64,000 nt of DNA from Planctomycetota bacterium (GTDB taxonomy: Bacteria; Planctomycetota; Phycisphaerae; Phycisphaerales; UBA5793): positions 81,157 through 145,156 of the forward strand of contig CAUJHZ010000076.1 of NCBI GenBank assembly GCA_963205185.1, read 5' to 3'. Shown one piece after another: positions 1 to 64,000 of the stretch. Numbering within the stretch: the stretch's first letter is position 1; every line of letters starts with the position of its first letter. The position numbers and the translations under genes were made by a program. The notes under the pieces are model-generated. The model saw nothing but the letters and a program-made list of their open reading frames with translations, did not search any database and was not told the DNA's origin.

Positions 1-158
1 GCATTGCAGCGGATGCGCACGTAAGACCGACATACACAACCTCCAGAATTCGCTGGGCAGTTCGCGCCCGCGCGCAGGATCGGCCGGCGAGACACCGCAA
101 CGGTTCGTTCGCATCGAGCAAACGAGCGATCACGAAGCACTCAGGAAGGATGTGCGAT

Positions 159-623
159 TCAGATGCGCAGCACCGTGCGCAGGCTGAGCGGCGATCGCAG
201 ATGAGCAACCGCACGCTGCGGACGCGGCACGATCGAATGATCGCCAGGCGGCCAGAGCGCTGCAGGCGCGCCCGTCTGCGGCAGGGCCGCGACTTCTGGC
301 CCGTCAAAGGCATGATGCCTGGCGCACCTCTGAGAAGGAACGGCGATCTGGTTGCCGCGCGGAGCCAGAATCAGATCGATGCAACCGCAGTCAGCGCGAG
401 AGTCAATCGAAGTGGACTGCGGCGAGGCGATGTCGCCTGCTCTCACCTCGGTATGCCCGCCGCAGCACGACTCCTCGGACGCGCACAGGGCGGCTGCGAT
501 TCGGACGCCGGAACCAACCTCGAGACAGCCAATGCACAGCACCCCGCCGGCCGAAGTCGCCATCGCCTGTAGAAGCAGGCAAACCACCACCATCCAGGAT
601 GCAAACCGAAAAACCCGATCCAT
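159..623 (-). CDS. small secreted Cys-rich protein, unknown function
   Basis: About 154 residues. The start is put at the ATG at 623, where a weak ACGAG lies upstream; a GTG two codons earlier is also possible. The N-terminus has Arg-flanked residues and then a hydrophobic stretch (about residues 6-26) that looks like a signal peptide. A cysteine-rich block follows, with CIGC, an EESCC pair and DCGC. The paired cysteines suggest disulfides or metal binding outside the cytoplasm. The C-terminal third is Pro/Arg-rich and less convincing as folded protein. No family is recognised. It stands alone, with tRNA-Phe transcribed in the same direction upstream. The hydrophobic leader plus spaced cysteines make it more likely real than the overlapping plus-strand frames. 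Confidence 0.5.
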   Translation of the reverse strand: MDRVFRFASWMVVVCLLLQAMATSAGGVLCIGCLEVGSGVRIAAALCASEESCCGGHTEVRAGDIASPQSTSIDSRADCGCIDLILAPRGNQIAVPSQRCARHHAFDGPEVAALPQTGAPAALWPPGDHSIVPRPQRAVAHLRSPLSLRTVLRI

Positions 624-794
624 CGGCACTCGTTTCCGTAACCGAATCCAGACGAGGGACTGTAGGGAAGACGCACCCGCCCGACCAGATTGTTCCGCCT
701 TCCGATCCGTAGCGCCCGCGCGAGTACATCAAATGGCATCGATAGCCACGGGGCATGACCGTGCCATCAGCGAGGATGCTCCTATTGTCGGAAA

Positions 795-867
795 TGGCCA
801 GAGCCGGACTTGAACCGGCGACCCCAGCATTTTCAGTGCTGTGCTCTACCAACTGAGCTATCTGGCC
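795..867 (-). tRNA. tRNA-Phe (GAA anticodon)
   Basis: The reverse complement folds as a complete cloverleaf: acceptor GGCCAGA/TCTGGCC, D-arm GCTC/GAGC, anticodon stem CAGCA/TGCTG with loop CTGAAAA (anticodon GAA), and a T-arm with loop TTCAAGT. The discriminator base is A. CCA is not encoded. Confidence 0.96.
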
Positions 868-876
868 GCAGCGCAA

Positions 877-904
877 ACAGTACGCGCCGGCCGGAATGGG
901 TCAA
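877..904 (-). promoter_or_regulatory. sigma70-type promoter of tRNA-Phe
   Basis: Read on the minus strand: TTGACC (899-904), a 16-bp spacer, then TACTGT (877-882), ending 9 bp before the tRNA 5' end. The spacing matches the promoter-like pair ahead of tRNA-Gly at 62266-62293. Confidence 0.6.
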
Positions 905-960
905 GCGTGTGCGGTCCCGCAGGGCCGGGCGCGGGTCTGCTGCCGCTATGATCTGAACCC

Positions 961-2139
961 ATGTCCGCACGCGACGCATGGATCACCGGTGTCGGTCTGC
1001 TTACGCCGCTTGGAAACTCGGCCTGGTCCACGATGCGCGCGCTTCTGGAGGGGCGCACCATCACCGACCGCCTGGGGCAGATCGCCGAGCCCATTGACGC
1101 GGAAACCATCATCCGCGGGACCGGCCGCATCTTCGATTCGCAACTGGGCAGCGGCGATCCAACGGCCACGCTCGCCATCCGCGCACTGAACGAAGCCGCA
1201 AACAGCGCGGGCCTGTCCGCAGATGATCTTTCGCGCACGCCGATCGTTGTCGCTTCGAGCAAAGGAGCAATCGGGGCGCTCTTTGATCCTTCGACGAGCA
1301 TGCACGCGGCCACGCAGGGGCCGCACGGGCTGCTCTGCTCGCTGATCCGATCAGCGACGCGCGCGCCTTCGTGCCGGGCGGTGGTGGCGGCGTGCGCATC
1401 CGGGCTGTTCGCGTTGGAAGCGGGCGTGCGGATGCTTCATCGTGGCGAGGCGCCGCGCGTGGCGGTAGTGGCGGTGGAGGCTTCGCTCGTGCCGCTGCTG
1501 ATGAGCAGTTACCGACGGCTGGGCGTGCTGCCGCCGGTTACGAATGCAGACTATCGCTGCCTGCCGATGGATCGGCGCCGCTGCGGCTTCACGCTGTCCG
1601 AACTGGCCGCGGCAATCATCCTCGAGCCCCAGCCTCGCCAGGCGCAATCGTCCGGCGCCGCTGCCATCACGCCGATGCGCGTGCTGGGAGTGCGAACGGC
1701 CGACGAGGCGCACCACGTCATCAAGTCTTCGCCGCAAGCCGAAGTGCTCGCGCGGCTCTCGCAATGGGCGCTGCGCGAGTCGGGCCCGATCGATCTGCTG
1801 CACCCCCACGCCACCGGCACGCGCGAGAACGACGAGGCGGAGATGGCCGTGCACGCGGCGGCCCTGGGCGCGCGAGCGGAATCCACGCTCGCCTACGCCG
1901 TGAAGGGGGCGATCGGACACGGCCTGGGCGCCGCCGGGCTGGCGAGCCTCGTTACCGCGTGCCTGATCGCGCGCAGCGGCCGCCTGCCGCCCATGCCGTG
2001 GCTGCGCGAGCCGATCGATACGCCGATCCACTTTTCGAGCGCGGGCGAGCGCGGCACCTTCCGTCGCCACGCCATCTTCGCCAGCGGATTCGGCGGGCAC
2101 ACTGCCGCCGCCATCATCGAAGCGCAGCCGCGCAATTGA
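961..2139 (+). CDS. beta-ketoacyl synthase (KAS I/II-like)
   Basis: 392 residues, thiolase-fold ketosynthase, slightly shorter than FabF. All catalytic positions are visible: Cys145 in AACASGLF, His283 in PHATGT (normally HGTGT), and Lys315/His320 in KGAIGHGLGAAG. The C-terminal GFGGH motif is also present, so a Claisen-condensing enzyme is expected. The gene stands alone, with no acyl carrier protein, malonyl transferase or reductase nearby, and converges on dapL 12 bp away. That isolation, and the sequence divergence around the His motif, argue against it being the housekeeping FabF. A role in a secondary lipid, polyketide or polyene pathway is possible but not shown. The ATG at 961 places the conserved first strand directly at the N-terminus. 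Confidence 0.8.
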   Translation: MSARDAWITGVGLLTPLGNSAWSTMRALLEGRTITDRLGQIAEPIDAETIIRGTGRIFDSQLGSGDPTATLAIRALNEAANSAGLSADDLSRTPIVVASSKGAIGALFDPSTSMHAATQGPHGLLCSLIRSATRAPSCRAVVAACASGLFALEAGVRMLHRGEAPRVAVVAVEASLVPLLMSSYRRLGVLPPVTNADYRCLPMDRRRCGFTLSELAAAIILEPQPRQAQSSGAAAITPMRVLGVRTADEAHHVIKSSPQAEVLARLSQWALRESGPIDLLHPHATGTRENDEAEMAVHAAALGARAESTLAYAVKGAIGHGLGAAGLASLVTACLIARSGRLPPMPWLREPIDTPIHFSSAGERGTFRRHAIFASGFGGHTAAAIIEAQPRN

Positions 2140-2151
2140 AATGGTGCGGAA

Positions 2152-3348
2152 CTACCAGTTCAGTCTCTTCAGCCGGTCGATCGTCTCGGCAATTCGATCG
2201 ACCTCGACGGTGAGCGCTGCACGGAACCAATTCCTGGCGCTGGCGCCGAAACCGCCGCCGGGTACGAACACTACGTTGGCCTCCTCCAGGCAGCGTGTGC
2301 AGAACTGGAACGAGTCGTAGCCCTTGGGACACGGCGCCCAGACGAAGAACGAGGCCGTGGGCGGCGTCACGTTCACGCCGATCTCGCCCAGGCCGCTGCA
2401 CAACACGTCGCGGCGCTCCCGGTACGTCTCGCGCATGGCCACCACCTGTGGATGCTCACTGTTGTCGAGCGCCACGGCCCCAGCCTGCTGGATGGCGTTG
2501 AACTGCCCCGAGTCGCAGTTGCCCTTGACCGCTCCCAGGGCTGCGATCACCTCCGGGTGCCCCACCGCAAATGCGATGCGCCAGCCGGTCATGTTGAACG
2601 TCTTGCTCAGTGAGTGGAATTCGATCGCGGGGAACGCGTCGATGTCGGCCCCTGGTGCTTGCCACATCGATGGCGGCTGCTTCTCGAAGAACACTTCGCT
2701 GTAGGCGTTGTCGCTGGCGAGGATGATGTCGTTGTCCCGGCAGATCTGCACCGCATGGGCGTAGAAATCCAGGTCGGCTACGGTCGCGGTCGGATTGCCG
2801 GGATGGTTCACCCACATGAGCCGGGCCCGATCGAGCGCTTCGGCGTTGATTGCGCTCAGGTCAGGCAGCCAACCGCGCTCGGCCTTGAGCGGCATCTCGA
2901 TGTAATCGGCTCCGGCGAAGATCGCGCCGCTGCGATAGACCGGATAGCCGATGTCGGCCCCGAGCACCGCGTCGCCGGGGTTGAGCACGGCCAGCGGCAG
3001 GTGCGCTATGCCGTCCTTGCTGCCGATGCAGGTGAGGATGTGCGTTGCAGGATCGACGTCGATGTCGAAGCGGCGCTTGAGGAATCTCGCCGCCGCCTTG
3101 CGAAACTCCGGGTGGCCGGCATCGAATGGATAGGGATGATTGCGCGGATCGCGAATCGCTTCGGCCATCGCATCGATGATGAACGACGGCGTGGGCCGGT
3201 CGGGATCTCCGACCCCGAGGTTGATCACATCGGCGCCGGCGGCGATCTTCGCGCGGCGCTTGCGATCGATTTCGATGAACAGATACGGCGGCAGATCGAG
3301 CAGGCGCTGAGAACGGATCGGACGCTTCTGCGCAGCGGTCAAAGGCAT
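2152..3348 (-). CDS. dapL: LL-diaminopimelate aminotransferase-type enzyme
   Basis: 398 residues, fold-type I PLP aminotransferase. The PLP lysine is Lys249 in HSLSKTFNMTGWR. NHPGNPT and the SDNAYSE block, both typical of class I/II enzymes, are present. The N-terminal LPPYLF...GVGDPD pattern and overall length match DapL, which converts tetrahydrodipicolinate directly to LL-diaminopimelate for lysine and peptidoglycan synthesis. This one-step route is common in Planctomycetota and Chlamydiae. Other class I aminotransferases (alanine or aspartate type) share most motifs, so substrate assignment is by family resemblance. The ATG at 3348 gives the expected length. Confidence 0.85.
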   Translation of the reverse strand: MPLTAAQKRPIRSQRLLDLPPYLFIEIDRKRRAKIAAGADVINLGVGDPDRPTPSFIIDAMAEAIRDPRNHPYPFDAGHPEFRKAAARFLKRRFDIDVDPATHILTCIGSKDGIAHLPLAVLNPGDAVLGADIGYPVYRSGAIFAGADYIEMPLKAERGWLPDLSAINAEALDRARLMWVNHPGNPTATVADLDFYAHAVQICRDNDIILASDNAYSEVFFEKQPPSMWQAPGADIDAFPAIEFHSLSKTFNMTGWRIAFAVGHPEVIAALGAVKGNCDSGQFNAIQQAGAVALDNSEHPQVVAMRETYRERRDVLCSGLGEIGVNVTPPTASFFVWAPCPKGYDSFQFCTRCLEEANVVFVPGGGFGASARNWFRAALTVEVDRIAETIDRLKRLNW

Positions 3349-3432
3349 GACTTCGGCACTCCGGCAAAGGTTTGGAAGAGTGAGCGCGCCGCATGATAGC
3401 CGCGATGGCGCACCGGCTCGTGATCGCCGCGA

Positions 3433-3714
3433 TCAGTCGCGAACGTCGGTGCGCTTCGGCTGGGCTTCGCTCGAGGCGATCTGCTGCTGATTGCGGTACA
3501 AAGCGTAGCCCAGACCGCCGACCATCGACATCGGCACGGCGATCATGAGCAGCACTGAGACGGAATACCCCATCGCCACGTTGACGCCCGTCTCTTCTTG
3601 CTGCTGTTCGGCTTCCTCGCTGCACAGCGGGCAGGCGAGCGCGGGAACAGCCAGCCCTGCGAGCGTGAGGGCGGCGACAAGGAGCGGACTCCGGAGCGTG
3701 CGTGAGCTGGGCAT
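3433..3714 (-). CDS. small exported single-pass membrane protein at end of oxidase operon
   Basis: About 93 residues, starting at the ATG at 3714; a TTG three codons upstream is less likely. A signal peptide ends near AVPALA, followed at once by CPLC, a Gln/Glu-rich linker, one transmembrane helix (about residues 49-70) and a short charged tail. A CxxC right after the signal cleavage site could bind a metal or be redox-active on the outside. It lies just downstream of the SCO-DUF420 gene on the same strand, so a role in copper delivery or oxidase assembly is plausible by context only. No named family is recognised. Confidence 0.6.
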   Translation of the reverse strand: MPSSRTLRSPLLVAALTLAGLAVPALACPLCSEEAEQQQEETGVNVAMGYSVSVLLMIAVPMSMVGGLGYALYRNQQQIASSEAQPKRTDVRD

Positions 3715-3750
3715 CGTGGGCAATCCTAGGCGGCTCTGAGCCGCCTGAAA

Positions 3751-4926
3751 TCATGCAGCCGCAAGCAGCGGCTGGAGGTGATAGAGCATGAGGTAGACCA
3801 GTACGCCCGTGAGGGACACGTACATCCAGATTGGCCAGGTGATGACCGCCAGGCGCCGATGCTGCAGAAAGCGCCCTGACGCTGCCAGCCAGAGGGTGCG
3901 GATGGCCAGGAACGGCACCGCCGCCGCGAGCACGACGTGCGAAATGAGGATCGCGTAGTAGGCCCAGCGCATCACGCCATCGACTTCCCACTTGGTGTGG
4001 CCGAGTCCCTGCTCCATCTGCCGTAGCGTGTGGTAGGTGATGTAACTGACGAGGAAGACGACCGAGACGAGAAAGGCGCCGATCATGCAGCGCATGTGCG
4101 CGGCCCTGCGTCCCTGGCGGATGAGCAGCCGGCCAATGAGCAGCAGCACCGCCGCGAGAGCATTGAGCGACGCATTCACCGTCGGCAGCGCCTTCAGGAG
4201 GCTGGCGTAGCGTTCCTGCGAAGCGCCGGCGGCCGCCAGAACACGCACGTCGCCGATGAGGCGCTGCATGTCCTGGGCTTCGGTGCCCATGTACCAGTCG
4301 TACACCTGGCCATCGCGGTCGACGAGCACGATGCGGCTGCTGTGCACGATGGGTCCTGAGTGCTCGCCCGGTGCAGCCGGGTCTGCGTCGTCTTCACCGG
4401 CGGCATTGAGCGATTCGGCGGCTTCCCGCGGATTCTCAGCCGTGAGCAGAAACGCGGCGGCGTACTTCTGGATGTCCGCAAATTCGCCCGTGAGAAAGGT
4501 CCACTGATCGAGGTCCGCGCCGTACGACTCGGCGTAGCGCTTGAGCGTGGCGGGGTCATCGCGCCACGGATCGCAGGTGATCGAGACCAGGTGCACGTTT
4601 GGATTCGGACCGATCGCCTTCTGCAGCGCAGCCAGGTTGCCCGTCATGATCGGACACGGCCCCGGGCAGTTCGTGAAGATGAAATCGACTGCCCACACCT
4701 TGCCGCGCAGCGATTGCGAGTCGAACGGCTGACCCTCCTGGTTGGTCAGCGCGATGCGGGGCGCCTGAATATTCACAGGCGGTTGGGGCGCGGCGGGGCC
4801 GGCCGCGGAATCCGGAGCAAATCGGATCCACGACCAGATGATCATGGCAGCGCACACGGCGACCATGAGCACCCAGATCAGCAGGTCGAGCCGGGTCATT
4901 GCACGTCGTGATCGCCGATGATCCAT
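3751..4926 (-). CDS. SCO1/SenC copper chaperone fused to a DUF420 membrane domain
   Basis: 391 residues. An N-terminal anchor (about 12-32) leads to a thioredoxin-fold SCO domain (about 50-225) with the copper/redox motif CPGPCP, the FTNCPG context, and a later His in HSSRI matching the third copper ligand. SCO proteins deliver copper to the CuA site of oxidase subunit II on the outer face of the membrane. After about residue 245 come four transmembrane helices resembling DUF420 (YozB/CtaM-like), a family linked to cytochrome oxidase assembly. Fusing the two joins two assembly factors in one chain. The ATG at 4926 has GAGGAC upstream. It follows the ABC permease by 3 bp and belongs to the minus-strand oxidase operon. 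Confidence 0.88.
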   Translation of the reverse strand: MDHRRSRRAMTRLDLLIWVLMVAVCAAMIIWSWIRFAPDSAAGPAAPQPPVNIQAPRIALTNQEGQPFDSQSLRGKVWAVDFIFTNCPGPCPIMTGNLAALQKAIGPNPNVHLVSITCDPWRDDPATLKRYAESYGADLDQWTFLTGEFADIQKYAAAFLLTAENPREAAESLNAAGEDDADPAAPGEHSGPIVHSSRIVLVDRDGQVYDWYMGTEAQDMQRLIGDVRVLAAAGASQERYASLLKALPTVNASLNALAAVLLLIGRLLIRQGRRAAHMRCMIGAFLVSVVFLVSYITYHTLRQMEQGLGHTKWEVDGVMRWAYYAILISHVVLAAAVPFLAIRTLWLAASGRFLQHRRLAVITWPIWMYVSLTGVLVYLMLYHLQPLLAAA

Positions 4927-4929
4927 GAA

Positions 4930-5766
4930 TCAGTGTCCTCGATGATCGGGCGAGGCCACGACCCACGTTGCCAGTGCAAGCGCCACCACGGCGAACGCGG
5001 CCGAGAGCGCCAGCGGCAGCCACGGAGAGCGGCCGTGCAGCGGAGCCGAAATCGCCAGCGAGCACCACGTCAGCGGATTGGCGAGCATGAGCCATTTGAG
5101 CAGCGCGTGCTGGTTGGCAACCGGAAAGATCGCGCCCGACAAGGCCCACATCGGCATAAGCACGAGGTTCATCACCGCGTGGAAGCCTTGCGTGGTTTCG
5201 CTCTTCCAGGCGAATGCGACGCCAATGCCTGTCATCATCAGGGCGGTCAGCGCGAGCGCCAGCAGGATCAGGCCGAGGTTGATCAGCGTCGGAAAGCTCG
5301 ACCACACCGGCGGCGCCGCGAGCAGCACGGCGGCCTGGAGAAAAGCAATGATCGCCCCGCCGAGCACTTTGCCCATGGCGATCGACCAGCGCGAAGCCGG
5401 CGACACGAGCACCGACTGCAGCCAGCCTTCGTTGCGGTCTTCGATGACCGAAATGCTCGAGAAGATGGCGGTGAACAGCGCGACCATGGTCATCATGCCC
5501 GGCAGGAGGAACAGGCCGTAGCCGCCCCTGCTCTCTTCCGCGGGGTGGGCGAAGTAGTTTGAGAATCCGACACCGAGAAACGCCCAGAACATGAGCGGCG
5601 TGCCGATCGCCGCGGCGATGCGCGTCGGCTGGCGTCGGAAGCGGACCAGTTCGCGCCAGAGAATGGTCCACATGACTGCAGCGCTGGAGACGTGCCGCTC
5701 GAGATCGATGGCGCTCGGCGCTGCAGCGGCGGAAACGGCTGGAGGCGGGGTAGCGGTGCGGCTCAT
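4930..5766 (-). CDS. ABC-2 type transporter permease in the oxidase operon
   Basis: 278 residues. A cytosolic N-terminal tail is followed by about six transmembrane helices with the ABC-2 pattern: WRELVRFRRQPTR before helix 1 and an amphipathic coupling region EDRNEGWLQSVLVSPAS. This is the exporter half-transporter class that includes daunorubicin, nodulation-factor and copper (NosY-like) permeases. It sits 4 bp downstream of its ATPase and 3 bp upstream of the SCO fusion, so it is very probably co-expressed with heme A and oxidase biogenesis genes. The substrate is unknown; a heme, copper or lipid-related cargo is only a contextual guess. Confidence 0.85.
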   Translation of the reverse strand: MSRTATPPPAVSAAAAPSAIDLERHVSSAAVMWTILWRELVRFRRQPTRIAAAIGTPLMFWAFLGVGFSNYFAHPAEESRGGYGLFLLPGMMTMVALFTAIFSSISVIEDRNEGWLQSVLVSPASRWSIAMGKVLGGAIIAFLQAAVLLAAPPVWSSFPTLINLGLILLALALTALMMTGIGVAFAWKSETTQGFHAVMNLVLMPMWALSGAIFPVANQHALLKWLMLANPLTWCSLAISAPLHGRSPWLPLALSAAFAVVALALATWVVASPDHRGH

Positions 5767-5770
5767 GACC

Positions 5771-6727
5771 TCACAACTCCTGAACCGGAGTGTAGGAATC
5801 CGACCCGCTCTCGTTGAGAGCCGCGCCGGTGAGGCTCACAAACACATCCGCGAGCGTCGGCGGCGCGATCGTAAACGGCGTACCCATTCTTGCAAGCGTT
5901 GCCGCCGCTTCAACGCGCTGGCGCTCGTCGAGAGCCGCCACCCACTGTGAGCCCGAAGGTTTCCACGGCGAGCCGAAACTGACTCCCGGCTGCTGCGCGT
6001 CGTGCACCGTCACGAACGCCTCGCCGACGCTGTGGCGAAGTTCAGCGGGCGCCGCGTCGGCGACGATTCTCCCCTGGTGCACGAACACGGCCCGGTCGCA
6101 GCGGTCGGCTTCATCAATGAGGTGCGTGCTCATGAGCAGCGTCATGCCCGCTTCGCGCTGCCGCTGCTCGATGGCATCGAGAAACATCTGGCGCGCGGCG
6201 GGATCGAGGCCGACGGTCGGCTCATCGAGCAGCAGCAGCCGCGGATGGTGGAGCATGGCGCGAGCGAGGTCGACGCGGCGTTTGAGCCCGCCCGAGAGCG
6301 TCTTGACCAAGTCCTCTCGGCGATTGGCGAGCGCGCCTCGCTCCAGTTCCTCGTCGATGCGGCGCTGCGCGATTTCGCCGCTCAATCCATACAGACTCGC
6401 CTGGCACCGCAGGTTTTCTTCGACGGAGAGGTGCGCATCGAGCCCGTTGGACTGAAAGACGACGCTCAGATGCGTGCGGTACTGCTGCGGGTCGCTGAGC
6501 CCATCGACGCGCAGCGTGCCTTGCGTCGGCGGCATCATGCCGCAGATCAGCCGCATCAGTGTGGATTTGCCGCTGCCGTTGGGCCCGAGCAGCGCGACGG
6601 ACTCGCCCGGCTCGATGCGCAGCGAAACGCCCTTGAGCGCTTCGTGGGCCTCCTGGCCGCGGCGTCGCGGGTAGACGAAGCGCAGGCCCTGGATGTCAAG
6701 AATCGCACTCTGTCTCTGATTGATCAT
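5771..6727 (-). CDS. ABC transporter ATP-binding protein in the oxidase operon
   Basis: 318 residues from the ATG at 6727, which overlaps the stop of ctaB by 4 bp (ATGA). Longer in-frame extensions upstream lie inside ctaB and look non-coding. The motifs are a Walker A GPNGSGKST, the signature TLSGGLKRR, a Walker B LLLLDEPTVGLD and an H-loop STH. The family is CcmA/NodI/DrrA-like exporter ATPases. The C-terminal ~90 residues form the regulatory extension typical of this class. It pairs with the permease at 4930-5766. Translational coupling to ctaB suggests its transport job is tied to heme-copper oxidase maturation. Confidence 0.9.
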   Translation of the reverse strand: MINQRQSAILDIQGLRFVYPRRRGQEAHEALKGVSLRIEPGESVALLGPNGSGKSTLMRLICGMMPPTQGTLRVDGLSDPQQYRTHLSVVFQSNGLDAHLSVEENLRCQASLYGLSGEIAQRRIDEELERGALANRREDLVKTLSGGLKRRVDLARAMLHHPRLLLLDEPTVGLDPAARQMFLDAIEQRQREAGMTLLMSTHLIDEADRCDRAVFVHQGRIVADAAPAELRHSVGEAFVTVHDAQQPGVSFGSPWKPSGSQWVAALDERQRVEAAATLARMGTPFTIAPPTLADVFVSLTGAALNESGSDSYTPVQEL

Positions 6728-7695
6728 GATGCGAGCCAGCGTGGCAGAATCGCCGCATCCACAACCATCACTCCCAGCAGAATCGGCAGCGAAATGATCG
6801 TGAAGAAGAACAAGCGTCGGGCGGCGCGATCGGTGCGCTGCACCGCCGCCTGTGCCGCAAACACGATCTGTACCACGCCGAGTACGAGCGCCACGAGCAG
6901 ATAGATCGGCCCGACCATGCCGAGCATGCCCGGCAGAAGCGTCGTGGGCAGGAGGATCATGCTCCAACTCAGCATCGCGGCGCCCGTCCGGGCCCCGGTC
7001 TGGTCGCCAACCGACATGACCGGGATGCCCGCGAGGGCGTATTCGTCGCGGTAGAACCAGGCGATAGCGAGGAAGTGCGGCATCTGCCAGACGAACATGA
7101 GCAGGAACAAGGTAAAGCCGCGCGCATCGAGCGAGCCGGTTGCCGCGGCCCAGCCGATGAGCGGCGGCAGCGCGCCGGGCACGGCGCCGATGAGCGTCGC
7201 CGTCGAACTGATGCGCTTCATGGGCGTGTAGACGAGGGCGTAGGTGATAAGCGTGGCAAAGGCAATGAGCGCCGCGAGCGGGCTTGCCGCAAGCCAGGTC
7301 AGTTGCGCCACGCCCAGGATGGCCAGCACCGCCCCGAAGAGCAGCGCCGCGCTGGGCGCGAGGCGACGGTCGGGCAGCGGCCGGTTAGCCGTGCGCGCCA
7401 TGAGGCGGTCGGTGTCGCGCTCGAACCACTGGTTGAGCACCGAACCCGCGCCCGCGCACAGCGCCGTGCCGACGAGCGTGTGCACGGCCGTGAGCGGCGC
7501 CTCGAACGGCCGGGCGCCCACGCCCATGGCGTAGCCCACGGCGGTGGTCACCAGCACGAGTGAATTCAGCCGCGGCTTGGTCAGTTCGATGTAGTCGCGC
7601 ATCGCTGCCACGGCGGCCGAGGGCGCACGGCGCGTCGGCGCGGCTTGGGCTGCGAGGCGCTCATGGACCGGGGCTCGGGCGTCAACGCGGGTCAT
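6724..7695 (-). CDS. ctaB: protoheme IX farnesyltransferase (heme O synthase)
   Basis: 323 residues from the ATG at 7695, which overlaps the ctaA stop as ATGA. UbiA-superfamily prenyltransferase with about eight or nine transmembrane helices. The first prenyl-diphosphate/Mg motif is N-QWFERDTDRLMARTANRPLP, and a second Asp-containing region follows as YRDEYALAGIPVM. KPRLNSLVLVTTAVGY at the N-terminus is typical of CyoE/CtaB. The enzyme farnesylates heme b to heme O, the substrate of the ctaA product encoded just upstream. The next downstream gene is the ABC ATPase. Confidence 0.95.
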   Translation of the reverse strand: MTRVDARAPVHERLAAQAAPTRRAPSAAVAAMRDYIELTKPRLNSLVLVTTAVGYAMGVGARPFEAPLTAVHTLVGTALCAGAGSVLNQWFERDTDRLMARTANRPLPDRRLAPSAALLFGAVLAILGVAQLTWLAASPLAALIAFATLITYALVYTPMKRISSTATLIGAVPGALPPLIGWAAATGSLDARGFTLFLLMFVWQMPHFLAIAWFYRDEYALAGIPVMSVGDQTGARTGAAMLSWSMILLPTTLLPGMLGMVGPIYLLVALVLGVVQIVFAAQAAVQRTDRAARRLFFFTIISLPILLGVMVVDAAILPRWLAS

Positions 7696-9329
7696 GCCAT
7701 CCCCCGCTGGACCCGCGCCGGACCGGGTCCAACCGGCCGGCCGGAAGGTTCGATGGTTGCAGGGCGGCGCGCCGGGTCGTGGCCGGCGATCATCAGCGTG
7801 AGCACCCACGCCTCGAGCAGGACCAGCGCGCCGACAATGACATGCGCGGACGCCGGCATCGTGTAGGCAGCGCTCATCGGCCGCTCCATCGGATCAATGC
7901 GCATCTTGAGCCACCACGTCGTTGCTCCCAACAGCACCTGCACGATGACCGTGCCGATCAGCGCGCCGGCGCCGAGGCGCAGCCGAACCGAAGCGCTGTT
8001 CATGATGATAATCGACGCCAGCGTCAACGCGCACAGAACCACAGCCAGCGCGCCAAGCACGTGCAGCAGCAGCGCCCAGTCGTAGTGGAATTGCCGGGTA
8101 ATGGCGCCCAAAGCCGTCTGCACGAGCGCCAGCATGACGAGCGCGCCGCCGACGCGCCAGCCGAGCACTTGCGCTGCGGGATGGGCGATCAGAGGCCCGG
8201 CCTCTTTTTCGCCGCCGCGTTGCGCGATGCGCCACAAAACGATGGCCAGAAGCGCCTGGCTGATGAGAAAGATCTGTGCCGAGCAGGCATGGAAGACGGC
8301 CAGAACGTTGGTGCCGGCCTCGCCGTAGCGGTTGAACAGCGTGACCCGAAGACCGCCGAGCACGCCCTGGGCGATGACGAGGACAAGAACGCCGGTGCCC
8401 AGCCAGGGGACGGTTCGCTCCTGGATAAACATGGGCAACCGGCGCAAAAACCGCGCGCCGCGGCCGACGCGCTCATCGCGCGCCGTCCATGCCTCGCCGC
8501 ACTCCGGACACACTCGCTTTTCGAGTCCCTGGATCGAGTATCCGCAGCGCGGACAGCGCCCGGCCGACAGCGGCAGGCTCCGTCCGGCGATCGGCCTTCG
8601 CCCCCAGAGCCAGAAGCACAGCGTGAGCACCTGCATGCCCACCAGCGTCCCGATGAGGCGATGCGAATGTTCGTAGAAAGCGCCCGCCACCATCTTCGTA
8701 AAGGGGAACAGGAACATGTTGTAGCCGAAACTCGTCGGCCAATCGTCCACCGCCAGGCCGGCTTCCATCGACGTAACCAGGCTTCCAACGGAGATGAGAC
8801 AGAGCGTCGCGATGATGCCCAGGCTCGCGAGCATCGCCTGAGAGCGCGTCGAGGACTCCGCGTCCGGCCGTCGGCGGGGGCCGGGCACGAGCGTGCCGGC
8901 TAATCCCATGACGGCGCCAATCACCGCCGAGGCGATGAGATTGCCGGGAATCCACGCCCAGTCGCTCAGCGTGACGCGTGTTGCTTCAGATGGGTCGGGT
9001 TGGCCCGAGTGCACGGCGGAAGAGACGAGCAGGCAGTTGACCAGGCCCGCTACGAGCAGCGACGCAGCAGCCAACGCGACCGAGCGCGTCCGCCAACCGA
9101 TGAACACGGCCCCCAGAGCCAGCGCGCCCAGCAGCACGGCGAGCAGCACGGGCCCGTCGAGCAGCACGCTGGGCAGGCGGGCAACAAAGGCCACCACCCA
9201 CACGCACGTGGCGATCGCCATGCCGCGCGGAATCGCCCGCTCGATGAGCGTGGCGCGATCCACCACCGCCGCCGCGCTCAATGAAGCGACCGGCTCCGGA
9301 CTGAGACTGGCAGCAGCCGAATTCAACAC
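7692..9329 (-). CDS. ctaA: heme A synthase with a zinc-ribbon insertion
   Basis: 545 residues from a GTG at 9329, long for CtaA/COX15 (usually 300-350). About ten transmembrane helices are visible. Conserved heme-ligand His contexts include FYEHSHRLIGTLVG, FHACSAQ, and C-terminal HVLGA and ASAHVIVG; GSLVTSMEAGLAVDDWP matches the COX15 signature. It oxidises the C8 methyl of heme O to give heme A. After the EHSHR helix a hydrophilic loop (about residues 258-300) carries CPRCGY...CPECGEAW, a four-Cys zinc ribbon absent from typical COX15. The N-terminal ~120 residues add extra helices. It is coupled to ctaB by a 4-bp overlap. Confidence 0.9.
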   Translation of the reverse strand: MLNSAAASLSPEPVASLSAAAVVDRATLIERAIPRGMAIATCVWVVAFVARLPSVLLDGPVLLAVLLGALALGAVFIGWRTRSVALAAASLLVAGLVNCLLVSSAVHSGQPDPSEATRVTLSDWAWIPGNLIASAVIGAVMGLAGTLVPGPRRRPDAESSTRSQAMLASLGIIATLCLISVGSLVTSMEAGLAVDDWPTSFGYNMFLFPFTKMVAGAFYEHSHRLIGTLVGMQVLTLCFWLWGRRPIAGRSLPLSAGRCPRCGYSIQGLEKRVCPECGEAWTARDERVGRGARFLRRLPMFIQERTVPWLGTGVLVLVIAQGVLGGLRVTLFNRYGEAGTNVLAVFHACSAQIFLISQALLAIVLWRIAQRGGEKEAGPLIAHPAAQVLGWRVGGALVMLALVQTALGAITRQFHYDWALLLHVLGALAVVLCALTLASIIIMNSASVRLRLGAGALIGTVIVQVLLGATTWWLKMRIDPMERPMSAAYTMPASAHVIVGALVLLEAWVLTLMIAGHDPARRPATIEPSGRPVGPGPARVQRGMA

Positions 9330-9394
9330 ACCGACACCTGCTTACCCGCGGCGCTCGCCGGCCTGTGAAGATCGCTTCCCCGCAGGCACGGCAA

Positions 9395-12046
9395 TCAGTG
9401 ACCGCTTGGCTCCGAAACCCCATCAGGCAGTTCGTCCCATTGCGGCAGGTAATCGTCGCGGCCGCAGTGATGAGCCACCGGGGAGGAGAATTCATACGGA
9501 CCCCGGTGCACGACCGGCGTCTCGTGGAAGTTTTCATGCCAGGGCGGGCTCGTCGCGTACCACTCGAGCGAATTGGCCCGCCACGGATTCGATCCGACGA
9601 CGCGACCGAACGCCATGTCTTTGCGACCCCACGCCACGAACCACAGCAGGCCGAGCACCGCAGTCAGCCCGGCGCAGATCCAGCCGAGCATCACGTTCGA
9701 CCACACGACGATGCGGAACTCGCCCGTGCCCGGGCTCTTCCACGTGCGCGAGACGATTTGGTTGCTCGCGTGATCCAGCCGCGCCACTTCGGCCGTCGAG
9801 GCGCTCACCATCAGGCGATTGGCCTCGACGAGCGAGCGCACCTGCTCGGGCAGCGACGCGATCAGCTCAGCGCTCACTTCAACCTGGTTGTAGGTCTTGG
9901 GGGAGTCCTTCACGACCTGCGCCAGCGGGGTCGTGCTCCAATCGACATTCGCGCTCTGGGCGGCCTCGTAGAACTTGTCGAAATTCAGAACGTATGCCGC
10001 GGCGACGGGCAATTGAGCCGGCTCGCCAGTGGCGACGTTCTTGAATACCGCGGAAGGCTCGGTGCGCGAGGCGTCCACCCGCCGGGCGTAGGGCTGCATC
10101 GGAGAGCGGATGAAATCATCGCTCGACATCGCGTAGGTCGCGCTGTTCACGCCGATCCACTCCCAGAAGTCGCCTTTGCCGAATACCGGGAACATGAACA
10201 ACGGCAAGGCGGTGATCCACGTAGCCACCAGCAGCGCCTTGTTCGCCGGCTGGCCCCAGTCGATGCGGGCGACGTTGACGATCAGCGCATCGATCAGCGC
10301 CATGAGCACGAACAGCAGGCCGAAGGCGACGATGGGAATGAGCAGCGAGCGCGAGTCCCCGCCCAGATTCCACAGCAGAGACGCCAGATGCAGCGGGGTG
10401 TACTGCAGAACGGCAACGATGAGCGGGTAGATGATGAACCGGTTGCCGTATTTGCCAAGCGAGCAGAAGAAGTTGATGACGAACGGGATCTGCGCCATGC
10501 CCAGCATGAGCGCACCGATGGTCATGAAGATGTTGAGCGGCTGGAGATGTTCAAGCGACGGGTATTCGAGGATCGTCGCGTAGCGGCGCGGGTGGGCGCC
10601 GATGCCGACAATGTGCATCGTGAAGAACGTGAGGTTGAACCCGATGATGGTCAGCCAGAAGTGCAGCACGCCCAGGCGCTGGTTGAGCGTCTTGCCGAAC
10701 ATCTTGGGATACCAGTAGTAGATGCCTGCGAAGATGCCTAGCAGCGACCCGCCGAAGAGCACGTAGTGGATGTGCCCGACGATGAAGTACGTGTCGTGGA
10801 AGTAGATGTCCACCGGGGCCGCCGCCATGAAGATGCCCGACAATCCGCCGATGACGAACATCGACACGAATCCGAGCGAGAACAGCATGGCCGGCGTGTA
10901 GTGAATCTGGCCGCCCCACAGCGTGCCCAGCCAGTTGAAGGTTTTGATGGCCGAGGGCACGGCGATGAGAATGGTCGACGCCATGAACGCGGTGCCGAGA
11001 ATGGGGTTCATGCCCGACGCGAACATGTGGTGGCCCCACACGATGTAGCCCAGGAACGCGATGCCGCCGATCGCAAAGACCATCGGCTTGTAGCCGAAGA
11101 TCGGCTTGCGGGCGAAGGTGGCGAGGATGTCGCTGGTCATGCCCATCGAGGGCAGGATCATGATGTACACCGCCGGGTGGCTGTAGAACCAGAACAGGTG
11201 CTGCCACATGAGCGGCTGACCTGAGTCGAGCGTGGTCTGCTCAGCCCCGGCGCGGACCGCCGACGAGATGGTGAAAAACGTCGTGCCCAGGTGCCGGTCG
11301 AAGAGCAGCATGAGGAACGCGGCCGTGAGCACCGGCGTGCTCATGAGAATGAGAATCGAGGTGATGAACAGCGACCAGACGGTGAGCGGCATGCGGAACA
11401 GCGACATGCCCGGGCAGCGCAGATTCAGAATCGTCGTCATGTAGTTGATCGCGCCCATGAGGCTGCTCGAGCCCACGAGCAGCAGCGATATCAGCCACAG
11501 CGTCTGCGCCTGACCCGAAAAGGTCGCCAGCGAGAGCGGCGGGTAACTCGTCCAGCCGCCCTGCGCGCCGCCGTAGTAGAACGCGGCGATCATCACCGCG
11601 CCTCCGCTCAGCGCCAGCCAATAGGAGAGCATGTTGAGCAGCGGGAAGGCCATGTCCCGCGCGCCGATCTGGAGCGGGATGAGCACGTTGCCGAACGCGC
11701 CCACGAGCAGCGGGATGATCACGAAGAAGATCATGAACGTCGCGTGCATCGTGAAGAGCATGTTGTAGAAGTCGCCGGTGATCGGCGCCGACTGGGTCGT
11801 AGGCTGGAAGAACTTGCCGGCCAGCCCCGGGATCGGATTCACCGCGTCAAACGGCCAGGCGATCTGCCACCGCACCGCCAGGGCCAGCAGCCCCCCCACC
11901 ACCATGAGCAGCAGCGAAGTGAACAGGAACTGGATCCCGATGACCTTGTGATCCATCGAGAACACGTACTTGCGGATGAACCCGATCTCGTGGTGATGCG
12001 CGTGATCGTGTGCGTGCGAAGCGTGATCAACCGGAAGCGTGGTCAT
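9395..12046 (-). CDS. coxA: cytochrome c oxidase subunit I, A2 type, with a ~285-residue insertion
   Basis: 883 residues from the ATG at 12046. An ATG at 12148 would add 34 Arg-rich residues with no better ribosome site. Ligands seen: heme a His101 (FTMHATF) and His427, CuB His290 with cross-linked Tyr294 in YSHPAVY, CuB His339/340 in WGHH, and heme a3 His425 in GHIHYVL. The usual proton-channel Glu of HPEVY is Ala, preceded by Tyr-Ser, the hallmark of A2-type oxidases. Residues 532-818 interrupt the normal link between helix XII and the NPW...SLEW...SPP tail. They contain about three helices, a soluble segment (622-776) and one more helix. A His-rich N-terminus (HASHAHDHAHHH) is notable. It reduces O2 and pumps protons, and follows coxB. 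Confidence 0.97.
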   Translation of the reverse strand: MTTLPVDHASHAHDHAHHHEIGFIRKYVFSMDHKVIGIQFLFTSLLLMVVGGLLALAVRWQIAWPFDAVNPIPGLAGKFFQPTTQSAPITGDFYNMLFTMHATFMIFFVIIPLLVGAFGNVLIPLQIGARDMAFPLLNMLSYWLALSGGAVMIAAFYYGGAQGGWTSYPPLSLATFSGQAQTLWLISLLLVGSSSLMGAINYMTTILNLRCPGMSLFRMPLTVWSLFITSILILMSTPVLTAAFLMLLFDRHLGTTFFTISSAVRAGAEQTTLDSGQPLMWQHLFWFYSHPAVYIMILPSMGMTSDILATFARKPIFGYKPMVFAIGGIAFLGYIVWGHHMFASGMNPILGTAFMASTILIAVPSAIKTFNWLGTLWGGQIHYTPAMLFSLGFVSMFVIGGLSGIFMAAAPVDIYFHDTYFIVGHIHYVLFGGSLLGIFAGIYYWYPKMFGKTLNQRLGVLHFWLTIIGFNLTFFTMHIVGIGAHPRRYATILEYPSLEHLQPLNIFMTIGALMLGMAQIPFVINFFCSLGKYGNRFIIYPLIVAVLQYTPLHLASLLWNLGGDSRSLLIPIVAFGLLFVLMALIDALIVNVARIDWGQPANKALLVATWITALPLFMFPVFGKGDFWEWIGVNSATYAMSSDDFIRSPMQPYARRVDASRTEPSAVFKNVATGEPAQLPVAAAYVLNFDKFYEAAQSANVDWSTTPLAQVVKDSPKTYNQVEVSAELIASLPEQVRSLVEANRLMVSASTAEVARLDHASNQIVSRTWKSPGTGEFRIVVWSNVMLGWICAGLTAVLGLLWFVAWGRKDMAFGRVVGSNPWRANSLEWYATSPPWHENFHETPVVHRGPYEFSSPVAHHCGRDDYLPQWDELPDGVSEPSGH

Positions 12047-12151
12047 GGTGCGTGCTCGTGCCTCTGCTGAAAGTGCCGCGACTCGTCGCCTGTCGCGATC
12101 GGTTGGTCGTTCGGACTGCCGCGGCTCGCCACTGCCGCGCCGGCGCATCCG

Positions 12152-13174
12152 TCAATACCCGTATCCCTCGTCATCGGCCTGGGTCTGCTGCGCCAGGGTG
12201 ATCTTGGACATGACGTGGACGTAGGTCTCCCACGTCTGCTTGTCGAGCCAGTCGCGGACGGCGAATTCGTCCTCGTCGAATTCCGCCAGCCACGTGGCTG
12301 CGTCCTTCTCCTGCGCTTCGGCGGCCACGGGGCCCGAGGGCATGACGATGATGCGGCCGCGCATCGAGTAGTGCTGCAGGCCGCACAATTCGGCGCAGAT
12401 GAGATCGAAATAGTCGTATCCCTTGGCCTCGTCCCACGGGACCTCGAACCACAGGCGGCCGCCGTTCATCCCCGGCACGGCGTCGTGCTTGACGCGGAAC
12501 TCCGGAACGAAGAAAGAGTGCAGCACGTCGTTGCTCGTGAGCAGAATGCGCACCGGGCGATCCGCCGGAATGCGAAGTTCCGCCTGATTGGTGTAGTCAT
12601 CGGCGCCGGGAGCAAACTCGCCCGTCCAGTTCGCCGGCACGGCTTCACGGTCGATCATGATCGGATCAGACAGGTCGTTCTTGGCCCGCGCCTCGGCGAG
12701 CGCCACCGCGTCGCGCGGGCCGAAAGCCCCGTCGTTCCCGGGATAGCGGAAATACCACGCGAACTGTTGCGCGATGCACTCGATCTGCACGGTGTCTTCC
12801 GAACTGGGCGCGTCGTAACGGATCTCGTTCCACGTGCTCTTGCTCAGCGCCGCGATGAGCACGAGAATGACCGACGGGATGATCGTCCACGTCGCCTCGA
12901 GCTTGTTGTTGCCGTGAATGAACTTCGCCCTGCCGCCGGGCACGGCGCGGTAGCGAAACGTGAAGTAAAGCAGCACGATCTGGACCGCGATGAACACGGC
13001 CCCCGTCAGCAGCAGGATGCCCCAGTAGAGCCGGTCGATGTCGAAGCCGACTTCCGTCACGGCGCGGCGGAGCGGATGCCAGAGCGACGGATCGCCGGTG
13101 CCGTAGGTCGCCCATGCCGGCGCGGCAGCGAGAACGATGGCCAGGCATCCGAGGAGAGGAACACGTCGCTTCAT
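12152..13174 (-). CDS. coxB: cytochrome c oxidase subunit II (CuA)
   Basis: 340 residues. Signal peptide (about 1-22), two transmembrane helices (about 48-75 and 93-112), then the periplasmic cupredoxin domain. CuA ligands are all present: His in VLHSFFVP and the CAELCGLQHYSM block (two Cys, Glu backbone ligand, His, Met). No C-terminal cytochrome c domain is present, so this is an aa3 rather than a caa3 subunit. Between the aromatic patch (FAWYFRYPG) and the first CuA His there are about 55 extra residues compared with compact CoxB. It receives electrons from cytochrome c and passes them to subunit I. It lies directly upstream of coxA, with a short gap. Confidence 0.97.
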   Translation of the reverse strand: MKRRVPLLGCLAIVLAAAPAWATYGTGDPSLWHPLRRAVTEVGFDIDRLYWGILLLTGAVFIAVQIVLLYFTFRYRAVPGGRAKFIHGNNKLEATWTIIPSVILVLIAALSKSTWNEIRYDAPSSEDTVQIECIAQQFAWYFRYPGNDGAFGPRDAVALAEARAKNDLSDPIMIDREAVPANWTGEFAPGADDYTNQAELRIPADRPVRILLTSNDVLHSFFVPEFRVKHDAVPGMNGGRLWFEVPWDEAKGYDYFDLICAELCGLQHYSMRGRIIVMPSGPVAAEAQEKDAATWLAEFDEDEFAVRDWLDKQTWETYVHVMSKITLAQQTQADDEGYGY

Positions 13175-13281
13175 GGTCGCAGCAAGCCTCGCGCTGAAAT
13201 GATCAAAGCCGCAGACGCCCGCGACAGGTATGCTGCCGCGGGCGCCGGGTTATCCACATCTGTTTCGCCGCAGCAGCACTA

Positions 13282-14016
13282 CTACTGAGGCGGTTTGTAA
13301 GTGAAGTCGACTTCAGCCGTCTCGCCGTCCTTGACTTCGACTTCGATCTCTTCCTGGACCGGGCTGAACTTATCGAATTCGTGCCACACAGTCAGCGTGT
13401 ACTTGCCCGCGGGCAAGCCCTTGATCTCGTACTCGCCGTTCTCATCGCTGACGGCAAAGAACGGATGATCGAACGCGAAGATGTGGGCGTTCATCCAGTT
13501 GTGGACGTTGCACGCGAGGTGCATGCCCGTCTCCGGATTGCTGAACTTCACGTCTTTGACCATGCCCTTCACGGGCTGGCCCTCGTTGAACTGGCCGTTC
13601 TTCTCGCTTGTGAACTTCAGGTTGTGCGCCGTGTCGTCGGAGTTGTGCATCTCGACGGTCTGACCGACCATCGTGCCGACCACGTGCGGGATATACTGGC
13701 AGCCGACCTGGTCGATGACCACCGGCTTGCTGGGAACCTCGAAGTTTCCGGACACCGGGCCCTTCACCCACACGACCACGTTGCACAGCGTGGACTTCTC
13801 AAAATTGAAGACGTACGTCTCGGCCAGCAGCGGCTCGCTCTGGTGCGCCTGGACGCAGAAGGCGTCGGTGCTGACGCGAACCACCTTGGGCTTGGCCATC
13901 TTACCGTCGAAATTGATCTTGCCTTTGACGGTGCCGTCCGCCAAAGCGGCGCCGGCGCCCAGACCGACAGCGCCGACCGCTGCCGCCAACTTCATCCAAC
14001 CAGTCAACCGTGTCAT
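13282..14016 (-). CDS. exported cupredoxin-like protein with carboxypeptidase-regulatory-like C-terminus
   Basis: 244 residues from the ATG at 14016, with AAGGGAAG about 6 bp upstream. A signal peptide ends near AALA. The middle part (about 75-190) is cupredoxin-like: His in SDDTAHNLKF and a closing CNVHNWM motif giving Cys, His and Met copper ligands. The last ~60 residues (NGEYEIKGLPAGKYTLTVWHE) match a carboxypeptidase-regulatory or transthyretin-like beta domain. It is the first gene of the minus-strand oxidase set, ahead of coxB, and faces coxC across a ~270-bp divergent region. A periplasmic electron carrier or copper donor for the oxidase is plausible from context. Confidence 0.75.
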   Translation of the reverse strand: MTRLTGWMKLAAAVGAVGLGAGAALADGTVKGKINFDGKMAKPKVVRVSTDAFCVQAHQSEPLLAETYVFNFEKSTLCNVVVWVKGPVSGNFEVPSKPVVIDQVGCQYIPHVVGTMVGQTVEMHNSDDTAHNLKFTSEKNGQFNEGQPVKGMVKDVKFSNPETGMHLACNVHNWMNAHIFAFDHPFFAVSDENGEYEIKGLPAGKYTLTVWHEFDKFSPVQEEIEVEVKDGETAEVDFTYKPPQ

Positions 14017-14283
14017 TTCGGAACTTCCCTTTCGGATCGTGTCTCGCCGGCGATTGAGGCGCCGGGCTGGAATCAACGGGGTCTGTGCATTTCTTCACAA
14101 GCCCGATGGAGCCAGATGATACGCGCTTCGTTTCTCAGGGGAACAAGGCGGCGCGCACTTTTGAATGCCGGCCCCGCCCCGTCGCGAGGACAAACCGATC
14201 TTCAACTCTCGCGTCGCCAATCGCGCCGCCGATGATGAATTGCAGGCCGGGCTCGCTTGGCGGGGCCGCTCAGCACCCATACC

Positions 14284-15273
14284 ATGTCGCCCTCTATGAG
14301 TACAGCGATCTCCCACCACGGCGTTTCGGGTCACGATCACAGCCACGACCACGGCCACGGCCACGGCGCGACGATGCCGCCTGCCATCGGGCTGCCCAAC
14401 ACCAAGCTGTGCATGTGGCTATTTCTGGTCAGCGAGGTCATGTTCTTTGCCGGACTGATCGGAGCTTACATCGTCATCCGCTTCGGCACGGCCGGCTGGC
14501 CCAACCCGTATGACATCCTGGCCGTCCGGGTGACCGCCTTCAACACCTTTCTGCTCATCTGCTCGTCGGTGACCATGGTCAAGGCGTTCCAGTGGTCCGA
14601 TGCGGGTGATCGCGGCAAGGCGATGAAGTTCCTGTTCGCCACGATCGTGGGCGGGGCCATCTTCGTCGGCATCCAGGTCTACGAGTACCGCCACCTGCTC
14701 CACCAGCCCTCCCACGTGCTCCTCGAACAGGTCGAGCACATGATGGCCGAGCGCGGCATGGCGGTGGAAGGGCACGGCGAGCACGCCGCAGCCCCGGTGA
14801 GCGTCGTGCTTGCCGGCATGGGCCAGTCTCAGGACCAGGCGGTCAAGGACCAGCTCGAGAAGCTCCACGGCCTGCTCGCCGAGGGCCGGCCGGACATCAA
14901 GAAGACGGCCGCCCCATCCGAACTCGAAGAACTCCGCGAGTGGGACCGCAACGTCCTGCAGGAGACCATCGCCCTGGCGGCCCTGATCCCGGCGGATTCG
15001 AAGGACGGCAAAGCGCTCCGCAAAGCCGGGCGGCACCAGAACCTGTACCCCGAGGGGTTCGTGCCCAGCCGGGACAACTTCACCAGCACGTTCTACATCA
15101 TGACCGGCTTTCACGGCTTCCACGTGTTCGGCGGGGTTGTGGCGTTGATCGCCATTCTCGCCCTCTACGCCGTGCGCAAAGCCGGAACCATGGCCATCGA
15201 AGTCGTCGGCCTGTACTGGCACTTCGTTGACCTGGTGTGGATCATCCTGTTCACGATCGTCTATCTCATGTAA
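14284..15273 (+). CDS. coxC: cytochrome c oxidase subunit III with a central insertion
   Basis: 329 residues from the ATG at 14284; the ATG at 14296 is equally possible and a TTG at 14257 less so. The N-terminus is His-rich (HHGVSGHDHSHDHGHGHG). Five transmembrane helices are visible, as in short bacterial subunit III: CMWLFLVSEVMFF, the LLICSSVTMV helix, FVGIQVYEYRHLL, FYIMTGFHGFHVFGG, and a last one ending LFTIVYLM. Between YEYRHLL and the NFTSTFY motif lies about 110-125 residues of charged sequence (roughly nt 14700-15070) not found in standard CoxC, on the predicted periplasmic side. Subunit III stabilises proton uptake and turnover of subunit I. It is followed by the subunit IV gene. 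Confidence 0.94.
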   Translation: MSPSMSTAISHHGVSGHDHSHDHGHGHGATMPPAIGLPNTKLCMWLFLVSEVMFFAGLIGAYIVIRFGTAGWPNPYDILAVRVTAFNTFLLICSSVTMVKAFQWSDAGDRGKAMKFLFATIVGGAIFVGIQVYEYRHLLHQPSHVLLEQVEHMMAERGMAVEGHGEHAAAPVSVVLAGMGQSQDQAVKDQLEKLHGLLAEGRPDIKKTAAPSELEELREWDRNVLQETIALAALIPADSKDGKALRKAGRHQNLYPEGFVPSRDNFTSTFYIMTGFHGFHVFGGVVALIAILALYAVRKAGTMAIEVVGLYWHFVDLVWIILFTIVYLM

Positions 15274-15325
15274 CACGCCGGGCCGCGCGTCCCGCTGAAC
15301 TCTTCGCAACGGCTGAACGAACACC

Positions 15326-15784
15326 ATGACCACCGCCACCGCCGCGTCCATCCCGACCCACTCCGCCGGTCACAGCCATCACCCGAACTACATCGCCATC
15401 TTCATCTGGCTGGTGATCCTGACGTTTATCGAAGTGAGTATTCCGGAACTCGTGCACATCAAGGGAGTCGGCCACGATCGGCTCACGCCCTCGGTGCTCG
15501 CGCCGGATGCGTATCAGGAAGAAGGCGTGGACGCAGCCGTGCGAGATGCGGCGGCCGCCATGGCGCCCAGCGAGCGCTTCCAGACTGCCGGCTGGGCGAT
15601 GCGCATCGGTGTGCTTGCCGTGCTCGCTCTGATCAAAGCAGCGCTCGTCGGCGCCTTCTTCATGCACCTGCGCTTTGACGGCTGGAAATTGAACGTGATC
15701 CTCGCCGTGCCCACGGCGTTGTTCGTGTTCATCATCATCATGCTCACGCCGGATGTCGCGTGGCAGTGGCCGAAACTTTACTGA
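15326..15784 (+). CDS. cytochrome c oxidase subunit IV family protein (CtaF-like)
   Basis: 152 residues with three transmembrane helices. The hallmark ALIKAALVGAFFMHLRFD of prokaryotic subunit IV (COX4_pro) lies in the second helix and its exit. Typical members have about 100 residues; here about 45 extra hydrophilic residues (VLAPDAYQEEGVDAAVRDAAAAM region) separate helices 1 and 2. With an N-in topology that loop faces the periplasm. Another His-rich N-terminus (HSAGHSHH) is present, as in subunits I and III. It is 52 bp downstream of coxC and completes the oxidase set. Confidence 0.9.
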   Translation: MTTATAASIPTHSAGHSHHPNYIAIFIWLVILTFIEVSIPELVHIKGVGHDRLTPSVLAPDAYQEEGVDAAVRDAAAAMAPSERFQTAGWAMRIGVLAVLALIKAALVGAFFMHLRFDGWKLNVILAVPTALFVFIIIMLTPDVAWQWPKLY

Positions 15785-15805
15785 CGCTTTTTCCAATGGT
15801 CTGAT

Positions 15806-16312
15806 GTGTACTGGCTGCTCGCCATCAGTCTGAGCCTGGTTGGCCTGCTGGGCCCGGCGCTCACCCTGATCGGCCTGCCCGGGACGTGGCTGCTCATCGG
15901 CCTGGCTCTCATCGCGCAGTGGATTCGACCGGACACGTTCAGCTGGTGGACGCTGGGCGCGTGCCTGGTGCTGGCGATCGTCGGCGAGATCGTCGAATTC
16001 GCCGCCGGCGCCGTCGGCACGCGAACCGGCGGCGGGACGCGCACGGCGAGCCTGGGCGCGCTGATCGGCGGCATCGTCGGCGCCATTGCCGGCGCTGCCT
16101 TTCCCCCAGTCATCGGCGCCATCATCTGGGGCGTGGTCGGCGCCGGAGCAGGAGCCGTCATTGGCGAGTTCGCCTCCGGCAACAGGCACTGGCGCTCGCA
16201 CCTGGCCATCGGCAGCGCGGCCGCGACGGGCAAGGCCGTCGGCACCGTGATCAAATCTGCGCTCGCGCTGCTCATTTACCTCGTCGTCGTGGTCGCGGCA
16301 TTCGTGCCCTGA
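15806..16312 (+). CDS. DUF456 family membrane protein
   Basis: 168 residues from a GTG at 15806. Highly hydrophobic, Gly/Ala-rich, with glycine-zipper-like helices (GALIGGIVGAIAGAAF, GVVGAGAGAVIGEF) typical of DUF456. The N-terminal GLPGTWLLIGLALIAQW is also characteristic of the family. Function is unknown. It lies 21 bp after the subunit IV gene and 17 bp before ridA, so it may be read through from the oxidase transcript, but no functional link is known. Confidence 0.85.
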   Translation: MYWLLAISLSLVGLLGPALTLIGLPGTWLLIGLALIAQWIRPDTFSWWTLGACLVLAIVGEIVEFAAGAVGTRTGGGTRTASLGALIGGIVGAIAGAAFPPVIGAIIWGVVGAGAGAVIGEFASGNRHWRSHLAIGSAAATGKAVGTVIKSALALLIYLVVVVAAFVP

Positions 16313-16329
16313 TTCGAACGGAGAACCTC

Positions 16330-16725
16330 ATGGCCGGGCATCGGCAACTCATTTCATCGGGAACGCCGTGGGAGCGCCGCGTCGGCTACAGCCGCGCGGT
16401 TCGCGCCGGGCGGATGGTCTTCGTCTCGGGCACCATTGCCTCGGACGAGTCGGGCCAGATCCATGCTCCGGGAGATGCCGGCGAGCAGACGCGCTTTGTG
16501 CTGGCCAAAATCGGCCGCGCGCTGCGGCAAGCCGGCGCGACACTGGCCGACGTGGTGCGCGTACGCGTGTTCCTCGTTGACATGGCGGATCTCGACGCGG
16601 TTGGCCAGGCCCACCACGACGTGTTCGCCGAGATTCGGCCCGCGAACACCACCGTGGCGGTGAGCGCGCTGGCCTCGCCGGACTGCCGCGTTGAAATCGA
16701 AGTGGATGCGGTCATCGGCGGCTGA
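16330..16725 (+). CDS. RidA family (YjgF/UK114) enamine/imine deaminase
   Basis: 131 residues from the ATG at 16330; longer in-frame versions run into the DUF456 gene and are not credible. The RidA core is present: SRAVRAGRMVFVSGTIA near the N-terminus, a central DVVRVRVFLVDM strand-helix, and SPDCRVEIEVDAV containing the conserved Arg that binds the substrate carboxylate. Archetypal RidA hydrolyses reactive 2-aminoacrylate made by PLP enzymes. The gene converges with a PLP enzyme (16734-17909) only 8 bp away, which may be coincidence. Confidence 0.92.
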   Translation: MAGHRQLISSGTPWERRVGYSRAVRAGRMVFVSGTIASDESGQIHAPGDAGEQTRFVLAKIGRALRQAGATLADVVRVRVFLVDMADLDAVGQAHHDVFAEIRPANTTVAVSALASPDCRVEIEVDAVIGG

Positions 16726-16733
16726 TGCGCCAT

Positions 16734-17909
16734 TCAGCCGATCATGGCGCGCAGCGCCTCGCCGAGTCGTTCGTAGTCCTGCGGCGCGTTGTAGACCTGG
16801 GCCGAAATGCGAATGAATGAGCGGTTGTCGATGACCATCATCGGCACCTCGATCCGGAACTGCTCATAGAGGCGGCCCTGAAACTCGCGGGCCTGTTCGA
16901 TGCCGGCGAACTTGACGCTCTCGGGCAACTCAATGACCGCCATCGCCGCATAGAACTCCGGTGAGTCCGGCACGGGCAGAGTTCCGCCGATCATCTCCGC
17001 CACGGCGCGCCGGCCGTAGCGCACCAGCGCGTGGTTGTGGGCGTGCACGCGCGGCCAGCCGAGGGAGGCCATGAACTCGATCGCAGCGCCGGCGCAGATC
17101 CACGCGGTGGGATCATCCGTACCGGTCCAGAAAAACTCCTCGGGAAACTTCATGCCGAAATTGTGCGAGGTGACGACGGGTGCGACGCGGTTGCGCAACT
17201 CAGGCCTCACGTAAAGCACCGCCGCCCCCTTGGGCGCGCAGACCCACTTGTGCAGGTTGCCGGTCCAGAAGTCCGGCGCCACGGAATCGAGGTCCGTCGG
17301 CAGCATGCCGGGCACGTGCGCGCCATCCACCAGGCACAGAATGCCGCGCTCGCGACACGCATCCACGATCAGCTTGACGGGCACGATCATCGCCGTCGGC
17401 GAAGTGATCTGGTCGATCACCACGAACCGCGTGCGCTCATTGAGGGCGGCGATCACCGGCGCGGCGATCTCGTCGGGCGATTCGACCGGAAATACCGTGG
17501 GCACACGAACCAGCCTCGCCCCGCTCCGATCCGCCACGCATTGCAGCGTCTTGATGATTGCGCCGTAGCCGTGCTCGAGGATAAGCAGTTCATCGCCACT
17601 CTCGAAATCGAGCGATTTGACCACTGAGTTGATCGCATACGTCGCGTTGGGCACGAAGGCGAGCTTCTTCGCCTCCGTTCCGAGCAGCCGGCCCACCAGC
17701 GCCAGCGATGCATCGAGCCGCGCCCGCAGCGCGCGGTCGAGAAAGAGCACCGGCTGGCGCTCCATCTCCGCGCGCAGGCGCGACTGCAGTTCGAGCACGC
17801 AGCGCGGCGTCGCGCCGAACGAGCCGTGGTTCAGAAACGTCACCTCGGGATCGAGCGTCCAGCATCCGCGGACCTGCGGCCAGTCGCTCCCCCAGATCGG
17901 ATTGTCCAT
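16734..17909 (-). CDS. class V PLP-dependent enzyme, isopenicillin-N-epimerase-like
   Basis: 391 residues from the ATG at 17909, preceded by GGAAGA. Class V aminotransferase fold: LNHGSFGATPR at the N-terminus, LVDGAHVPG with the PLP-binding Asp, and GNLHKWVCAPKG with the Schiff-base lysine. This set of motifs matches the CefD (isopenicillin N epimerase) branch, whose many environmental members are epimerases, desulfurases or lyases of unknown substrate. No beta-lactam genes are nearby, so the name indicates fold only. It is 36 bp downstream of the oligopeptide ABC ATPase gene on the same strand, which might hint at amino-acid or peptide catabolism. Confidence 0.85.
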   Translation of the reverse strand: MDNPIWGSDWPQVRGCWTLDPEVTFLNHGSFGATPRCVLELQSRLRAEMERQPVLFLDRALRARLDASLALVGRLLGTEAKKLAFVPNATYAINSVVKSLDFESGDELLILEHGYGAIIKTLQCVADRSGARLVRVPTVFPVESPDEIAAPVIAALNERTRFVVIDQITSPTAMIVPVKLIVDACRERGILCLVDGAHVPGMLPTDLDSVAPDFWTGNLHKWVCAPKGAAVLYVRPELRNRVAPVVTSHNFGMKFPEEFFWTGTDDPTAWICAGAAIEFMASLGWPRVHAHNHALVRYGRRAVAEMIGGTLPVPDSPEFYAAMAVIELPESVKFAGIEQAREFQGRLYEQFRIEVPMMVIDNRSFIRISAQVYNAPQDYERLGEALRAMIG

Positions 17910-17945
17910 GGAGATCTTCCTCGCGTGCAGCGGCAATGGTATCGC

Positions 17946-19085
17946 TCAGGAGGACGCTTCTGCGGCCGCCGGCTCGCCCGCCTCGGCCGAGGAATCGCGC
18001 CGGAACGGCACGTTGGGTCGTCGCGCCGGCTGCCCGGCGATCGCCTCGGTGCTCCAGCAGCCGACCCAGTGCTCGGGAGCGATCTCGTGCAGCCGAAAGG
18101 GGTCGCGGCCGGGCCGGCGCACCATGTTGTCCGGCGGATCGTGCTCGGGCCACCACGGCCGCACCCCTTCGCCCAGCCGCTCGAACTGCTCGGGGTCGTC
18201 GATGACTTCGCGAATGGTCACCAGCCGCTCCTGCGGCTTGCCGAGCCTGGGGATCGATCGCAGCAGCCCGCGCGTGTAGGGGTGGAACGGATTGGCGAAG
18301 AGTTCATTCACGTTGGCGTATTCCACCACGCGACCGGCGTACATGACGCACACAACATCGCTGTTTTCCGCCACCACGCCCAGGTTGTGGCTGATGAGCA
18401 TCATCGCCATCCGGCGCGAGCGTTTGAGATCATCCAGCAGATCGAGTATCTGCGCCTGGATCGTGACGTCGAGGGCGGTCGTCGGCTCGTCGGCCAGCAG
18501 CAGCCGGGGCTGGCACGCCAGGGCCATGGCGATCATGACGCGCTGTCGCATCCCGCCCGAGAACTGGTGCGGATACTGCCGCAGCCGCCGCGCGGCATCC
18601 TTCATCCCCACGTCGGTTAGGGCTTGAGCCGCGATGTCGCGCGCCTCGCCGCGCCCGACCTGCTGGTGCAGCAGGATCGCCTCGATGATCTGGTCGCCGA
18701 TCGTGTAGACCGGATTCAGGCTCGTCATCGGCTCCTGAAAGATCATTGCAATCTGCGCGCCGCGCACTTCGCGCATCTCGCGCGGCGTCAGGCTGAGCAG
18801 ATCGCGCCCGCCGAACAGGATCGCCCCGCGATCGACGCGGCCGGGAGGCGACGGAATCAGTTGCAGCGTGCTCATCGCCGTCACCGATTTGCCGCAGCCT
18901 GACTCACCCACCACCGCCAGCGTCTGATTCGGGTAGATACTCAGATGCACGCCGTTGACGGCCTGCACGCGCGGCGCCTGGCCGTTGTCGAACGAGACCG
19001 CGAGATCGGCCACCTCAAGCAGCGGCTGCTCCGCCTCATCCACAGCAGCGTCGGTCGAGATGTCCGGTTGGGTCAGGTCGGTCAC
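17946..19085 (-). CDS. oligopeptide/dipeptide ABC transporter ATP-binding protein (OppD/DppD-like)
   Basis: 379 residues from a GTG at 19085, 2 bp after the permease stop; further upstream extension would lie inside the permease gene. Motifs: Walker A GESGCGKS, Q-loop IFQEPMTSLNP, signature QFSGGMRQRVMIAMAL, Walker B LLLADEPTTALD, H-loop ISHN. The C-terminal oligopeptide-transporter extension (NPFHPYTRGLLRSIPRL and onward) is present but lacks an obvious Cys cluster for FeS binding. It drives uptake of peptides or related solutes with the adjacent OppC-like permease. Confidence 0.92.
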   Translation of the reverse strand: MTDLTQPDISTDAAVDEAEQPLLEVADLAVSFDNGQAPRVQAVNGVHLSIYPNQTLAVVGESGCGKSVTAMSTLQLIPSPPGRVDRGAILFGGRDLLSLTPREMREVRGAQIAMIFQEPMTSLNPVYTIGDQIIEAILLHQQVGRGEARDIAAQALTDVGMKDAARRLRQYPHQFSGGMRQRVMIAMALACQPRLLLADEPTTALDVTIQAQILDLLDDLKRSRRMAMMLISHNLGVVAENSDVVCVMYAGRVVEYANVNELFANPFHPYTRGLLRSIPRLGKPQERLVTIREVIDDPEQFERLGEGVRPWWPEHDPPDNMVRRPGRDPFRLHEIAPEHWVGCWSTEAIAGQPARRPNVPFRRDSSAEAGEPAAAEASS

Positions 19086-19087
19086 GG

Positions 19088-20224
19088 TCAGGCCTGGGGC
19101 AGGGTGCGTTGTTTGGGATCGAACGCTTCGCGCAGCCCCTCGCCGATGAAGTTCAGGGCCAGCAGCGTCAGGGCGAGCAGCAGGCAGGGGAACAGCAGCA
19201 GCCACCAGCGCGACTCGACCGGATTGAGTTGAGTCAACCCTTCGGCCGCGAGGTTGCCCCAACTCGGCAGCGGCGCCTGAATGCCGATCCCCAGAAACGA
19301 GAGGAACGACTCCTGCAAAATGGCTTGCGGCACGGTGAGCGTCGCGTAGACGATGATCGGCCCGAGCAGGTTGGGCAGCAGATGGCGCGTGAACTGCACG
19401 CGCGTCGGCACGCCAATGGCGCGGCACGCCTCCATGAAAGGCTGCGCCTTGAGACTCAACACCTGGCCGCGAATCACCCGGGCCATGGTGAGCCAACTCA
19501 CGCCGCCGATGGCAATGAGCAGCGTAATGACGTTGATGAGCGCGCCGTGCTCCTGGATGAAGCCCAGCCAGGCGGATTCGCCCAGCGGCCGGCCCGCAGC
19601 CGCCGCCTCCGCCTGCTTCTCGATGAGGCGCATCTGCACTTTTTCGACAAGTCCATCGACGCCGACGGCGAGAAGGACGACGAGCAGCACGTATGGCAGG
19701 CCGTAGAGCACATCCACGATGCGCATCATCACGGCGTCGGTCTTGCCGCCGACGTAGCCGGCGATCATGCCCCAAAGCGTGCCGATGAACACGGAGATGG
19801 TCGCGGCCGCCACGCCGATGCCCAGGCTCACCGCGCCACCCAGCAGCAGCCGCGTGAGAAAGTCTCGACCGAGCATGTCGGTGCCCAGCCAGAATCGAGG
19901 CAGGCGCACTGCTGCGTTGGCGGACTCTGCTGCGGTTTCGACGCGCTGCGCGTACGACTCGTACTTCGCCCGGTCTTGTTCATCCCGGCCGCTCCAACCC
20001 GGCGGCAGGAGGTTCACATCCAGCGACTGGATGTCATACCGGGGGCGAGGCCGCCCCGCCGGGTCGAGCGGGTCGCTGCCCGCGCCGAGCGTGTAGGGCA
20101 GAGAGCCGAGGCAGGCGCCCGCGATGATCGCCAGCACAACGGCCCCGACGATCCACAGGCGCAAACCCGTGCGCGCTCCGCCAACGGCAACTGCTGATCG
20201 ATTCACCGCCATCGCGGCCATCAT
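19088..20224 (-). CDS. oligopeptide/dipeptide ABC transporter permease (OppC/DppC-like)
   Basis: 378 residues from the ATG at 20224 (ATGs at 20221 and 20212 are alternatives). An N-terminal helix is followed by a ~75-residue periplasmic stretch and the binding-protein-dependent permease domain with about five helices. LGTDMLGRDFLTRLLLGGAVSL is the OppC hallmark. The EAA loop reads EACRAIGVPTRVQFTRHLLPN, and SFLSFLGIGIQAPLPSWG closes the domain. Two insertions relative to E. coli DppC are visible: the N-terminal periplasmic stretch and a ~45-residue loop (EKVQMRLIEKQAEAAA region). No OppA, OppB or OppF is encoded nearby, so partners must be elsewhere. Confidence 0.92.
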   Translation of the reverse strand: MMAAMAVNRSAVAVGGARTGLRLWIVGAVVLAIIAGACLGSLPYTLGAGSDPLDPAGRPRPRYDIQSLDVNLLPPGWSGRDEQDRAKYESYAQRVETAAESANAAVRLPRFWLGTDMLGRDFLTRLLLGGAVSLGIGVAAATISVFIGTLWGMIAGYVGGKTDAVMMRIVDVLYGLPYVLLVVLLAVGVDGLVEKVQMRLIEKQAEAAAAGRPLGESAWLGFIQEHGALINVITLLIAIGGVSWLTMARVIRGQVLSLKAQPFMEACRAIGVPTRVQFTRHLLPNLLGPIIVYATLTVPQAILQESFLSFLGIGIQAPLPSWGNLAAEGLTQLNPVESRWWLLLFPCLLLALTLLALNFIGEGLREAFDPKQRTLPQA

Positions 20225-20276
20225 AGCCGATCGGCTGCAACATCTGCCGCCGATCCACTGATGATGCCCGGGCGGC

Positions 20277-21227
20277 TCAGAAGTCGTCCGTCGGACCGCC
20301 GAGCAGTTCCTCCAGGTGCGCCGCGATGATCTCTGCCCGCCGCTCGCGCCGCTGCTGCACTTGCGTTCGCAGAAACTCCAGTCGCTGCTCGAGCTGGGCC
20401 AGATCGCGCTCGCGCAGCTTCTGGCGAACGTCAAAGTGCTCGCCAACGAGTTCCTGCAACTGGCCGCGGGTCGATTCCATCTTCGCGGTGTCGTTCTCAC
20501 GGCGGGCCGCGGCGAATTCGCCGGCAAGGCGGCTCGTTTCGTGCGCGAAGTGCCGGTCCTTGATGTTCAGTTCGTAGAGTTCGGGGTCGTTGCGCTTCAG
20601 TTCCACCGCGCCCATCCACCGGCGCAGATCGTTCTGGATCCGGCCGCGCACGACATCCGGGTTGGCCTGCATCGCGGTCGAAAGACGGGTGTAAAGCGCC
20701 TCGTCGAAGTCCTTGATGACCTCCATGACTTCCGCGAGCAATTCGTCGGTGAGATCGGGAACCGGACCGTCGTAGTACTGGCCGACGCGCTGGCGGAACG
20801 GGGGCATCTCCTCCGAAAGACGCTCATCCATTCCCGGCGGCCCCGGCGGCCGATCACCGGGTGGAACATCGCCCTGCAGCGAACGGCCGGGCCGCATCGG
20901 GCGATCGCCGGCCGCACCCTCGCCGGGCGCTCCTCGGCGCAGCCCCTCTCCCCGCTGGTCGCCCAGCGCGCGCATGAGGCGCTCGCCGACGCGGCCCTCG
21001 ACGCGATTTCCATCGATGAACACTTCGTATCGGCCGTCGCCGCTGGGCCGAAGTGTGATCTGCACTTCGCCGGCTTCGCCGCCCCGCCGGGTTTCCGCCG
21101 GCTGCGTCGGCTGTTCGGTCTGCCGCTGCGCAGCCGGCCGTTCCTGGGCCGGCGCCGTAAGCGCCAGCGCGGTTGCCGCGACGCCAGTCAATCCCATGCC
21201 CCACATTCGCTTGGTTCGCACGTGCAT
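20277..21227 (-). CDS. exported helical protein in sigma-factor operon
   Basis: 316 residues from the ATG at 21227, with CGGGAG upstream. A signal peptide ends near APAQ. A Pro/Gly/Arg-rich low-complexity region (about 30-140) precedes an alpha-helical C-terminal half (about 150-310) rich in Glu, Arg, Gln and Leu and predicted to be coiled coil (QLEQRLEFLRTQVQQRRERR). The layout recalls periplasmic CpxP/Spy-like or zinc-resistance helical sensors, but no motif proves it. It lies about 60 bp after the membrane protein and sigma factor genes on the same strand and may be the envelope-stress output or sensor of that operon. Confidence 0.7.
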   Translation of the reverse strand: MHVRTKRMWGMGLTGVAATALALTAPAQERPAAQRQTEQPTQPAETRRGGEAGEVQITLRPSGDGRYEVFIDGNRVEGRVGERLMRALGDQRGEGLRRGAPGEGAAGDRPMRPGRSLQGDVPPGDRPPGPPGMDERLSEEMPPFRQRVGQYYDGPVPDLTDELLAEVMEVIKDFDEALYTRLSTAMQANPDVVRGRIQNDLRRWMGAVELKRNDPELYELNIKDRHFAHETSRLAGEFAAARRENDTAKMESTRGQLQELVGEHFDVRQKLRERDLAQLEQRLEFLRTQVQQRRERRAEIIAAHLEELLGGPTDDF

Positions 21228-21288
21228 GCTCCCGGCCGTCTTTGGCCCGTTGCAGTCGGCGGCCCGTGGCCGCCGACCCCCACTTGAA

Positions 21289-21825
21289 TCAGAACGAGTC
21301 GAGATCTTCCCAGAGACTCGACGTCGCGGTCTGCAAATCACTCGCCAGCGATCCGTAAGCCCACTCATCGCCCCGGCTCACGAGCGAATCCACCGACGCG
21401 GTGATGTCGCTCATCAACGTGCTCGCGGCCACGCTGAACTCGCTTTCAAACTCTTCGTCAACGGCCGGCGTCTCCTCAGCAGGCTCGACGTTGGCCAGTT
21501 GCGGATCCTGGTAGTTGTTCCGCTGCGCCTGCACGCTGAACAGCATCGCGATGGTGATGGCCAGCACGACTACGGCCGCCAGCGCCGCCATGATCGGCCA
21601 GGCCGACCACGACCGAGCCGGCAGCATCGAAGGGCCATCTTCATCAATGAGCCGCAACGGTGGCTGCGCGCGCGCATCAGCGCGGGACAGGTGCCGGCGA
21701 CTGGCCTCAAAGATGCGGCCCGCCACAAGCGACTCTTCGTTACCGGGGGCGTGCATCCGGATCAGTTGCTGGTCGATCTGCTCGATCCGGGCATCAGGAG
21801 TTTCAGGAATGTATCGTTCAGTCAT
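21289..21825 (-). CDS. single-pass membrane protein, putative anti-sigma factor
   Basis: 178 residues. A cytosolic N-terminal ~75 residues, one transmembrane helix (about 76-98, AALAAVVVLAITIAMLF) and an acidic, Ser-rich outer domain. It begins inside the sigma-factor gene (ATGA overlap at 21822-21825). A sigma factor translationally coupled to a single-pass membrane protein is the standard sigma/anti-sigma layout. No HxxxCxxC zinc anti-sigma motif is visible, so the assignment rests on context and topology. Confidence 0.7.
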   Translation of the reverse strand: MTERYIPETPDARIEQIDQQLIRMHAPGNEESLVAGRIFEASRRHLSRADARAQPPLRLIDEDGPSMLPARSWSAWPIMAALAAVVVLAITIAMLFSVQAQRNNYQDPQLANVEPAEETPAVDEEFESEFSVAASTLMSDITASVDSLVSRGDEWAYGSLASDLQTATSSLWEDLDSF

Positions 21826-22418
21826 GGTGTTCCCGCCTTTCCGGCAGGTCGCGGTGCCGTCTGATCCCCTGGCGAATTCTCGAGAAGGTCGCGCAGTTTG
21901 CGCAGCGCGCGGTGCTGGCGGGCGAGCACGGTTCCGAGCGGTTCGTCAAGAAGATCGGCCATTTGCTTGAAACTGAGCCCGCCGATGTAGCGGTACTCGA
22001 TGATTTGCCGATCTGCGGCGGACAGTCGCTCAAGCGCCGCGCGCAGGGCGAGGCACTCCTCGTCGTCGCGCGGCAGAAATCCGTTGCGCGAGGGCGCCGG
22101 TCGCTCATCCAGCGCCGCCTGATCGACCGCGACAGCCTGCCGTCGCCGCCGCCGCATCTCGTCGCGAAGTCGATTGACCGCGATGCGAAAGATCCATGCT
22201 TCGAACTTGCCCTGCTCGACATAGCCGTCGTGTCCCGTCAACTTCGCCGCTACGGTGCAGAAGACGCTCTGGGCGATTTCCTCCGCCAGTTCCGCATCGC
22301 CGCACTGCGACTTGAGAAGGCCGTAGACGCGAGGCGCGTACTGGTCAACGATTGCCCGCCAGGCGCTCTGGTCACCGCGCGAGGCCAAATCCAAGGTGGT
22401 GTCCAGCGCCTCGTCCAT
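21822..22418 (-). CDS. ECF-family RNA polymerase sigma factor
   Basis: 198 residues from the ATG at 22418, with GGAAAAGG upstream. Region 2 spans about residues 10-85 (YAPRVYGLLKSQCGDAELAEEIAQSVF, then FEAWIFRIAVNRLRDEMRRRRR) and region 4 about 120-180 (ALERLSAADRQIIEYRYIGGLSFKQMADLLDEPLGTVLARQHRALRKL). A region-3-free architecture and this length define ECF sigma factors. It directs transcription of a small regulon, probably including its own operon. The downstream membrane protein overlaps by 4 bp. Confidence 0.93.
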   Translation of the reverse strand: MDEALDTTLDLASRGDQSAWRAIVDQYAPRVYGLLKSQCGDAELAEEIAQSVFCTVAAKLTGHDGYVEQGKFEAWIFRIAVNRLRDEMRRRRRQAVAVDQAALDERPAPSRNGFLPRDDEECLALRAALERLSAADRQIIEYRYIGGLSFKQMADLLDEPLGTVLARQHRALRKLRDLLENSPGDQTAPRPAGKAGTP

Positions 22419-22537
22419 GCCTTTTCCAATGGGTTCAACGTCGCGCCAAGCCGAATATTGCCCGATTCCGCGGCCCCGGCCGCGCCGCCCGGGGCCGGAT
22501 AATTCCGCACAACGATAGTCTTCGCAAGGTCTGACCA

Positions 22538-23218
22538 ATGCTCCACCGCGTCCACCCGCTTCGCCCACCGCTGGCCTCTTTGCTGCTGCTGTGGCTCGTC
22601 CTGCTTGGCGCCTGTTCTTCGAGCGGACCGCAGGCTCCCGCCGAGTGGATCAATCGCCAGAGCGCCGCAGTGGATTTGGCTGTGTTCGACGCGGCACAGC
22701 CGGCGCTGCAGGTATTGATCTGCCAGGGGCAGGTGCACGGCACGCACACTGGAGTGCGCGTGCTCCAGACCGACGAGCCGGTGGTGTTCTGGGATCCCGC
22801 CGGGCAGTTCGGCATCAACCGCAGCGAGGTCCAGCGCAGCCGAGATGTGATCGTTCAGGGCGCTCCGAGCATGGCTGAATACGTGCACTGGCGCCTGGAG
22901 GGCGCTGAGGACTCGGCTGTGGCGCTCTATGAGTGGAAACTGACCGACGAGCGCGCCGCGGAACTCGCCGCCATTCTCACGCACGACGGCGCGGTGCTCG
23001 AAGGCGAAGAGGAGTTCGAGACGGCCACGGTCGGCCTGTTCTGCTGCCAGGCGGTGTGCAGGTTTCTGGATCGTTTCGCGCGCGACGAGATGACCATTCC
23101 GCAGCTCTGGTTTCGCCCGGAGCATCTTGGCGAGCACCTGTGGTCGCAGCATCCGGATCGCGTGGGCCTGTTCCATGATGACGGTCGGATCGAGGTATTC
23201 GCCTCGCCGGCGCGCTGA
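22538..23218 (+). CDS. lipoprotein, possible permuted papain-fold domain
   Basis: 226 residues. A hydrophobic leader ends at the lipobox LLGAC, so it should be lipid-anchored. The mature part carries a His in GTHTGVRVLQ followed ~120 residues later by LFCCQAVCRFL. A His-then-Cys order within beta and alpha segments is what permuted NlpC/P60 or YiiX-like papain-fold proteins show. That reading is tentative; no close family is recognised. If right, it would be a cell-wall or acyl/amide hydrolase at the envelope. It is divergent from the sigma factor gene, with a ~120-bp shared upstream region. Confidence 0.65.
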   Translation: MLHRVHPLRPPLASLLLLWLVLLGACSSSGPQAPAEWINRQSAAVDLAVFDAAQPALQVLICQGQVHGTHTGVRVLQTDEPVVFWDPAGQFGINRSEVQRSRDVIVQGAPSMAEYVHWRLEGAEDSAVALYEWKLTDERAAELAAILTHDGAVLEGEEEFETATVGLFCCQAVCRFLDRFARDEMTIPQLWFRPEHLGEHLWSQHPDRVGLFHDDGRIEVFASPAR

Positions 23219-23647
23219 GTCGATTCGAACGCGCCCACAAAAAAATGCATGTGCCGTTTCCCTCCGCGGGGCGGGCGGGGCTCGTGCTGCAGCGCGCCCA
23301 AGATGCTGATCTGGAAGACGTTGCGCGCGCCAGTGCCTTGAACTGCCGGGAAAAGAGGCCCCTGGCTCTTACCGGACGTTTTTCACAACTTTTGCAACTT
23401 CAGTTATTTCCGCGGCTTTCGGAGTCGATATGCACTGGCATTGCGGGAAAACCGCAATCGAATGGTGGATTCACTGGCGTCAGGAGCAGACTGGGCCGCG
23501 GGGTGGATGGATCGATCAGGCAATGCGATGCAGTGTGCTTCGCTCAGCGCCACAGACTGATCCGACCCGACAGTCCTCCGGACATTCGCTAACCAGGCAC
23601 AGCAAGGTCGAACGAATGACCGGTGCCGCATGACTTGAGGAGTCATC
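23219..23647 (+). other. gene-free leader region upstream of the basic protein gene
   Basis: No convincing protein is seen over 429 bp. The stretch 23360-23420 is clearly more AT-rich than its surroundings. A possible promoter is TTCACA (23382-23387), 17 bp, TATTTC (23405-23410). A small perfect hairpin follows at 23440-23458 (ATTGCGG, loop GAAAA, CCGCAAT). A strong ribosome site GAGGAG lies at 23637-23642, 5 bp before the ATG at 23648. A long transcribed leader of ~200 nt is therefore possible. Confidence 0.4.
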
Positions 23648-24313
23648 ATGAGCAAGACGTACAACTTTGGTCGCACCTTCAAGACGAGCGTTCAGAACGG
23701 CAAGACGCCCTACAGCGTCGTCGAGAACATCGCCAGCAAGTATCGCAAGACCCCCGCTTTCGTGTGGGCCAACCTGAAGAAGAACGGCTACGCGTTCTGC
23801 ACGAAGTTCAACGGCAAGTCGTTCTGGTTCCCCACCTTCTCCTGCAAGACCAACAGCAAGAACTGGAAGAAGACGGAAGCGACCATCTGGCCGCAGTTCA
23901 TCCAGTACGCGCTGCAGCAGGGCTGGATCACCCCCGCCCAGTGCTACAACTGGACGACGAACCAGATCTGCTATCACATCAGCAACTGCTTCAGCAAGTG
24001 CTACAGCAAGCCGGGCAACTTCAATCCCAACACCCGGAACTACAAGAACAACGTCCCCGGGCAGAACGGCAACTGGACGACCAACGGCACGTGGAACAAC
24101 ACCACCAAGTCGAACACGGGCACGAAGAAGAACCGCAAGTCCCGCAAGGCGACCGGTAAGACCACGCGCACCTACAAGAGCAAGACCCGCAAGACCAACA
24201 AGACCCGCCGCACCAACACCGGCCTGCGTCTCGTCGGCGCCACGGGTCGCACCCGCCGCTACGGCAGCACGCGTCGCTACGGCACCCGCCGTTACGCTCG
24301 CCGCGCCGCCTGA
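23648..24313 (+). CDS. extremely basic Lys/Arg/Asn/Thr-rich protein, possibly nucleic-acid binding
   Basis: 221 residues with only two acidic residues (both Glu) and no Asp. The first ~115 residues look folded: helix-like SVVENIASKYRKTPAFVWANLKK, then a hairpin-like NGYAFCTKFNGKSFWF, aromatic residues and six cysteines (including ICYH and NCFSKCYSK). Residues ~120-155 are Asn/Thr/Gly-rich, ~155-195 are Lys/Thr/Arg repeats, and the end is RRYGSTRRYGTRRYARR. Tails of this kind occur in histone H1-like, Hc1-like or other nucleic-acid-compacting proteins. There is no signal peptide. A very strong ribosome site and a strong terminator suggest high expression. Codons are almost uniformly AAG, AAC and ACC. 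No family is recognised. Confidence 0.85.
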   Translation: MSKTYNFGRTFKTSVQNGKTPYSVVENIASKYRKTPAFVWANLKKNGYAFCTKFNGKSFWFPTFSCKTNSKNWKKTEATIWPQFIQYALQQGWITPAQCYNWTTNQICYHISNCFSKCYSKPGNFNPNTRNYKNNVPGQNGNWTTNGTWNNTTKSNTGTKKNRKSRKATGKTTRTYKSKTRKTNKTRRTNTGLRLVGATGRTRRYGSTRRYGTRRYARRAA

Positions 24314-24330
24314 GACTCTCGCTTCTCAAC

Positions 24331-24348
24331 CAGGTCAAGGATGACCTG
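24331..24348 (+). terminator. small hairpin after the basic protein gene
   Basis: CAGGTC, loop AAGGAT, GACCTG: a perfect 6-bp stem 17 bp after the stop codon and just ahead of the larger hairpin at 24359. Probably part of the 3' end structure of the transcript. Confidence 0.35.
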
Positions 24349-24358
24349 TCGAATCTCG

Positions 24359-24389
24359 GACAGCCGCGTTCATGATGAACGCGGCTGTC
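24359..24389 (+). terminator. strong rho-independent-like terminator
   Basis: GACAGCCGCGTTCAT followed, after one base, by its exact reverse complement gives a ~14-bp stem with a minimal loop, then TGGCTTTT. It ends the basic protein transcript and faces the convergent lipoprotein gene. Confidence 0.8.
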
Positions 24390-24424
24390 TGGCTTTTGAC
24401 GCCCGGTTGTCCGCGCAGGGTGCG

Positions 24425-24856
24425 CTACCGGTCGCGCTCGGGAATCGAGATCAGCCCGACCAGCCCCTCTGCGGTCTGCACCTCGGCCTTGACGACCGGC
24501 TCGGGCAGGTTGGTGCTCCAGATGCCCCCGCCGCGAAACGGCTCGCCGTATTCATCCAGGAACTCGTAGAGCGAAAGTTTCAGAGAAGCGCCGGGCGGCA
24601 GCGTGTCGATGTGCCTCAGGTACCGCTCGTTGAGCCAGAGGTCGAAGTCGTCGAGACTCTGCGTGGTGTGGCTGACCAGCTCGATGTGCGAGCCGTCACG
24701 AAACACCTGAACGTCGAGCGTGTGCACGATCTCGGCGTCGTATGGATACGGCCGCGGCTCGGTTCCCTCGGTGAGCCGGCCCCCGGTCATGCACGAAGCC
24801 TGAAAGAGCGCTGTTGCGCTCATTGCCGCTGCTGCCGCCGCCCTGCCGATGTTCAT
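24425..24856 (-). CDS. small lipoprotein, unknown function
   Basis: 143 residues. The leader is Ala-rich and ends at a lipobox-like ALFQASC. The mature ~120 residues form a compact mixed domain with no repeats: a conserved-looking stretch LDVQVFRDGSHIELVSHT, a DFDLWLNERYLRHIDTLPPG segment, and an end near GLISIPERDR. It is downstream of the zinc-ribbon membrane gene on the same strand and convergent with the basic protein gene. No family is recognised; binding or structural roles in the envelope are both possible. Confidence 0.7.
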   Translation of the reverse strand: MNIGRAAAAAAMSATALFQASCMTGGRLTEGTEPRPYPYDAEIVHTLDVQVFRDGSHIELVSHTTQSLDDFDLWLNERYLRHIDTLPPGASLKLSLYEFLDEYGEPFRGGGIWSTNLPEPVVKAEVQTAEGLVGLISIPERDR

Positions 24857-24946
24857 GCCGACTCCTTGTCCGCGTGCCAGCCGTCTTGAAGTCGAATCAT
24901 TGCACGCCGGGCTGCGGGAACAAGCCCGCCCGCGCGGCCGGCGGCG

Positions 24947-25972
24947 TCACGGCTCGAATCGCCGCTCGATGGCAATCTCCCAGATCGGCGTGCACTCGGA
25001 GAATTCCACGCGGGTGCGCGGCGGGCGCGGCTCGGCCAGCTGGATGCGCAGCCGCAGCACGCCGTCATCGGGCACGGCGACGCGGCACGTCGTCACCGGC
25101 CTGCGGCGGTCGCCCGCAGGCATGAGCAGGCAGGCCTCCACGGGCTGCTCACGGCCCTCCACGAACAGCAAAAGGCAACGCCAGCGCTCGGAGCGGAACC
25201 AGGGAGATCCGGACAGCGCGACCGACACCGTGCCATCCGGCGCCACGCTCGGCGCCGTCACGACGACCTCGTCGAGCGCCCGATTCCATAGCCGGCGCAG
25301 ATGTGCCGACTGCGTCGGGTCGGCGATGTGCGTGTTGAGTTCGCTTTCCATCACTCTGCTCGTCAACTCCGAGAATCCCGCGGAGGAAGCCGCAAATGAA
25401 AAGCCTGTTTGCCCCGGCGACGGGTCGGCTGGCGCGAGGCGCGAGCAGCGGTACAGCAGAATCCATCTCTGCCACTCCCACATCGAGCCGCAGAAGCGCT
25501 CGTTGAAGAGTTCATCCCCCGCGTCGCAGCGCCAGGTCGGCGTCGCGACCGGAGCCAGCATGGCGCTGCTGGTGAATGTTGCTCCGGACGGCAGAAACTG
25601 GCCTGCAGCGGATACTTCCAGATGCTCGCAGAAGAGCAGAAACGCAGTGGTCGGCACGGCGGCCCACCAGCCGCGCTGCTTGATCGCCGGACCGCGGATC
25701 GCCATATACCCGGCCGCCAGCGCCGTGATCGCGATGGCCAGGTGGCGGTTGAGGCGCCGGACGCGATGAAGTTGGCGCTCGCGCTGCGCTGCATAGCCGC
25801 ACTCGCTGCAGGTGAGGCCGGGCGAATGCGAGAGGTCATACCAGCACTTGGGGCACCGCCGCAAGTGAACGCCGCCGCGGCGCAGCCAGTCGCCGCACGC
25901 AAAGTGGAGAAAGAAGCCGGCCCCGGCGACCACCAGGATCCAGCCCAACGTGATGAGCAGCACATCCGCCAC
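24947..25972 (-). CDS. membrane protein with N-terminal zinc ribbon
   Basis: About 341 residues from a GTG at 25972. The frame stays open to an ATG at 26086, but that adds 38 Arg-rich residues and reaches into the divergent dus promoter. One transmembrane helix opens the protein. The four-Cys ribbon CPKCWYDLSHSPGLTCSECGYAA follows, then two more short helices (about 85-125), and a soluble C-terminal ~220 residues. The ribbon has the same design as the one inside ctaA at 7692-9329. Paired Cys-Pro-x-Cys modules beside membrane helices are frequent in planctomycete proteins of unknown function. Confidence 0.65.
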   Translation of the reverse strand: MADVLLITLGWILVVAGAGFFLHFACGDWLRRGGVHLRRCPKCWYDLSHSPGLTCSECGYAAQRERQLHRVRRLNRHLAIAITALAAGYMAIRGPAIKQRGWWAAVPTTAFLLFCEHLEVSAAGQFLPSGATFTSSAMLAPVATPTWRCDAGDELFNERFCGSMWEWQRWILLYRCSRLAPADPSPGQTGFSFAASSAGFSELTSRVMESELNTHIADPTQSAHLRRLWNRALDEVVVTAPSVAPDGTVSVALSGSPWFRSERWRCLLLFVEGREQPVEACLLMPAGDRRRPVTTCRVAVPDDGVLRLRIQLAEPRPPRTRVEFSECTPIWEIAIERRFEP

Positions 25973-26097
25973 CGTGTCAAGCTTATGACGGCCGGCCGGA
26001 CCCGGGATCGGCAGAAAGTGATCGGATTCGCGCGTCCGTCGTGAGTATCGATAAGTCGCTGCGCGTCGCAGACGCCTGCCGCACATACGATTCGTCG

Positions 26098-27141
26098 ATG
26101 TCTCAAGCCTTTGAAGTCGATCCTCGCATTCGCGCCGTGCTGCCCGCGATGGATGCCCCGTTTTTCCAGGCGGGGCTCGCGGGCTATTCCGACGCGGCGA
26201 TGCGCATCATCGCCCGCCGCCACGGCGCCCCCTACTGCATCACCGAAGCCCTGCTCGACCGCATCCTGCTCGCCGGCGGCAAGGGCCTGGCCAAGGCCGA
26301 TCTCGATGTGCTCGCCGACAACGTGCCTGCGACCGCCGAAGATCATCCGCTGGCGGGCCAGATCATCGGCACCGACCCCGGCGAGATGGCCGCGGCGGGC
26401 GCGCTGCTGGCCGGGATGGGCTACGAAGTCATCGACGTCAACCTCGCCTGCCCCGTGCGCAAGATTGCGCGCAAGTGTCGAGGCGGCCACTTCCTTGCCC
26501 ATCCTGAAGATGCCATCGACGTGCTCAAAGCGGTGCGCGACGCGGTTCCGAGCCACATCCCCACCACGGTCAAACTCCGCCGCGGTTCAGATGATTCGCC
26601 CGAGGCCGCCGACAATTTCGAGCGCATCTTCAATGCGCTTTACGACCTCGGCTACTCCTGGGCGACCGTGCACGGCCGCACCGTCGTGCAGAAGTACAAC
26701 GGCCCGAGCCGCTGGGCGTTTCTGCGCGATCTCACCGCGCGGCATCCGGACAAGGTCATCTTCGGCTCAGGCGACATCTGGACTGCCGCCGACATCTTCC
26801 GCATGATCGAAGAGACGGGTGTCAAGGCCGTGAGCGTCGCGCGCGGCTGCATCGGCAATCCGTGGATCTTCCGCCAGGCGCGGCAGATCATGGCCGGCGA
26901 AACGCCGACGAGTCCGACGCTCGACGAGCAGCGCGAGGTGCTGCTCGAACACTTCTCGCTCTCCGTGGCCGAACATGGCGAGGCCATGGCGGGCAAACTC
27001 ATGCGCAAGTTCGGCATCAAGTTCAGCGACCACCACCCGCAACCAGAAGCAGTGAAGAACGAGTTCATCCAGGTGCACACCATCGCCGACTGGCGCGCGG
27101 TGCTCGATCGGTGGTATGCGCCGCAGGTGGTGGAGGTGTGA
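26098..27141 (+). CDS. tRNA-dihydrouridine synthase
   Basis: 347 residues from the ATG at 26098; a GTG at 26041 would add 19 residues without support. TIM-barrel FMN enzyme of the Dus family. Evidence includes APFFQAGLAGYSDAAMR (FMN-binding first strand), NLACPVRKIARKCRGG with the catalytic-loop Cys, VKLRRGSDD, TVHGRT, FGSGDIW and VARGCIGNPWIF. It reduces uridines to dihydrouridine in tRNA D-loops with NADPH. Which uridines it modifies cannot be read from the sequence; it is not clearly DusA, B or C. The C-terminal helical tRNA-binding domain (about 250-345) is complete. Confidence 0.92.
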   Translation: MSQAFEVDPRIRAVLPAMDAPFFQAGLAGYSDAAMRIIARRHGAPYCITEALLDRILLAGGKGLAKADLDVLADNVPATAEDHPLAGQIIGTDPGEMAAAGALLAGMGYEVIDVNLACPVRKIARKCRGGHFLAHPEDAIDVLKAVRDAVPSHIPTTVKLRRGSDDSPEAADNFERIFNALYDLGYSWATVHGRTVVQKYNGPSRWAFLRDLTARHPDKVIFGSGDIWTAADIFRMIEETGVKAVSVARGCIGNPWIFRQARQIMAGETPTSPTLDEQREVLLEHFSLSVAEHGEAMAGKLMRKFGIKFSDHHPQPEAVKNEFIQVHTIADWRAVLDRWYAPQVVEV

Positions 27142-27330
27142 CATAGCCTATTTGAGATGGCGAGCAGACGCCATCGATCGTGCCGCTCGCGACGAATTCG
27201 CCGAGTTATTGCCACTTTGCTTGTTTTTTCTTAAAGTGGATGTAGGGAGCATATTAAGTATTCTCCCTCGTCCCCTTTCGACCCCAGCTTCAAACTGGGT
27301 ACACTCTGGCGTCATCGGAAGGAGAGGTTG

Positions 27331-28890
27331 ATGTTGCGCAGAGACCTCCACGCTTCGAGCTGCCGAATCGATCCGGCCGTGCTGACGTGCCTGGGAATCG
27401 GCACGCTCGCGACGAGTATTCCCGCGGCGGCGCAGATCCGTTTTGCGCCGCACCAGCGCGCGGCGGTTCCGGGGCGTGATGCGACTTCCATCGCCCTGGC
27501 CGACCTCAGCGGCAACGGGCTCACCGACGCCGCGATCTCGACACAAGTGGAGTATCTGGGCGCGGGACGGCTGTTCACTTGCATACAGATCGATCGCGGC
27601 ACGACTGAGAACCATTTCATTCTTCAGCGCCCCGGTCCGCTCATCGGCCTGATCTGCGCGGATATGGACGCGGACGGCCATACGGACGTGGTTTGGCGCG
27701 AAGACGACCGCGTCGGCGTGTGGTACAACTCCGGTGAGGGGCGACTCGGATCGCTGCATCTCGAACCGATGGGCGCTTTTGTCAAGCGGCTGGAAGTGGG
27801 CGACGTCGATGGGGACGGTGCGCCGGACTTGCTCGCGATTCTCGGCGACTTTTCCACGCCGCCTCATCGCGTCGAAGCGCGACTCGCGCGGGGACGAGGC
27901 GCATTCGAATCTCGACCTGTCTACGAGCATCCGAATGCTGAGTTTGCGGCGCAGGATCTCACGCTGGGCGACGTCGACGGAGATGGAGACGTGGACATTG
28001 CGCTGCTGTGTGCGCGCATGTACTTCATTTACACCTATGAGTCGGAAGTTGTCTATCTCACAAATGACGCCTCGGGACGATTCAGCGAATCCAATCGCTG
28101 GCCTCTGCCGTGGGGCAACGGCGTCGAGCAGTTCCCACAAGCGGTCCGCGCCGGAGACCTGGACGGTGACGGCGACTTGGATTTTCTGGTCGCCACGGGC
28201 GAGCACTACCCGCGAACGCGCGTGTTCGCCTTCCGCAATGACGGAGACCGGCTCGCTCAGACAGCGTCGCTGGGATCCGCCTACGAGAGCCGCATCCGCG
28301 TGTTGACCGTCGCAGACCTCGATCTGGACGGGCGACTCGACGCGGTTTTCGCGGCGCGATCGGAGTTGTTCGTGACAAGGAACCTGGGCGATGCCCGATT
28401 TGCTCCCGCTCAATCGATCGATACGGGCCGGGGTGCGGTCGCCAGCGCAGCGCTGGCGGACATAGCCGGGACTGGACAGTGGGACATTGCCGCACTCGTC
28501 GGCTCGCGGCACCTGGCGCTCGTTCGCAACATCAGCGTGAGGCCGGGTCCGCACCTCGATGTCGGACCGTTGACGCGGGGTGAGCCCGTTGCGCTCGCGG
28601 TTCGCGAAGCGCTGCCTGGGGAGACTGTGCACTTCCTGTACTCGCTCGACGGCGTCGGACACGAGCGCGGCCAGCCGCTCCTGGGAGGGATGGTGCTCGA
28701 CCTTCGCAATCCCGTCATTCAATTCGGCAGCGCAGTTGCCGATCAGGACGGGACGGCCGTGCTTGGCCGCATCGTACCTCAGGGGGCGCCCTTGACGAAC
28801 ATCGCGTTCCAGGCCGTCATCCGCCGCGGATCAGGCGGCGAGGATTCCGTGAAGTCCACGTTCCGCACCGTGCGGGTGGAGCCGAACTGA
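27331..28890 (+). CDS. exported FG-GAP/VCBS repeat protein
   Basis: 519 residues from the ATG at 27331, with GGAGAGG just upstream. A signal peptide ends near PAAA. Repeated calcium-binding FG-GAP motifs follow at ~60-residue spacing: DLSGNGLTDAA, DMDADGHTDVVW, DVDGDGAPDLL, DVDGDGDVDIALL, DLDGDGDLDFLVA, DLDLDGRLDAVF and DIAGTGQWDIA, giving a seven-bladed propeller. The last ~120 residues form a beta-rich domain with no recognised name. Such proteins are usually secreted adhesins or carbohydrate/protein-binding propellers. No partner genes are adjacent. Confidence 0.85.
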   Translation: MLRRDLHASSCRIDPAVLTCLGIGTLATSIPAAAQIRFAPHQRAAVPGRDATSIALADLSGNGLTDAAISTQVEYLGAGRLFTCIQIDRGTTENHFILQRPGPLIGLICADMDADGHTDVVWREDDRVGVWYNSGEGRLGSLHLEPMGAFVKRLEVGDVDGDGAPDLLAILGDFSTPPHRVEARLARGRGAFESRPVYEHPNAEFAAQDLTLGDVDGDGDVDIALLCARMYFIYTYESEVVYLTNDASGRFSESNRWPLPWGNGVEQFPQAVRAGDLDGDGDLDFLVATGEHYPRTRVFAFRNDGDRLAQTASLGSAYESRIRVLTVADLDLDGRLDAVFAARSELFVTRNLGDARFAPAQSIDTGRGAVASAALADIAGTGQWDIAALVGSRHLALVRNISVRPGPHLDVGPLTRGEPVALAVREALPGETVHFLYSLDGVGHERGQPLLGGMVLDLRNPVIQFGSAVADQDGTAVLGRIVPQGAPLTNIAFQAVIRRGSGGEDSVKSTFRTVRVEPN

Positions 28891-28938
28891 CGGGACCGCC
28901 GATCAGGGAGTTTTTCACTCGCAAGTGACGCTACCTCC

Positions 28939-29769
28939 GTGTTGCCCCTAACCTCACGGGACTTGCCGCGGCTGTACATTGTCATCCCGGTCTACAACGA
29001 GGAGGCGACGCTGCTCGAGTGCCTGGGCCGCGTCGCAGCAGCCGCTGTGCCCGCCGGCTGGAGCAAACACCTGATCCTCGTCAATGATGCTTCAACCGAC
29101 GGCGCGCGCTCGCTTCTCGAAAGGCAGTTCGCCGCAGAGACCGCCGAGAGAGAGAAAGACGCGTCTCCAATTCCCGGCCATCCCCCTGCGGCCTCTGCGT
29201 TCTCTGCGGTGAAAACTCTTCATCATGAGCGCAACCGCGGCAAGGGCGCCGCGATCCGCACCGGTTTCAAGGCCGTGCTGTCGGTTGCCAGCGAGACCGA
29301 CGCCGTCATCGTCCAGGACGCCGATCTCGAATACGACCCGGCCGACTACGAGCGGCTGCTCGAACCGATTGTGCAGGGCCGCAGCCGCATCGTCTTTGGC
29401 ACGCGCTTCGGCCCGCACTACGAACCGGCGACGTTTCGACTGCGCCTGCATGCGCTGGGCAACCGGCTGCTGAGCGAACTGTCCAACTGGCGCACGGGGC
29501 TGCACCTCACCGACATGGAATGCGGCTACAAGGTTTTCGCCGCTCCCGTGCTCGCCCGCATTGTGCCGATGCTCATGGAAGACCGCTTCGGCATCGAGCC
29601 GGAGATCACTGCGGCCGCCGCGGCCATCAACGAACGCATCGAGGAAGTGCCGGTGTCGTACCACCCGCGAAGCGTGGGCGAAGGCAAGAAGATCAAGTGG
29701 TCCGACGGCCTGGCGGCGCTGCGCGTGATCCGTCGGGGCGTCCGACGCGGCCCGGAACACGGATCGTGA
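28939..29769 (+). CDS. GT2 family glycosyltransferase (dolichol/undecaprenyl-P mannose synthase-like) with in-frame repeat insertion
   Basis: 276 residues from a GTG at 28939. GT-A fold: YIVIPVYNEEATLLECL, LVNDASTDG, RNRGKGAAIRTGF, then the metal-binding QDADLEYDP and FGTRFG. The sequence is closest to polyprenyl-phosphate hexose transferases of the DPM1/GtrB type that make a lipid-linked sugar at the inner membrane. About 30 residues (FAAETAEREKDASP...SAFSAVK) between LLERQ and TLHHERNRG are encoded by a palindromic repeat and have no counterpart in the family. The stop overlaps the next gene as GTGA, so the two are coupled. Confidence 0.88.
   Translation: MLPLTSRDLPRLYIVIPVYNEEATLLECLGRVAAAAVPAGWSKHLILVNDASTDGARSLLERQFAAETAEREKDASPIPGHPPAASAFSAVKTLHHERNRGKGAAIRTGFKAVLSVASETDAVIVQDADLEYDPADYERLLEPIVQGRSRIVFGTRFGPHYEPATFRLRLHALGNRLLSELSNWRTGLHLTDMECGYKVFAAPVLARIVPMLMEDRFGIEPEITAAAAAINERIEEVPVSYHPRSVGEGKKIKWSDGLAALRVIRRGVRRGPEHGS
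29128..29213. repeat. palindromic repeat element inserted inside a coding sequence
   Basis: The left arm starts TTCGCCGCAGAGACCGCCGAG and the right arm ends CCTCTGCGTTCTCTGCGGTGAA. The reverse complement of the right arm matches the left arm at most positions. Length is ~86 bp. It keeps the glycosyltransferase frame open. The (CGCAGAG)-type arms resemble dispersed palindromic repeats found between genes in many environmental bacteria. Confidence 0.6.
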
Positions 29770-30725
29770 CGCAATCGCCTTCGCAGCCTGAACCCACGGA
29801 GAAAGAGCAGGCGCCGCCTGCTGCATCGCGGCTGCAAGCCGGCGTCAAGATCGCCGGCTTTGTCATCGGCATCGGCCTGCTTGCGTGGATCATCTCCGAC
29901 GCCATTGCCGGGCAGCAGTTCGCGGGTCTGGCCGACGCGTCCTGGCAGCAGTACGCCGCCCTGCTCGGCTGCACGATGATCAGCGTGGTCGCCAACGGCG
30001 GGATCTTCTGGGCGATCATCCGCCCGGTGGCGCGCGTGCCGTTATGGGACATTCAGGCCGTGAACGCGGGCGTGAACCTGCTCAACTATGCGCCGATCCG
30101 CATCGGGATGCCGGCCCGGATCGCGCACCATCGCCGGGTGGATGGGTTGGCGTATTCACTGCTGTTCGGCTGGTACGCAGCGCTGGGGTGCCTCATGTTC
30201 ATGACGCTCGGCTGCGTGCTCCTCGCCACGCTGATCAGGCCGCAGGTGGACGCGTGGTGGGCGGGATTGCTCGCTGGGCTGCTGACCCTGGGCTGCGCGG
30301 CGTGTGTCTACGTCGGCTCGCACAGGCTTCTGGCGGGCCGCTGGCAGGGCGCATCGGGAATGATCGCTTCGCCGCGCTGGGTCGTGCTCGCCGTGCTGCT
30401 GCGCCTGGTGGACATGACGGCCTACGGCGGGCGGCTGTACGTCGCCGTGGCGATTCTTGGAGTGGACCTCAGCTTGCGCGATGCGGTGTACCTGACGGTT
30501 ATCAGCATGGTTTCGACGCTGGCGCCGATCGGCAGCGTGGGTTTCCGCGAGTTTGCCGTAGCCAAACTTGGCTCGATCCTGCTGGCCGATCCTTCGCTCA
30601 CCAGCCATCTCGACGCAGCGGTGCTGCTCGACCGGGCCGGCGAGGTCGTGGTGTTCATTCCGCTGGGCGTTGCGGCGCTGGTGTGGATGGCGCGGCGCTG
30701 GCGAGGGGCCGGTCGCGAGTCCTGA
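29766..30725 (+). CDS. UPF0104/LPG-synthase-TM-like integral membrane protein
   Basis: 319 residues from a GTG at 29766 that overlaps the glycosyltransferase stop (GTGA). About eight transmembrane helices. Features of the lysylphosphatidylglycerol synthase transmembrane (AglD/UPF0104) family include LNYAPIRIGMPARIAHHRR near the first third and STLAPIGSVGFREFAVAK near the end. In related systems this domain moves or flips lipid-linked intermediates. Coupled to a polyprenyl-P-sugar synthase, it may handle the lipid-linked sugar made by the GT2 protein. No C-terminal aminoacyl transferase domain is present. Confidence 0.8.
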   Translation: MTQSPSQPEPTEKEQAPPAASRLQAGVKIAGFVIGIGLLAWIISDAIAGQQFAGLADASWQQYAALLGCTMISVVANGGIFWAIIRPVARVPLWDIQAVNAGVNLLNYAPIRIGMPARIAHHRRVDGLAYSLLFGWYAALGCLMFMTLGCVLLATLIRPQVDAWWAGLLAGLLTLGCAACVYVGSHRLLAGRWQGASGMIASPRWVVLAVLLRLVDMTAYGGRLYVAVAILGVDLSLRDAVYLTVISMVSTLAPIGSVGFREFAVAKLGSILLADPSLTSHLDAAVLLDRAGEVVVFIPLGVAALVWMARRWRGAGRES

Positions 30726-30789
30726 GCATTGGCGCCGGAGCGCAATCCGTGCCCCCCGTGCCCCGCACGAAGCGCAAAACCTGCCTCGG

Positions 30790-30813
30790 ACCGGCGAGCG
30801 CCGCCGGTTCTTT
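30790..30813 (+). terminator. rho-independent-like terminator after the GT2/UPF0104 pair
   Basis: ACCGGCG, loop AGCGC, CGCCGGT (7-bp perfect stem), followed by TCTTT. It lies 65 bp after the stop codon at 30725. Confidence 0.55.
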
Positions 30814-30966
30814 CCCATGAAAACCGGCGAATCTCACTGGCACGGCGGTTGCGATCGATCCGACGTTCATACGTACGCAGGCCATGGAGGGCCGCACCAG
30901 CGCTACGGAGCGACGGCGGAATGGATTCTTCCGTCATCCACGATCGCCCCCTGAAGGAGGCTTGCG

Positions 30967-31344
30967 ATGTCCAGCATCGGAATCGAAATCCAAGGCACCC
31001 AGCTCACCGGCAGCATCGACGTTGACAACATGCGCGACCGGCTCACGTCCATGCGCGACCGGCTCCAGCAGGAAATCGACGGCGGCAACAACAGCGAGCG
31101 TCTCGCTGATCGGCTCAACAAGGTCAATGGCCAGATTGAGCGGCTCGATCGGCTGAGCGATCAGAACGTGACCGTCACCGCGGACCGCGCCCGCGCCGAA
31201 CTCGAAAACGGCATGCGCTACCTCTCCGAAGGGATGAAGTTCCTCGAGAACCAGGGCGAGGGTCAGTCGACGGCCGCGACCAAGGTCGGCCGCTGGTACG
31301 ACCACCTCAATTCGGTCTACCGGACGATTGATCGTCACGCCTGA
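30967..31344 (+). CDS. small helical cytosolic protein, unknown function
   Basis: 125 residues, with a strong AAGGAGG ribosome site upstream of the ATG at 30967. No signal peptide or membrane helix. The short N-terminal strand (IGIEIQGTQLTGSID) is followed by long charged helices (NMRDRLTSMRDRLQQEIDGG and ADRLNKVNGQIERLDRLSD), a pattern that suggests a coiled coil or helical hairpin. The C-terminal ~50 residues form more helix ending RTIDRHA. It is preceded by a terminator and stands alone, so it has its own promoter. No family is recognised. The good ribosome site and regular heptad character argue that it is expressed. Confidence 0.7.
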   Translation: MSSIGIEIQGTQLTGSIDVDNMRDRLTSMRDRLQQEIDGGNNSERLADRLNKVNGQIERLDRLSDQNVTVTADRARAELENGMRYLSEGMKFLENQGEGQSTAATKVGRWYDHLNSVYRTIDRHA

Positions 31345-31377
31345 ACTCGGAGCGGCATGATGCGGGGCGGGCCCCAA

Positions 31378-31400
31378 GCCGCGCGGCCACGGCGCGCGGC
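31378..31400. terminator. GC-rich hairpin between convergent genes
   Basis: GCCGCGCG, loop GCCACGG, CGCGCGGC (8-bp perfect stem) lies between the stops at 31344 (plus) and 31407 (minus). There is no U-tract on either side, so termination efficiency is uncertain. Confidence 0.4.
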
Positions 31401-31406
31401 GGCGGC

Positions 31407-32723
31407 TCAACTCGCACGGCCCGTGATGCGATTGAACCAGGTCGAGCCGGCGTAGAGCAGGCCCAGTCCGGCGGCGCTCACGACCGCCGAAACGAAGAAC
31501 ACGATGGCGGTGAACTGGGCCTGCGGCACGCTCAGGTCCCAGAACGGCAGGTCGTAGGCGCCCACGCCGCCATGCGAGGCCGAGACGAGCTGATCGGTGA
31601 TGATCGACAACCAGTAGAACGGGTTGACGGCCATCATCACGCCGAACATTTCCTCGAACTGGTTCGAGCCGCCGCTCAGGCCGGCGAAGATTCCGACAAC
31701 CGCCGGCAGCCCGCCCCAGAGCGTGATCGCCAGGGCGAGGTTGGTGGCCATGGCCGTCATGCTGCGCTTCATGAACATGCTCAGCATCACGCCGCTGCAG
31801 GCCAGCAGAATGGAGAACGCAGTGGCGATCAGCGTTGTGTGCAGCGCCACGGTGAGCAGCGCCGAGTGCCGGGTGGAGTAGTAGAGCGATTCGAGCAGCA
31901 CTGCCGCCAGCGGCAGCATCGCCAGTTTGAGAGCGCCCGTCGCCTTGCTCCAGAGGATGGTCATCGGCCGCACTGGCGCGCAGAGCAGCACGTCCCATGA
32001 CCGCGCCTGCTTTTCGGATGCAATTGTGCTGGGGCTCACCACGCACGCGATCATGAGTTGAGCGATAACGGCGATCCACAGCAGCGGCAGCACCATCTCC
32101 GCTTCCATGTGCATGGACGCCTTCATGTTGTACCAGATGAGCAGGCCCAGCAGCAGCAGCGCCACGCCCGTGCTGACGACCGGCCGGCGCAGCACCGCAA
32201 AGCGCATCTCGCGCCACAGGACGGGATTCTCCCAGACGCGGGGCACGTCGAGATCCACCCCGGCGGCGCGTGCGGATTGGGGGGCGGCCTGTGCGGCGCT
32301 CGGATCGTCCGCGGCCGACGTCTCGACGGCCGCCACGGGCGCCTCGCGCCGCGGCCGCACCAGTCGAACGAACCACGAGCGGCCGAGCGATTCCGTGGCG
32401 GCCGTGCGCTTCCTCGTCGTGCGCCGCAGCAGTGGAACGGCCATGGACACCAGCGCCACCGAAGTGATGACGTTGATCGCGTTCGTCGTGATGAACGCCA
32501 GCCCGGTGGGCCAGGGGACGACGGGGCCGGCCATCGCTTCGAAGGTAAGCAGCCACATCACCATGAACGGGTTGTTGTGGAGCATCAGGAAGGGATACGC
32601 CTCCCAGTCGAAGAGCCACAGGCCAAGCGGCAACCACGGCACGATGCGCTGCACGAGCGAGATGAAAACCCCCGGCAGTCGCCGCGATCGGCCGCGTGCG
32701 GGCGAGCACTCTGCCCCGCTCAT
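31407..32723 (-). CDS. ABC-2 permease-like membrane protein, N-terminus apparently lost
   Basis: The frame is open for 438 codons, starting at an ATG (32723) that lies inside the upstream gene. Convincing protein begins near nt 32,690. Helices follow, then the typical block VWENPVLWREMRFAVLRRPV, a long core of about six helices with SPSTIASEKQARSWDVLLCAPVRP (ABC-2 coupling region) and a C-terminal helix. Related planctomycete permeases repeat the NPVLWRE block with a preceding half, which is missing here. There is no ATPase gene beside it. The start region is fused out of frame to a truncated exported protein, so function is doubtful. Confidence 0.6.
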   Translation of the reverse strand: MSGAECSPARGRSRRLPGVFISLVQRIVPWLPLGLWLFDWEAYPFLMLHNNPFMVMWLLTFEAMAGPVVPWPTGLAFITTNAINVITSVALVSMAVPLLRRTTRKRTAATESLGRSWFVRLVRPRREAPVAAVETSAADDPSAAQAAPQSARAAGVDLDVPRVWENPVLWREMRFAVLRRPVVSTGVALLLLGLLIWYNMKASMHMEAEMVLPLLWIAVIAQLMIACVVSPSTIASEKQARSWDVLLCAPVRPMTILWSKATGALKLAMLPLAAVLLESLYYSTRHSALLTVALHTTLIATAFSILLACSGVMLSMFMKRSMTAMATNLALAITLWGGLPAVVGIFAGLSGGSNQFEEMFGVMMAVNPFYWLSIITDQLVSASHGGVGAYDLPFWDLSVPQAQFTAIVFFVSAVVSAAGLGLLYAGSTWFNRITGRAS

Positions 32724-33105
32724 CGCGCAGCGTGGCTTCGAGTTCGCTGAAATCTTCGAGCGTCCGCGCGTAGACGACCACGGTCGATTCGCGCCCGGGT
32801 TGGATCGTAAGCGAGCGCGTGATGAGTTGGCTGTAGACCATGTCCTGCGGCACGCGGACTTCGAGCCGCGCCTGCTGCGCGTCGCCGGTCATCGGCTCTC
32901 CGGGCCTTGTGACCCAGGAGATCTCGACGCGGATCGGGAAGAAGTAATGCGCCCGCACGGCGCCGCCGTGCCCGACTGAGACGCTGAGCACCGGCTCGGG
33001 TTCAGCGCTCGCAGGACCGGCGAGCACCAGCGCCGCCAGCAGCGCCGACCACACCGCCGTCAGGCGGGGCCAGAGCGCGACAGAGCCACGGCGCGAACGG
33101 CGCAT
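32690..33105 (-). pseudogene. truncated exported protein of the VWA/MoxR locus
   Basis: The ATG at 33105 overlaps the BatA-like gene stop (ATGA). It encodes a signal peptide (ending near PASA) and ~120 residues of credible beta-rich protein: VSVGHGGAVRAHYFFPIRVEISW, RLEVRVPQDMVYSQ and VVVYARTLEDFSELEATLRDE. From about nt 32,690 onward the same frame stays open to 30934, but the translation turns into Arg/Ala/His-rich antiregister sequence, because the real coding frame there is the permease in the +1 frame. In similar loci the protein after BatA is much longer and ends in membrane helices. A deletion or chimera is the simplest explanation. Confidence 0.55.
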
Positions 33106-35186
33106 CACACGTAGGCCTTGCGGTTGTACACCACCCATTCGACGCACAGAAAACCGAGAGCCGCCAGCAGCGCCCACGGCCAGAGCGTGCGCTTGCGCAC
33201 GCCGGACTCGGCGTCAACCGTATCCACCGCATCGCGCCCGAAGCGCACGGATTCGGCCGCGGCGATGTCCCCCTCCGCCGGGTCGAAGAAGTTCACCGCG
33301 ACCGCGCGCGTCTGTTCGACAGAAGCATCGGGAATCTTGTACTTGATGACATACAAGCCGGCGAGATCGGAGGTGTAACTGGTCATCGTCGGATCGAGCG
33401 GGTCGATGGGCACCGACACGCCGTCGGGTTTGAGAATCGAGATTTCGGTGGCGGTCGACGGCAGGCGGGCCACGATCGCCTGGCCCGGACGCAGGGTCTC
33501 TTCGGTCAGCGCATCGCCGAGCCGGCCGAGGTAGTCCAGCGTGTTCTGCATGAACTTCACGAGATTGACGTCAAAGGGCCAGTTCGACGCGACCGGGCGG
33601 AATTGAACGACAATTGCCGACACGCCGCGCTGAAACGCCTCCACCACCATCGGCCCCTCTGAACCCTCCACGAGCACGCTCGCCTCGCGCGGCACTTCGA
33701 GCAGCCCCGTCGGCGATACGAACAGCGAGTGGTAGTTCATGTTCGCGTTGATCGGATGGTCTTCCTTCCACGACAGCGCGGTGTTATTCGACTTCTCTTC
33801 GCCCTTGGAAAAACCCGGCAGCGGCGGCGCGACGCCGAACGTCAGGTACCGGCCCGGGCCGAGCTGCTCCACCGCGACGCCGTCGATGATGATCAGGTCA
33901 TACTTCTCCGTATCGCCGCTTGCGGCCAGATTGGCGAAGTGCTCCGGCGAGAGACTCTCAATGCGCTGCAGGAACGGGATGCCCGACATGGCCGATTCGA
34001 TGATCCACCCGTCCGGCGGGGCGACCAGCGCGACGGTGAGCTGACGCGCCGGCGGAATGACCGTGTACGCGACGTTGTCGATCGCCAGCCCGTCGTCGGC
34101 GTGCAGCCGAATGCCGATCGTCAGGCCGCGCGGATCGGTGAGCGCAAACGTGACCGAGTTCGACCCCGGAAGAAGCTCGGGTCTCGCACCCTCTTCGGCA
34201 GTCGGCTCGCTCGCTCCCTCCACTGGCGGCGCTGCGGCCTCGCCTTCGGCCGGCTCGGCGGCGGCCTTCCGCGGGTCAGCCAGCGTCGCCGCTTCGATCG
34301 TCAGCGTCCTCGTGTTGACGAGCAGGTCCCCCACCGAGAGATCCACCTCCACCGTGCGCGGCTGGCGCGAGTAGTTGGCCACGCGCACGTAGATCTCAAG
34401 ATTCTCCGAGTCTTCGAGCGACCGCCTCGCCCCCAGGGCCGCAATGCCGACGTTCCAGATGCCCTCGGTCTTGCCGATGGGCCGATAGACGACGGGCTCG
34501 CGGGTCCGGGCCACCTGATCGTCGAGATCGGAAATGCGGCCGTCGGAAAAGAGCAGCAGCGTCGCGGGCGGACCGACGTCGCGACCCGGGGTTTCCGGAT
34601 CGGTGTTGATCGTGTAGGCGCGAGCGAGTTCGATCGCTTCGCCGATGGCGGTTCGCCCATGCGTGGGCGTGATGCTTTGCACCGCGGCGATGAGTTGAGC
34701 CTTGCTCGACGTAAACGTGCTGTAGACCTGGGCCTCGTCGCTGAAGCCGATGACCATGACCTGCTCAGTGTCAGCCGCGCTGCCGATGATGCCGCCGGAC
34801 TTCATGCCTTCGATGTATTCGATCGCCTGGCGCTTGGCTTCGTCGAGGCGGCTGGCCCCGCCGTCGATGTCGGTGGCGGTCATGCTGGCTGAGCGGTCGA
34901 TGAGGATGACCGTCCGCGAGCCGCGCGGGATGTCGCCGACGTATTCCGGCTGGGCGATGGCCAGCAGAATGAGCGCAAGCACGATAAGTTGCAGCAGCAG
35001 GAGCCAGCTCATGCGCAGGCGCTGGAAGAGCGCATTGGCCTGCAGGTCCTGCACCGACTGCTTCCAGAGGAGCGTGGAGGGAATGTAATGCTCGCGCCGG
35101 CGCAACTTGAGAAAGTAGAGCAGGATGAGCGGCGGAATGAGGCACGCCGCAACCACCGCCGCCAGCCATGGAGTCGCCCAGATCAT
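33105..35186 (-). CDS. BatA-like VWA-domain membrane protein
   Basis: 693 residues. The N-terminus has the BatA signature of two helices separated by LKLRRREHYIPSTLLWK. A VWA domain (about 90-235) has the MIDAS motif DRSASM, the THGRT loop and LFSDG. Next comes a Gly/Ala/Glu-rich linker, a beta domain, a GATase1-like or Rossmann segment (LIIIDGVAVEQL), and a final helix (LWPWALLAALGFLCVEWVVYN). Such proteins scaffold MoxR/VWA complexes at the membrane. It overlaps DUF58 upstream by 4 bp (ATGA) and the truncated exported gene downstream the same way. Confidence 0.88.
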   Translation of the reverse strand: MIWATPWLAAVVAACLIPPLILLYFLKLRRREHYIPSTLLWKQSVQDLQANALFQRLRMSWLLLLQLIVLALILLAIAQPEYVGDIPRGSRTVILIDRSASMTATDIDGGASRLDEAKRQAIEYIEGMKSGGIIGSAADTEQVMVIGFSDEAQVYSTFTSSKAQLIAAVQSITPTHGRTAIGEAIELARAYTINTDPETPGRDVGPPATLLLFSDGRISDLDDQVARTREPVVYRPIGKTEGIWNVGIAALGARRSLEDSENLEIYVRVANYSRQPRTVEVDLSVGDLLVNTRTLTIEAATLADPRKAAAEPAEGEAAAPPVEGASEPTAEEGARPELLPGSNSVTFALTDPRGLTIGIRLHADDGLAIDNVAYTVIPPARQLTVALVAPPDGWIIESAMSGIPFLQRIESLSPEHFANLAASGDTEKYDLIIIDGVAVEQLGPGRYLTFGVAPPLPGFSKGEEKSNNTALSWKEDHPINANMNYHSLFVSPTGLLEVPREASVLVEGSEGPMVVEAFQRGVSAIVVQFRPVASNWPFDVNLVKFMQNTLDYLGRLGDALTEETLRPGQAIVARLPSTATEISILKPDGVSVPIDPLDPTMTSYTSDLAGLYVIKYKIPDASVEQTRAVAVNFFDPAEGDIAAAESVRFGRDAVDTVDAESGVRKRTLWPWALLAALGFLCVEWVVYNRKAYV

Positions 35187-36127
35187 TTGAGCAGGCCCCT
35201 CTTGCGCAGGTAGTCGAGCACGAGGGTGTCCATGCTCATGTCGGTCCGCAGGACCATGTGCACCATCGAGCGGCGGATGCAGTGGTCGCGCAATTGGCCG
35301 CAGTAGGCGTTGAGATTCTCCTTGTACCGCTTGAGCAGCGCCGCCGAGACGGACACCTCGGCGGTGTTGCCGTCTTCCATGTCGCGCAGTTTGAGATCGC
35401 CGCTGAGCGCGTTGGTGGCGCCGGGGTCGATCTCCTGCGGGCTGAGCGTCTGCAGGATGAACGTGTCGAACCCGCCGCCGACGAGGTAGCGCAGGCCCTT
35501 TTCGTAGCCCGTCTTGTAGAGGAAGTCAGAGAGGATCACCATCACGCCGCGGCCCTGCCGGCTCAGCGCCACGGTCTTCATCGCGGCCTCGAAGTCGGTC
35601 GTGCCTTCCGGCTGCATCTCGAGAATCCACTGCCCCATCTGCTGGGTCTTGCGCCGGCCGCGCAGGTTGCTCAGCCGGCCGCGCACGCCCTCGCCAAAGG
35701 ACACGAGCGTGACGCGGTTGTAGTTCACCAGGCCGATGTAGCCCAGCGCCATGGCGAGCCGCTGGCAGAAGGTCAGTTTGTCCGGCTCGCCGTAGTCCAT
35801 CGACATGGATGAATCCATGACGATGAAGAACGACAGGTCCTCCTCTTCGAGAAACATCTTCAGGAAGAGCTGATCGAGGCGCGCGTAGACGTTCCAGTCG
35901 ATGTAGCGGAGGTCGTCGCCGGGCACATAATTGCGAAAGTCGGCGAATTCGACGCTCTGGCCGCGCTTCTTGCTCCGCCGCTCGCCCTGCAGTTTGCCCG
36001 CGAAGATCTTGCGCGACACGACGTCGAGTTGATCGAGGCGCGACATGAGGCGCGAGTCGATGAGGTCATCGATCTTCTGCGGCCGCTTGCGCCGGCTCTG
36101 GGGCATCGCGGTGGAGACCTGAGTCAT
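35183..36127 (-). CDS. DUF58 family protein
   Basis: 314 residues. The DUF58 core motif is clear: GERRSKKRGQSVEFADFRNYVPGDDLRYIDWNVYAR, followed by a VWA-like fold with MDSSMSMDYG and a later ILSDFL. Proteins of this family sit between MoxR ATPases and membrane VWA proteins and are thought to bind the MoxR substrate. It has no membrane helix. It is 50 bp downstream of the MoxR gene and overlaps the BatA-like gene by 4 bp. Confidence 0.92.
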   Translation of the reverse strand: MTQVSTAMPQSRRKRPQKIDDLIDSRLMSRLDQLDVVSRKIFAGKLQGERRSKKRGQSVEFADFRNYVPGDDLRYIDWNVYARLDQLFLKMFLEEEDLSFFIVMDSSMSMDYGEPDKLTFCQRLAMALGYIGLVNYNRVTLVSFGEGVRGRLSNLRGRRKTQQMGQWILEMQPEGTTDFEAAMKTVALSRQGRGVMVILSDFLYKTGYEKGLRYLVGGGFDTFILQTLSPQEIDPGATNALSGDLKLRDMEDGNTAEVSVSAALLKRYKENLNAYCGQLRDHCIRRSMVHMVLRTDMSMDTLVLDYLRKRGLLK

Positions 36128-36177
36128 CGCGTGAAGCGTCCCTTCTGCACATCATGCGGGAATCGGCCCCGCGCCTT

Positions 36178-37251
36178 TCACCGACCGTTAACCGTGACGG
36201 AGAGTTCCGACTCCTGCTCGCACGGCACGAGGCGAATCAGTTCGTTGATCACGTCATCGCTGCACACGTCTTCCGCTTCGGCTTCAAAGTTCACCATCAC
36301 CCGGTGCCGCAGCGCCGGCAGCGCCATCTGCTGGATGTCGCGGAAGGACACGGCGAAGCGCCCGTCGATCACGGCGCGCACCTTCGCGCCGAGGACCAGC
36401 GCCTGCGCTCCGCGCGGGCTCACGCCGACCCGCACGTACCGGTTCGTCACCGCGGGCGCGTCGGTTCCACGGGGGTGCGTCGCCAGCACGAGACGAATCG
36501 CATAATCCTGCACGTGTTCGGCCACCACGACGCCCCGCACCAGTTGCTGCGCCTGCAGAATGTGCTCGGCGTCGATCACCGGCTTCACTTCCGGCGCTCC
36601 TCCCGCGGTCGTCCGCTCGAGGATCTTGGTCATCTCGGCTCGCGTCGTGTACGGTACAACGAGTTTGAAGAGGAATCGATCGAGCTGCGCTTCAGGCAGG
36701 ACGTAGGTCCCCTCCTGCTCGATCGGGTTCTGAGTCGCCAGCACGATAAACGGCTCGTTGAGTTTGTAGGTGCGCCCGGCCACGGTCACGCGCCGCTCCT
36801 GCATCGCTTCGAGCAGCGCCGATTGCGTCTTGGGCGTGGCGCGATTCACTTCGTCGGCGAGCACGATCTGCGCAAAAATCGGCCCGGCGCGAAACTCCAG
36901 GCTGCGCCGGCCCGTCGTGCGGTTCTCCATCACCACGTTTGTGCCGACGATGTCGGCGGGCATGAGATCGGGCGTGAACTGAATGCGGCTGAAGGGCAGC
37001 AGCAGCGCCTGCGACAGCGTGCGCACCAGCAGCGTCTTACCCAGGCCGGGAACGCCTTCGAGCAGGATGTGGCCGTTGGCGAAGAGCCCGACCAGCGTGA
37101 GATCGACGATCTCATCCTGGCCGACGATGACGCGGGCGATCTCGCGCTTGAGATTGCCCAGCACGGTGCGCAGCGCTTCGCAGCGTTTGACGACCTCGGC
37201 GGCACTGTTCTGAAGGAGACGCAGTTCGGGCAGTTGCAGCGCTTCAGCCAT
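36178..37251 (-). CDS. MoxR-family AAA+ ATPase
   Basis: 357 residues from the ATG at 37251, with GGGAGG upstream and an 8-bp overlap with the preceding gene; longer in-frame extension lies inside that gene. Motifs: Walker A EGVPGLGKT, Walker B VLADEVNRA, sensor 1 ATQNPIEQEGTY, Arg finger/sensor 2 region PEAQLDRFLFK and SPRGAQAL. MoxR ATPases act as chaperones that activate or assemble VWA-domain and cofactor-binding proteins. The neighbours (DUF58 and two VWA proteins) form the usual set. Confidence 0.95.
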   Translation of the reverse strand: MAEALQLPELRLLQNSAAEVVKRCEALRTVLGNLKREIARVIVGQDEIVDLTLVGLFANGHILLEGVPGLGKTLLVRTLSQALLLPFSRIQFTPDLMPADIVGTNVVMENRTTGRRSLEFRAGPIFAQIVLADEVNRATPKTQSALLEAMQERRVTVAGRTYKLNEPFIVLATQNPIEQEGTYVLPEAQLDRFLFKLVVPYTTRAEMTKILERTTAGGAPEVKPVIDAEHILQAQQLVRGVVVAEHVQDYAIRLVLATHPRGTDAPAVTNRYVRVGVSPRGAQALVLGAKVRAVIDGRFAVSFRDIQQMALPALRHRVMVNFEAEAEDVCSDDVINELIRLVPCEQESELSVTVNGR

Positions 37252-40200
37252 CGCCGCCTCCCTGCGGTTTGTCCTTGCCCTGCTGCCGAGCCCTTCGCTT
37301 GGCCTCGAGCAGGCGGGAGGTGTACGAACCCTCGTCCGCATCGTCGGCGGCAGGCTCGGGCTTCGTGCGAGCCGGCGGCGCCTTCTTGAGCGATCCTTCA
37401 CCCTCGTCGGTCCCGACTTGATCGAGATCGATCGCGGCTCCCCCGGCTGCGTCGGCTTCGAAGCGCGCCTCGGCCGCCTCGCGCTCCTCGGCGATCTGCT
37501 GCGAACTCTTGCGCCGGCCGGTAACGCGATCCTGCACTTCGCTGCGCGTCTGCTTGAGGCGGTCGAGACTTTGACCGGCGGACGAGGAGCCGCCGTGCAT
37601 GAGGGCGTACATGCGCCGCCGCAACGCGATCGGATCAATCGCCAGCCGCCGCGCCGCCACGTCCATCAGGAACAGCGAGGCCGCGATGATCGCCATGAGC
37701 GGCCAGATGTCGGTGAGGCTCTTGGGCGTCTCGAGTCCCTCGCGGTTGAAGAGATCCGCCTGCGTCGGGTCGCTGGGCAGTTCCCGCCCCTGCGTGACGC
37801 GCGCCAGGTTGGTCATGAGCGGCGCGTTGTCGCGCAGGGCGCTGAATTCCGGGCTGTACGGCACCGACACGCCGGACTGAATCGAACTGCGCTCGCCCTC
37901 GGCGTTCTCGTAGATCATATTGGCGACCCACGAGCCTTCTTCATCGACGGTGTACTCGCCGCGCCACTTGCCCGGCGCAATCTGCTGCAGGTTGAAGATT
38001 TCTTCCTTCAGGCCCGGCGAGAGCACGAGGCCGCTGATCTTGCCGAAGTTGGCAAATTCATTGTCGCTGCCGAGCACGTTGATTTCGACGATCGCCTTGT
38101 TGCCTTCGATGCGGGTGGACTGCTGGATGTTGGTCGGCGCCGCCGGCCGCATGGACCAGCGCACGATCTGTTCCCAGAAGGCCTGGAAATCCGCCCAGTC
38201 AACCCACGCCTGGGCCCAGCGGCTGGTTGCGTCGGTCGTGAACGCCACGCTCTTGCCCAGGCCGTATTGCCACTGCGCCATGATCGGGTCGCGGTCGCCG
38301 AAGTTGCTGACGATCTCGGGGTCGTAGCCCGGACGCGGCGCCGTCAGGACATAGCCCTGCATGGTCGGCAGCGCGGGCCAGCGGCCGGCGAACGGCCCCG
38401 GCCGGCCGGTGGGCTGGTGGATCGCCTGGTAGGTCTCGCCCTCGACGATGAGCGAGCGGCGGACAATCATCGCCTCCTTGATGAAGATCTTGGGCATCTG
38501 GTTGGGCCGCGAGGGGTTGTAAGCCGTGCCGCCCGTCTGCCTGGCGATGTTGGCCATCTGCTGTACGTCCTGCGGGTTGCCGTGGCCACCCGCAATGACG
38601 GTGGAGATGGAGATCTTCGAGGCGATGAACTGGTTGATCATCGCCTGCCCCGGCGGGCCCGGGTCGCCGTCGGAGATGATGATGACGTGCTTCTGCCCGG
38701 CCGTGTTGTTCTGCAGCGCCGTGAGCGCCATCTGCATGGACGGCGCGAAGTCGGGCATGTCGCCCATCGTCATCTTCTTGATCGCGTTGATGGCGCCCGA
38801 CTTGTCGCCGGCGGGGCTGAGCTTGTAGACCCAGTTGCACCCGGCATTCGGCCCGCCGACGTTCCAGTCGAAGTCGATGATGCCGACGTCGTCGAGCCGG
38901 CTCAGCGCCTCGACGGCGGCGATGGCGCACTGCTGTCCCCAGTAGTTGCCTTGCGGGATTTCGCTGCTGTGCATGATGCACACGAGCGCGCCCTTGGGCA
39001 TCTGGCTCTTTTCCGGCGGGTCCAGCCGCAGGGGCAGGGCCTTGGAGACTTCGCTGTTGATCCACCCGCCGGCGCCGAAACTGTCCGGCCCGCCGAGCAT
39101 GATGAGCCCGCCGCCGATGTCGTGCACGTAGCGCCGCAGGGCGTCATCGACTCCGGCGCCGAACGCGTGAGCCGGCACGTTGGCCAGCACGATCGAGTCG
39201 TAGCCGGATAGAAACAGCAGATCGCTGGTGACCTCGCTGGGGAGAGCCGTGTCGACCTCAATGGCGGCGTCGCGCATCGCCGCGCGCAGCGACGCGGTCT
39301 CGTCCGTCGATTCGTGAATGACCAGCACGCGCCCCTCGCCGCCCACGACCACCACGGCGTCGGCGCGATTGTTCGTCGAGATCGGATCGTCCTGCGGGTT
39401 GTCCGGCTCGAACGCGGCGCGGAAGCGTTGCGGCCCCTTCTGCGAAAGCGTCAGGTTCACCGTGCGGACGTTGATGCCTTCTTCAAGTTGGACGGGCACG
39501 CTCATGCTCGCCGGATCGTCAGGATTGAGATCGATCAGCGTGTCGTTCTGGTACAGCGAGATGCGGCCGGTCGTGGCCTGCCGGCTGCGCAGCGCGAAGC
39601 GCAGCGAGATCGGCTGGCCCTCGCGCGCCATCGACGGCGCCATGATCCGCTCGAACTTCACTTCCTTCTCGTAGTCGTAGGTCAGTTTGAGCACGTCGAT
39701 GGGAATCTTGTTGGCCCGCGCGATGTCCGCGACGGTCATGACGTTTCCCGTCGTCTCGTTGCCATCGCTCACGAGTACGAACCGCACCGCCGAGTCGCGC
39801 GGCGCGATGGCCAGGCCGAGGCGGACCGCGTGCGCCAGGTTGGTCGCGTTGCGCTCTTCGATGGTCGTTCCGGGGTCGAGAATCGTCGTGCGGTCGACGA
39901 CCTGCACGACGCGCGCTTCGGCGCCGATGTTGATAACGCCCAGGCGGTCGAAAGGCTGCTTGCCCTTGGGATCATCGGTGGCTCGCCGCAGATACTCGAG
40001 CGCGTTCGCCTCGAGTTGGTGCGAGATCGAGTGGCTGCGGTCGATCATGAGGATGACCGTCATGCTCTCGCTGCGCTCGAGCCACTTGGGCTGGGCGACG
40101 GTGACGGCGATGAGCGCGATGACGAGCGAGCGCAGCGCGCAGATGATGCCGCGCCGCAACGGGGACATGCCCGTGAGGTGCCTCCAGCCGAACCACACGA

Positions 40201-40264
40201 CCGGCGGAATGAGCAGACAGAGCAGGAGAGCGCCGGGATTGTCGAACTGAATGGGCAAGTCCAT
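37244..40264 (-). CDS. large VWA/glutamine-amidotransferase-like membrane protein
   Basis: 1006 residues from the ATG at 40264, with GAGG 4 bp upstream; the ATG at 40273 is an alternative. Two N-terminal helices precede a first VWA domain (about 60-200) with MIDAS-like DRSHS and VSDGNE, a beta domain, and a GATase1-like segment (HDIGGGLIMLGGPDSFGAGGW). A second VWA follows (about 470-590) with ALVCIMHSSE, ISDGDPGPPGQ and IAGGHGN. Then come a beta region, a helix (WPLMAIIAASLFLMDVA) and a charged cytosolic tail of ~150 residues. It resembles planctomycete GATase/VWA proteins in MoxR loci. It is the first gene of the locus. Confidence 0.9.
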   Translation of the reverse strand: MDLPIQFDNPGALLLCLLIPPVVWFGWRHLTGMSPLRRGIICALRSLVIALIAVTVAQPKWLERSESMTVILMIDRSHSISHQLEANALEYLRRATDDPKGKQPFDRLGVINIGAEARVVQVVDRTTILDPGTTIEERNATNLAHAVRLGLAIAPRDSAVRFVLVSDGNETTGNVMTVADIARANKIPIDVLKLTYDYEKEVKFERIMAPSMAREGQPISLRFALRSRQATTGRISLYQNDTLIDLNPDDPASMSVPVQLEEGINVRTVNLTLSQKGPQRFRAAFEPDNPQDDPISTNNRADAVVVVGGEGRVLVIHESTDETASLRAAMRDAAIEVDTALPSEVTSDLLFLSGYDSIVLANVPAHAFGAGVDDALRRYVHDIGGGLIMLGGPDSFGAGGWINSEVSKALPLRLDPPEKSQMPKGALVCIMHSSEIPQGNYWGQQCAIAAVEALSRLDDVGIIDFDWNVGGPNAGCNWVYKLSPAGDKSGAINAIKKMTMGDMPDFAPSMQMALTALQNNTAGQKHVIIISDGDPGPPGQAMINQFIASKISISTVIAGGHGNPQDVQQMANIARQTGGTAYNPSRPNQMPKIFIKEAMIVRRSLIVEGETYQAIHQPTGRPGPFAGRWPALPTMQGYVLTAPRPGYDPEIVSNFGDRDPIMAQWQYGLGKSVAFTTDATSRWAQAWVDWADFQAFWEQIVRWSMRPAAPTNIQQSTRIEGNKAIVEINVLGSDNEFANFGKISGLVLSPGLKEEIFNLQQIAPGKWRGEYTVDEEGSWVANMIYENAEGERSSIQSGVSVPYSPEFSALRDNAPLMTNLARVTQGRELPSDPTQADLFNREGLETPKSLTDIWPLMAIIAASLFLMDVAARRLAIDPIALRRRMYALMHGGSSSAGQSLDRLKQTRSEVQDRVTGRRKSSQQIAEEREAAEARFEADAAGGAAIDLDQVGTDEGEGSLKKAPPARTKPEPAADDADEGSYTSRLLEAKRRARQQGKDKPQGGGDG

Positions 40265-40387
40265 CGGCCTCATGAACGGAATGTCCCGTCGTCGCGGCGC
40301 GACGGTCGGGGCATTATACCGAAGGCGATGGGGTAATTGACGCCGCCTGCCGCACAATTCCGGCAAGCGCTGAGCAATGGACGCAGG

Positions 40388-40936
40388 TCAGGTCGCCAGC
40401 GCCGGCGCGGGGATCGGCATGTCGTATTCGCGAGCGGCCTTCCGGGCCCCCTTGGGCAAGCCGATGGTCTGGGCGCTGATCTTGTCCTGCAGTCGCATGA
40501 GGCCCTCGATAAGTGCTTCGGGGCGCGGCGGGCAGCCCGGCACGTAGATGTCCACGGGCACGACAAGATCGACGCCCTTGACGACGTGATAGCCGTACTT
40601 GAAGTACGGCCCGCCGCCCACGGTGCACGCGCCCATGGCGATGACGTACTTGGGATCGGGCATCTGCTCGTAGAGCCGGCGCACGCGGGAGGCCATCTTG
40701 TACGTGACGGTGCCGGCGACGATCATCAGGTCCGACTGCCGGGGCGTGGCGCGAAACGCGCCGGCGCCGAATCGATCGACATCAAATCGCGAAGCGCCGA
40801 AGGCCATCATCTCGATCGCGCAGCACGCCAGGCCGAAGGTCATCGGCCAGATGCTCGACTTGCGGGCCCAGTTGAGCGCGAAATCGACGCCGGTGATGAT
40901 GAGATTGTCTTCGAAGCGGTTCTCGATCCAACTCAT
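40388..40936 (-). CDS. nuoB: NADH-quinone oxidoreductase subunit B
   Basis: 182 residues from the ATG at 40936. All four N2 cluster ligands are present: Cys38 and Cys39 in [10 protein letters not shown], Cys104 in [10 protein letters not shown] and Cys135 in [25 protein letters not shown] and GTVTYKMA are also typical. The subunit passes electrons from complex I's FeS chain to quinone. No other nuo gene is adjacent; nuoG is 14.5 kb away on the other strand. The rest of complex I must lie outside the window. Confidence 0.97.
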
Positions 40937-41114
40937 GATGGCTGCAGTTCCGTGTCGTGAAGAGGCCGCGCGGACCCGTTGAGGCGTGGAAGGGATTGTA
41001 GTGCAATCCCCTTCCGCGAGCCAGCGTCGAAGGTCGTGGATACACCGCAAATGCAAGCGGGCCGCCGGCTGACCGGCGACCCGCTGTTACGGACGTGATG
41101 TGATCGCAACAGGA

Positions 41115-42062
41115 TTACCGGCCCGGATCGCCCGAGTCGATGACGCGACCGCCGACGAGCACCGGGATGCTCGATTCTTCGATATCCACGATTTTGGCCA
41201 CGCCCCAGTCGCCGGTCAGCGTGACGTAGCGGGGCGAGGGGATGGCGTGGGCCAGGCCCATGGCGCGTCCGCCGGCGTTGGCCGAGGACCGCGCGCCATT
41301 GGTGCGGGCGGGAGCGAAGGGATATCCGCCGACCTGGCGGTGCAGGTAGTCGGACGCGTTGATGATGAGATTGCCGCGGAAGTAGCGGATGCTGCCGCCG
41401 TCGCCGCCGAGCGATTCCCACTGCGTGGGCTCGACGATCGAGGTGATGATGTCGATCAGTTCGTTGGCCTGATCCGTCTCATTGCCGCGCGCGACGCTGT
41501 TCTCATCGCCCTGGTCGTCGCGGAAGAACTGACCCGAAGAGCCGCCGCCGCCGCCCTGGCCGCTCTGCGAGCTGCTCCGCAGCACCTGGTTGAGGTCGAG
41601 TTGCGGCGCGTTATCGAAGCGAGGCGGCACGAAGAGCAGTTCGCGCACCGGGTAGATGCGGACGTACTTGTTCTTGTTGAGAATCGACTTGGTGCCGATC
41701 TCGACGTAGCCATCGCCGAGCACCCAGGTCGTCTCCTCGTCGGTCGCCTGCTTCATGACGAGTTCGAGAATGGTGAGCAGCGAAGTCGGGTTCTTGAGTT
41801 GAAGCGTGATCTTCGCGTTCGGGTCGAATCCCTCGCCGAAGCCCTCTTCATTCCACTTGGCGAGGATGTCAAGGTTCGCCAGTTCGGAAAGGAAGCCGAC
41901 GACGGTGCGGAATTCGTGGCCGCTGAAGTCCACGGTGGGCAGTTCGGTGTTGAGCAGCTTGCCCAGCGCTTCGGAACGTGCCTGCATATCCTGGGCCGAG
42001 GCCACAGCCGCCGCACCACCCAGTACAGCCGTCGCAGCGAGAGTCATGATAAATCGACGCAT
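41115..42062 (-). CDS. exported secretin-N-domain-like protein
   Basis: 315 residues from the ATG at 42062, with AAGGAG upstream. A signal peptide ends near ASAQ. Residues ~45-115 resemble an STN/secretin short domain (FRTVVGFLSELANLDILAKW, ITLQLKNPTSLLTILELVMKQ). A Gly/Ser-rich linker follows, then LIDIITSIVEPTQWESLGGDGGSIRYF and LIINASDYLHRQVGGYPFA. The same set of blocks recurs in planctomycete exported proteins. No beta-barrel secretin domain follows, so it cannot form a channel by itself. It may be an outer component of a pilus/secretion system or a FecR-like binding protein. Confidence 0.75.
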   Translation of the reverse strand: MRRFIMTLAATAVLGGAAAVASAQDMQARSEALGKLLNTELPTVDFSGHEFRTVVGFLSELANLDILAKWNEEGFGEGFDPNAKITLQLKNPTSLLTILELVMKQATDEETTWVLGDGYVEIGTKSILNKNKYVRIYPVRELLFVPPRFDNAPQLDLNQVLRSSSQSGQGGGGGSSGQFFRDDQGDENSVARGNETDQANELIDIITSIVEPTQWESLGGDGGSIRYFRGNLIINASDYLHRQVGGYPFAPARTNGARSSANAGGRAMGLAHAIPSPRYVTLTGDWGVAKIVDIEESSIPVLVGGRVIDSGDPGR

Positions 42063-42257
42063 TGGAGTCTCCTTGCCTTTGGAGGCCACGGGCGGTCGCT
42101 CGTGCCGCCTTCACTCTACTGGATGATAGCAGCCGGCCATGCTGGCACAATCTGCCCGAAACCGCTCCGATTGTTCCGCTGCCAGCCCCCGGAATCCACA
42201 TCGGCACAACCGGCTTGCGAATTCCCCATGCGACTCAATCCGCCTGCAGGGCGATTC

Positions 42258-44009
42258 TTATTGGCCGCCGCCGGCCGACTGCTCGAACGCTTCCAGCGTG
42301 CTCACCGCCGCCAGAAGCGTCGCCGCCGACGCCGCAACGGGCATGGTCTGGTCGCACACGCCGGACCGCACGCCACCCAGCGCCGTCTCAGGATTCCGCG
42401 TGCGATAGCGGTCGGCATCGCGCACCTGCAGCTGCCGCAGGAAGCGCAATGACCGCTGGAGATTGATGATCTGCTCGGGCCGCTCGTTCGGCGGGGTGCA
42501 CTGGCTGTCGCCGAGCATCACTGCGCAGGAAGTCACCAGATGCGCCGCCCGCCAGTCCGGATCCATCGCCACCCGGTATTTCAGTGCCCCGATCATGTCC
42601 GGCTCGGCAATCTGTGCCGGATCCAGGCCCGGCTGCTCGGCCAGCACGCGCTGCCGCAGGGCCCGAAGGGCCGGCAGCGACGGGATGCCCCGGCCGGACC
42701 GGGCCAGCTCCACTTCCGCCATGGCCAGCCAGGGCATCAGCAGCGGCTGCATCGCCGGCCCCACAGACACCCACGCCGCGTCGATGGCGTCGCGCGTACC
42801 CAGAGCCGCGGCGACGAGCGCTCGGTCTTCAGGAGACAGGTTCTCGCTGAAGCCGCGATCGGGGCGAAACGCCCGTTCGATTCCCGCGTCCACCGCCGCC
42901 GAGAGGTCCGAGAGCGCCGGCGTCAATTCCGCGGGTGGCAGCTGCTCGATCGCCAGGTGAGTCAAAGCGGCGGCGCGGGCATCCTGCCCCACCGCCAGCC
43001 GCGTGGCTTCGTCGTGTCCGAGCAGAGAAAGCAAGGCAAGGGCGCTGCTGCGTGCGGCGGCGGAGCCGCTGCTTTCCACGATCGCGGCGTATTTCAGCAG
43101 CGCCAGCGCCGCCAGTGCGTGGTCGCCAAGTGTCGCCCGATCCTGCAGCCGGCGATCGACCTGAGGCAGATAGTCTCCCAGCAACAACAGGTATCCTGGC
43201 TGGTCGGGGATGGCGATGGTTGATCGCTGAAGGTATCCCGCCGTCTCGTGCGCCATGGTGCGGATTTCGGCCACGTCAATGGACTGCAGCGGCACGGCGC
43301 GGCTGCCGCGATACAGAAACGCCGCCGCCCCGTCGCGCGTGGCCTGCGCCAGGTGCACGGTTTGAAACCTCCAGATGCGGATCGTGCCGTCGCCGATCTC
43401 ACGGTCGAGGTGCTCCGTGGGCGCGCCGCTGCGGCTGAGCAGCGCGACGATCGCGCTCGATGGCCGCGTGTCAAACGCCAGCATCTCCGCCGGGAACACT
43501 GAATACGTCTGCCCTTCGCGCCGGAGCAGCAAGCCGTCGATGCCGGGGCGAATTGATTCGAGCACGCGGTCAAGGGAGGTGGCGCGGATCCGCTCGGGCG
43601 AATGGGCAAGATCGAGTTCGAGCGTCCGAAATGGCGAGGCGAGAAACTGCTCCTGTTTATCGGCGCGGATGTCGGCGTCGGTCACGCCGCCCGCGGTGTC
43701 GAGCGCCGCGGCCATTGCCCGGCGCGCGGCGCCGGTCAGGGCGCGCGACGACGGCGCGTCGAGGCTGCCGGCGTCTATGCCCGTCCCGGCCCCCATGGGC
43801 CTGCCGGCCAGCCGGATCGCCACCCAAACCCCCACGCAGCCGCGCGGCAATGGGGCATCGGTCGGCGTTTCCCAGACGTCAAGCCAGTTGGACACCTCGG
43901 CGAAGGTCCCAAGCGCATCGGCCGGCTCGATCTGCGAGGCCGCCGAGCCGCCGCCCTGTCCGAGCGCCGGCCATGCCATCGCCAGACATGCGATGAGCGG
44001 CGCCAACAT
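42258..44009 (-). CDS. large exported helical protein, unknown function
   Basis: 583 residues from the ATG at 44009; the frame is open to 44213, but that extension is Arg-rich. A signal peptide ends near GQGG. The mature part alternates short strands and helices; the first third contains GCVGVWVAIRLAGRPMGAGTG. The C-terminal half (about 300-570) is all-helical with LALLKYAAIV, ALALLSLLGH and ALTHLAIEQLP repeats, suggesting an alpha-alpha toroid or helical-repeat fold like six-hairpin enzymes. The end carries four Cys (SCAVMLGDSQC and GVCDQ regions). It lies downstream of uppS on the same strand. No family is recognised. Confidence 0.65.
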   Translation of the reverse strand: MLAPLIACLAMAWPALGQGGGSAASQIEPADALGTFAEVSNWLDVWETPTDAPLPRGCVGVWVAIRLAGRPMGAGTGIDAGSLDAPSSRALTGAARRAMAAALDTAGGVTDADIRADKQEQFLASPFRTLELDLAHSPERIRATSLDRVLESIRPGIDGLLLRREGQTYSVFPAEMLAFDTRPSSAIVALLSRSGAPTEHLDREIGDGTIRIWRFQTVHLAQATRDGAAAFLYRGSRAVPLQSIDVAEIRTMAHETAGYLQRSTIAIPDQPGYLLLLGDYLPQVDRRLQDRATLGDHALAALALLKYAAIVESSGSAAARSSALALLSLLGHDEATRLAVGQDARAAALTHLAIEQLPPAELTPALSDLSAAVDAGIERAFRPDRGFSENLSPEDRALVAAALGTRDAIDAAWVSVGPAMQPLLMPWLAMAEVELARSGRGIPSLPALRALRQRVLAEQPGLDPAQIAEPDMIGALKYRVAMDPDWRAAHLVTSCAVMLGDSQCTPPNERPEQIINLQRSLRFLRQLQVRDADRYRTRNPETALGGVRSGVCDQTMPVAASAATLLAAVSTLEAFEQSAGGGQ

Positions 44010-44157
44010 GATGTTGCCCGCCCGCGACACGCCGGAGCGTCCGCACCGGCCGTGGCGCCCGCGGCGCGCGGGGAGCCGCGCCGGGGCCGGTTTTTCCGGA
44101 CCGGCCGCCGCGGCACGGCGATTGATCTCCTGGTGGACGGACAATCGGAGACTGGAC

Positions 44158-44238
44158 ATGCTCAATACCTTCCTCCTGACCGACAACCGCCGCCGCGTGC
44201 TGCTGCTGACCATTCTGATGTTTGCGGCGCTCTGCTGA
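44158..44238 (+). CDS. possible 26-residue membrane micropeptide
   Basis: ATG at 44158 to TGA at 44238. CGGAG lies 8 bp before the start. The peptide has a polar N-terminal half (TDNRRR) and a hydrophobic end (VLLLTILMFAALC), like a minimal transmembrane peptide. It is antisense to the upstream part of the exported protein gene. Evidence is weak; it may be chance. Confidence 0.25.
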   Translation: MLNTFLLTDNRRRVLLLTILMFAALC

Positions 44239-44287
44239 GCGTGCCGCCTGGCGCAGCGGGCGAGGAACTTTACGCCACGCGGGGCGA

Positions 44288-45130
44288 CTACGAATTACTG
44301 TGGTCGATGCCGCCGAAGCGCCGGTGCCGACTGGCGTAGTCGCGGATGGCTGCGCGCAATCCCTCCACTCCGAAATCCGGCCAGAGTGTCTTGGTCACGT
44401 ACAGTTCCGCATAACTGATCTGCCACAGCAGGTAGTTGCTGATGCGCATCTCGCCGGCCGTCCGGATGAGCAGATCCGGATCGGGCAGTTCCGGCACGTA
44501 AAGATGCGAGCGGATCGTCTCTTCGTTGATCTCGTCGGCGCGCAGCGCACCCGCCTGCACCTTGGAGGCGATCGCCTTGACCGCGTCGGTGATCTCGGCC
44601 CGCGAACCGTAGTTGATGGCGAGCACCAGCTTCAGGCCGCTGCAATGCCGCGTCACTTCGATGGTGCGATCGAGTTCCTCGAGCACGCGCCCGGGCAAGC
44701 CGCTTCGCCGGCCGCACTGAATGAAGCGGATGTTGTTATCGATCATCTCCTGCCGCTCGGCGATGAGATAATCCTCATACAGGCTCATGAGGAAATCGAC
44801 TTCATCCTCCGGCCGCTTCCAGTTCTCGATTGAAAAACTGTACAGCGTCAGCGCTTCGATGCCCAGGTGAGCGCACTCGGTAACGACCGAGCGCACCGAT
44901 TGGGCGCCGGTCTTGTGGCCGTGCACGCGCGGCAAGCCGCGCTCGACCGCCCAGCGCCCGTTGCCATCCATGATGATGGCGATGCTGCGCGGCAACCGGT
45001 CGAGCGGGACATCCGGCAGGCGCAGTTCGGGAGTCGGCGCCGGGAATCGAGGCGTTCCACCTGTTCCCGCGGCCATCCGCGCAGATCCTGAAGGCTCTAC
45101 CTTTTCCGCAGCGCTGCCCATGGACGTCAT
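44288..45130 (-). CDS. uppS: isoprenyl transferase (undecaprenyl diphosphate synthase)
   Basis: 280 residues from the ATG at 45130, with AAGGTG upstream. The cis-prenyltransferase motifs are complete: IAIIMDGNGRWA with the catalytic Asp, GHKTGAQSVR, TLYSFSIENWKRP, AINYGSRAEI, and PDPDLLIRTAGEMRISNYLLWQ closing the active site. It makes the C55 carrier lipid for peptidoglycan and envelope glycans. The N-terminal ~40 residues before the first motif are longer than usual and Pro/Gly-rich. cdsA, dxr and the other usual uppS neighbours are absent. Confidence 0.96.
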   Translation of the reverse strand: MTSMGSAAEKVEPSGSARMAAGTGGTPRFPAPTPELRLPDVPLDRLPRSIAIIMDGNGRWAVERGLPRVHGHKTGAQSVRSVVTECAHLGIEALTLYSFSIENWKRPEDEVDFLMSLYEDYLIAERQEMIDNNIRFIQCGRRSGLPGRVLEELDRTIEVTRHCSGLKLVLAINYGSRAEITDAVKAIASKVQAGALRADEINEETIRSHLYVPELPDPDLLIRTAGEMRISNYLLWQISYAELYVTKTLWPDFGVEGLRAAIRDYASRHRRFGGIDHSNS

Positions 45131-45240
45131 TGTATCACCTTCGCATCGGATGATTGCTCACCGGGCGTGCAGCCGTGATTTGACAGAGGCGCCATCCAGA
45201 TGCATCCTTAGTCTACCGGCCGCACTTTGGAGGGAATCCC

Positions 45241-46287
45241 ATGCCTGCTTTCAGATGTCTTGCCCTGACCGTCACTCTGCCCGCGCTGACCGCCGCCGCT
45301 GCGTCCGCCCAGACGCTCTACGACGCCGAGATCTTCTCGCCAACGACCGGTCAGACATCGATTTTTGCGACGGCGATGGATGATCAGGGTGTAATCATCG
45401 GCTATTGCGCGGATGATCGATATGACCCGCTCGCCACTCCCATCGCCATCGCCCGTGGGCGGGTCATCGAGGGCGACAAGCCGAGCAAGTCGCTGAACTT
45501 CCCGCTCGGCCTCTCCGGGCCGGCGCTGGTGGTCGGCACGTCCTCGCAGTTCCCGGTCGCGTGGGTGCGCGGCGTGCCCCGCGTGCTTCGGCCGGCCGCT
45601 GGGCTCCCCCAAGGCGCCGCTTCCGACGCCAACAGCCTGGGCGTCATCTGCGGCGAAGTCGTCCGCGATTTCACCGGCGCGCAGTTCCCGGTCGTCTGGC
45701 CGAACCATTCGGCGGCCGGAATTCAGTTGCGCGGCCTGGGCGACGCCTCGCGCGGGGCCTGCTTTGCCATCAATGAACACAACCAGGTCGCCGGCGCCAT
45801 TCACAACGTCGCCGGCTACGGCTTCATCGCCGTGCGGTGGGATCGCGTGGATCGCGCGCCGATGCCCATCGGTGTGCTTCCGGGTGCAATGAACGGTGAA
45901 GGACTGTGCATCAACAATCTGGGAGACGTCGCCGGCCGCTCGTCGTTCCCCGACTTCACGACTGAGGCGTTCGTGTATCTCGACGACACCCAATCGATGG
46001 TTGGTCTGGGCAACCTCGGCCAACCATACAGTTACGCGCGCGGCGTCAACGACGCGCGACAGGTCGTCGGCGAGTCCGCCGCCGCAAACGGGCAGGTGCA
46101 CGGCTTCGTCTGGAGCGATGGCGTGATGCGCAACCTGAGTAACCTGATCGCCCACTCGAGCGAGCCGATTCTTTACATCTCCAACGCCGTCGCGATCGAC
46201 AGCACCGGCCGCATCGCCGCCGAGGCCCAGGTAACCACGTCCGGCGGTCCGGCGACGCGGATCGCCCTGCTGACGCCGGTGCAATAG
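45241..46287 (+). CDS. exported HAF-repeat-like protein
   Basis: 348 residues with GGAGGG upstream. A signal peptide ends near ASAQ. The mature part has repeats of the HAF type at ~45-55-residue spacing: FATAMDDQGVIIGYCA, ASDANSLGVICGEV, CFAINEHNQVAGAI, GLCINNLGDVAGRS, ARGVNDARQVVGES and AVAIDSTGRIAAEA. Each repeat is usually followed by an aromatic-rich strand such as VHGFVWSDG. This pattern forms beta-propeller-like extracellular proteins of unknown role. It converges with the cyclase-kinase gene (38 bp apart). Confidence 0.82.
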   Translation: MPAFRCLALTVTLPALTAAAASAQTLYDAEIFSPTTGQTSIFATAMDDQGVIIGYCADDRYDPLATPIAIARGRVIEGDKPSKSLNFPLGLSGPALVVGTSSQFPVAWVRGVPRVLRPAAGLPQGAASDANSLGVICGEVVRDFTGAQFPVVWPNHSAAGIQLRGLGDASRGACFAINEHNQVAGAIHNVAGYGFIAVRWDRVDRAPMPIGVLPGAMNGEGLCINNLGDVAGRSSFPDFTTEAFVYLDDTQSMVGLGNLGQPYSYARGVNDARQVVGESAAANGQVHGFVWSDGVMRNLSNLIAHSSEPILYISNAVAIDSTGRIAAEAQVTTSGGPATRIALLTPVQ

Positions 46288-46324
46288 GTCAGGTCGCGGA
46301 TGCCGCAGTGCGCCGGTGTCAACG

Positions 46325-49300
46325 TCACTGATCCGCGCCGGTGGGCGGCGTGGATGTCGAACGCGCCCGCCACATCGCCGCCCGCTCGCCATAGTTGTCC
46401 GTCGGGAACTGAGCGTGCAGCGTCTCGTATCGCTCAGCGAGCATCGCTGCGGGCTCGCTGACTTTCCAGGCGCGATACTCGAGATCGGGACCGTCGTTCT
46501 CGATCAGCCGACTGAGCAGCGACTCCGCTTGCTCAAGTTCATCTGACGCGATGAAGAATCGCGCCAGTGTTGCAGCCGCTTCCGTCGCGACCCGATGAGT
46601 TGGGCCGAGCGTCTTATGGCAGTCTTCGTACAGCGCAGCGAGAGTCGGTTCGATCGATTTCGAATCGCCAGCGGCCAGCAGAGCGGCAGCGCGGCCCAAC
46701 TCGGCTTCGAGCGTCTGCCGATGCGACCGGCCCAGGGTGCGACGCCTCAACGCAATCGCGGTCTCGAAGTGCGGCTCGGCATCAACTGCTCGACCTGACC
46801 GCGCCAGCAGTTCCGCGAGGCGCAGTTCCGCTTCGACCGCCACGGCCGATTCGCTCCCGAGACTCTCACTCGCCTGGGAGAAAGTCGCGTCAAGCCTGGA
46901 GCACGCCTCATCAATTCGGCCGGACGCCCCCAGCGCGCGGGCATGGATGATCTCTCCGCTGAGAGCCAAAGCGTCTGCGCGCGGCTCGCCTTGCTGGTGC
47001 CAAGCAGCCTCATCCATCACTTCAATGGCCCGTTGCGGATCGCCTCCCAGGATCAGTGTCTCTGCAAGCCTTTGCGACGCCTGCAGAGTCAGCGGATCAT
47101 CAGGGCCGAACGCGGTCTGGCAAGTCTCCAACGCGTTCCGGAGGTGCTCAACGGATTCCACGAAGCGGCCCTGCTCGCGGCACAACACCCCAAGACTCAT
47201 CTTCGTTTCGATCGCGTCCGCATCCAGAGGACTGAGCAGTTCATCCCGGATTTCACGGGCTCGCGCCAGCGCCTGCTCCGCGCCATCCAGAAAGCCGACG
47301 TCAATCATCAGATCCGCCAGCGTCTGGAACAACGACGCCTTCACGATCGGACGAACGGAGTCGTTGTCGCGCAGCGAGAGGATCGCCCTCGCGAAGAAGT
47401 GTTTGTTCACGATGTGAATCGCCAGCGCGGTCGGTGCGCCCTGACGCGTGAGGTCATCCAGGGCGGCAATGGCCGGCCGGCGGCGCGGATCGTTCGACCC
47501 GCCGCGACCGGGCGGTGGTCCATCCTGGCGCGGGGGCGGGCGATCGCCGGCGTCTTCACCAGGGCCCGGGCCGGGAATCGGCTGGTCGCGCAGCCCGCCG
47601 GGGTTGCGTCCCAGCGCGCCCGACATCTGCAGGGCCTGTCGAATCTCGCCGACCATGTCCATGCTCATTGCTTCAAGATCGGCGCCGACCAGCACTGCAC
47701 TCAGAAAGTGCTTGACTTCCTCCAGATCGCGCGCCCGGCTCTCCGCAAGTGTGCGCGCCTCAATCTCGCTGGCCCGCAGCCCGCGCTCGCGATTCAGAAA
47801 GAACCACGAGACGCTGAGCAGCGCCAGCAGCGACGCCGCAACAGTCCAGCGCACCGCCGCTCCGACGCGCCGCCGCAACGCCGCCATGCGGCGATCAAAA
47901 TCCTCGCGCGCCAAGCGCTCCTGTCGCGCCTGCGCGAGTTCCTGACACCGCTGGTCAAGGGCGCCCAGACGGCGAGCCGCTTCGGCGGCGGTGGCCAGTC
48001 GATGCCCGATGTCTCCGTCCACCATCTCCGCCACGTCGCCGGTCAGGATCTCGCGCCGCACCGGGTCCTCGATGGTCCGTTCGAGGTCGCGCTGCCAGCC
48101 GGGTGCGAGAGGACGATCAAGATCTCCCGCGAGCATCTGATAGAGCATGACGCCGATGGCATAGACATCTCCCTGGGCCGTGAAAGCCGCGGGTTTTGCA
48201 TCAGCACTGGGACTCGGTGCTGGCGCGAGCAATTCGGGCGGCGCATACATCGGCGTCCCGGAACGGCTCGACAGATCGGCCGTCATCTGCGTCACCGTGA
48301 AGCCCGACATCGTGATCTGCCGTTCGAGAAGGCGGGCACGATCCTGCAGCACGCCGATTCCAAAGTCGCTGATCATCGGCCGCGGCGTGCCGTCAGCCGC
48401 TCGGTCAATGAGCACATTGGAGGGCTTGAGGTCCTTGTGCAGCACCCCCACGCTGTGAGCCGCAGCCACGGCCTGAGCGACCTGGCGGACCAGTTCGAGT
48501 CGCAGCTCCATCGGCACCACCTGGATGCCGCCTTGCTCCTGTGCCCACTGGCGCAGATCGCCGAGCGGCGCGTATTCGCTTTCGAGGTAGAACGGCGGAG
48601 ACTCAAAGTTCACTTCGTACAGCCGGGCGATGTCGGGTCGATCGCCCAGCACGTCGCGCAGGAGCCGGAACAGTGTCAACTCGCGCTTGAGCGAGCGAAG
48701 CCGATCCGGATCGAAGCAGAACTTGAAGACGCGGTGGCCGCGCGTCCGCTGATGGCGCGCCAGCCAGACCTCCCCCGATCCGCCCACGCCCAGTTGTCGC
48801 TCAATGAACCACCCGGGCCGATGCGGCACTTCGAGTCCGCGCGCCGGGCGCCAGCCGTAGATGTCCTCGTCGCCTGCCGGAACGGCCTGCCGCGCCTTAT
48901 CTGTGTTTCGCGGCGGCTCGAGCGGCGCCACGCCCAGAGCCCCCACTTCGTGTATGAGAATGGGTTCGTCAGCGCCCTGGAGGACGTACGGGCCGTGCGC
49001 CAACCACGTCAGCGGCGGCGACTCACCGGAACCCGTCGGTGGATGTTCGCGCACGTACTGCCGCGCATCATTGAAGCAGTGGTTCGTAAGCAGAATCTGG
49101 CCCGGACCCGCCAGACTCATCACCCTGGCGGCCAGATCGACGGACAATCCCGAGACGTCGTACCGGCCGCGGTCATCGGGGACTTCGATCGCAGTACCCG
49201 CGTGAATCGCGATGCGCACGCGAATCGCCTCACCGGGCCAGGACTCGTTCGCGAGAGCCCACTGGAACGAGAGTGCCGTGCAGACCGCCTCGCCGGGCGT

Positions 49301-49519
49301 CTCGAACTGCGCCAGAAACCCGTCGCCGGTGTCTTTGAGAAGCACGCCCCGAGGCGCGCTGGACATGGCCTCGCGAAACAGCTCGGCGTGCCGCTTGAGC
49401 AGCAGCACGTAGGCCTGATCGCCGAGCCGCGTCTTCATGCCGACGGAATCAACGATGTCGCTGAAGAGCAACACGACCTGCCGAGCAGAGCCCGTTGTTG
49501 GTTCCGCGCCGATCGCCAC
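46325..49519 (-). CDS. class III cyclase-like domain + Ser/Thr kinase + TPR membrane receptor
   Basis: 1064 residues from a GTG at 49519. Residues ~10-195 form a class III nucleotide-cyclase domain with metal Asp21 and Asp66 (FSDIVDS, DTGDGF). The usual transition-state Asn in VNLAAR is Asp128 (VDLAAR), so activity is doubtful, while Arg132 is kept. A protein kinase follows (about 235-510): GVGGSGEVW, VFKFCF with Lys266, HKDLKPSNVL (Asp363), ISDFG (Asp385) and GTPMYAPPELL. One membrane helix (about 553-575) separates it from a periplasmic C-terminal half with TPR-like repeats (about 760-1040). The kinase is probably active; the topology suggests outside sensing by the TPR part. Confidence 0.92.
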   Translation of the reverse strand: MAIGAEPTTGSARQVVLLFSDIVDSVGMKTRLGDQAYVLLLKRHAELFREAMSSAPRGVLLKDTGDGFLAQFETPGEAVCTALSFQWALANESWPGEAIRVRIAIHAGTAIEVPDDRGRYDVSGLSVDLAARVMSLAGPGQILLTNHCFNDARQYVREHPPTGSGESPPLTWLAHGPYVLQGADEPILIHEVGALGVAPLEPPRNTDKARQAVPAGDEDIYGWRPARGLEVPHRPGWFIERQLGVGGSGEVWLARHQRTRGHRVFKFCFDPDRLRSLKRELTLFRLLRDVLGDRPDIARLYEVNFESPPFYLESEYAPLGDLRQWAQEQGGIQVVPMELRLELVRQVAQAVAAAHSVGVLHKDLKPSNVLIDRAADGTPRPMISDFGIGVLQDRARLLERQITMSGFTVTQMTADLSSRSGTPMYAPPELLAPAPSPSADAKPAAFTAQGDVYAIGVMLYQMLAGDLDRPLAPGWQRDLERTIEDPVRREILTGDVAEMVDGDIGHRLATAAEAARRLGALDQRCQELAQARQERLAREDFDRRMAALRRRVGAAVRWTVAASLLALLSVSWFFLNRERGLRASEIEARTLAESRARDLEEVKHFLSAVLVGADLEAMSMDMVGEIRQALQMSGALGRNPGGLRDQPIPGPGPGEDAGDRPPPRQDGPPPGRGGSNDPRRRPAIAALDDLTRQGAPTALAIHIVNKHFFARAILSLRDNDSVRPIVKASLFQTLADLMIDVGFLDGAEQALARAREIRDELLSPLDADAIETKMSLGVLCREQGRFVESVEHLRNALETCQTAFGPDDPLTLQASQRLAETLILGGDPQRAIEVMDEAAWHQQGEPRADALALSGEIIHARALGASGRIDEACSRLDATFSQASESLGSESAVAVEAELRLAELLARSGRAVDAEPHFETAIALRRRTLGRSHRQTLEAELGRAAALLAAGDSKSIEPTLAALYEDCHKTLGPTHRVATEAAATLARFFIASDELEQAESLLSRLIENDGPDLEYRAWKVSEPAAMLAERYETLHAQFPTDNYGERAAMWRARSTSTPPTGADQ

Positions 49520-49579
49520 GTGGACATCATAACCCGCGCAGGGGGTCCGGGAGCGGGCGAGCCGACTTACCGATCACTC

Positions 49580-50446
49580 TCAGCCCAGCGCCGCCGAGCC
49601 GCCGATGATCTCGTTGAGTTCGGTGGTGATCTGTGCCTGGCGGGCGCGGTTGTAGGTGCGCCGCAGGGTCTTGCTCAACTTGCCGGCGTTGTCGGTCGCG
49701 GCCTTCATGGCCACCATGCGCGACACGTGTTCGCTGACCACCGCATCGTTGATCGCCTGGAAGAGGCTCGTTTTAACGGTAATTGGCAGCAGATCGGCCA
49801 GCAGGCTCTCGGCGTCGGGGCTGAACTCGTACTCCGCCGTGCGCGTGGACGTGTCCGCACCGGCCTGGTCGGGCGCGCTCAGCGGAAGGATCGGCTCGAC
49901 GACCGGCAGCTGCCGCCCTGCGGAGATGAACTTCATGTACGCCACAGAGACCCTGTCATACATGCCCTCTTTGAATTCCTGCATGAGCCGCTCAGCCAAC
50001 GCTTCGACTGCGGCGTAGGTCGGCTTCTCACCGAACTGGTGCTGCCGGGCCACGTCGAATCCTGCGAAGCGATAGAACAGCACGCCCTTCTTGCCGACGA
50101 CTTCAAGCCGGCGCTCCCGCTCCATCGAGCGAAGGTAGGTGGTGGCGGTCCGCAGGACGTTGGAGTTGTACGCGCCGCAGAGACCGCGATCAGATGTCAG
50201 AACCAGCAGCAGTTCGCGATTGGGAGACGGCGTGGGCGCCTGGAACAAGTAATGGGAGACGCTGCCGGCGCTGGCGGCCAGTTCACCCACGAGGGTGCGG
50301 ACCTTCTCGGTGTAGGGCTTGGTGGCCGTGGCACGATCCAGGGCGCTCTTGAAACGGGCCGTGGCGATCATCTGCATCGTGTTGGTGATGCGACGGATGT
50401 TGCCGACTGCCTTAATGCGCTTTTTGATCTCGCGGATTTGTGCCAT
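49580..50446 (-). CDS. atpG: ATP synthase F1 gamma subunit
   Basis: 288 residues. The N-terminal AQIREIKKRIKAVGNIRRITNTMQMIATARF helix and the DRGLCGAYNSNVLR block are both hallmarks, and a complete C-terminal helix (RRTYNRARQAQITTELNEIIGGSAAL) rotates inside the alpha3beta3 ring. Length is standard. No other atp genes occur in the window: it is flanked by the kinase gene downstream and a divergent desaturase upstream. atpG normally lies between atpA and atpD, so this copy has been separated, or it is a second copy. Confidence 0.96.
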   Translation of the reverse strand: MAQIREIKKRIKAVGNIRRITNTMQMIATARFKSALDRATATKPYTEKVRTLVGELAASAGSVSHYLFQAPTPSPNRELLLVLTSDRGLCGAYNSNVLRTATTYLRSMERERRLEVVGKKGVLFYRFAGFDVARQHQFGEKPTYAAVEALAERLMQEFKEGMYDRVSVAYMKFISAGRQLPVVEPILPLSAPDQAGADTSTRTAEYEFSPDAESLLADLLPITVKTSLFQAINDAVVSEHVSRMVAMKAATDNAGKLSKTLRRTYNRARQAQITTELNEIIGGSAALG

Positions 50447-50447
50447 A

Positions 50448-50781
50448 GGCGGCCATGGTAGGTTTGGCCCTCGGGCCGGACAATCCAGGCGATAACCCGC
50501 CCTGGGACCTCCGCTTTCGAGGGGCCAGGATCGTGCGCTGGTCGCGATTTGCAGAAATGACCGGCGAGATACTCAGTTCTGCGGGTCTTGGGCAAATCCT
50601 GATATACACTTAGGGGGTCCGGTATCGGGCCGGCGGCCGCGCAGGCGACGGGGACACCGGTTCAGGCGCTCCCCATCATCCGATGCAGATTGCACGCTGC
50701 CGGCCATGGGAGCGGGAGAAAGAGTCGTCGTGCCGGCCTGAAAGGGTCCGCGCGGAAGACTGCAGAAGAGAGAGAAAGCGC
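50448..50781. other. divergent intergenic region between atpG and desaturase genes
   Basis: No convincing protein in ~334 bp. It must hold promoters for both genes. A TG-extended -10-like TGATATACA lies near 50598 on the plus strand, but without a good -35. The segment just before the desaturase start is purine-rich (AGAGAGAAAG) and may act as ribosome site. Confidence 0.35.
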
Positions 50782-51843
50782 ATGACGCAAGTGGTGGAAC
50801 GTGTCGGAGGCGTGGCCATCGGGTCTCGGCCTCTGCCGTCGATCCGATCAGCCGGCACTCGGCCCGCGACCGCCAGGCACGGGGACGCGCCGCCGCCGGG
50901 CGGACCCGCCTTACCTGCGCCGGCCACGATCGGCGCCGGGCATTCGCCGCTGGTTCGCTTCGGCATCGCGCTGCGCCGGCTCACGCTGGTGACGGTGATC
51001 CACCTTTCGCTGGTTTTCCTCCCGTTTGTCTTCTTCTCCTGGGAGATGGTGGCGGCGACGGTCTTCACCTACTGCTTCCTGATGATCGGAATGGCTGGCT
51101 GGATGCATCGGTATTTCAGCCACCGCACCTTCCGCACGAGCCGCGCGTTCCAGTTCGTTCTCGCTTTCTGGGCCGGCTGCGGCGCGCAGCGCGGCACGCT
51201 GTGGTGGGCGGCGCATCACCGCCGGCACCACGCCTTCGCCGACACCGTCGATGATCCGCATACGCCCACGCTGCTCGCGTTCTGGCGCTCGCACATGGTC
51301 TGGATCTTCGAAGATGCGCACCAGCAGTCGAATTACAAGTGGGTGCGCGATCTGGCGCGGTATCCTGAACTGCGCTTCCTCGACAAGTGGTACTGGACGC
51401 CTCCCATCGTCTACTGGACCTGCTTCGGGCTGCTCGGCGCCTGGCTGGGGCAGGCCCGCGGGATCGGCGCCGGCGCGGGCGCGGGCGCGATGCTCGTCTG
51501 GGGGCCGGTCCTGGGAACGGTGCTCGCCTGGCACGCGACGTTCTGCATCAATTCGGTCACGCACATGTGGGGTCGGCGGCGCTACGACACCGGCGACGAC
51601 AGCCGCAACGTCTCCTGGCTCTCGTGGATCAACTTCGGCGAAGGCTGGCACAACAACCACCACTACTACCCGCACTCTGCCAATCTCGGCTTCCACTGGT
51701 GGCAGGTGGACCCGGCCTACTACGTCATCCTGCTGGCCGAAAAGCTCGGGCTGATCTGGGATGTGAAAAAAGCCCCATCCCGCGCTGTCGAGGGACAGGT
51801 CCGCCGCGCCAAGCCGCGGCCCGAGCACTTCGAGCGCGATTAA
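50782..51843 (+). CDS. fatty acid desaturase (delta-9 acyl-CoA/acyl-lipid type)
   Basis: 353 residues from the ATG at 50782; in-frame upstream sequence is Arg/Glu-rich and unlikely. The three His boxes are HRYFSHRTFRT, HHRRHHAFADT and EGWHNNHHYYPHSA, plus the fourth His in NSVTHMWG. Four membrane helices are visible. This is the di-iron stearoyl-CoA/acyl-lipid desaturase class that introduces a cis double bond using O2. The N-terminal ~55 residues before helix 1 are Pro/Gly-rich and unusual. It needs an electron donor not encoded nearby. Confidence 0.92.
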   Translation: MTQVVERVGGVAIGSRPLPSIRSAGTRPATARHGDAPPPGGPALPAPATIGAGHSPLVRFGIALRRLTLVTVIHLSLVFLPFVFFSWEMVAATVFTYCFLMIGMAGWMHRYFSHRTFRTSRAFQFVLAFWAGCGAQRGTLWWAAHHRRHHAFADTVDDPHTPTLLAFWRSHMVWIFEDAHQQSNYKWVRDLARYPELRFLDKWYWTPPIVYWTCFGLLGAWLGQARGIGAGAGAGAMLVWGPVLGTVLAWHATFCINSVTHMWGRRRYDTGDDSRNVSWLSWINFGEGWHNNHHYYPHSANLGFHWWQVDPAYYVILLAEKLGLIWDVKKAPSRAVEGQVRRAKPRPEHFERD

Positions 51844-51911
51844 CGTCGTTTCCAGTCCGCGTGGAATGATCCGGGACTGCGGGGGCCTGCACCCCGGCTT
51901 GGGTCGCGCGC

Positions 51912-53312
51912 TCAGGGCTTGGCAGCGCGGCGGTCGCGGATCCAACCCGGCAGTTCTTCGCGCTTGAGAATGTGCTGAGTGCCGTCGGTGAGATCTTTCA
52001 CGGACACCGTGCCGCCTGAGTACGCGTCGTCGATGATGATTGCCGTCCGTGCGAAGCACGCGGCGGCATCTTTGAGCAGCTTGTCGATCTTGCTGGTGGA
52101 CTTGTATGACCGCCTCGCATGCAGGCCCGCTTGCCGCATTTCGGCCACGAGCGGCACGACCGCCGCGTCGCACTCCGGCCCGCCCGCGGAGATGATGAAC
52201 GCGTCGGGCCTCGTGTTCAGATACTCGGCGAGCATCGCCTCATCGGGCATCAGGCCGTTTTCCTCGAGCACGAGCGAGAGCACGACATCACCCATCCCAA
52301 AGCCGACCGCGGGCGTCGGCGGCCCGCCGAACATCTCGATGAGCCGGTCGTATCGTCCGCCGCCGGCAATGGCCCGCTGGCCCTGGGCCGTGATCTCGAA
52401 CACGGTGCCGGTGTAGTACGCCAGGCCGCGCACGATCGAGAAGTCGAATTCGCACCACTTGAGAATGTCGCGCGCCGCCAGTTCGGCCAGCAGCGCCACC
52501 AGGCCCGCCGTCGCCGGCGAGCTTCGATCGATGGGCGGATTCGCACGACCGTTTTCGAGCGCGGCCAGCGCTTCATTCATCTGCTTCTGCACTTCATCGA
52601 GGCCGCGAATGAACGCGATCGGATCAAGGCCGATTTCTGCGCACGAAGACTCAAACACCTCGGGCGGCATGCGGTCGCGCCGGTCGAGGAGCGTGAGCGC
52701 CGCCGGCACGCTGGCCTCGCCAACGCCGCTGGCCCGGAGCATCTCGGAGACAAGGTCGCGATTGCTCAGCCGGACCGTGAGGTGTTTCGACTCCAGCCCG
52801 AGTTCGCGAAACAGGCCGACGGCCGCCGCGATGACTTCGGCGTCGGCCGCGGCTGAGCCGTCGCCGATCACATCGACGTTCCACTGGAGAAACTCGCGCA
52901 GCCGGCCGCGCTGGGGCCGCTCGGCGCGGTAGTGCAGCGGGATGGCGAACCACTTCGTGGGCCGGGGCAGCGATGCCGCCTTGTCGGCGAACATGCGGGC
53001 AAGGGTCGGCGTGAACTCGGGTCGCAGGGCGTAGGGCGCCCGGCCGGTAGCTTTGACCTGCTCGACCTCTTCGGGGCTCTTGCCGCTGAAGGCCTGGAAG
53101 AGTTCGCCGAGGATCCCCTCACCGCTTTTGACGGCGTAGAGGTCCGAGGATTCGAAAGTGGGCCCTTCAATCTCGTCAAAGCCGTGCCGGATAGCTACTT
53201 TGCGCCAGGCCTGCTCGATGTAGCGTCTGCGGGCCATCTCGCGCGGGTAGAAGTCGCGCGTGCCCTTGGGGCCCTGGAACTTTTTGCCTCGTTTGCCTTC
53301 CGTTTCAGCCAT
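51912..53312 (-). CDS. hisS: histidyl-tRNA synthetase
   Basis: 466 residues from the ATG at 53312. Class II synthetase: KGTRDFYP start, motif 2 YRAERPQRGRLREFLQWNVDVIG, HisA motif LAYYTGTVFE, GGGRYDRL and motif 3 GFGMGDVVL. The C-terminal anticodon-binding domain (about 360-450) has SAGGPECDAAVVPL and ARRSYKSTSKIDKLLKDA. The Arg that activates His-AMP formation sits in FSIVRGLAYY, as usual. It charges tRNA-His. The N-terminus has a short Lys-rich extension (EGKRGKKFQ). It converges with the desaturase gene. Confidence 0.96.
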   Translation of the reverse strand: MAETEGKRGKKFQGPKGTRDFYPREMARRRYIEQAWRKVAIRHGFDEIEGPTFESSDLYAVKSGEGILGELFQAFSGKSPEEVEQVKATGRAPYALRPEFTPTLARMFADKAASLPRPTKWFAIPLHYRAERPQRGRLREFLQWNVDVIGDGSAAADAEVIAAAVGLFRELGLESKHLTVRLSNRDLVSEMLRASGVGEASVPAALTLLDRRDRMPPEVFESSCAEIGLDPIAFIRGLDEVQKQMNEALAALENGRANPPIDRSSPATAGLVALLAELAARDILKWCEFDFSIVRGLAYYTGTVFEITAQGQRAIAGGGRYDRLIEMFGGPPTPAVGFGMGDVVLSLVLEENGLMPDEAMLAEYLNTRPDAFIISAGGPECDAAVVPLVAEMRQAGLHARRSYKSTSKIDKLLKDAAACFARTAIIIDDAYSGGTVSVKDLTDGTQHILKREELPGWIRDRRAAKP

Positions 53313-53531
53313 GGCGGCTGAGGGTAGCGGCAGCGGGATGGCGAATCGACTGCCCGGCAAGACGCCGCTCGGACGAGCGGCTCACGACCGGAACGCGAAC
53401 AAAAACTGAGGAAATCGCCAAAGAAACTGGCGTGAGATGGGCAAATCAGGTACATTATTGAGCATCGGGCCGCGTTCGCCGGCTCCGCACGTTGTGTCGA
53501 TGCTCGTCGCTGCTGACCGAAGGAGAACCGA

Positions 53532-54327
53532 ATGCCGCGTCTGACCGCTCGCCGCCGGGGCTTCACCCTCATCGAACTGCTCGTGGTGATCTCGATCATC
53601 GCGCTTCTGATTGGCCTGCTGCTGCCGGCCCTGTCGCAGGCGCGCGATGCCGGCCGCCGCACGACCTGCCTGTCGAACCTGAAGCAGATCGGATACGGCA
53701 TGCACTTTTACGCGAAAGACTACGACAGCTTCGTTCCGCGTGAGGGGCACTACTACGACCGCCGGTACTCGAGTTGGAACCCGAACCTGTCGTCGAATAT
53801 CCCGTGGCCATTCGCCTTTCGACCTTACGTGGACAAGACGCCTGGCGATTACTACACGCGCATGCAGCGCGGCGGACAGGGAGACAAGTTCGAGTTTCTC
53901 AGCGTCTACAAGTGCCCATCGCATCCGCGGAAGGAACACTACATCCAGTACGTGAACAACGGCATCAACTCGCAGCGGCAACCGCGATGACCTCTGTCCA
54001 GCCACCCGCTACGAGGAATTCCAGCGTCCATCCACGACTCTCTACCTGTCGGAGTTCACGGACGATGAGTCGGCGTCATTCGCCCAGAACAACTATGGTC
54101 CGGCGTTCTCAAGTTATGGCGATCGAGGCGTTGCCTCGTGGTACGACATCTGGCGAGGGTTCCACATCAACGGGCAGAGCGAGAACTACGACACCGGCCG
54201 CCGCCTCTCCAAGAATCGCCACAAGACCGGCTCGAACTGCCTCTTTACCGACAGCCACGCTGAACTGATCAAGGATGACAGCATGGTGGAGAAGGATTCC
54301 TGGAACGACTGGACGCCTCGCTTCTGA
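53532..54327 (+). pseudogene. prepilin-like protein gene with a frameshift
   Basis: The ATG at 53532 has AAGGAGAA upstream. The N-terminus is a type IV prepilin/pseudopilin leader: [20 protein letters not shown], cleaved at G/F with Glu at +5. The first frame ends at TGA 53988-53990 after 152 residues. The remaining ~112 residues ([25 protein letters not shown]... to WNDWTPRF) continue in the +1 frame to a stop at 54325-54327. The intact paralogue at 54343 shows the full arrangement, so one base was gained (or two lost) near 53965-53985. It may be a sequencing error, a recent mutation or an inactive copy. Confidence 0.75.
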
Positions 54328-54342
54328 CCAGGCGGCAGGCAC

Positions 54343-55152
54343 GTGGACAAGTATCGAGCCACTCGCGGACGATCCGGCTTTACGCTGATCGAACTGCTCA
54401 TCGTCGTCTCGCTGATCGCGCTGCTCATTGCGCTGCTGCTGCCGGCGCTGGCTCAGGCGCGGCGGGGGGCGCAGCGGACGGCCTGCGTTTCCAACCTGCG
54501 GCAGATCGGCTGCGCGCTCCAGTTCTACGCCCGCGATTTCAACGACTTCGCGCCGCGCGAAGGGCACTACTTCGACCGGCCCGCGCCGTCGTGGGCCCGC
54601 AAGCCCGCCTCGAGCATTCCCTGGGCGTTCGCCTTTCGGCCGTATGTCGATTCCTCGACGCCGGGCGACTACTACAGCCGCATGCAGCGCGGCGGCGAAG
54701 GGGACCGCTTCGAGTTCCTTAGCGTGTACAAGTGTCCTTCGCACCCGCGCCGCGCGCACTTCATCCAGTACGCCGTAAATGGCATCAAATTCGACCGCAC
54801 CGGCGGGCGCGATGAACTGGCCACAGCGACCACGCTCGACGAATTCCGCCGGCCTTCCGAGACGATCTACCTCTCCGAATTCACCGACGATGAATCCGCA
54901 TCGTTCGCCGCCAACGCCTACGGGGTGGCGTACACGAACTGGGGCGACCGGGGCGTGGCGTCGTGGTACGACCTCTGGTCAGGCATCCACATCAGCTCCC
55001 CGATCGAGAACTACGATCGCGGCCGCCGCCTGTCGAGCAACCGGCACGGCAGCGGTTCGAACGCACTGTTCGCCGACGGGCACGCCCGGCTCATCGACGC
55101 CGAGGTGCTGGTGATGCGCGACGCGTGGAACGACTGGACGCCGCGCTTTTGA
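54343..55152 (+). CDS. prepilin-type N-terminal cleavage/methylation domain protein
   Basis: 269 residues from a GTG at 54343, 15 bp after the frameshifted copy. The leader [19 protein letters not shown] has the class III signal-peptide site G/F with Glu+5. The C-terminal part contains [18 protein letters not shown] and [13 protein letters not shown], related to the H-X9-DG type endings of planctomycete pseudopilins. The two tandem genes share most of their sequence ([44 protein letters not shown]). They probably form minor pseudopilins of a type II secretion or type IV pilus-like machine; no machinery genes are adjacent. Confidence 0.88.
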
Positions 55153-55214
55153 AAAGCCGGACGGCCGCATCGACCCGGCGCGCTCTCACTGGACGCGTAT
55201 CGCCTGGTCTGCGG

Positions 55215-55378
55215 CCCTGCGTGGCCTGCGCTCCCAGGGCGTCGCTTGACCACAGCACCGCGCTCTTGGGCCCTGCGTGGCCTGCGCTCCCAAGGCATCG
55301 CTTGACCACGGCACCGCGCTCTTGGGTCCCTGCGTGGCCTGCGCTGCCAGGGCGTCGCTTGACCACGGCACCGCGCCG
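55215..55378. repeat. three tandem ~56-bp repeats
   Basis: Units begin at 55215, 55271 and 55328 (periods 56 and 57). Each reads CCCTGCGTGGCCTGCGCT, then CCCAGGGCGTCGCTTGACCA and CGGCACCGCGC, with a few base differences. The unit contains CCCTG...CAGGG, which can form a small hairpin. It fills most of the ~300-bp gap between the prepilin-like gene and nuoG. No convincing protein is seen in this gap. Confidence 0.85.
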
Positions 55379-55458
55379 CGTGCGCAGACGCGGATGAGGT
55401 GATTGCGGGCGTTTCCCGGCGTCCCCGCCGCCGCCATCGGCTGCTACGATTGCGCTCC

Positions 55459-57153
55459 ATGGGCACGATCACGATCAACGGCAAGCCATGCGCGTTTGAG
55501 GGCGCTCCTTCGATCCTCCAGGTCGCGCTGGACAACGGCATCGACATCCCCCGCTACTGCTACCACGAGGGGCTGAGCGTGGTCGCGTCGTGCCGCATCT
55601 GTCTTGGGGAAGTCTGGGCGCCCAACCCGCGGACCGGGCAACTCGAAGCCATCCCGCGCCTGCTGCCCACCTGCCAGACGCCGTGCGGCGATGGGCAGAT
55701 CGTCCGCACCGACAGCCCCAAGTCCATCGCCAACCAGAAGGCGGTGATGGAGTACCTGCTCATCAACCATCCGCTGGACTGCCCGATCTGCGACCAGGCG
55801 GGCGAGTGCTACCTGCAGGATTACTCGTACGAATACGGCCGGGGCGAATCGCGCTTTGAGGAAGCGAAGATCAAGCAACCCAAGAAGGACGTCGGGCCGC
55901 ATATCTACCTCTACAGCGACCGCTGCATCATGTGCAGCCGGTGCGTGCGCTTCACGCGCGAGGTGACGGGCACGGCGGAGTTGTGCGTCGTCGGGCGCGG
56001 GGCGGCGGAACAGATCGACCTCTTTCCGGGTAAGGCGCTGGACAACGAACTCTCGGGCAACGTGGCGGACATCTGCCCCGTCGGCGCGCTGCTCGACAAG
56101 GATTTTCTCTTTGCCCAGCGGGTCTGGCTGCTGACCAAGACGCCGAGCATCGACGGCATCACGGCGTCGGGCGACAACATCTCCATCGAGCACAACGAGG
56201 GGCGCATCTACCGCATCAAGCCGCGCCGCAACCTTGCCGTCAACAAGTGGTGGATCAGCGATGAAGTGCGTTACGGCTGGGAGTTCATTCACCGGGAAGA
56301 CCGCCTGAGCGAGCCGCGGCGCACGCAGTACGGCGACCAGATCGGCACGAGTTTCGCCGCAGCCTTTGATGAGATTCACGAGCGGCTCTCGGCGATCATC
56401 GCGGGCGGCGGCAAGGTGGCCGCGCTGGTCAGCCCGATGCTGCCTTGCGAAGAGGCGTATCTCATGGGCAAGTGGGTGCGCGGTTTGTGCCGCGAACCGG
56501 CCCAGGCGATCTTCGGCGTGGGGCCGGCGCCGGTGAGCGGCGAAGACAAGACCTTCCCACCGGGCGCTGCGCCGACGGATCCGAACGCGTTCACCATTCG
56601 CGCCGAGAAAGCGCCCAACGCGCGCGGCGTGCGGCGCGTGCTCAAGGGCTTCAACCGGCTCGACGGCGACACCGCTGAGGCATTGGAATACGAGCCGTGG
56701 CTTGCGGCGATCAAGAACGCCGAGGCGGTGATCCTCACGGGGAACTATCCGAGCGAATGGGTGACCAAGGATCTCGCCAAGGCCCTGAGCCGCAAGTTCG
56801 TCGTGCTCATCGACACGCTGCCCAATGACTTCACGGCCAAGGCGAACGTGGTGCTGCCGGGCGCGACGTGGGCGGAAAAGAGCGGTACGTTCGAGAACGT
56901 GAACGGCGTGCTGCAGGCGTTTGAACAGGCGATTCCGCCGCGCGAGGGCTGCCGCGGCGAAGGACAGATCTTCAGCGACCTGCTGGCCCGCCGGGCCGCG
57001 GGCGCCAACGGCCACGGCCTGCCGCGCTACAACGCCGCGGCGGTGCGCGAGGAGATGGCGCGCGAGTTGCAATTGACGGAATTCACCACGGACGTGCACA
57101 CGCCTCATGCGGGCTCGTTCATCGAATCAGAAATGGAACTCGTCGACCTCTAA
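55459..57153 (+). CDS. nuoG: NADH-quinone oxidoreductase subunit G, short form
   Basis: 564 residues from the ATG at 55459. The N-terminal [2Fe-2S] ferredoxin domain has Cys in PRYCYHEGLSVVASCRICLGE and LPTCQTPC. The 4Fe-4S ligands are in PLDCPICDQAGECYLQDYS (plus His in NHPLDCP), DRCIMCSRCVRFTREV and ADICPVGAL. The C-terminal molybdopterin-like domain (about 230-560) is shorter than the ~900-residue E. coli form but keeps NVVLPGATWAEKSGTFENVNG. It carries electrons from FMN to the membrane arm of complex I. It is 39 bp upstream of purQ, with no other nuo genes adjacent. Confidence 0.93.
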   Translation: MGTITINGKPCAFEGAPSILQVALDNGIDIPRYCYHEGLSVVASCRICLGEVWAPNPRTGQLEAIPRLLPTCQTPCGDGQIVRTDSPKSIANQKAVMEYLLINHPLDCPICDQAGECYLQDYSYEYGRGESRFEEAKIKQPKKDVGPHIYLYSDRCIMCSRCVRFTREVTGTAELCVVGRGAAEQIDLFPGKALDNELSGNVADICPVGALLDKDFLFAQRVWLLTKTPSIDGITASGDNISIEHNEGRIYRIKPRRNLAVNKWWISDEVRYGWEFIHREDRLSEPRRTQYGDQIGTSFAAAFDEIHERLSAIIAGGGKVAALVSPMLPCEEAYLMGKWVRGLCREPAQAIFGVGPAPVSGEDKTFPPGAAPTDPNAFTIRAEKAPNARGVRRVLKGFNRLDGDTAEALEYEPWLAAIKNAEAVILTGNYPSEWVTKDLAKALSRKFVVLIDTLPNDFTAKANVVLPGATWAEKSGTFENVNGVLQAFEQAIPPREGCRGEGQIFSDLLARRAAGANGHGLPRYNAAAVREEMARELQLTEFTTDVHTPHAGSFIESEMELVDL

Positions 57154-57192
57154 CGACCAGAGCCGCCGGCGAAAGCCGCGAGTTGACTTCGC

Positions 57193-57996
57193 ATGAAGCC
57201 AAACACACTCATCATCCGGGCGGCGGGAACGAACTGCGATCGCGAACTCGCGCACGCCTTTGAGAGCGCGGGCGCGGCGACGCAGTCCATCCACCTCAAC
57301 GTGCTCATGGAGCAGCCGGACCTGCTCGACCGCTTCGATCTGCTCGGCGTGCCGGGCGGGTTCAGTTACGGCGACGACGTCGCGGCGGGCAAGATCCAGG
57401 CGCTGCTCATGAAAGAGCGGCTCTATCCGGCGCTGCGGCGCTGCATCGAGCGCGGCGTGCCGATCTTCGCGCCGTGCAACGGCTTCCAGGCGCTGGTCAA
57501 AATGGGCCTGCTGCCCGGGCCGGCGCGCGGCCAGGCGTGGCCCACCGATCGGCCGCCGGCGCAGAGCGTCACGCTGCTGGACAATTCCGGCGGGTGTTTC
57601 ATCGACCGCTGGATCAATGTCGAAACCGAGCCGCACTGCCCGTGCATCTGGACGCAGAATCTCGATGAAGTCGGCGGCGAGTTCGTTCTGCCCATCGCGC
57701 ACGGCGAGGGGCGATTCATCTCCGACCCCGACACGCTGGCCACGCTCGAAGCGGAGCACCTCGTCGCCCTGCGCTACGCCCAGGGACACAACGTGAACGG
57801 CTCGATGAACCGCATCGCCGGCATCTGCGACGCAAGCGGACTCATCTTCGGCCTCATGCCGCATCCCGAGCGCTTCACCAAGTGGGTTCAGCACCCGCGC
57901 TGGACGCGGCTGGAGCCGTCCGTGCTGTCGAGCACGCCGCTGGGATTGGCGATGTTCCGAAACGCGGTGCGCCATGCTCAGGCGCAGCGCGTCTGA
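57193..57996 (+). CDS. purQ: phosphoribosylformylglycinamidine synthase subunit PurQ
   Basis: 267 residues. Class I glutamine amidotransferase: VPGGFSYGDDVAAGKI (oxyanion region), the nucleophile Cys95 in APCNGFQAL, and the closing catalytic His-x-Glu in GLMPHPERF. It supplies ammonia to PurL for the fourth step of purine synthesis. Length is slightly above the B. subtilis PurQ, with an extra ~20-residue C-terminal tail. purL and purS are not adjacent. It converges on the 7TM-HD gene. Confidence 0.94.
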   Translation: MKPNTLIIRAAGTNCDRELAHAFESAGAATQSIHLNVLMEQPDLLDRFDLLGVPGGFSYGDDVAAGKIQALLMKERLYPALRRCIERGVPIFAPCNGFQALVKMGLLPGPARGQAWPTDRPPAQSVTLLDNSGGCFIDRWINVETEPHCPCIWTQNLDEVGGEFVLPIAHGEGRFISDPDTLATLEAEHLVALRYAQGHNVNGSMNRIAGICDASGLIFGLMPHPERFTKWVQHPRWTRLEPSVLSSTPLGLAMFRNAVRHAQAQRV

Positions 57997-58003
57997 CGCG
58001 TTA

Positions 58004-60346
58004 TCAGGCCGTGGCGGCCGGCGCCGGCGGAGTCTGCTCGCGCTCGGCGCTTTCGCGCTCGACCTGCTGCGACGGATAGACGATGCGGGCGTGCCGAATG
58101 GCGCAGAGCGATTTGATAATCGAATCCTCGATCAGCGTCAGTTCGCGCAGCGTCAGGTTGCACTCGTCGAACTGATGGTCGAGCAGTCGCTTCTGCCCCA
58201 TGGAGCGCACGAGTTGCTCGATGCGGGTCGGCGAGAAGTCCGGCAAGGCGCGCGACGCCGACTCGGACGCGTCGGCGAGCATCACGATGGCGACTTCCTT
58301 GGTGCGCGGCCGGGGTCCGGGATAGCGGTAAGCCACTTCGTTCACGTCGTCGTGCGTCTTGCCCGACTCGGCGCGCTCCTTGGCGACCTGGTAGAAGTAC
58401 TCGACGAGCGTCGTGCCGTGGTGGGCTTCGATGAAGTGATGGATGGGCTTGGGCAGGCCCCACTCACGGGCCATTTCCAGGCCGTCTTTGACGTGACCGA
58501 CGATGAGCAGCAGGCTCATGGCCGGGCTGAGTTTTTCATGCCGGTTCAGTCCGTCATCCTGGTTCTCGACGAAGTACTGCGGCTTGTTCATCTTGCCGAT
58601 GTCGTGGTAGAGCGAGCCGACGTAGGTCAGCAGCGAATTGGCGCCGATCGCCTCCGCGGCGGTCTCGGCGATCGTGGCCACCTGCAGCGAGTGGTTCCAG
58701 GTGCCCGGCGCGCGCTGCTGAAGTTCGCGCAGCAGCTCGTGCTTGGGGTCTCGCAGCTCAACGAGCGTCAGACCCGTCGTCACGTCGAACACGCGCTCGA
58801 TCGTCGAGAGAACGCCCAGAGCGAACACGCCCACGAGCACGCCCGCCGAAGCGCCGAACAAGCCGTCGTAGAGAGCCGCCTGCCAGAACACCGCCGGCTC
58901 GGTCATCGGCAGCGACCAGATGGAGCGCAGAATGGCGCCCACGCCCAGCACCGCACCGGTCATGACCCCGGCGCGCACCAGGGTGTGCCGGTCGCGGATG
59001 TCGCGCAGGCACGCGACGATGACGCACGAACCGACCACGAGCAGGATGAGCGCGCTGATGCGCAGATCGAGCGCGAAGCACACGATCAGCGAGTGAATGG
59101 CGCTGATGCCGATGGCCATCTGCCGCCCGAAAGCGACGTGGACGATCACCGTGAGCAGCAATGTCGGCGCCAGAATCGCCAGCACGAGGGCCTGCGGCAT
59201 CGCGCGGGCCGCCAGCACGGCAAGCAGCAGCGCGGCGACGCTCATGACCGACATCGCCAGCAGGTGTCGCGGGCGATTGAGAACCGTCGAATAGAAGATC
59301 GAGAGGTACGCCCCCAGCGACCCGGCGATGAGCGCGACAAGCCCGGCAATGCCCAGGCGACCGATCCAGCGCGGAAGGGCCTGCAGGTTGTCGAGATAAG
59401 CGGCGTGCTCGGCCGTAACGAGCTGCACCTGCTCGTTGGTCAGCCGTTCGCCCCTCGTGTACAGCACTTCTCCGCGCTTGTGCGTGTTCCACTGGTTGGG
59501 CACCGCGTCGGCGCTGCGCCGGGCGGTCAACTGAGTCGCCGCGTCGTCAAACTGGAAGGTCGGCTGCTGACCGGCGAGCAGGCGATGGAGAATCGGCGCC
59601 TGCAGCGGCTCGGGAAAGAGGCGCATCACGTTGTCGCGCACGCCTTCGGGAGCCTCGCCCTCGGCATCGACAAAGTCGGAGACGGATACGGTCTGAGACT
59701 CACCGCTGGTCAGTCGGAGATGGATCGGCACGGGCGTGAGCGTCGGCTCGATCTGCCAGCGGTCGCTGTCGATGATCGGCCGCTTGTACACGATGCGGTC
59801 AAAGAGCTGATCGACGAGCGCGGTCCACTCCGGCTTGGTTTCGCCTGTCTCATCGGTGAATTGTTGCAGCGAGGCCAGGGCCTGCGGCGTCAGATTGAAA
59901 GACCGCACCAGCGTTTCATTCACCTCCGCGAGCGAGGCGCGGTTGGCGACGGCGCGCGGCAGGCCGAGGATCGACTGGCGCAATGGGCCGGTCACCTTCT
60001 CGACCTCCGCGTAGATGCGGGGCGCCTGCTGCATCGCCACTTCTTTCTGGGCGCGCGTGCGGCTCTCGTCGAGGACGTTGAAGGACACGCGCGCGGCGAA
60101 GGTGTCGCGCATGATCAGGCCCGCGCTGAGCATCGCCTGCCCGCGGGACCAGACGATCAGGCTGGCCGCCCCGAATACATAGAGGAGCGCGATCCCCAGG
60201 GCGATGAGAATCTCCGGGCGATCGCGCCACGTGGCCGGCGGTCGGCGATCGGCCGGGGAGCGCGTGCGGCGGAATTCTTCACGCCGGGCTGGCAGTTGTG
60301 GCCGCCCGCCGCGGCGCGCGATGCGCGTGGTGTTCGTGCGAGTCAC
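58004..60346 (-). CDS. 7TM-HD family membrane phosphohydrolase (PgpH/YqfF-like)
   Basis: 780 residues from a GTG at 60346 that overlaps the phoH stop (GTGA). One N-terminal helix (about 45-68) is followed by a large periplasmic 7TMR-HDED domain (about 70-340). Seven helices come next (about 350-560), then a cytosolic HD domain with GTWNHSLQVATIAETAA, SLYHDIGKMNKP (metal-binding HD), HLFIEAHHGTT-like HFIEAHHGTTLVEYF and a later MLADASESA. Well-studied members (PgpH) degrade c-di-AMP. The usual order phoH-yqfF-ybeY is seen except that ybeY is missing here. Confidence 0.92.
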   Translation of the reverse strand: MTRTNTTRIARRGGRPQLPARREEFRRTRSPADRRPPATWRDRPEILIALGIALLYVFGAASLIVWSRGQAMLSAGLIMRDTFAARVSFNVLDESRTRAQKEVAMQQAPRIYAEVEKVTGPLRQSILGLPRAVANRASLAEVNETLVRSFNLTPQALASLQQFTDETGETKPEWTALVDQLFDRIVYKRPIIDSDRWQIEPTLTPVPIHLRLTSGESQTVSVSDFVDAEGEAPEGVRDNVMRLFPEPLQAPILHRLLAGQQPTFQFDDAATQLTARRSADAVPNQWNTHKRGEVLYTRGERLTNEQVQLVTAEHAAYLDNLQALPRWIGRLGIAGLVALIAGSLGAYLSIFYSTVLNRPRHLLAMSVMSVAALLLAVLAARAMPQALVLAILAPTLLLTVIVHVAFGRQMAIGISAIHSLIVCFALDLRISALILLVVGSCVIVACLRDIRDRHTLVRAGVMTGAVLGVGAILRSIWSLPMTEPAVFWQAALYDGLFGASAGVLVGVFALGVLSTIERVFDVTTGLTLVELRDPKHELLRELQQRAPGTWNHSLQVATIAETAAEAIGANSLLTYVGSLYHDIGKMNKPQYFVENQDDGLNRHEKLSPAMSLLLIVGHVKDGLEMAREWGLPKPIHHFIEAHHGTTLVEYFYQVAKERAESGKTHDDVNEVAYRYPGPRPRTKEVAIVMLADASESASRALPDFSPTRIEQLVRSMGQKRLLDHQFDECNLTLRELTLIEDSIIKSLCAIRHARIVYPSQQVERESAEREQTPPAPAATA

Positions 60347-61410
60347 GGCAACACCTCGCTCTCGGCGGGTCGGCGGGGCGCGCTGTCCGCAGGCGCCGCG
60401 CGGAAGGGCCGCTCGGGCTTGCTGGCGCGCAGCACCGCCTCAGAGCCGTACGCCTCGACGATCTGCTGAACGAGGCGGTGGCGCACGATGTCTTCGCGGC
60501 CCAGCGCGACGGTCTCCACGCCGCGGATGCGGTGCAGCCGGCGAACCGCGTCGATGAGGCCCGACTGGCTCGGATCATCGAGGTCCACCTGGCTCGGATC
60601 GCCGGTCACAATGCACTTGCTGCGCCGGCCGGTTCGCGTGAGGAACATCATCATCTGCGAAATCGTGGCGTTCTGGGCTTCGTCGAGAATGATCGCGGCG
60701 TCGTTGAGCGTGCGGCCGCGCATGAACGCCAGCGGGATGATCTCGACCACGTCGTTGGCGATGAAGCGCTGCAGCGACTGGTAGTCGAGCATGTCGCCGA
60801 GCGCATCGAAAAGCGGCCGCAGGTACGGGTTGACCTTCTGCTGCAGATCCCCGGGCAGGAAGCCGAGCCGCTCGCCGGCCTCGACGGCGGGGCGCGCCAG
60901 CACGAGGCGCTTCACGCGGCCGATCTTGAGCATGTGCACCGCGGCGGCCACGGCGAGGTAGGTCTTGCCGGTGCCGGCGGGACCCACCCCGAAGACGAGG
61001 TCATTGGTTCGGATCGCTTCGAGATAGAGGTCCTGATTCGGCGTCTTTGGGCGCACCGGCCGGCCGGACGCGTAGACGTTGATCAGGCCGTCCCACGCCG
61101 GCAGGTCGTCGCCGACGAGCGTTTCATCGACGCGCGGAGCTTCAGGCGCCGACACGATGGCCTCGAGCACCTGCTCGCGCGATAATGACTGACGGCTCTG
61201 CGCGAGGCGCGCGAGGTGTTCGACCACCGCGGCGGCTTTATTCACTGCGGCCTCGTCGCCCCGCAGGACGACACGGCCGTCCTGGGCGGCCGTGATGTGA
61301 ACACCCAGCGCTTCGCGGATCATCTTGAGGTTCCTGTCGGAGGAGCCGAGCAGGGTCGTGCGATCGATGCCTGGAGGAATCTTGAACGTGCGTTCGAGCA
61401 ACAGGTCCAC
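60343..61410 (-). CDS. phoH: PhoH family ATPase
   Basis: About 355 residues from a GTG at 61410. The frame is open up to an ATG at 61551, but that extra stretch overlaps the divergent lipoprotein's signal peptide and has no ribosome site. Core motifs: [17 protein letters not shown] and GRVVLRGDE (N-terminal KH-like domain), Walker [36 protein letters not shown], Walker B IILDEAQN, and [10 protein letters not shown]. PhoH proteins are NTPases linked to RNA metabolism and ribosome function with YbeY. The gene is translationally coupled to the 7TM-HD gene downstream. Confidence 0.92.
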
Positions 61411-61462
61411 TCCGTTCGCACCTGCCGGCGCGAAGAACCTTTCGTCCGCCTGTACGTCCCCA

Positions 61463-62251
61463 TTGCGGGCTGCCCATGATTCTAATCGGCTATCGGGGAG
61501 GGGGCGACGAATTCGATATGCGGCCGCGGCCCTGGCCTGTTCGGGGTTCATTTGGGGATGCGCGGAGACCCAGCGCGATTTCTACCAAGCCCCTCCACCG
61601 CAGCCCGCAGGCTGGTCCGTGGGAGAGACCGCAGCGCAAGATCTATCCAGCATAGTGATTACGCTGCTCTCGCGAGAAGGGTTCGAACTGAAGGTGGCCC
61701 AGTCTGCGCCTGCCGTGGTGCACGGGAGCCTCATGCAGGAGGAAAAAGACGAGGGTGAGATTCTGGTGGTCAGATATGACCCCCAATCGCCAAGTCGGGT
61801 CGCCGTGGAGGCCCGGATCGGCCTGCTGGGGCACCAAGGGAAGGAGAGCCGGCTCGCGCAAGCGGTTACCGGGGCTCTGGGAGACGAGGCGACCCAAGGC
61901 GAGCCCGGGCCGCCGATTCCCGGGCCGTGGAGCGAAGCCGGGATTTCAGGCCGATGGATTGACCTGGAATCCGCCGTCAAGGGAGCCGGGGTCTCGGATG
62001 ACTCAGTTGATCTGGCGGTGGTGTCGGTTGACCGATGGCGCTTTGCAACGATTTTTGCCCTGCGCTCGCTCGCCGCGGATGAAGGCACGCTGATCATCAC
62101 CGGCGACCGGGAGAGTTCCGCCGGACCGCAGCGAGCGTACCTGCGGATCGGGCTGTTCGGCAACCCGGAGTTGGAGCGCGAGATTCTCGACCGGCTGCAG
62201 AAAGCGCTCGAACAGCTCGGCAAGCGGCAGCGGCTGCCGGGGGCCCGATGA
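61463..62251 (+). CDS. lipoprotein-like exported protein, start uncertain
   Basis: About 262 residues from a TTG at 61463, the nearest in-frame start to a clear leader: RRIR then YAAAALACSGFIWGC, which ends in a lipobox-like region. No ATG or GTG lies closer. The mature part has SIVITLLSREGFELKVAQS, ARIGLLGHQGKESRLA, and a conserved-looking C-terminal domain with LESAVKGAGVSDDSVDLAVV and QRAYLRIGLFGNPELEREIL. It is divergent from phoH. No family is recognised. A short hydrophobic leader followed by a well-formed domain makes it credible as an envelope protein. Confidence 0.6.
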   Translation: MRAAHDSNRLSGRGRRIRYAAAALACSGFIWGCAETQRDFYQAPPPQPAGWSVGETAAQDLSSIVITLLSREGFELKVAQSAPAVVHGSLMQEEKDEGEILVVRYDPQSPSRVAVEARIGLLGHQGKESRLAQAVTGALGDEATQGEPGPPIPGPWSEAGISGRWIDLESAVKGAGVSDDSVDLAVVSVDRWRFATIFALRSLAADEGTLIITGDRESSAGPQRAYLRIGLFGNPELEREILDRLQKALEQLGKRQRLPGAR

Positions 62252-62265
62252 CCCTTAAGCCTCAC

Positions 62266-62293
62266 TTGTCAAAACCCGATGACCCGGTATACT
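62266..62293 (+). promoter_or_regulatory. sigma70-type promoter of tRNA-Gly
   Basis: TTGTCA (62266-62271), a 16-bp spacer, TATACT (62288-62293), ending 12 bp before the tRNA start. Confidence 0.7.
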
Positions 62294-62305
62294 CCGCTTC
62301 GTCGC

Positions 62306-62377
62306 GCGGGTGTAGCTCAGTGGTAGAGCGTCACGTTGCCAACGTGAATGTCGTGAGTTCGAATCTCATCACCCGCT
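62306..62377 (+). tRNA. tRNA-Gly (GCC anticodon)
   Basis: Complete cloverleaf: acceptor GCGGGTG/CACCCGC, D-arm GCTC/GAGC, anticodon stem CACGT/ACGTG with loop TGCCA (anticodon GCC), T-loop TTCGAAT. Discriminator T. CCA is not encoded. Confidence 0.96.
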
Positions 62378-62381
62378 CTTG

Positions 62382-62406
62382 CAAGCCCCGGAACCCCCGG
62401 GGCTTG
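62382..62406 (+). terminator. hairpin just after tRNA-Gly
   Basis: CAAGCCCCGG, loop AACCC, CCGGGGCTTG: a perfect 10-bp stem 4 bp after the tRNA 3' end. There is no T-tract after it, so it could be a terminator or a 3' processing barrier. Confidence 0.6.
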
Positions 62407-62477
62407 ATGCATTCCGGGACCCTTCGCTGCCGGCGCCTCCCGCCGGCCCATGAGATCGAGCCGCACCATGTCCGCTG

Positions 62478-64000
62478 ATGACTGATCTGCTGCGCAACCT
62501 CATCAGCCGCATCCGGCGACTGAATCTCGACCTCGGCCGGGACTGGGTGCTCATCATCTACGGCGCGATCATCGGCACGCTCACCGCCGTCGGCGCCGTC
62601 GCCTTCGCCAAAGCGCTGCACTGGACCGAGCATCAGTGCTACGAGCAGCAGCGATCGTGGCCGATCTGGCTGCTCCCGCTGCTTCCCATGGCCGGGGCGC
62701 TCATTACCGGAATCCTCGTCCAGACATTCGCCAAGGACGCCGAAGGCCACGGTGTGCCGCAGGTCATCGACGCCATCGCCCGGCGCGGCGGCAAGATTTC
62801 CTGGAAAGTCGGCGTGGTCAAAGTTCTCGCCTCGATCGCCACTGTCGGCTCGGGTGGATCGGCCGGAGCCGAGGGACCGATTGTCCAGATCGGCTCGACT
62901 TCAGGTTCGGTGTTCGGACAGATTGCGCGCGTGACGCGAGTGGACCTGAGCACGCTGGTCGGCTGCGGCGCCGCTGCCGGCATCGCTTCGATCTTCAACG
63001 CGCCCATCACCGGCGTGCTGTTCGCCCTCGAGATCCTGCTGCGCGATTTTTCGCTCAAGACGTTTACCCCGATCATGGTCGCCAGCGTCTTCTCGACCGC
63101 AGTGACGCAGGCGCTGCTGCATCACAAGGATGCGATTTTCGCCGTCGAACTCACCGGATACGAATTCACGATTGCGGAAATGCCCAGTTACGTGCTGCTG
63201 GGCCTCGTGTGCGTGCTGGTGAGCGTCGCGATGACGCGCCTGCTGCACCTGGCCGAGGATCTGTTCGCCAAGGTGAAGATGCCGCGCGTGCTGCTTCCGG
63301 TCTTGGGCGCGGCCCTTCTTGGCGTCACGGGAATCATCTGGGTGCTGCTCATGCGCGGTCCGTACCACACCGACCAGCGCGTGCCGCCGTTCTACGGCAA
63401 CGGCTACCCCACCATCGTTCATCTCATTGAGCCGGGCACCTATGAGCAGCCGGCCTCTCCCTCACGAGCCGCAGACATCGAGCGCGTGCAGACAGAGATC
63501 GTCGGGCCTGAGGACGAGCCGGCGGGTGAGACGGGTCGGCCGGACGAGGCCGTCGCCGAGGCCGATGCGCCGCCGCTGCTGATCACCGTTCTAGTTCTTC
63601 TTACGCTGTTCAAGGCGCTGGGCACCTGCCTGACGCTTGGTTCGGGCGGCTCGGGCGGGGTCTTCGCGCCGAGCCTTTACATCGGCGCGACGTCCGGCGC
63701 GGCATTTGGTCTCATTCTCGAACGGCTTTCGCTCATCCCCGCAGGCGTCACCCCTGCGTCCTACGCGTTGGTGGGCATGGCGGCGGTCATTGCGGGCACG
63801 ACCTTCGCGCCGCTCACCGCCATCCTGCTGCTGTTCGAACTCACGCGCGAGCCGTTCGTCATGCTCCCGGCGATGCTCACATCGATCATCGCCGCCATCG
63901 GCTCGCACCTGTGGATGCGCGATTCGATCTATACCATGAAACTCCGCCAGGCCGGCGTGCTGCTCGGCGGCGGGCGCGACCTGACCATCATGCGCCGCGT
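62478..64000 (+). CDS. ClC family chloride channel/antiporter (partial, runs off window end)
   Basis: Open frame from the ATG at 62478 to the last base, over 507 residues. The ClC hallmarks are present: GSGGSAGAEGPIVQIGS in the first half, with the external gating Glu in AEGP, and GSGGSGGVFAPSLYIGA in the second half. FNAPITGVLFALEI and FAPLTAILLLFELT show the internal repeat. The N-terminal ~25 residues are cytosolic. A hydrophilic loop of about 75 residues (DEPAGETGRPDEAVAE region) between the halves is longer than usual. The C-terminus, where CBS domains often sit, is not visible. Confidence 0.93.
   Translation, partial: MTDLLRNLISRIRRLNLDLGRDWVLIIYGAIIGTLTAVGAVAFAKALHWTEHQCYEQQRSWPIWLLPLLPMAGALITGILVQTFAKDAEGHGVPQVIDAIARRGGKISWKVGVVKVLASIATVGSGGSAGAEGPIVQIGSTSGSVFGQIARVTRVDLSTLVGCGAAAGIASIFNAPITGVLFALEILLRDFSLKTFTPIMVASVFSTAVTQALLHHKDAIFAVELTGYEFTIAEMPSYVLLGLVCVLVSVAMTRLLHLAEDLFAKVKMPRVLLPVLGAALLGVTGIIWVLLMRGPYHTDQRVPPFYGNGYPTIVHLIEPGTYEQPASPSRAADIERVQTEIVGPEDEPAGETGRPDEAVAEADAPPLLITVLVLLTLFKALGTCLTLGSGGSGGVFAPSLYIGATSGAAFGLILERLSLIPAGVTPASYALVGMAAVIAGTTFAPLTAILLLFELTREPFVMLPAMLTSIIAAIGSHLWMRDSIYTMKLRQAGVLLGGGRDLTIMRR

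What the first reader, a model, noticed from the sequence alone, without database searches (positions are those of the whole stretch)
23648..24313. Highly basic, acid-free protein with a strong ribosome site: possible new nucleoid or RNA-compacting protein
The 221-residue protein has only two Glu and no Asp, a folded aromatic/Cys-rich N-terminal half, and a C-terminal tail that passes from Asn/Thr/Gly to Lys/Thr/Arg to Arg/Tyr/Gly. Its GAGGAG site, AT-rich upstream region, uniform codon choice (AAG, AAC, ACC) and strong terminator suggest high expression. Tails like this occur in histone H1-like and Hc1-like proteins, but the N-terminal part fits none of them. The six cysteines also allow a metal or disulfide core. 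It could condense DNA, bind RNA or act in a spore-like or resting state.
Basis: partly seen in the sequence, partly recalled or inferred. Interest (0 to 1): 0.78.

Follow-up and report, generated by a model that had tools for sequence, protein, structure and literature searches.

The report
Histone-H1-like protein of Phycisphaerales bacteria
The gene is real and belongs to a so far undescribed protein family found only in one order of planctomycete bacteria; its predicted DNA-binding (winged-helix) domain, nearly acid-free basic tail and codon use stronger than that of ribosomal genes suggest an abundant protein that coats or compacts DNA, built like an unrelated counterpart of histone H1.

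Summary
Window 23648-24313 (+) encodes 221 aa with 2 Glu, 0 Asp and 45 Lys/Arg (pI 10.9). It is a true gene: one copy in all five genomes of its genus examined and in 31 of 400 sampled genomes of its order, always with ATG, a GGAG ribosome site and (29 of 30) a terminator hairpin within about 50 nt. Its codon bias exceeds that of every ribosomal-protein gene compared in five genomes, and its synonymous divergence is lower than theirs in two of three genus comparisons: very high expression is inferred. No Pfam, NCBIfam, PDB, plasmid or phage relative was found; one PHROG matches weakly. AlphaFold predicts a winged helix (residues 8-62) plus three helices. The tail varies in length and sequence but stays basic, and 29 of 30 members end R[RK][AV]A (one ARAA), after a [YFL]x[FYL] motif. 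Cysteines are not conserved, so a metal or disulfide core is out. The genome has its own HU and Hc1, so this is something extra. Best reading: an abundant architectural DNA-binding protein working like linker histone H1, not a detectable member of that family. DNA binding is inferred, not shown. The C-terminus resembles ClpXP C-motif-2 tags (speculative).

The parts
23648..24313 (+). coding sequence of the 221-residue basic protein (P0001), stop included
   Evidence: orthologues
23669..23833 (+). predicted winged helix, residues 8-62 (H8-16, H21-31, H36-45, strands 49-54 and 57-62 joined by a tight turn; family motif SLxKAGxCxRQKFNGQWxYW)
   Evidence: AlphaFold2 mean pLDDT 86.8; nearly all listed PDB matches are winged-helix or HTH domains, best Z 4.8 over 58 residues
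23855..24001 (+). three-helix segment, residues 70-118, with conserved W81, G92, TP95-96 and Q106; possibly dimerisation (inference)
   Evidence: no convincing fold match
24014..24115 (+). Asn/Thr/Gly-rich linker, residues 123-156, specific to the genus
   Evidence: alignment
24116..24310 (+). basic tail, residues 157-221: 25 Lys/Arg, no acidic residue; length and order vary in the family while composition is kept
24224..24235 (+). conserved hydrophobic motif in the tail (LRLV here; YKFP in most of the order), residues 193-196
   Evidence: present in 30 of 30 members
24299..24310 (+). C-terminal RRAA, residues 218-221 (family: RRAA 16, RKAA 7, RKVA 6, ARAA 1)
   Evidence: resembles ClpXP C-motif-2 ends listed in PMC9775585
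23637..23642 (+). Shine-Dalgarno GAGGAG, 5 nt before ATG; GGAG present in all 30 members
23368..23647 (+). 5' leader/promoter region with strongly conserved blocks in five same-genus genomes
   Evidence: no Rfam match, no clear covariation
24357..24391 (+). terminator hairpin followed by GCTTTTG; stem kept by paired changes within the genus
   Evidence: similar hairpins in 29 of 30 members

Best explanation
The protein is an abundant architectural DNA-binding protein. A small basic winged helix (residues 8-62) docks on DNA with little sequence specificity, the three-helix segment (70-118) probably mediates self-association, and the disordered Lys/Arg/Thr/Ser tail (about 157-221) neutralises phosphate and bridges or condenses duplexes, as the C-terminal tail of histone H1 does. 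It is made in large amounts from its own single-gene transcript, alongside ordinary HU and Hc1. Shown here by sequence: gene reality, conservation, tail composition, codon bias, gene unit. Predicted by model: the winged helix. Inferred: DNA rather than RNA as ligand, dimerisation, compaction, abundance. Speculative: the near-invariant R[RK][AV]A end is a ClpXP-type tag allowing regulated removal.
For: Orthologues in all five genus genomes and 31 of 400 order genomes, single copy each. Winged-helix order H-H-H-strand-strand at mean pLDDT 86.8, with listed PDB matches nearly all winged-helix or HTH domains, most of them DNA-binding. Conserved basic positions in or next to the winged helix: K31, K34, K45, K53, K67 basic in 20-25 of 25. 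Tail averages 32% Lys/Arg and about 0.1% Asp/Glu in 30 members although its sequence is not conserved. CAI above all 14-15 ribosomal genes in each of five genomes; dS 0.31-0.46 against 0.27-0.96 for ribosomal genes and about 0.5-1.3 for real neighbouring genes. GGAG before ATG in 30 of 30 and terminator in 29 of 30. Hc1 and HU are separate genes in the same genome.
Against: No binding, localisation or expression data. Structural matches are weak (Z below 5), and a basic winged helix may bind RNA or protein. The gene is accessory: 22 of 121 sampled genomes in family f3 have it, and close relatives lack it, so it is not a core chromosome protein. CAI partly reflects residue composition, although amino-acid-matched simulation still leaves it high.
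Confidence: 0.6

Rival explanations
1. An abundant RNA-binding or ribosome-associated protein: the basic winged helix and tail bind rRNA or mRNA rather than DNA.
For: Composition and codon bias resemble or exceed ribosomal proteins; winged-helix matches include ribosomal and mRNA-binding domains (SelB 2pjp, 30S protein in 9fhl).
Against: Absent from most relatives, even close ones, unlike a ribosomal component; not in a ribosomal or RNA-processing operon; most winged-helix matches bind DNA.
Confidence: 0.18
2. A sequence-specific transcription regulator of the winged-helix kind with an unusually basic tail.
For: MarR-, ArsR-, DtxR- and MecI-type winged helices are among the best structural matches; helices after the wing could dimerise.
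Against: Extreme codon bias and low dS are unusual for a regulator; no conserved adjacent target operon across families; the acid-free tail is maintained by composition, not sequence.
Confidence: 0.1
3. A polyphosphate- or granule-organising protein like AlgP, whose basic tail binds polyphosphate.
For: AlgP of Pseudomonas aeruginosa, a histone H1-like protein, facilitates even spacing of polyphosphate granules (PMC9239181, title and abstract).
Against: No link to polyphosphate genes was seen near the gene; AlgP was not compared directly.
Confidence: 0.07

Closest known systems
Eukaryotic linker histone H1 (winged-helix globular domain plus basic tail)
   Same: Small winged helix (predicted) followed by a long disordered basic tail of variable sequence and kept composition.
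   Different: No sequence match to Pfam models of that family; extra three-helix segment; near absence of acids even in the folded part; near-invariant R[RK][AV]A end; bacterial, without nucleosomes.
Chlamydial Hc1 (PF07432) and Hc2
   Same: Basic bacterial proteins; Hc2 also varies in tail length (165-237 aa, PMC2848022).
   Different: No Pfam match to either; has a folded domain predicted as winged helix; tail is Thr/Arg/Lys/Ser-based. The same genomes carry a separate Hc1 gene.
HU proteins with basic tails (such as actinobacterial HupB; from memory)
   Same: Architectural domain plus disordered basic tail.
   Different: Domain is not HU; the genome has two separate HU genes, and those read in this order lack such a C-terminal tail.
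AlgP of Pseudomonas aeruginosa
   Same: Described as a histone H1-like bacterial protein (PMC9239181).
   Different: No direct comparison was run; the family searches showed no known relative.
ClpXP C-motif-2 substrates (MuA RRKKAI, YbaQ RAKKVA, PaaA HARKVA; PMC9775585)
   Same: Basic residues directly before a small-residue C-terminus; six family members end RKVA exactly as PaaA does.
   Different: Degradation not shown; the likeness is only four to six residues long.

Membership tests
Winged-helix superfamily | helix-helix-helix followed by a beta hairpin (wing) | tested here: met
   Predicted order H8-16, H21-31, H36-45, E49-54, E57-62, pLDDT about 90 there; matches nearly all winged-helix or HTH, but Z at most 4.8, rmsd 2.9 over 58 residues. 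Prediction only.
Linker histone H1 | sequence match to the Pfam linker histone model | tested here: not met
   Not among the matches of 25 members to Pfam at E up to 1.
Linker histone H1 | H1-type winged-helix globular fold | tested here: inconclusive
   Winged helix predicted, but no H1 globular domain among the listed structural matches.
Linker histone H1 | long basic disordered tail with almost no acidic residues | tested here: met
   Mean tail composition 32% Lys/Arg, about 0.1% Asp/Glu.
Linker histone H1 | binds and compacts DNA | not testable with these tools
   needs purified protein
Chlamydial Hc1 (PF07432) | match to the Hc1 profile | tested here: not met
   No match; a different locus of the same genome does match above cut-off.
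Chlamydial Hc2 | match to its Pfam profile | tested here: not met
   Not among Pfam matches.
HU/IHF (PF00216) | match to the HU profile | tested here: not met
   No match; the HU hits lie at other places.
AlgP-like proteins | H1-like repeats and a role at polyphosphate granules | not tested
   No direct comparison with AlgP was run.
ClpXP C-motif-2 substrates | basic residues next to a small-residue C-terminus | tested here: met
   29 of 30 end R[RK][AV]A, one ARAA; motif list read in PMC9775585.
ClpXP C-motif-2 substrates | degradation by ClpXP depends on that end | not testable with these tools
   ClpX is present in all eight genomes searched; degradation untested.

The most novel reading that the evidence does not exclude
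A bacterial counterpart of linker histone H1 that arose independently: a winged helix joined to a disordered basic tail, made at levels above ribosomal proteins, and removed on demand by ClpXP through its near-invariant C-terminus, giving some planctomycetes a switchable chromatin layer on top of HU and Hc1.
Probability: 0.25. Interest if true: 0.8.

Novelty: new variant of a known kind. Interest (0 to 1): 0.6.

Why it matters
Planctomycetes are known for condensed nucleoids (described for Gemmata obscuriglobus, PMC3440768, and Calycomorphotria hydatis, PMC7716856, abstracts), and which proteins are responsible is, as far as I know, largely open. This family gives a concrete single-gene candidate in one order, with closely related genomes that lack it as natural controls. 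If it compacts DNA, the plan 'winged helix plus basic tail' would have arisen in bacteria as well as in eukaryotes. A conserved C-terminal tag would make removal of such a protein directly testable.

Tried and rejected
Metal or disulfide core: rejected, cysteines 0-16 per domain with no column conserved throughout. Shadow ORF: considered because low dS with moderate dN is also the signature of overlapping frames (one search shows such cases); rejected by protein-level homology and by stops in the other frames among homologues. Phage or plasmid origin: no relative in viral contigs or plasmids, one chance-level match in phages (E 10); a weak PHROG match (phrog_6058, unknown function, E 0.0005-0.003) covers only residues 24-55 and occurs in 2 of 25 members. 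Defence system: no PADLOC match. The only match outside the order, G239 (E 4e-4), is a short HTH-like stretch in an unrelated protein. Hairpin around the ribosome site (23630-23646): conserved but no more stable than shuffled sequence (z 0.73). Structured leader RNA: no Rfam match and no clear covariation. Fold of the helical segment alone: no convincing match. H1 globular domain among structural matches: not listed, which excludes nothing. A broad scan of genome contigs with the alignment failed for lack of conserved stretches; with the single protein it found only the genus.

Full report
Observation. The ORF at 23648-24313 (+) encodes 221 residues with two Glu, no Asp, six Cys and 45 Lys/Arg. 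A GAGGAG site lies 5 nt before the ATG, and a strong hairpin (24357-24391) follows the stop, with only a short T-run. Codon choice is extreme (AAG 26/26, AAC 25/26).

It is a real gene. All four other genomes of the genus that were searched carry it (99-66% identity), one genome of the same family has a 40% relative, and profile searches found it in 31 of 400 genomes of the order, in 22 of 163 genera, one copy each. The window's genus includes Phycisphaerales bacterium UBA5793. In samples of the class and phylum the family was not found outside the order; the one weak match there is an unrelated HTH stretch. Thirty full proteins were read and aligned: 155-262 residues, pI 9.8-12, one to seven acidic residues in the whole protein. 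Other reading frames contain stops.

Domain. Positions F11, G18, L43, F54, N55, P96 and Q106 are invariant in 25 domains. AlphaFold2 on that alignment gives mean pLDDT 86.8 and the order helix 8-16, 21-31, 36-45, strands 49-54 and 57-62, then helices 70-91, 96-101 and 104-118. Foldseek gives no match at E below 0.001, but its best matches are mostly winged-helix regulators and condensin ScpB; VIA-align places residues 1-66 on winged-helix or HTH domains almost throughout (MYST acetyltransferases, MntR, LexA, FtsK gamma, Z-alpha, DtxR), best Z 4.8 at 2.9 A over 58 residues. These are modest values for a small domain; a shared fold does not show function. The helical segment alone has no convincing match. 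Pfam, NCBIfam and PDB sequence searches give nothing significant.

Tail. After the domain the sequence is not conserved, but the composition is: Thr 19%, Arg 18%, Lys 15%, Ser 13%, Asp plus Glu about 0.1%. Two short elements are kept: a [YFL]x[FYL] motif (YKFP in most members) and the end R[RK][AV]A in 29 of 30, ARAA in one. The ClpXP C-motif-2 substrates listed in PMC9775585 end RRKKAI, RAKKVA, HIKKAS, RVKHPA and HARKVA; six members end RKVA like the last. ClpX is present in all eight genomes searched. Whether this is a degradation tag is untested.

Expression. With 14-15 ribosomal-protein genes of the same genome as reference, the gene's CAI is 0.828, 0.826, 0.839, 0.906 and 0.762 in five genomes, above every ribosomal gene (leave-one-out maxima 0.754-0.787). 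The same protein written with ribosomal codon frequencies averages 0.721, and 9 of 5000 draws reach the observed value. Synonymous divergence (dS) is 0.34, 0.46 and 0.31 against G001, G002 and G004. Against G001, two ribosomal genes (0.27 and 0.30) are lower; against G002 and G004 it is lower than all ribosomal genes listed; real neighbouring genes show about 0.5-1.3 (low-dS rows there that lie opposite known genes are shadow frames). dN is moderate, and the tail changes faster than the domain in most pairs. Very high expression is therefore inferred; no transcript or protein data were available.

Gene unit and context. GGAG precedes ATG in all 30, and 29 of 30 have a terminator hairpin starting 23-49 nt after the stop, so it is probably transcribed alone. 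In family f3 it lies between a TPR-cyclophilin gene and an ACT_8 gene, next to a menaquinone-biosynthesis-like gene and near ruvC (the RuvC name rests on its IDPGLxxTGYG start, from memory). In several f3 genomes without it the cyclophilin and ACT genes face each other directly, 59 nt apart in G908, the closest relative tested. The gene is thus cleanly gained or lost as one unit, and is accessory (22 of 121 f3 genomes). In its own genus it lies beside a putative lipoprotein gene and an ECF sigma factor gene, an arrangement kept down to 30% and 55% protein identity in G005. A 280-nt leader is strongly conserved in the genus without evidence for a structured RNA.

Interpretation. The plan, a small basic winged helix plus a long acid-free tail at high inferred abundance, is that of histone H1. 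No sequence relationship to H1, Hc1, Hc2 or HU was found, and the same genome has its own Hc1 and two HU genes. 'Works like H1' is therefore the best-supported mechanism; 'is an H1' is not supported. The step from fold and charge to DNA compaction is inference; RNA binding is the main rival.

Novelty. A new protein family, as far as the searched libraries and collections go; a new variant of a known kind (basic-tailed architectural proteins). A literature search for winged-helix nucleoid proteins with linker-histone comparison returned only a general review; the library holds open-access papers only.

Noticed in passing
window 23368-23647: A 5' leader with several blocks invariant in five same-genus genomes (for example CTTACCGGACG, GGAGCAGACTG, TGGATGGATCGA, GACATTCGC); function unknown, no Rfam match, no clear covariation.
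   Followed up: partly
L102, L104, L110, L111, L114, L115: In f3 genomes lacking the gene, the TPR-cyclophilin and ACT_8 genes are direct convergent neighbours: an empty site that shows clean gain or loss.
   Followed up: yes
L029:1300-1500: One family member has an additional basic extension of about 65 residues before the domain, so it has basic tails at both ends.
   Followed up: no
G000:C74:10991-11152 and G000:C76:50664-50930 (outside the window): The same genome carries a separate Hc1-family gene (PF07432) and two HU genes.
   Followed up: partly
L096 (G750), about 5 kb from the family gene; similar position in G016 (L095): An HU-like protein with a basic N-terminal stretch (KRKTKRKTKTKTRRK) is encoded near the family gene in G750; an HU match lies at a similar distance in G016.
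   Followed up: partly
window 21825-22568 (-): An ECF-type sigma factor gene next to two conserved genes without Pfam match (20280-21368 and 21292-21825, both -), kept beside the family gene in the genus.
   Followed up: no
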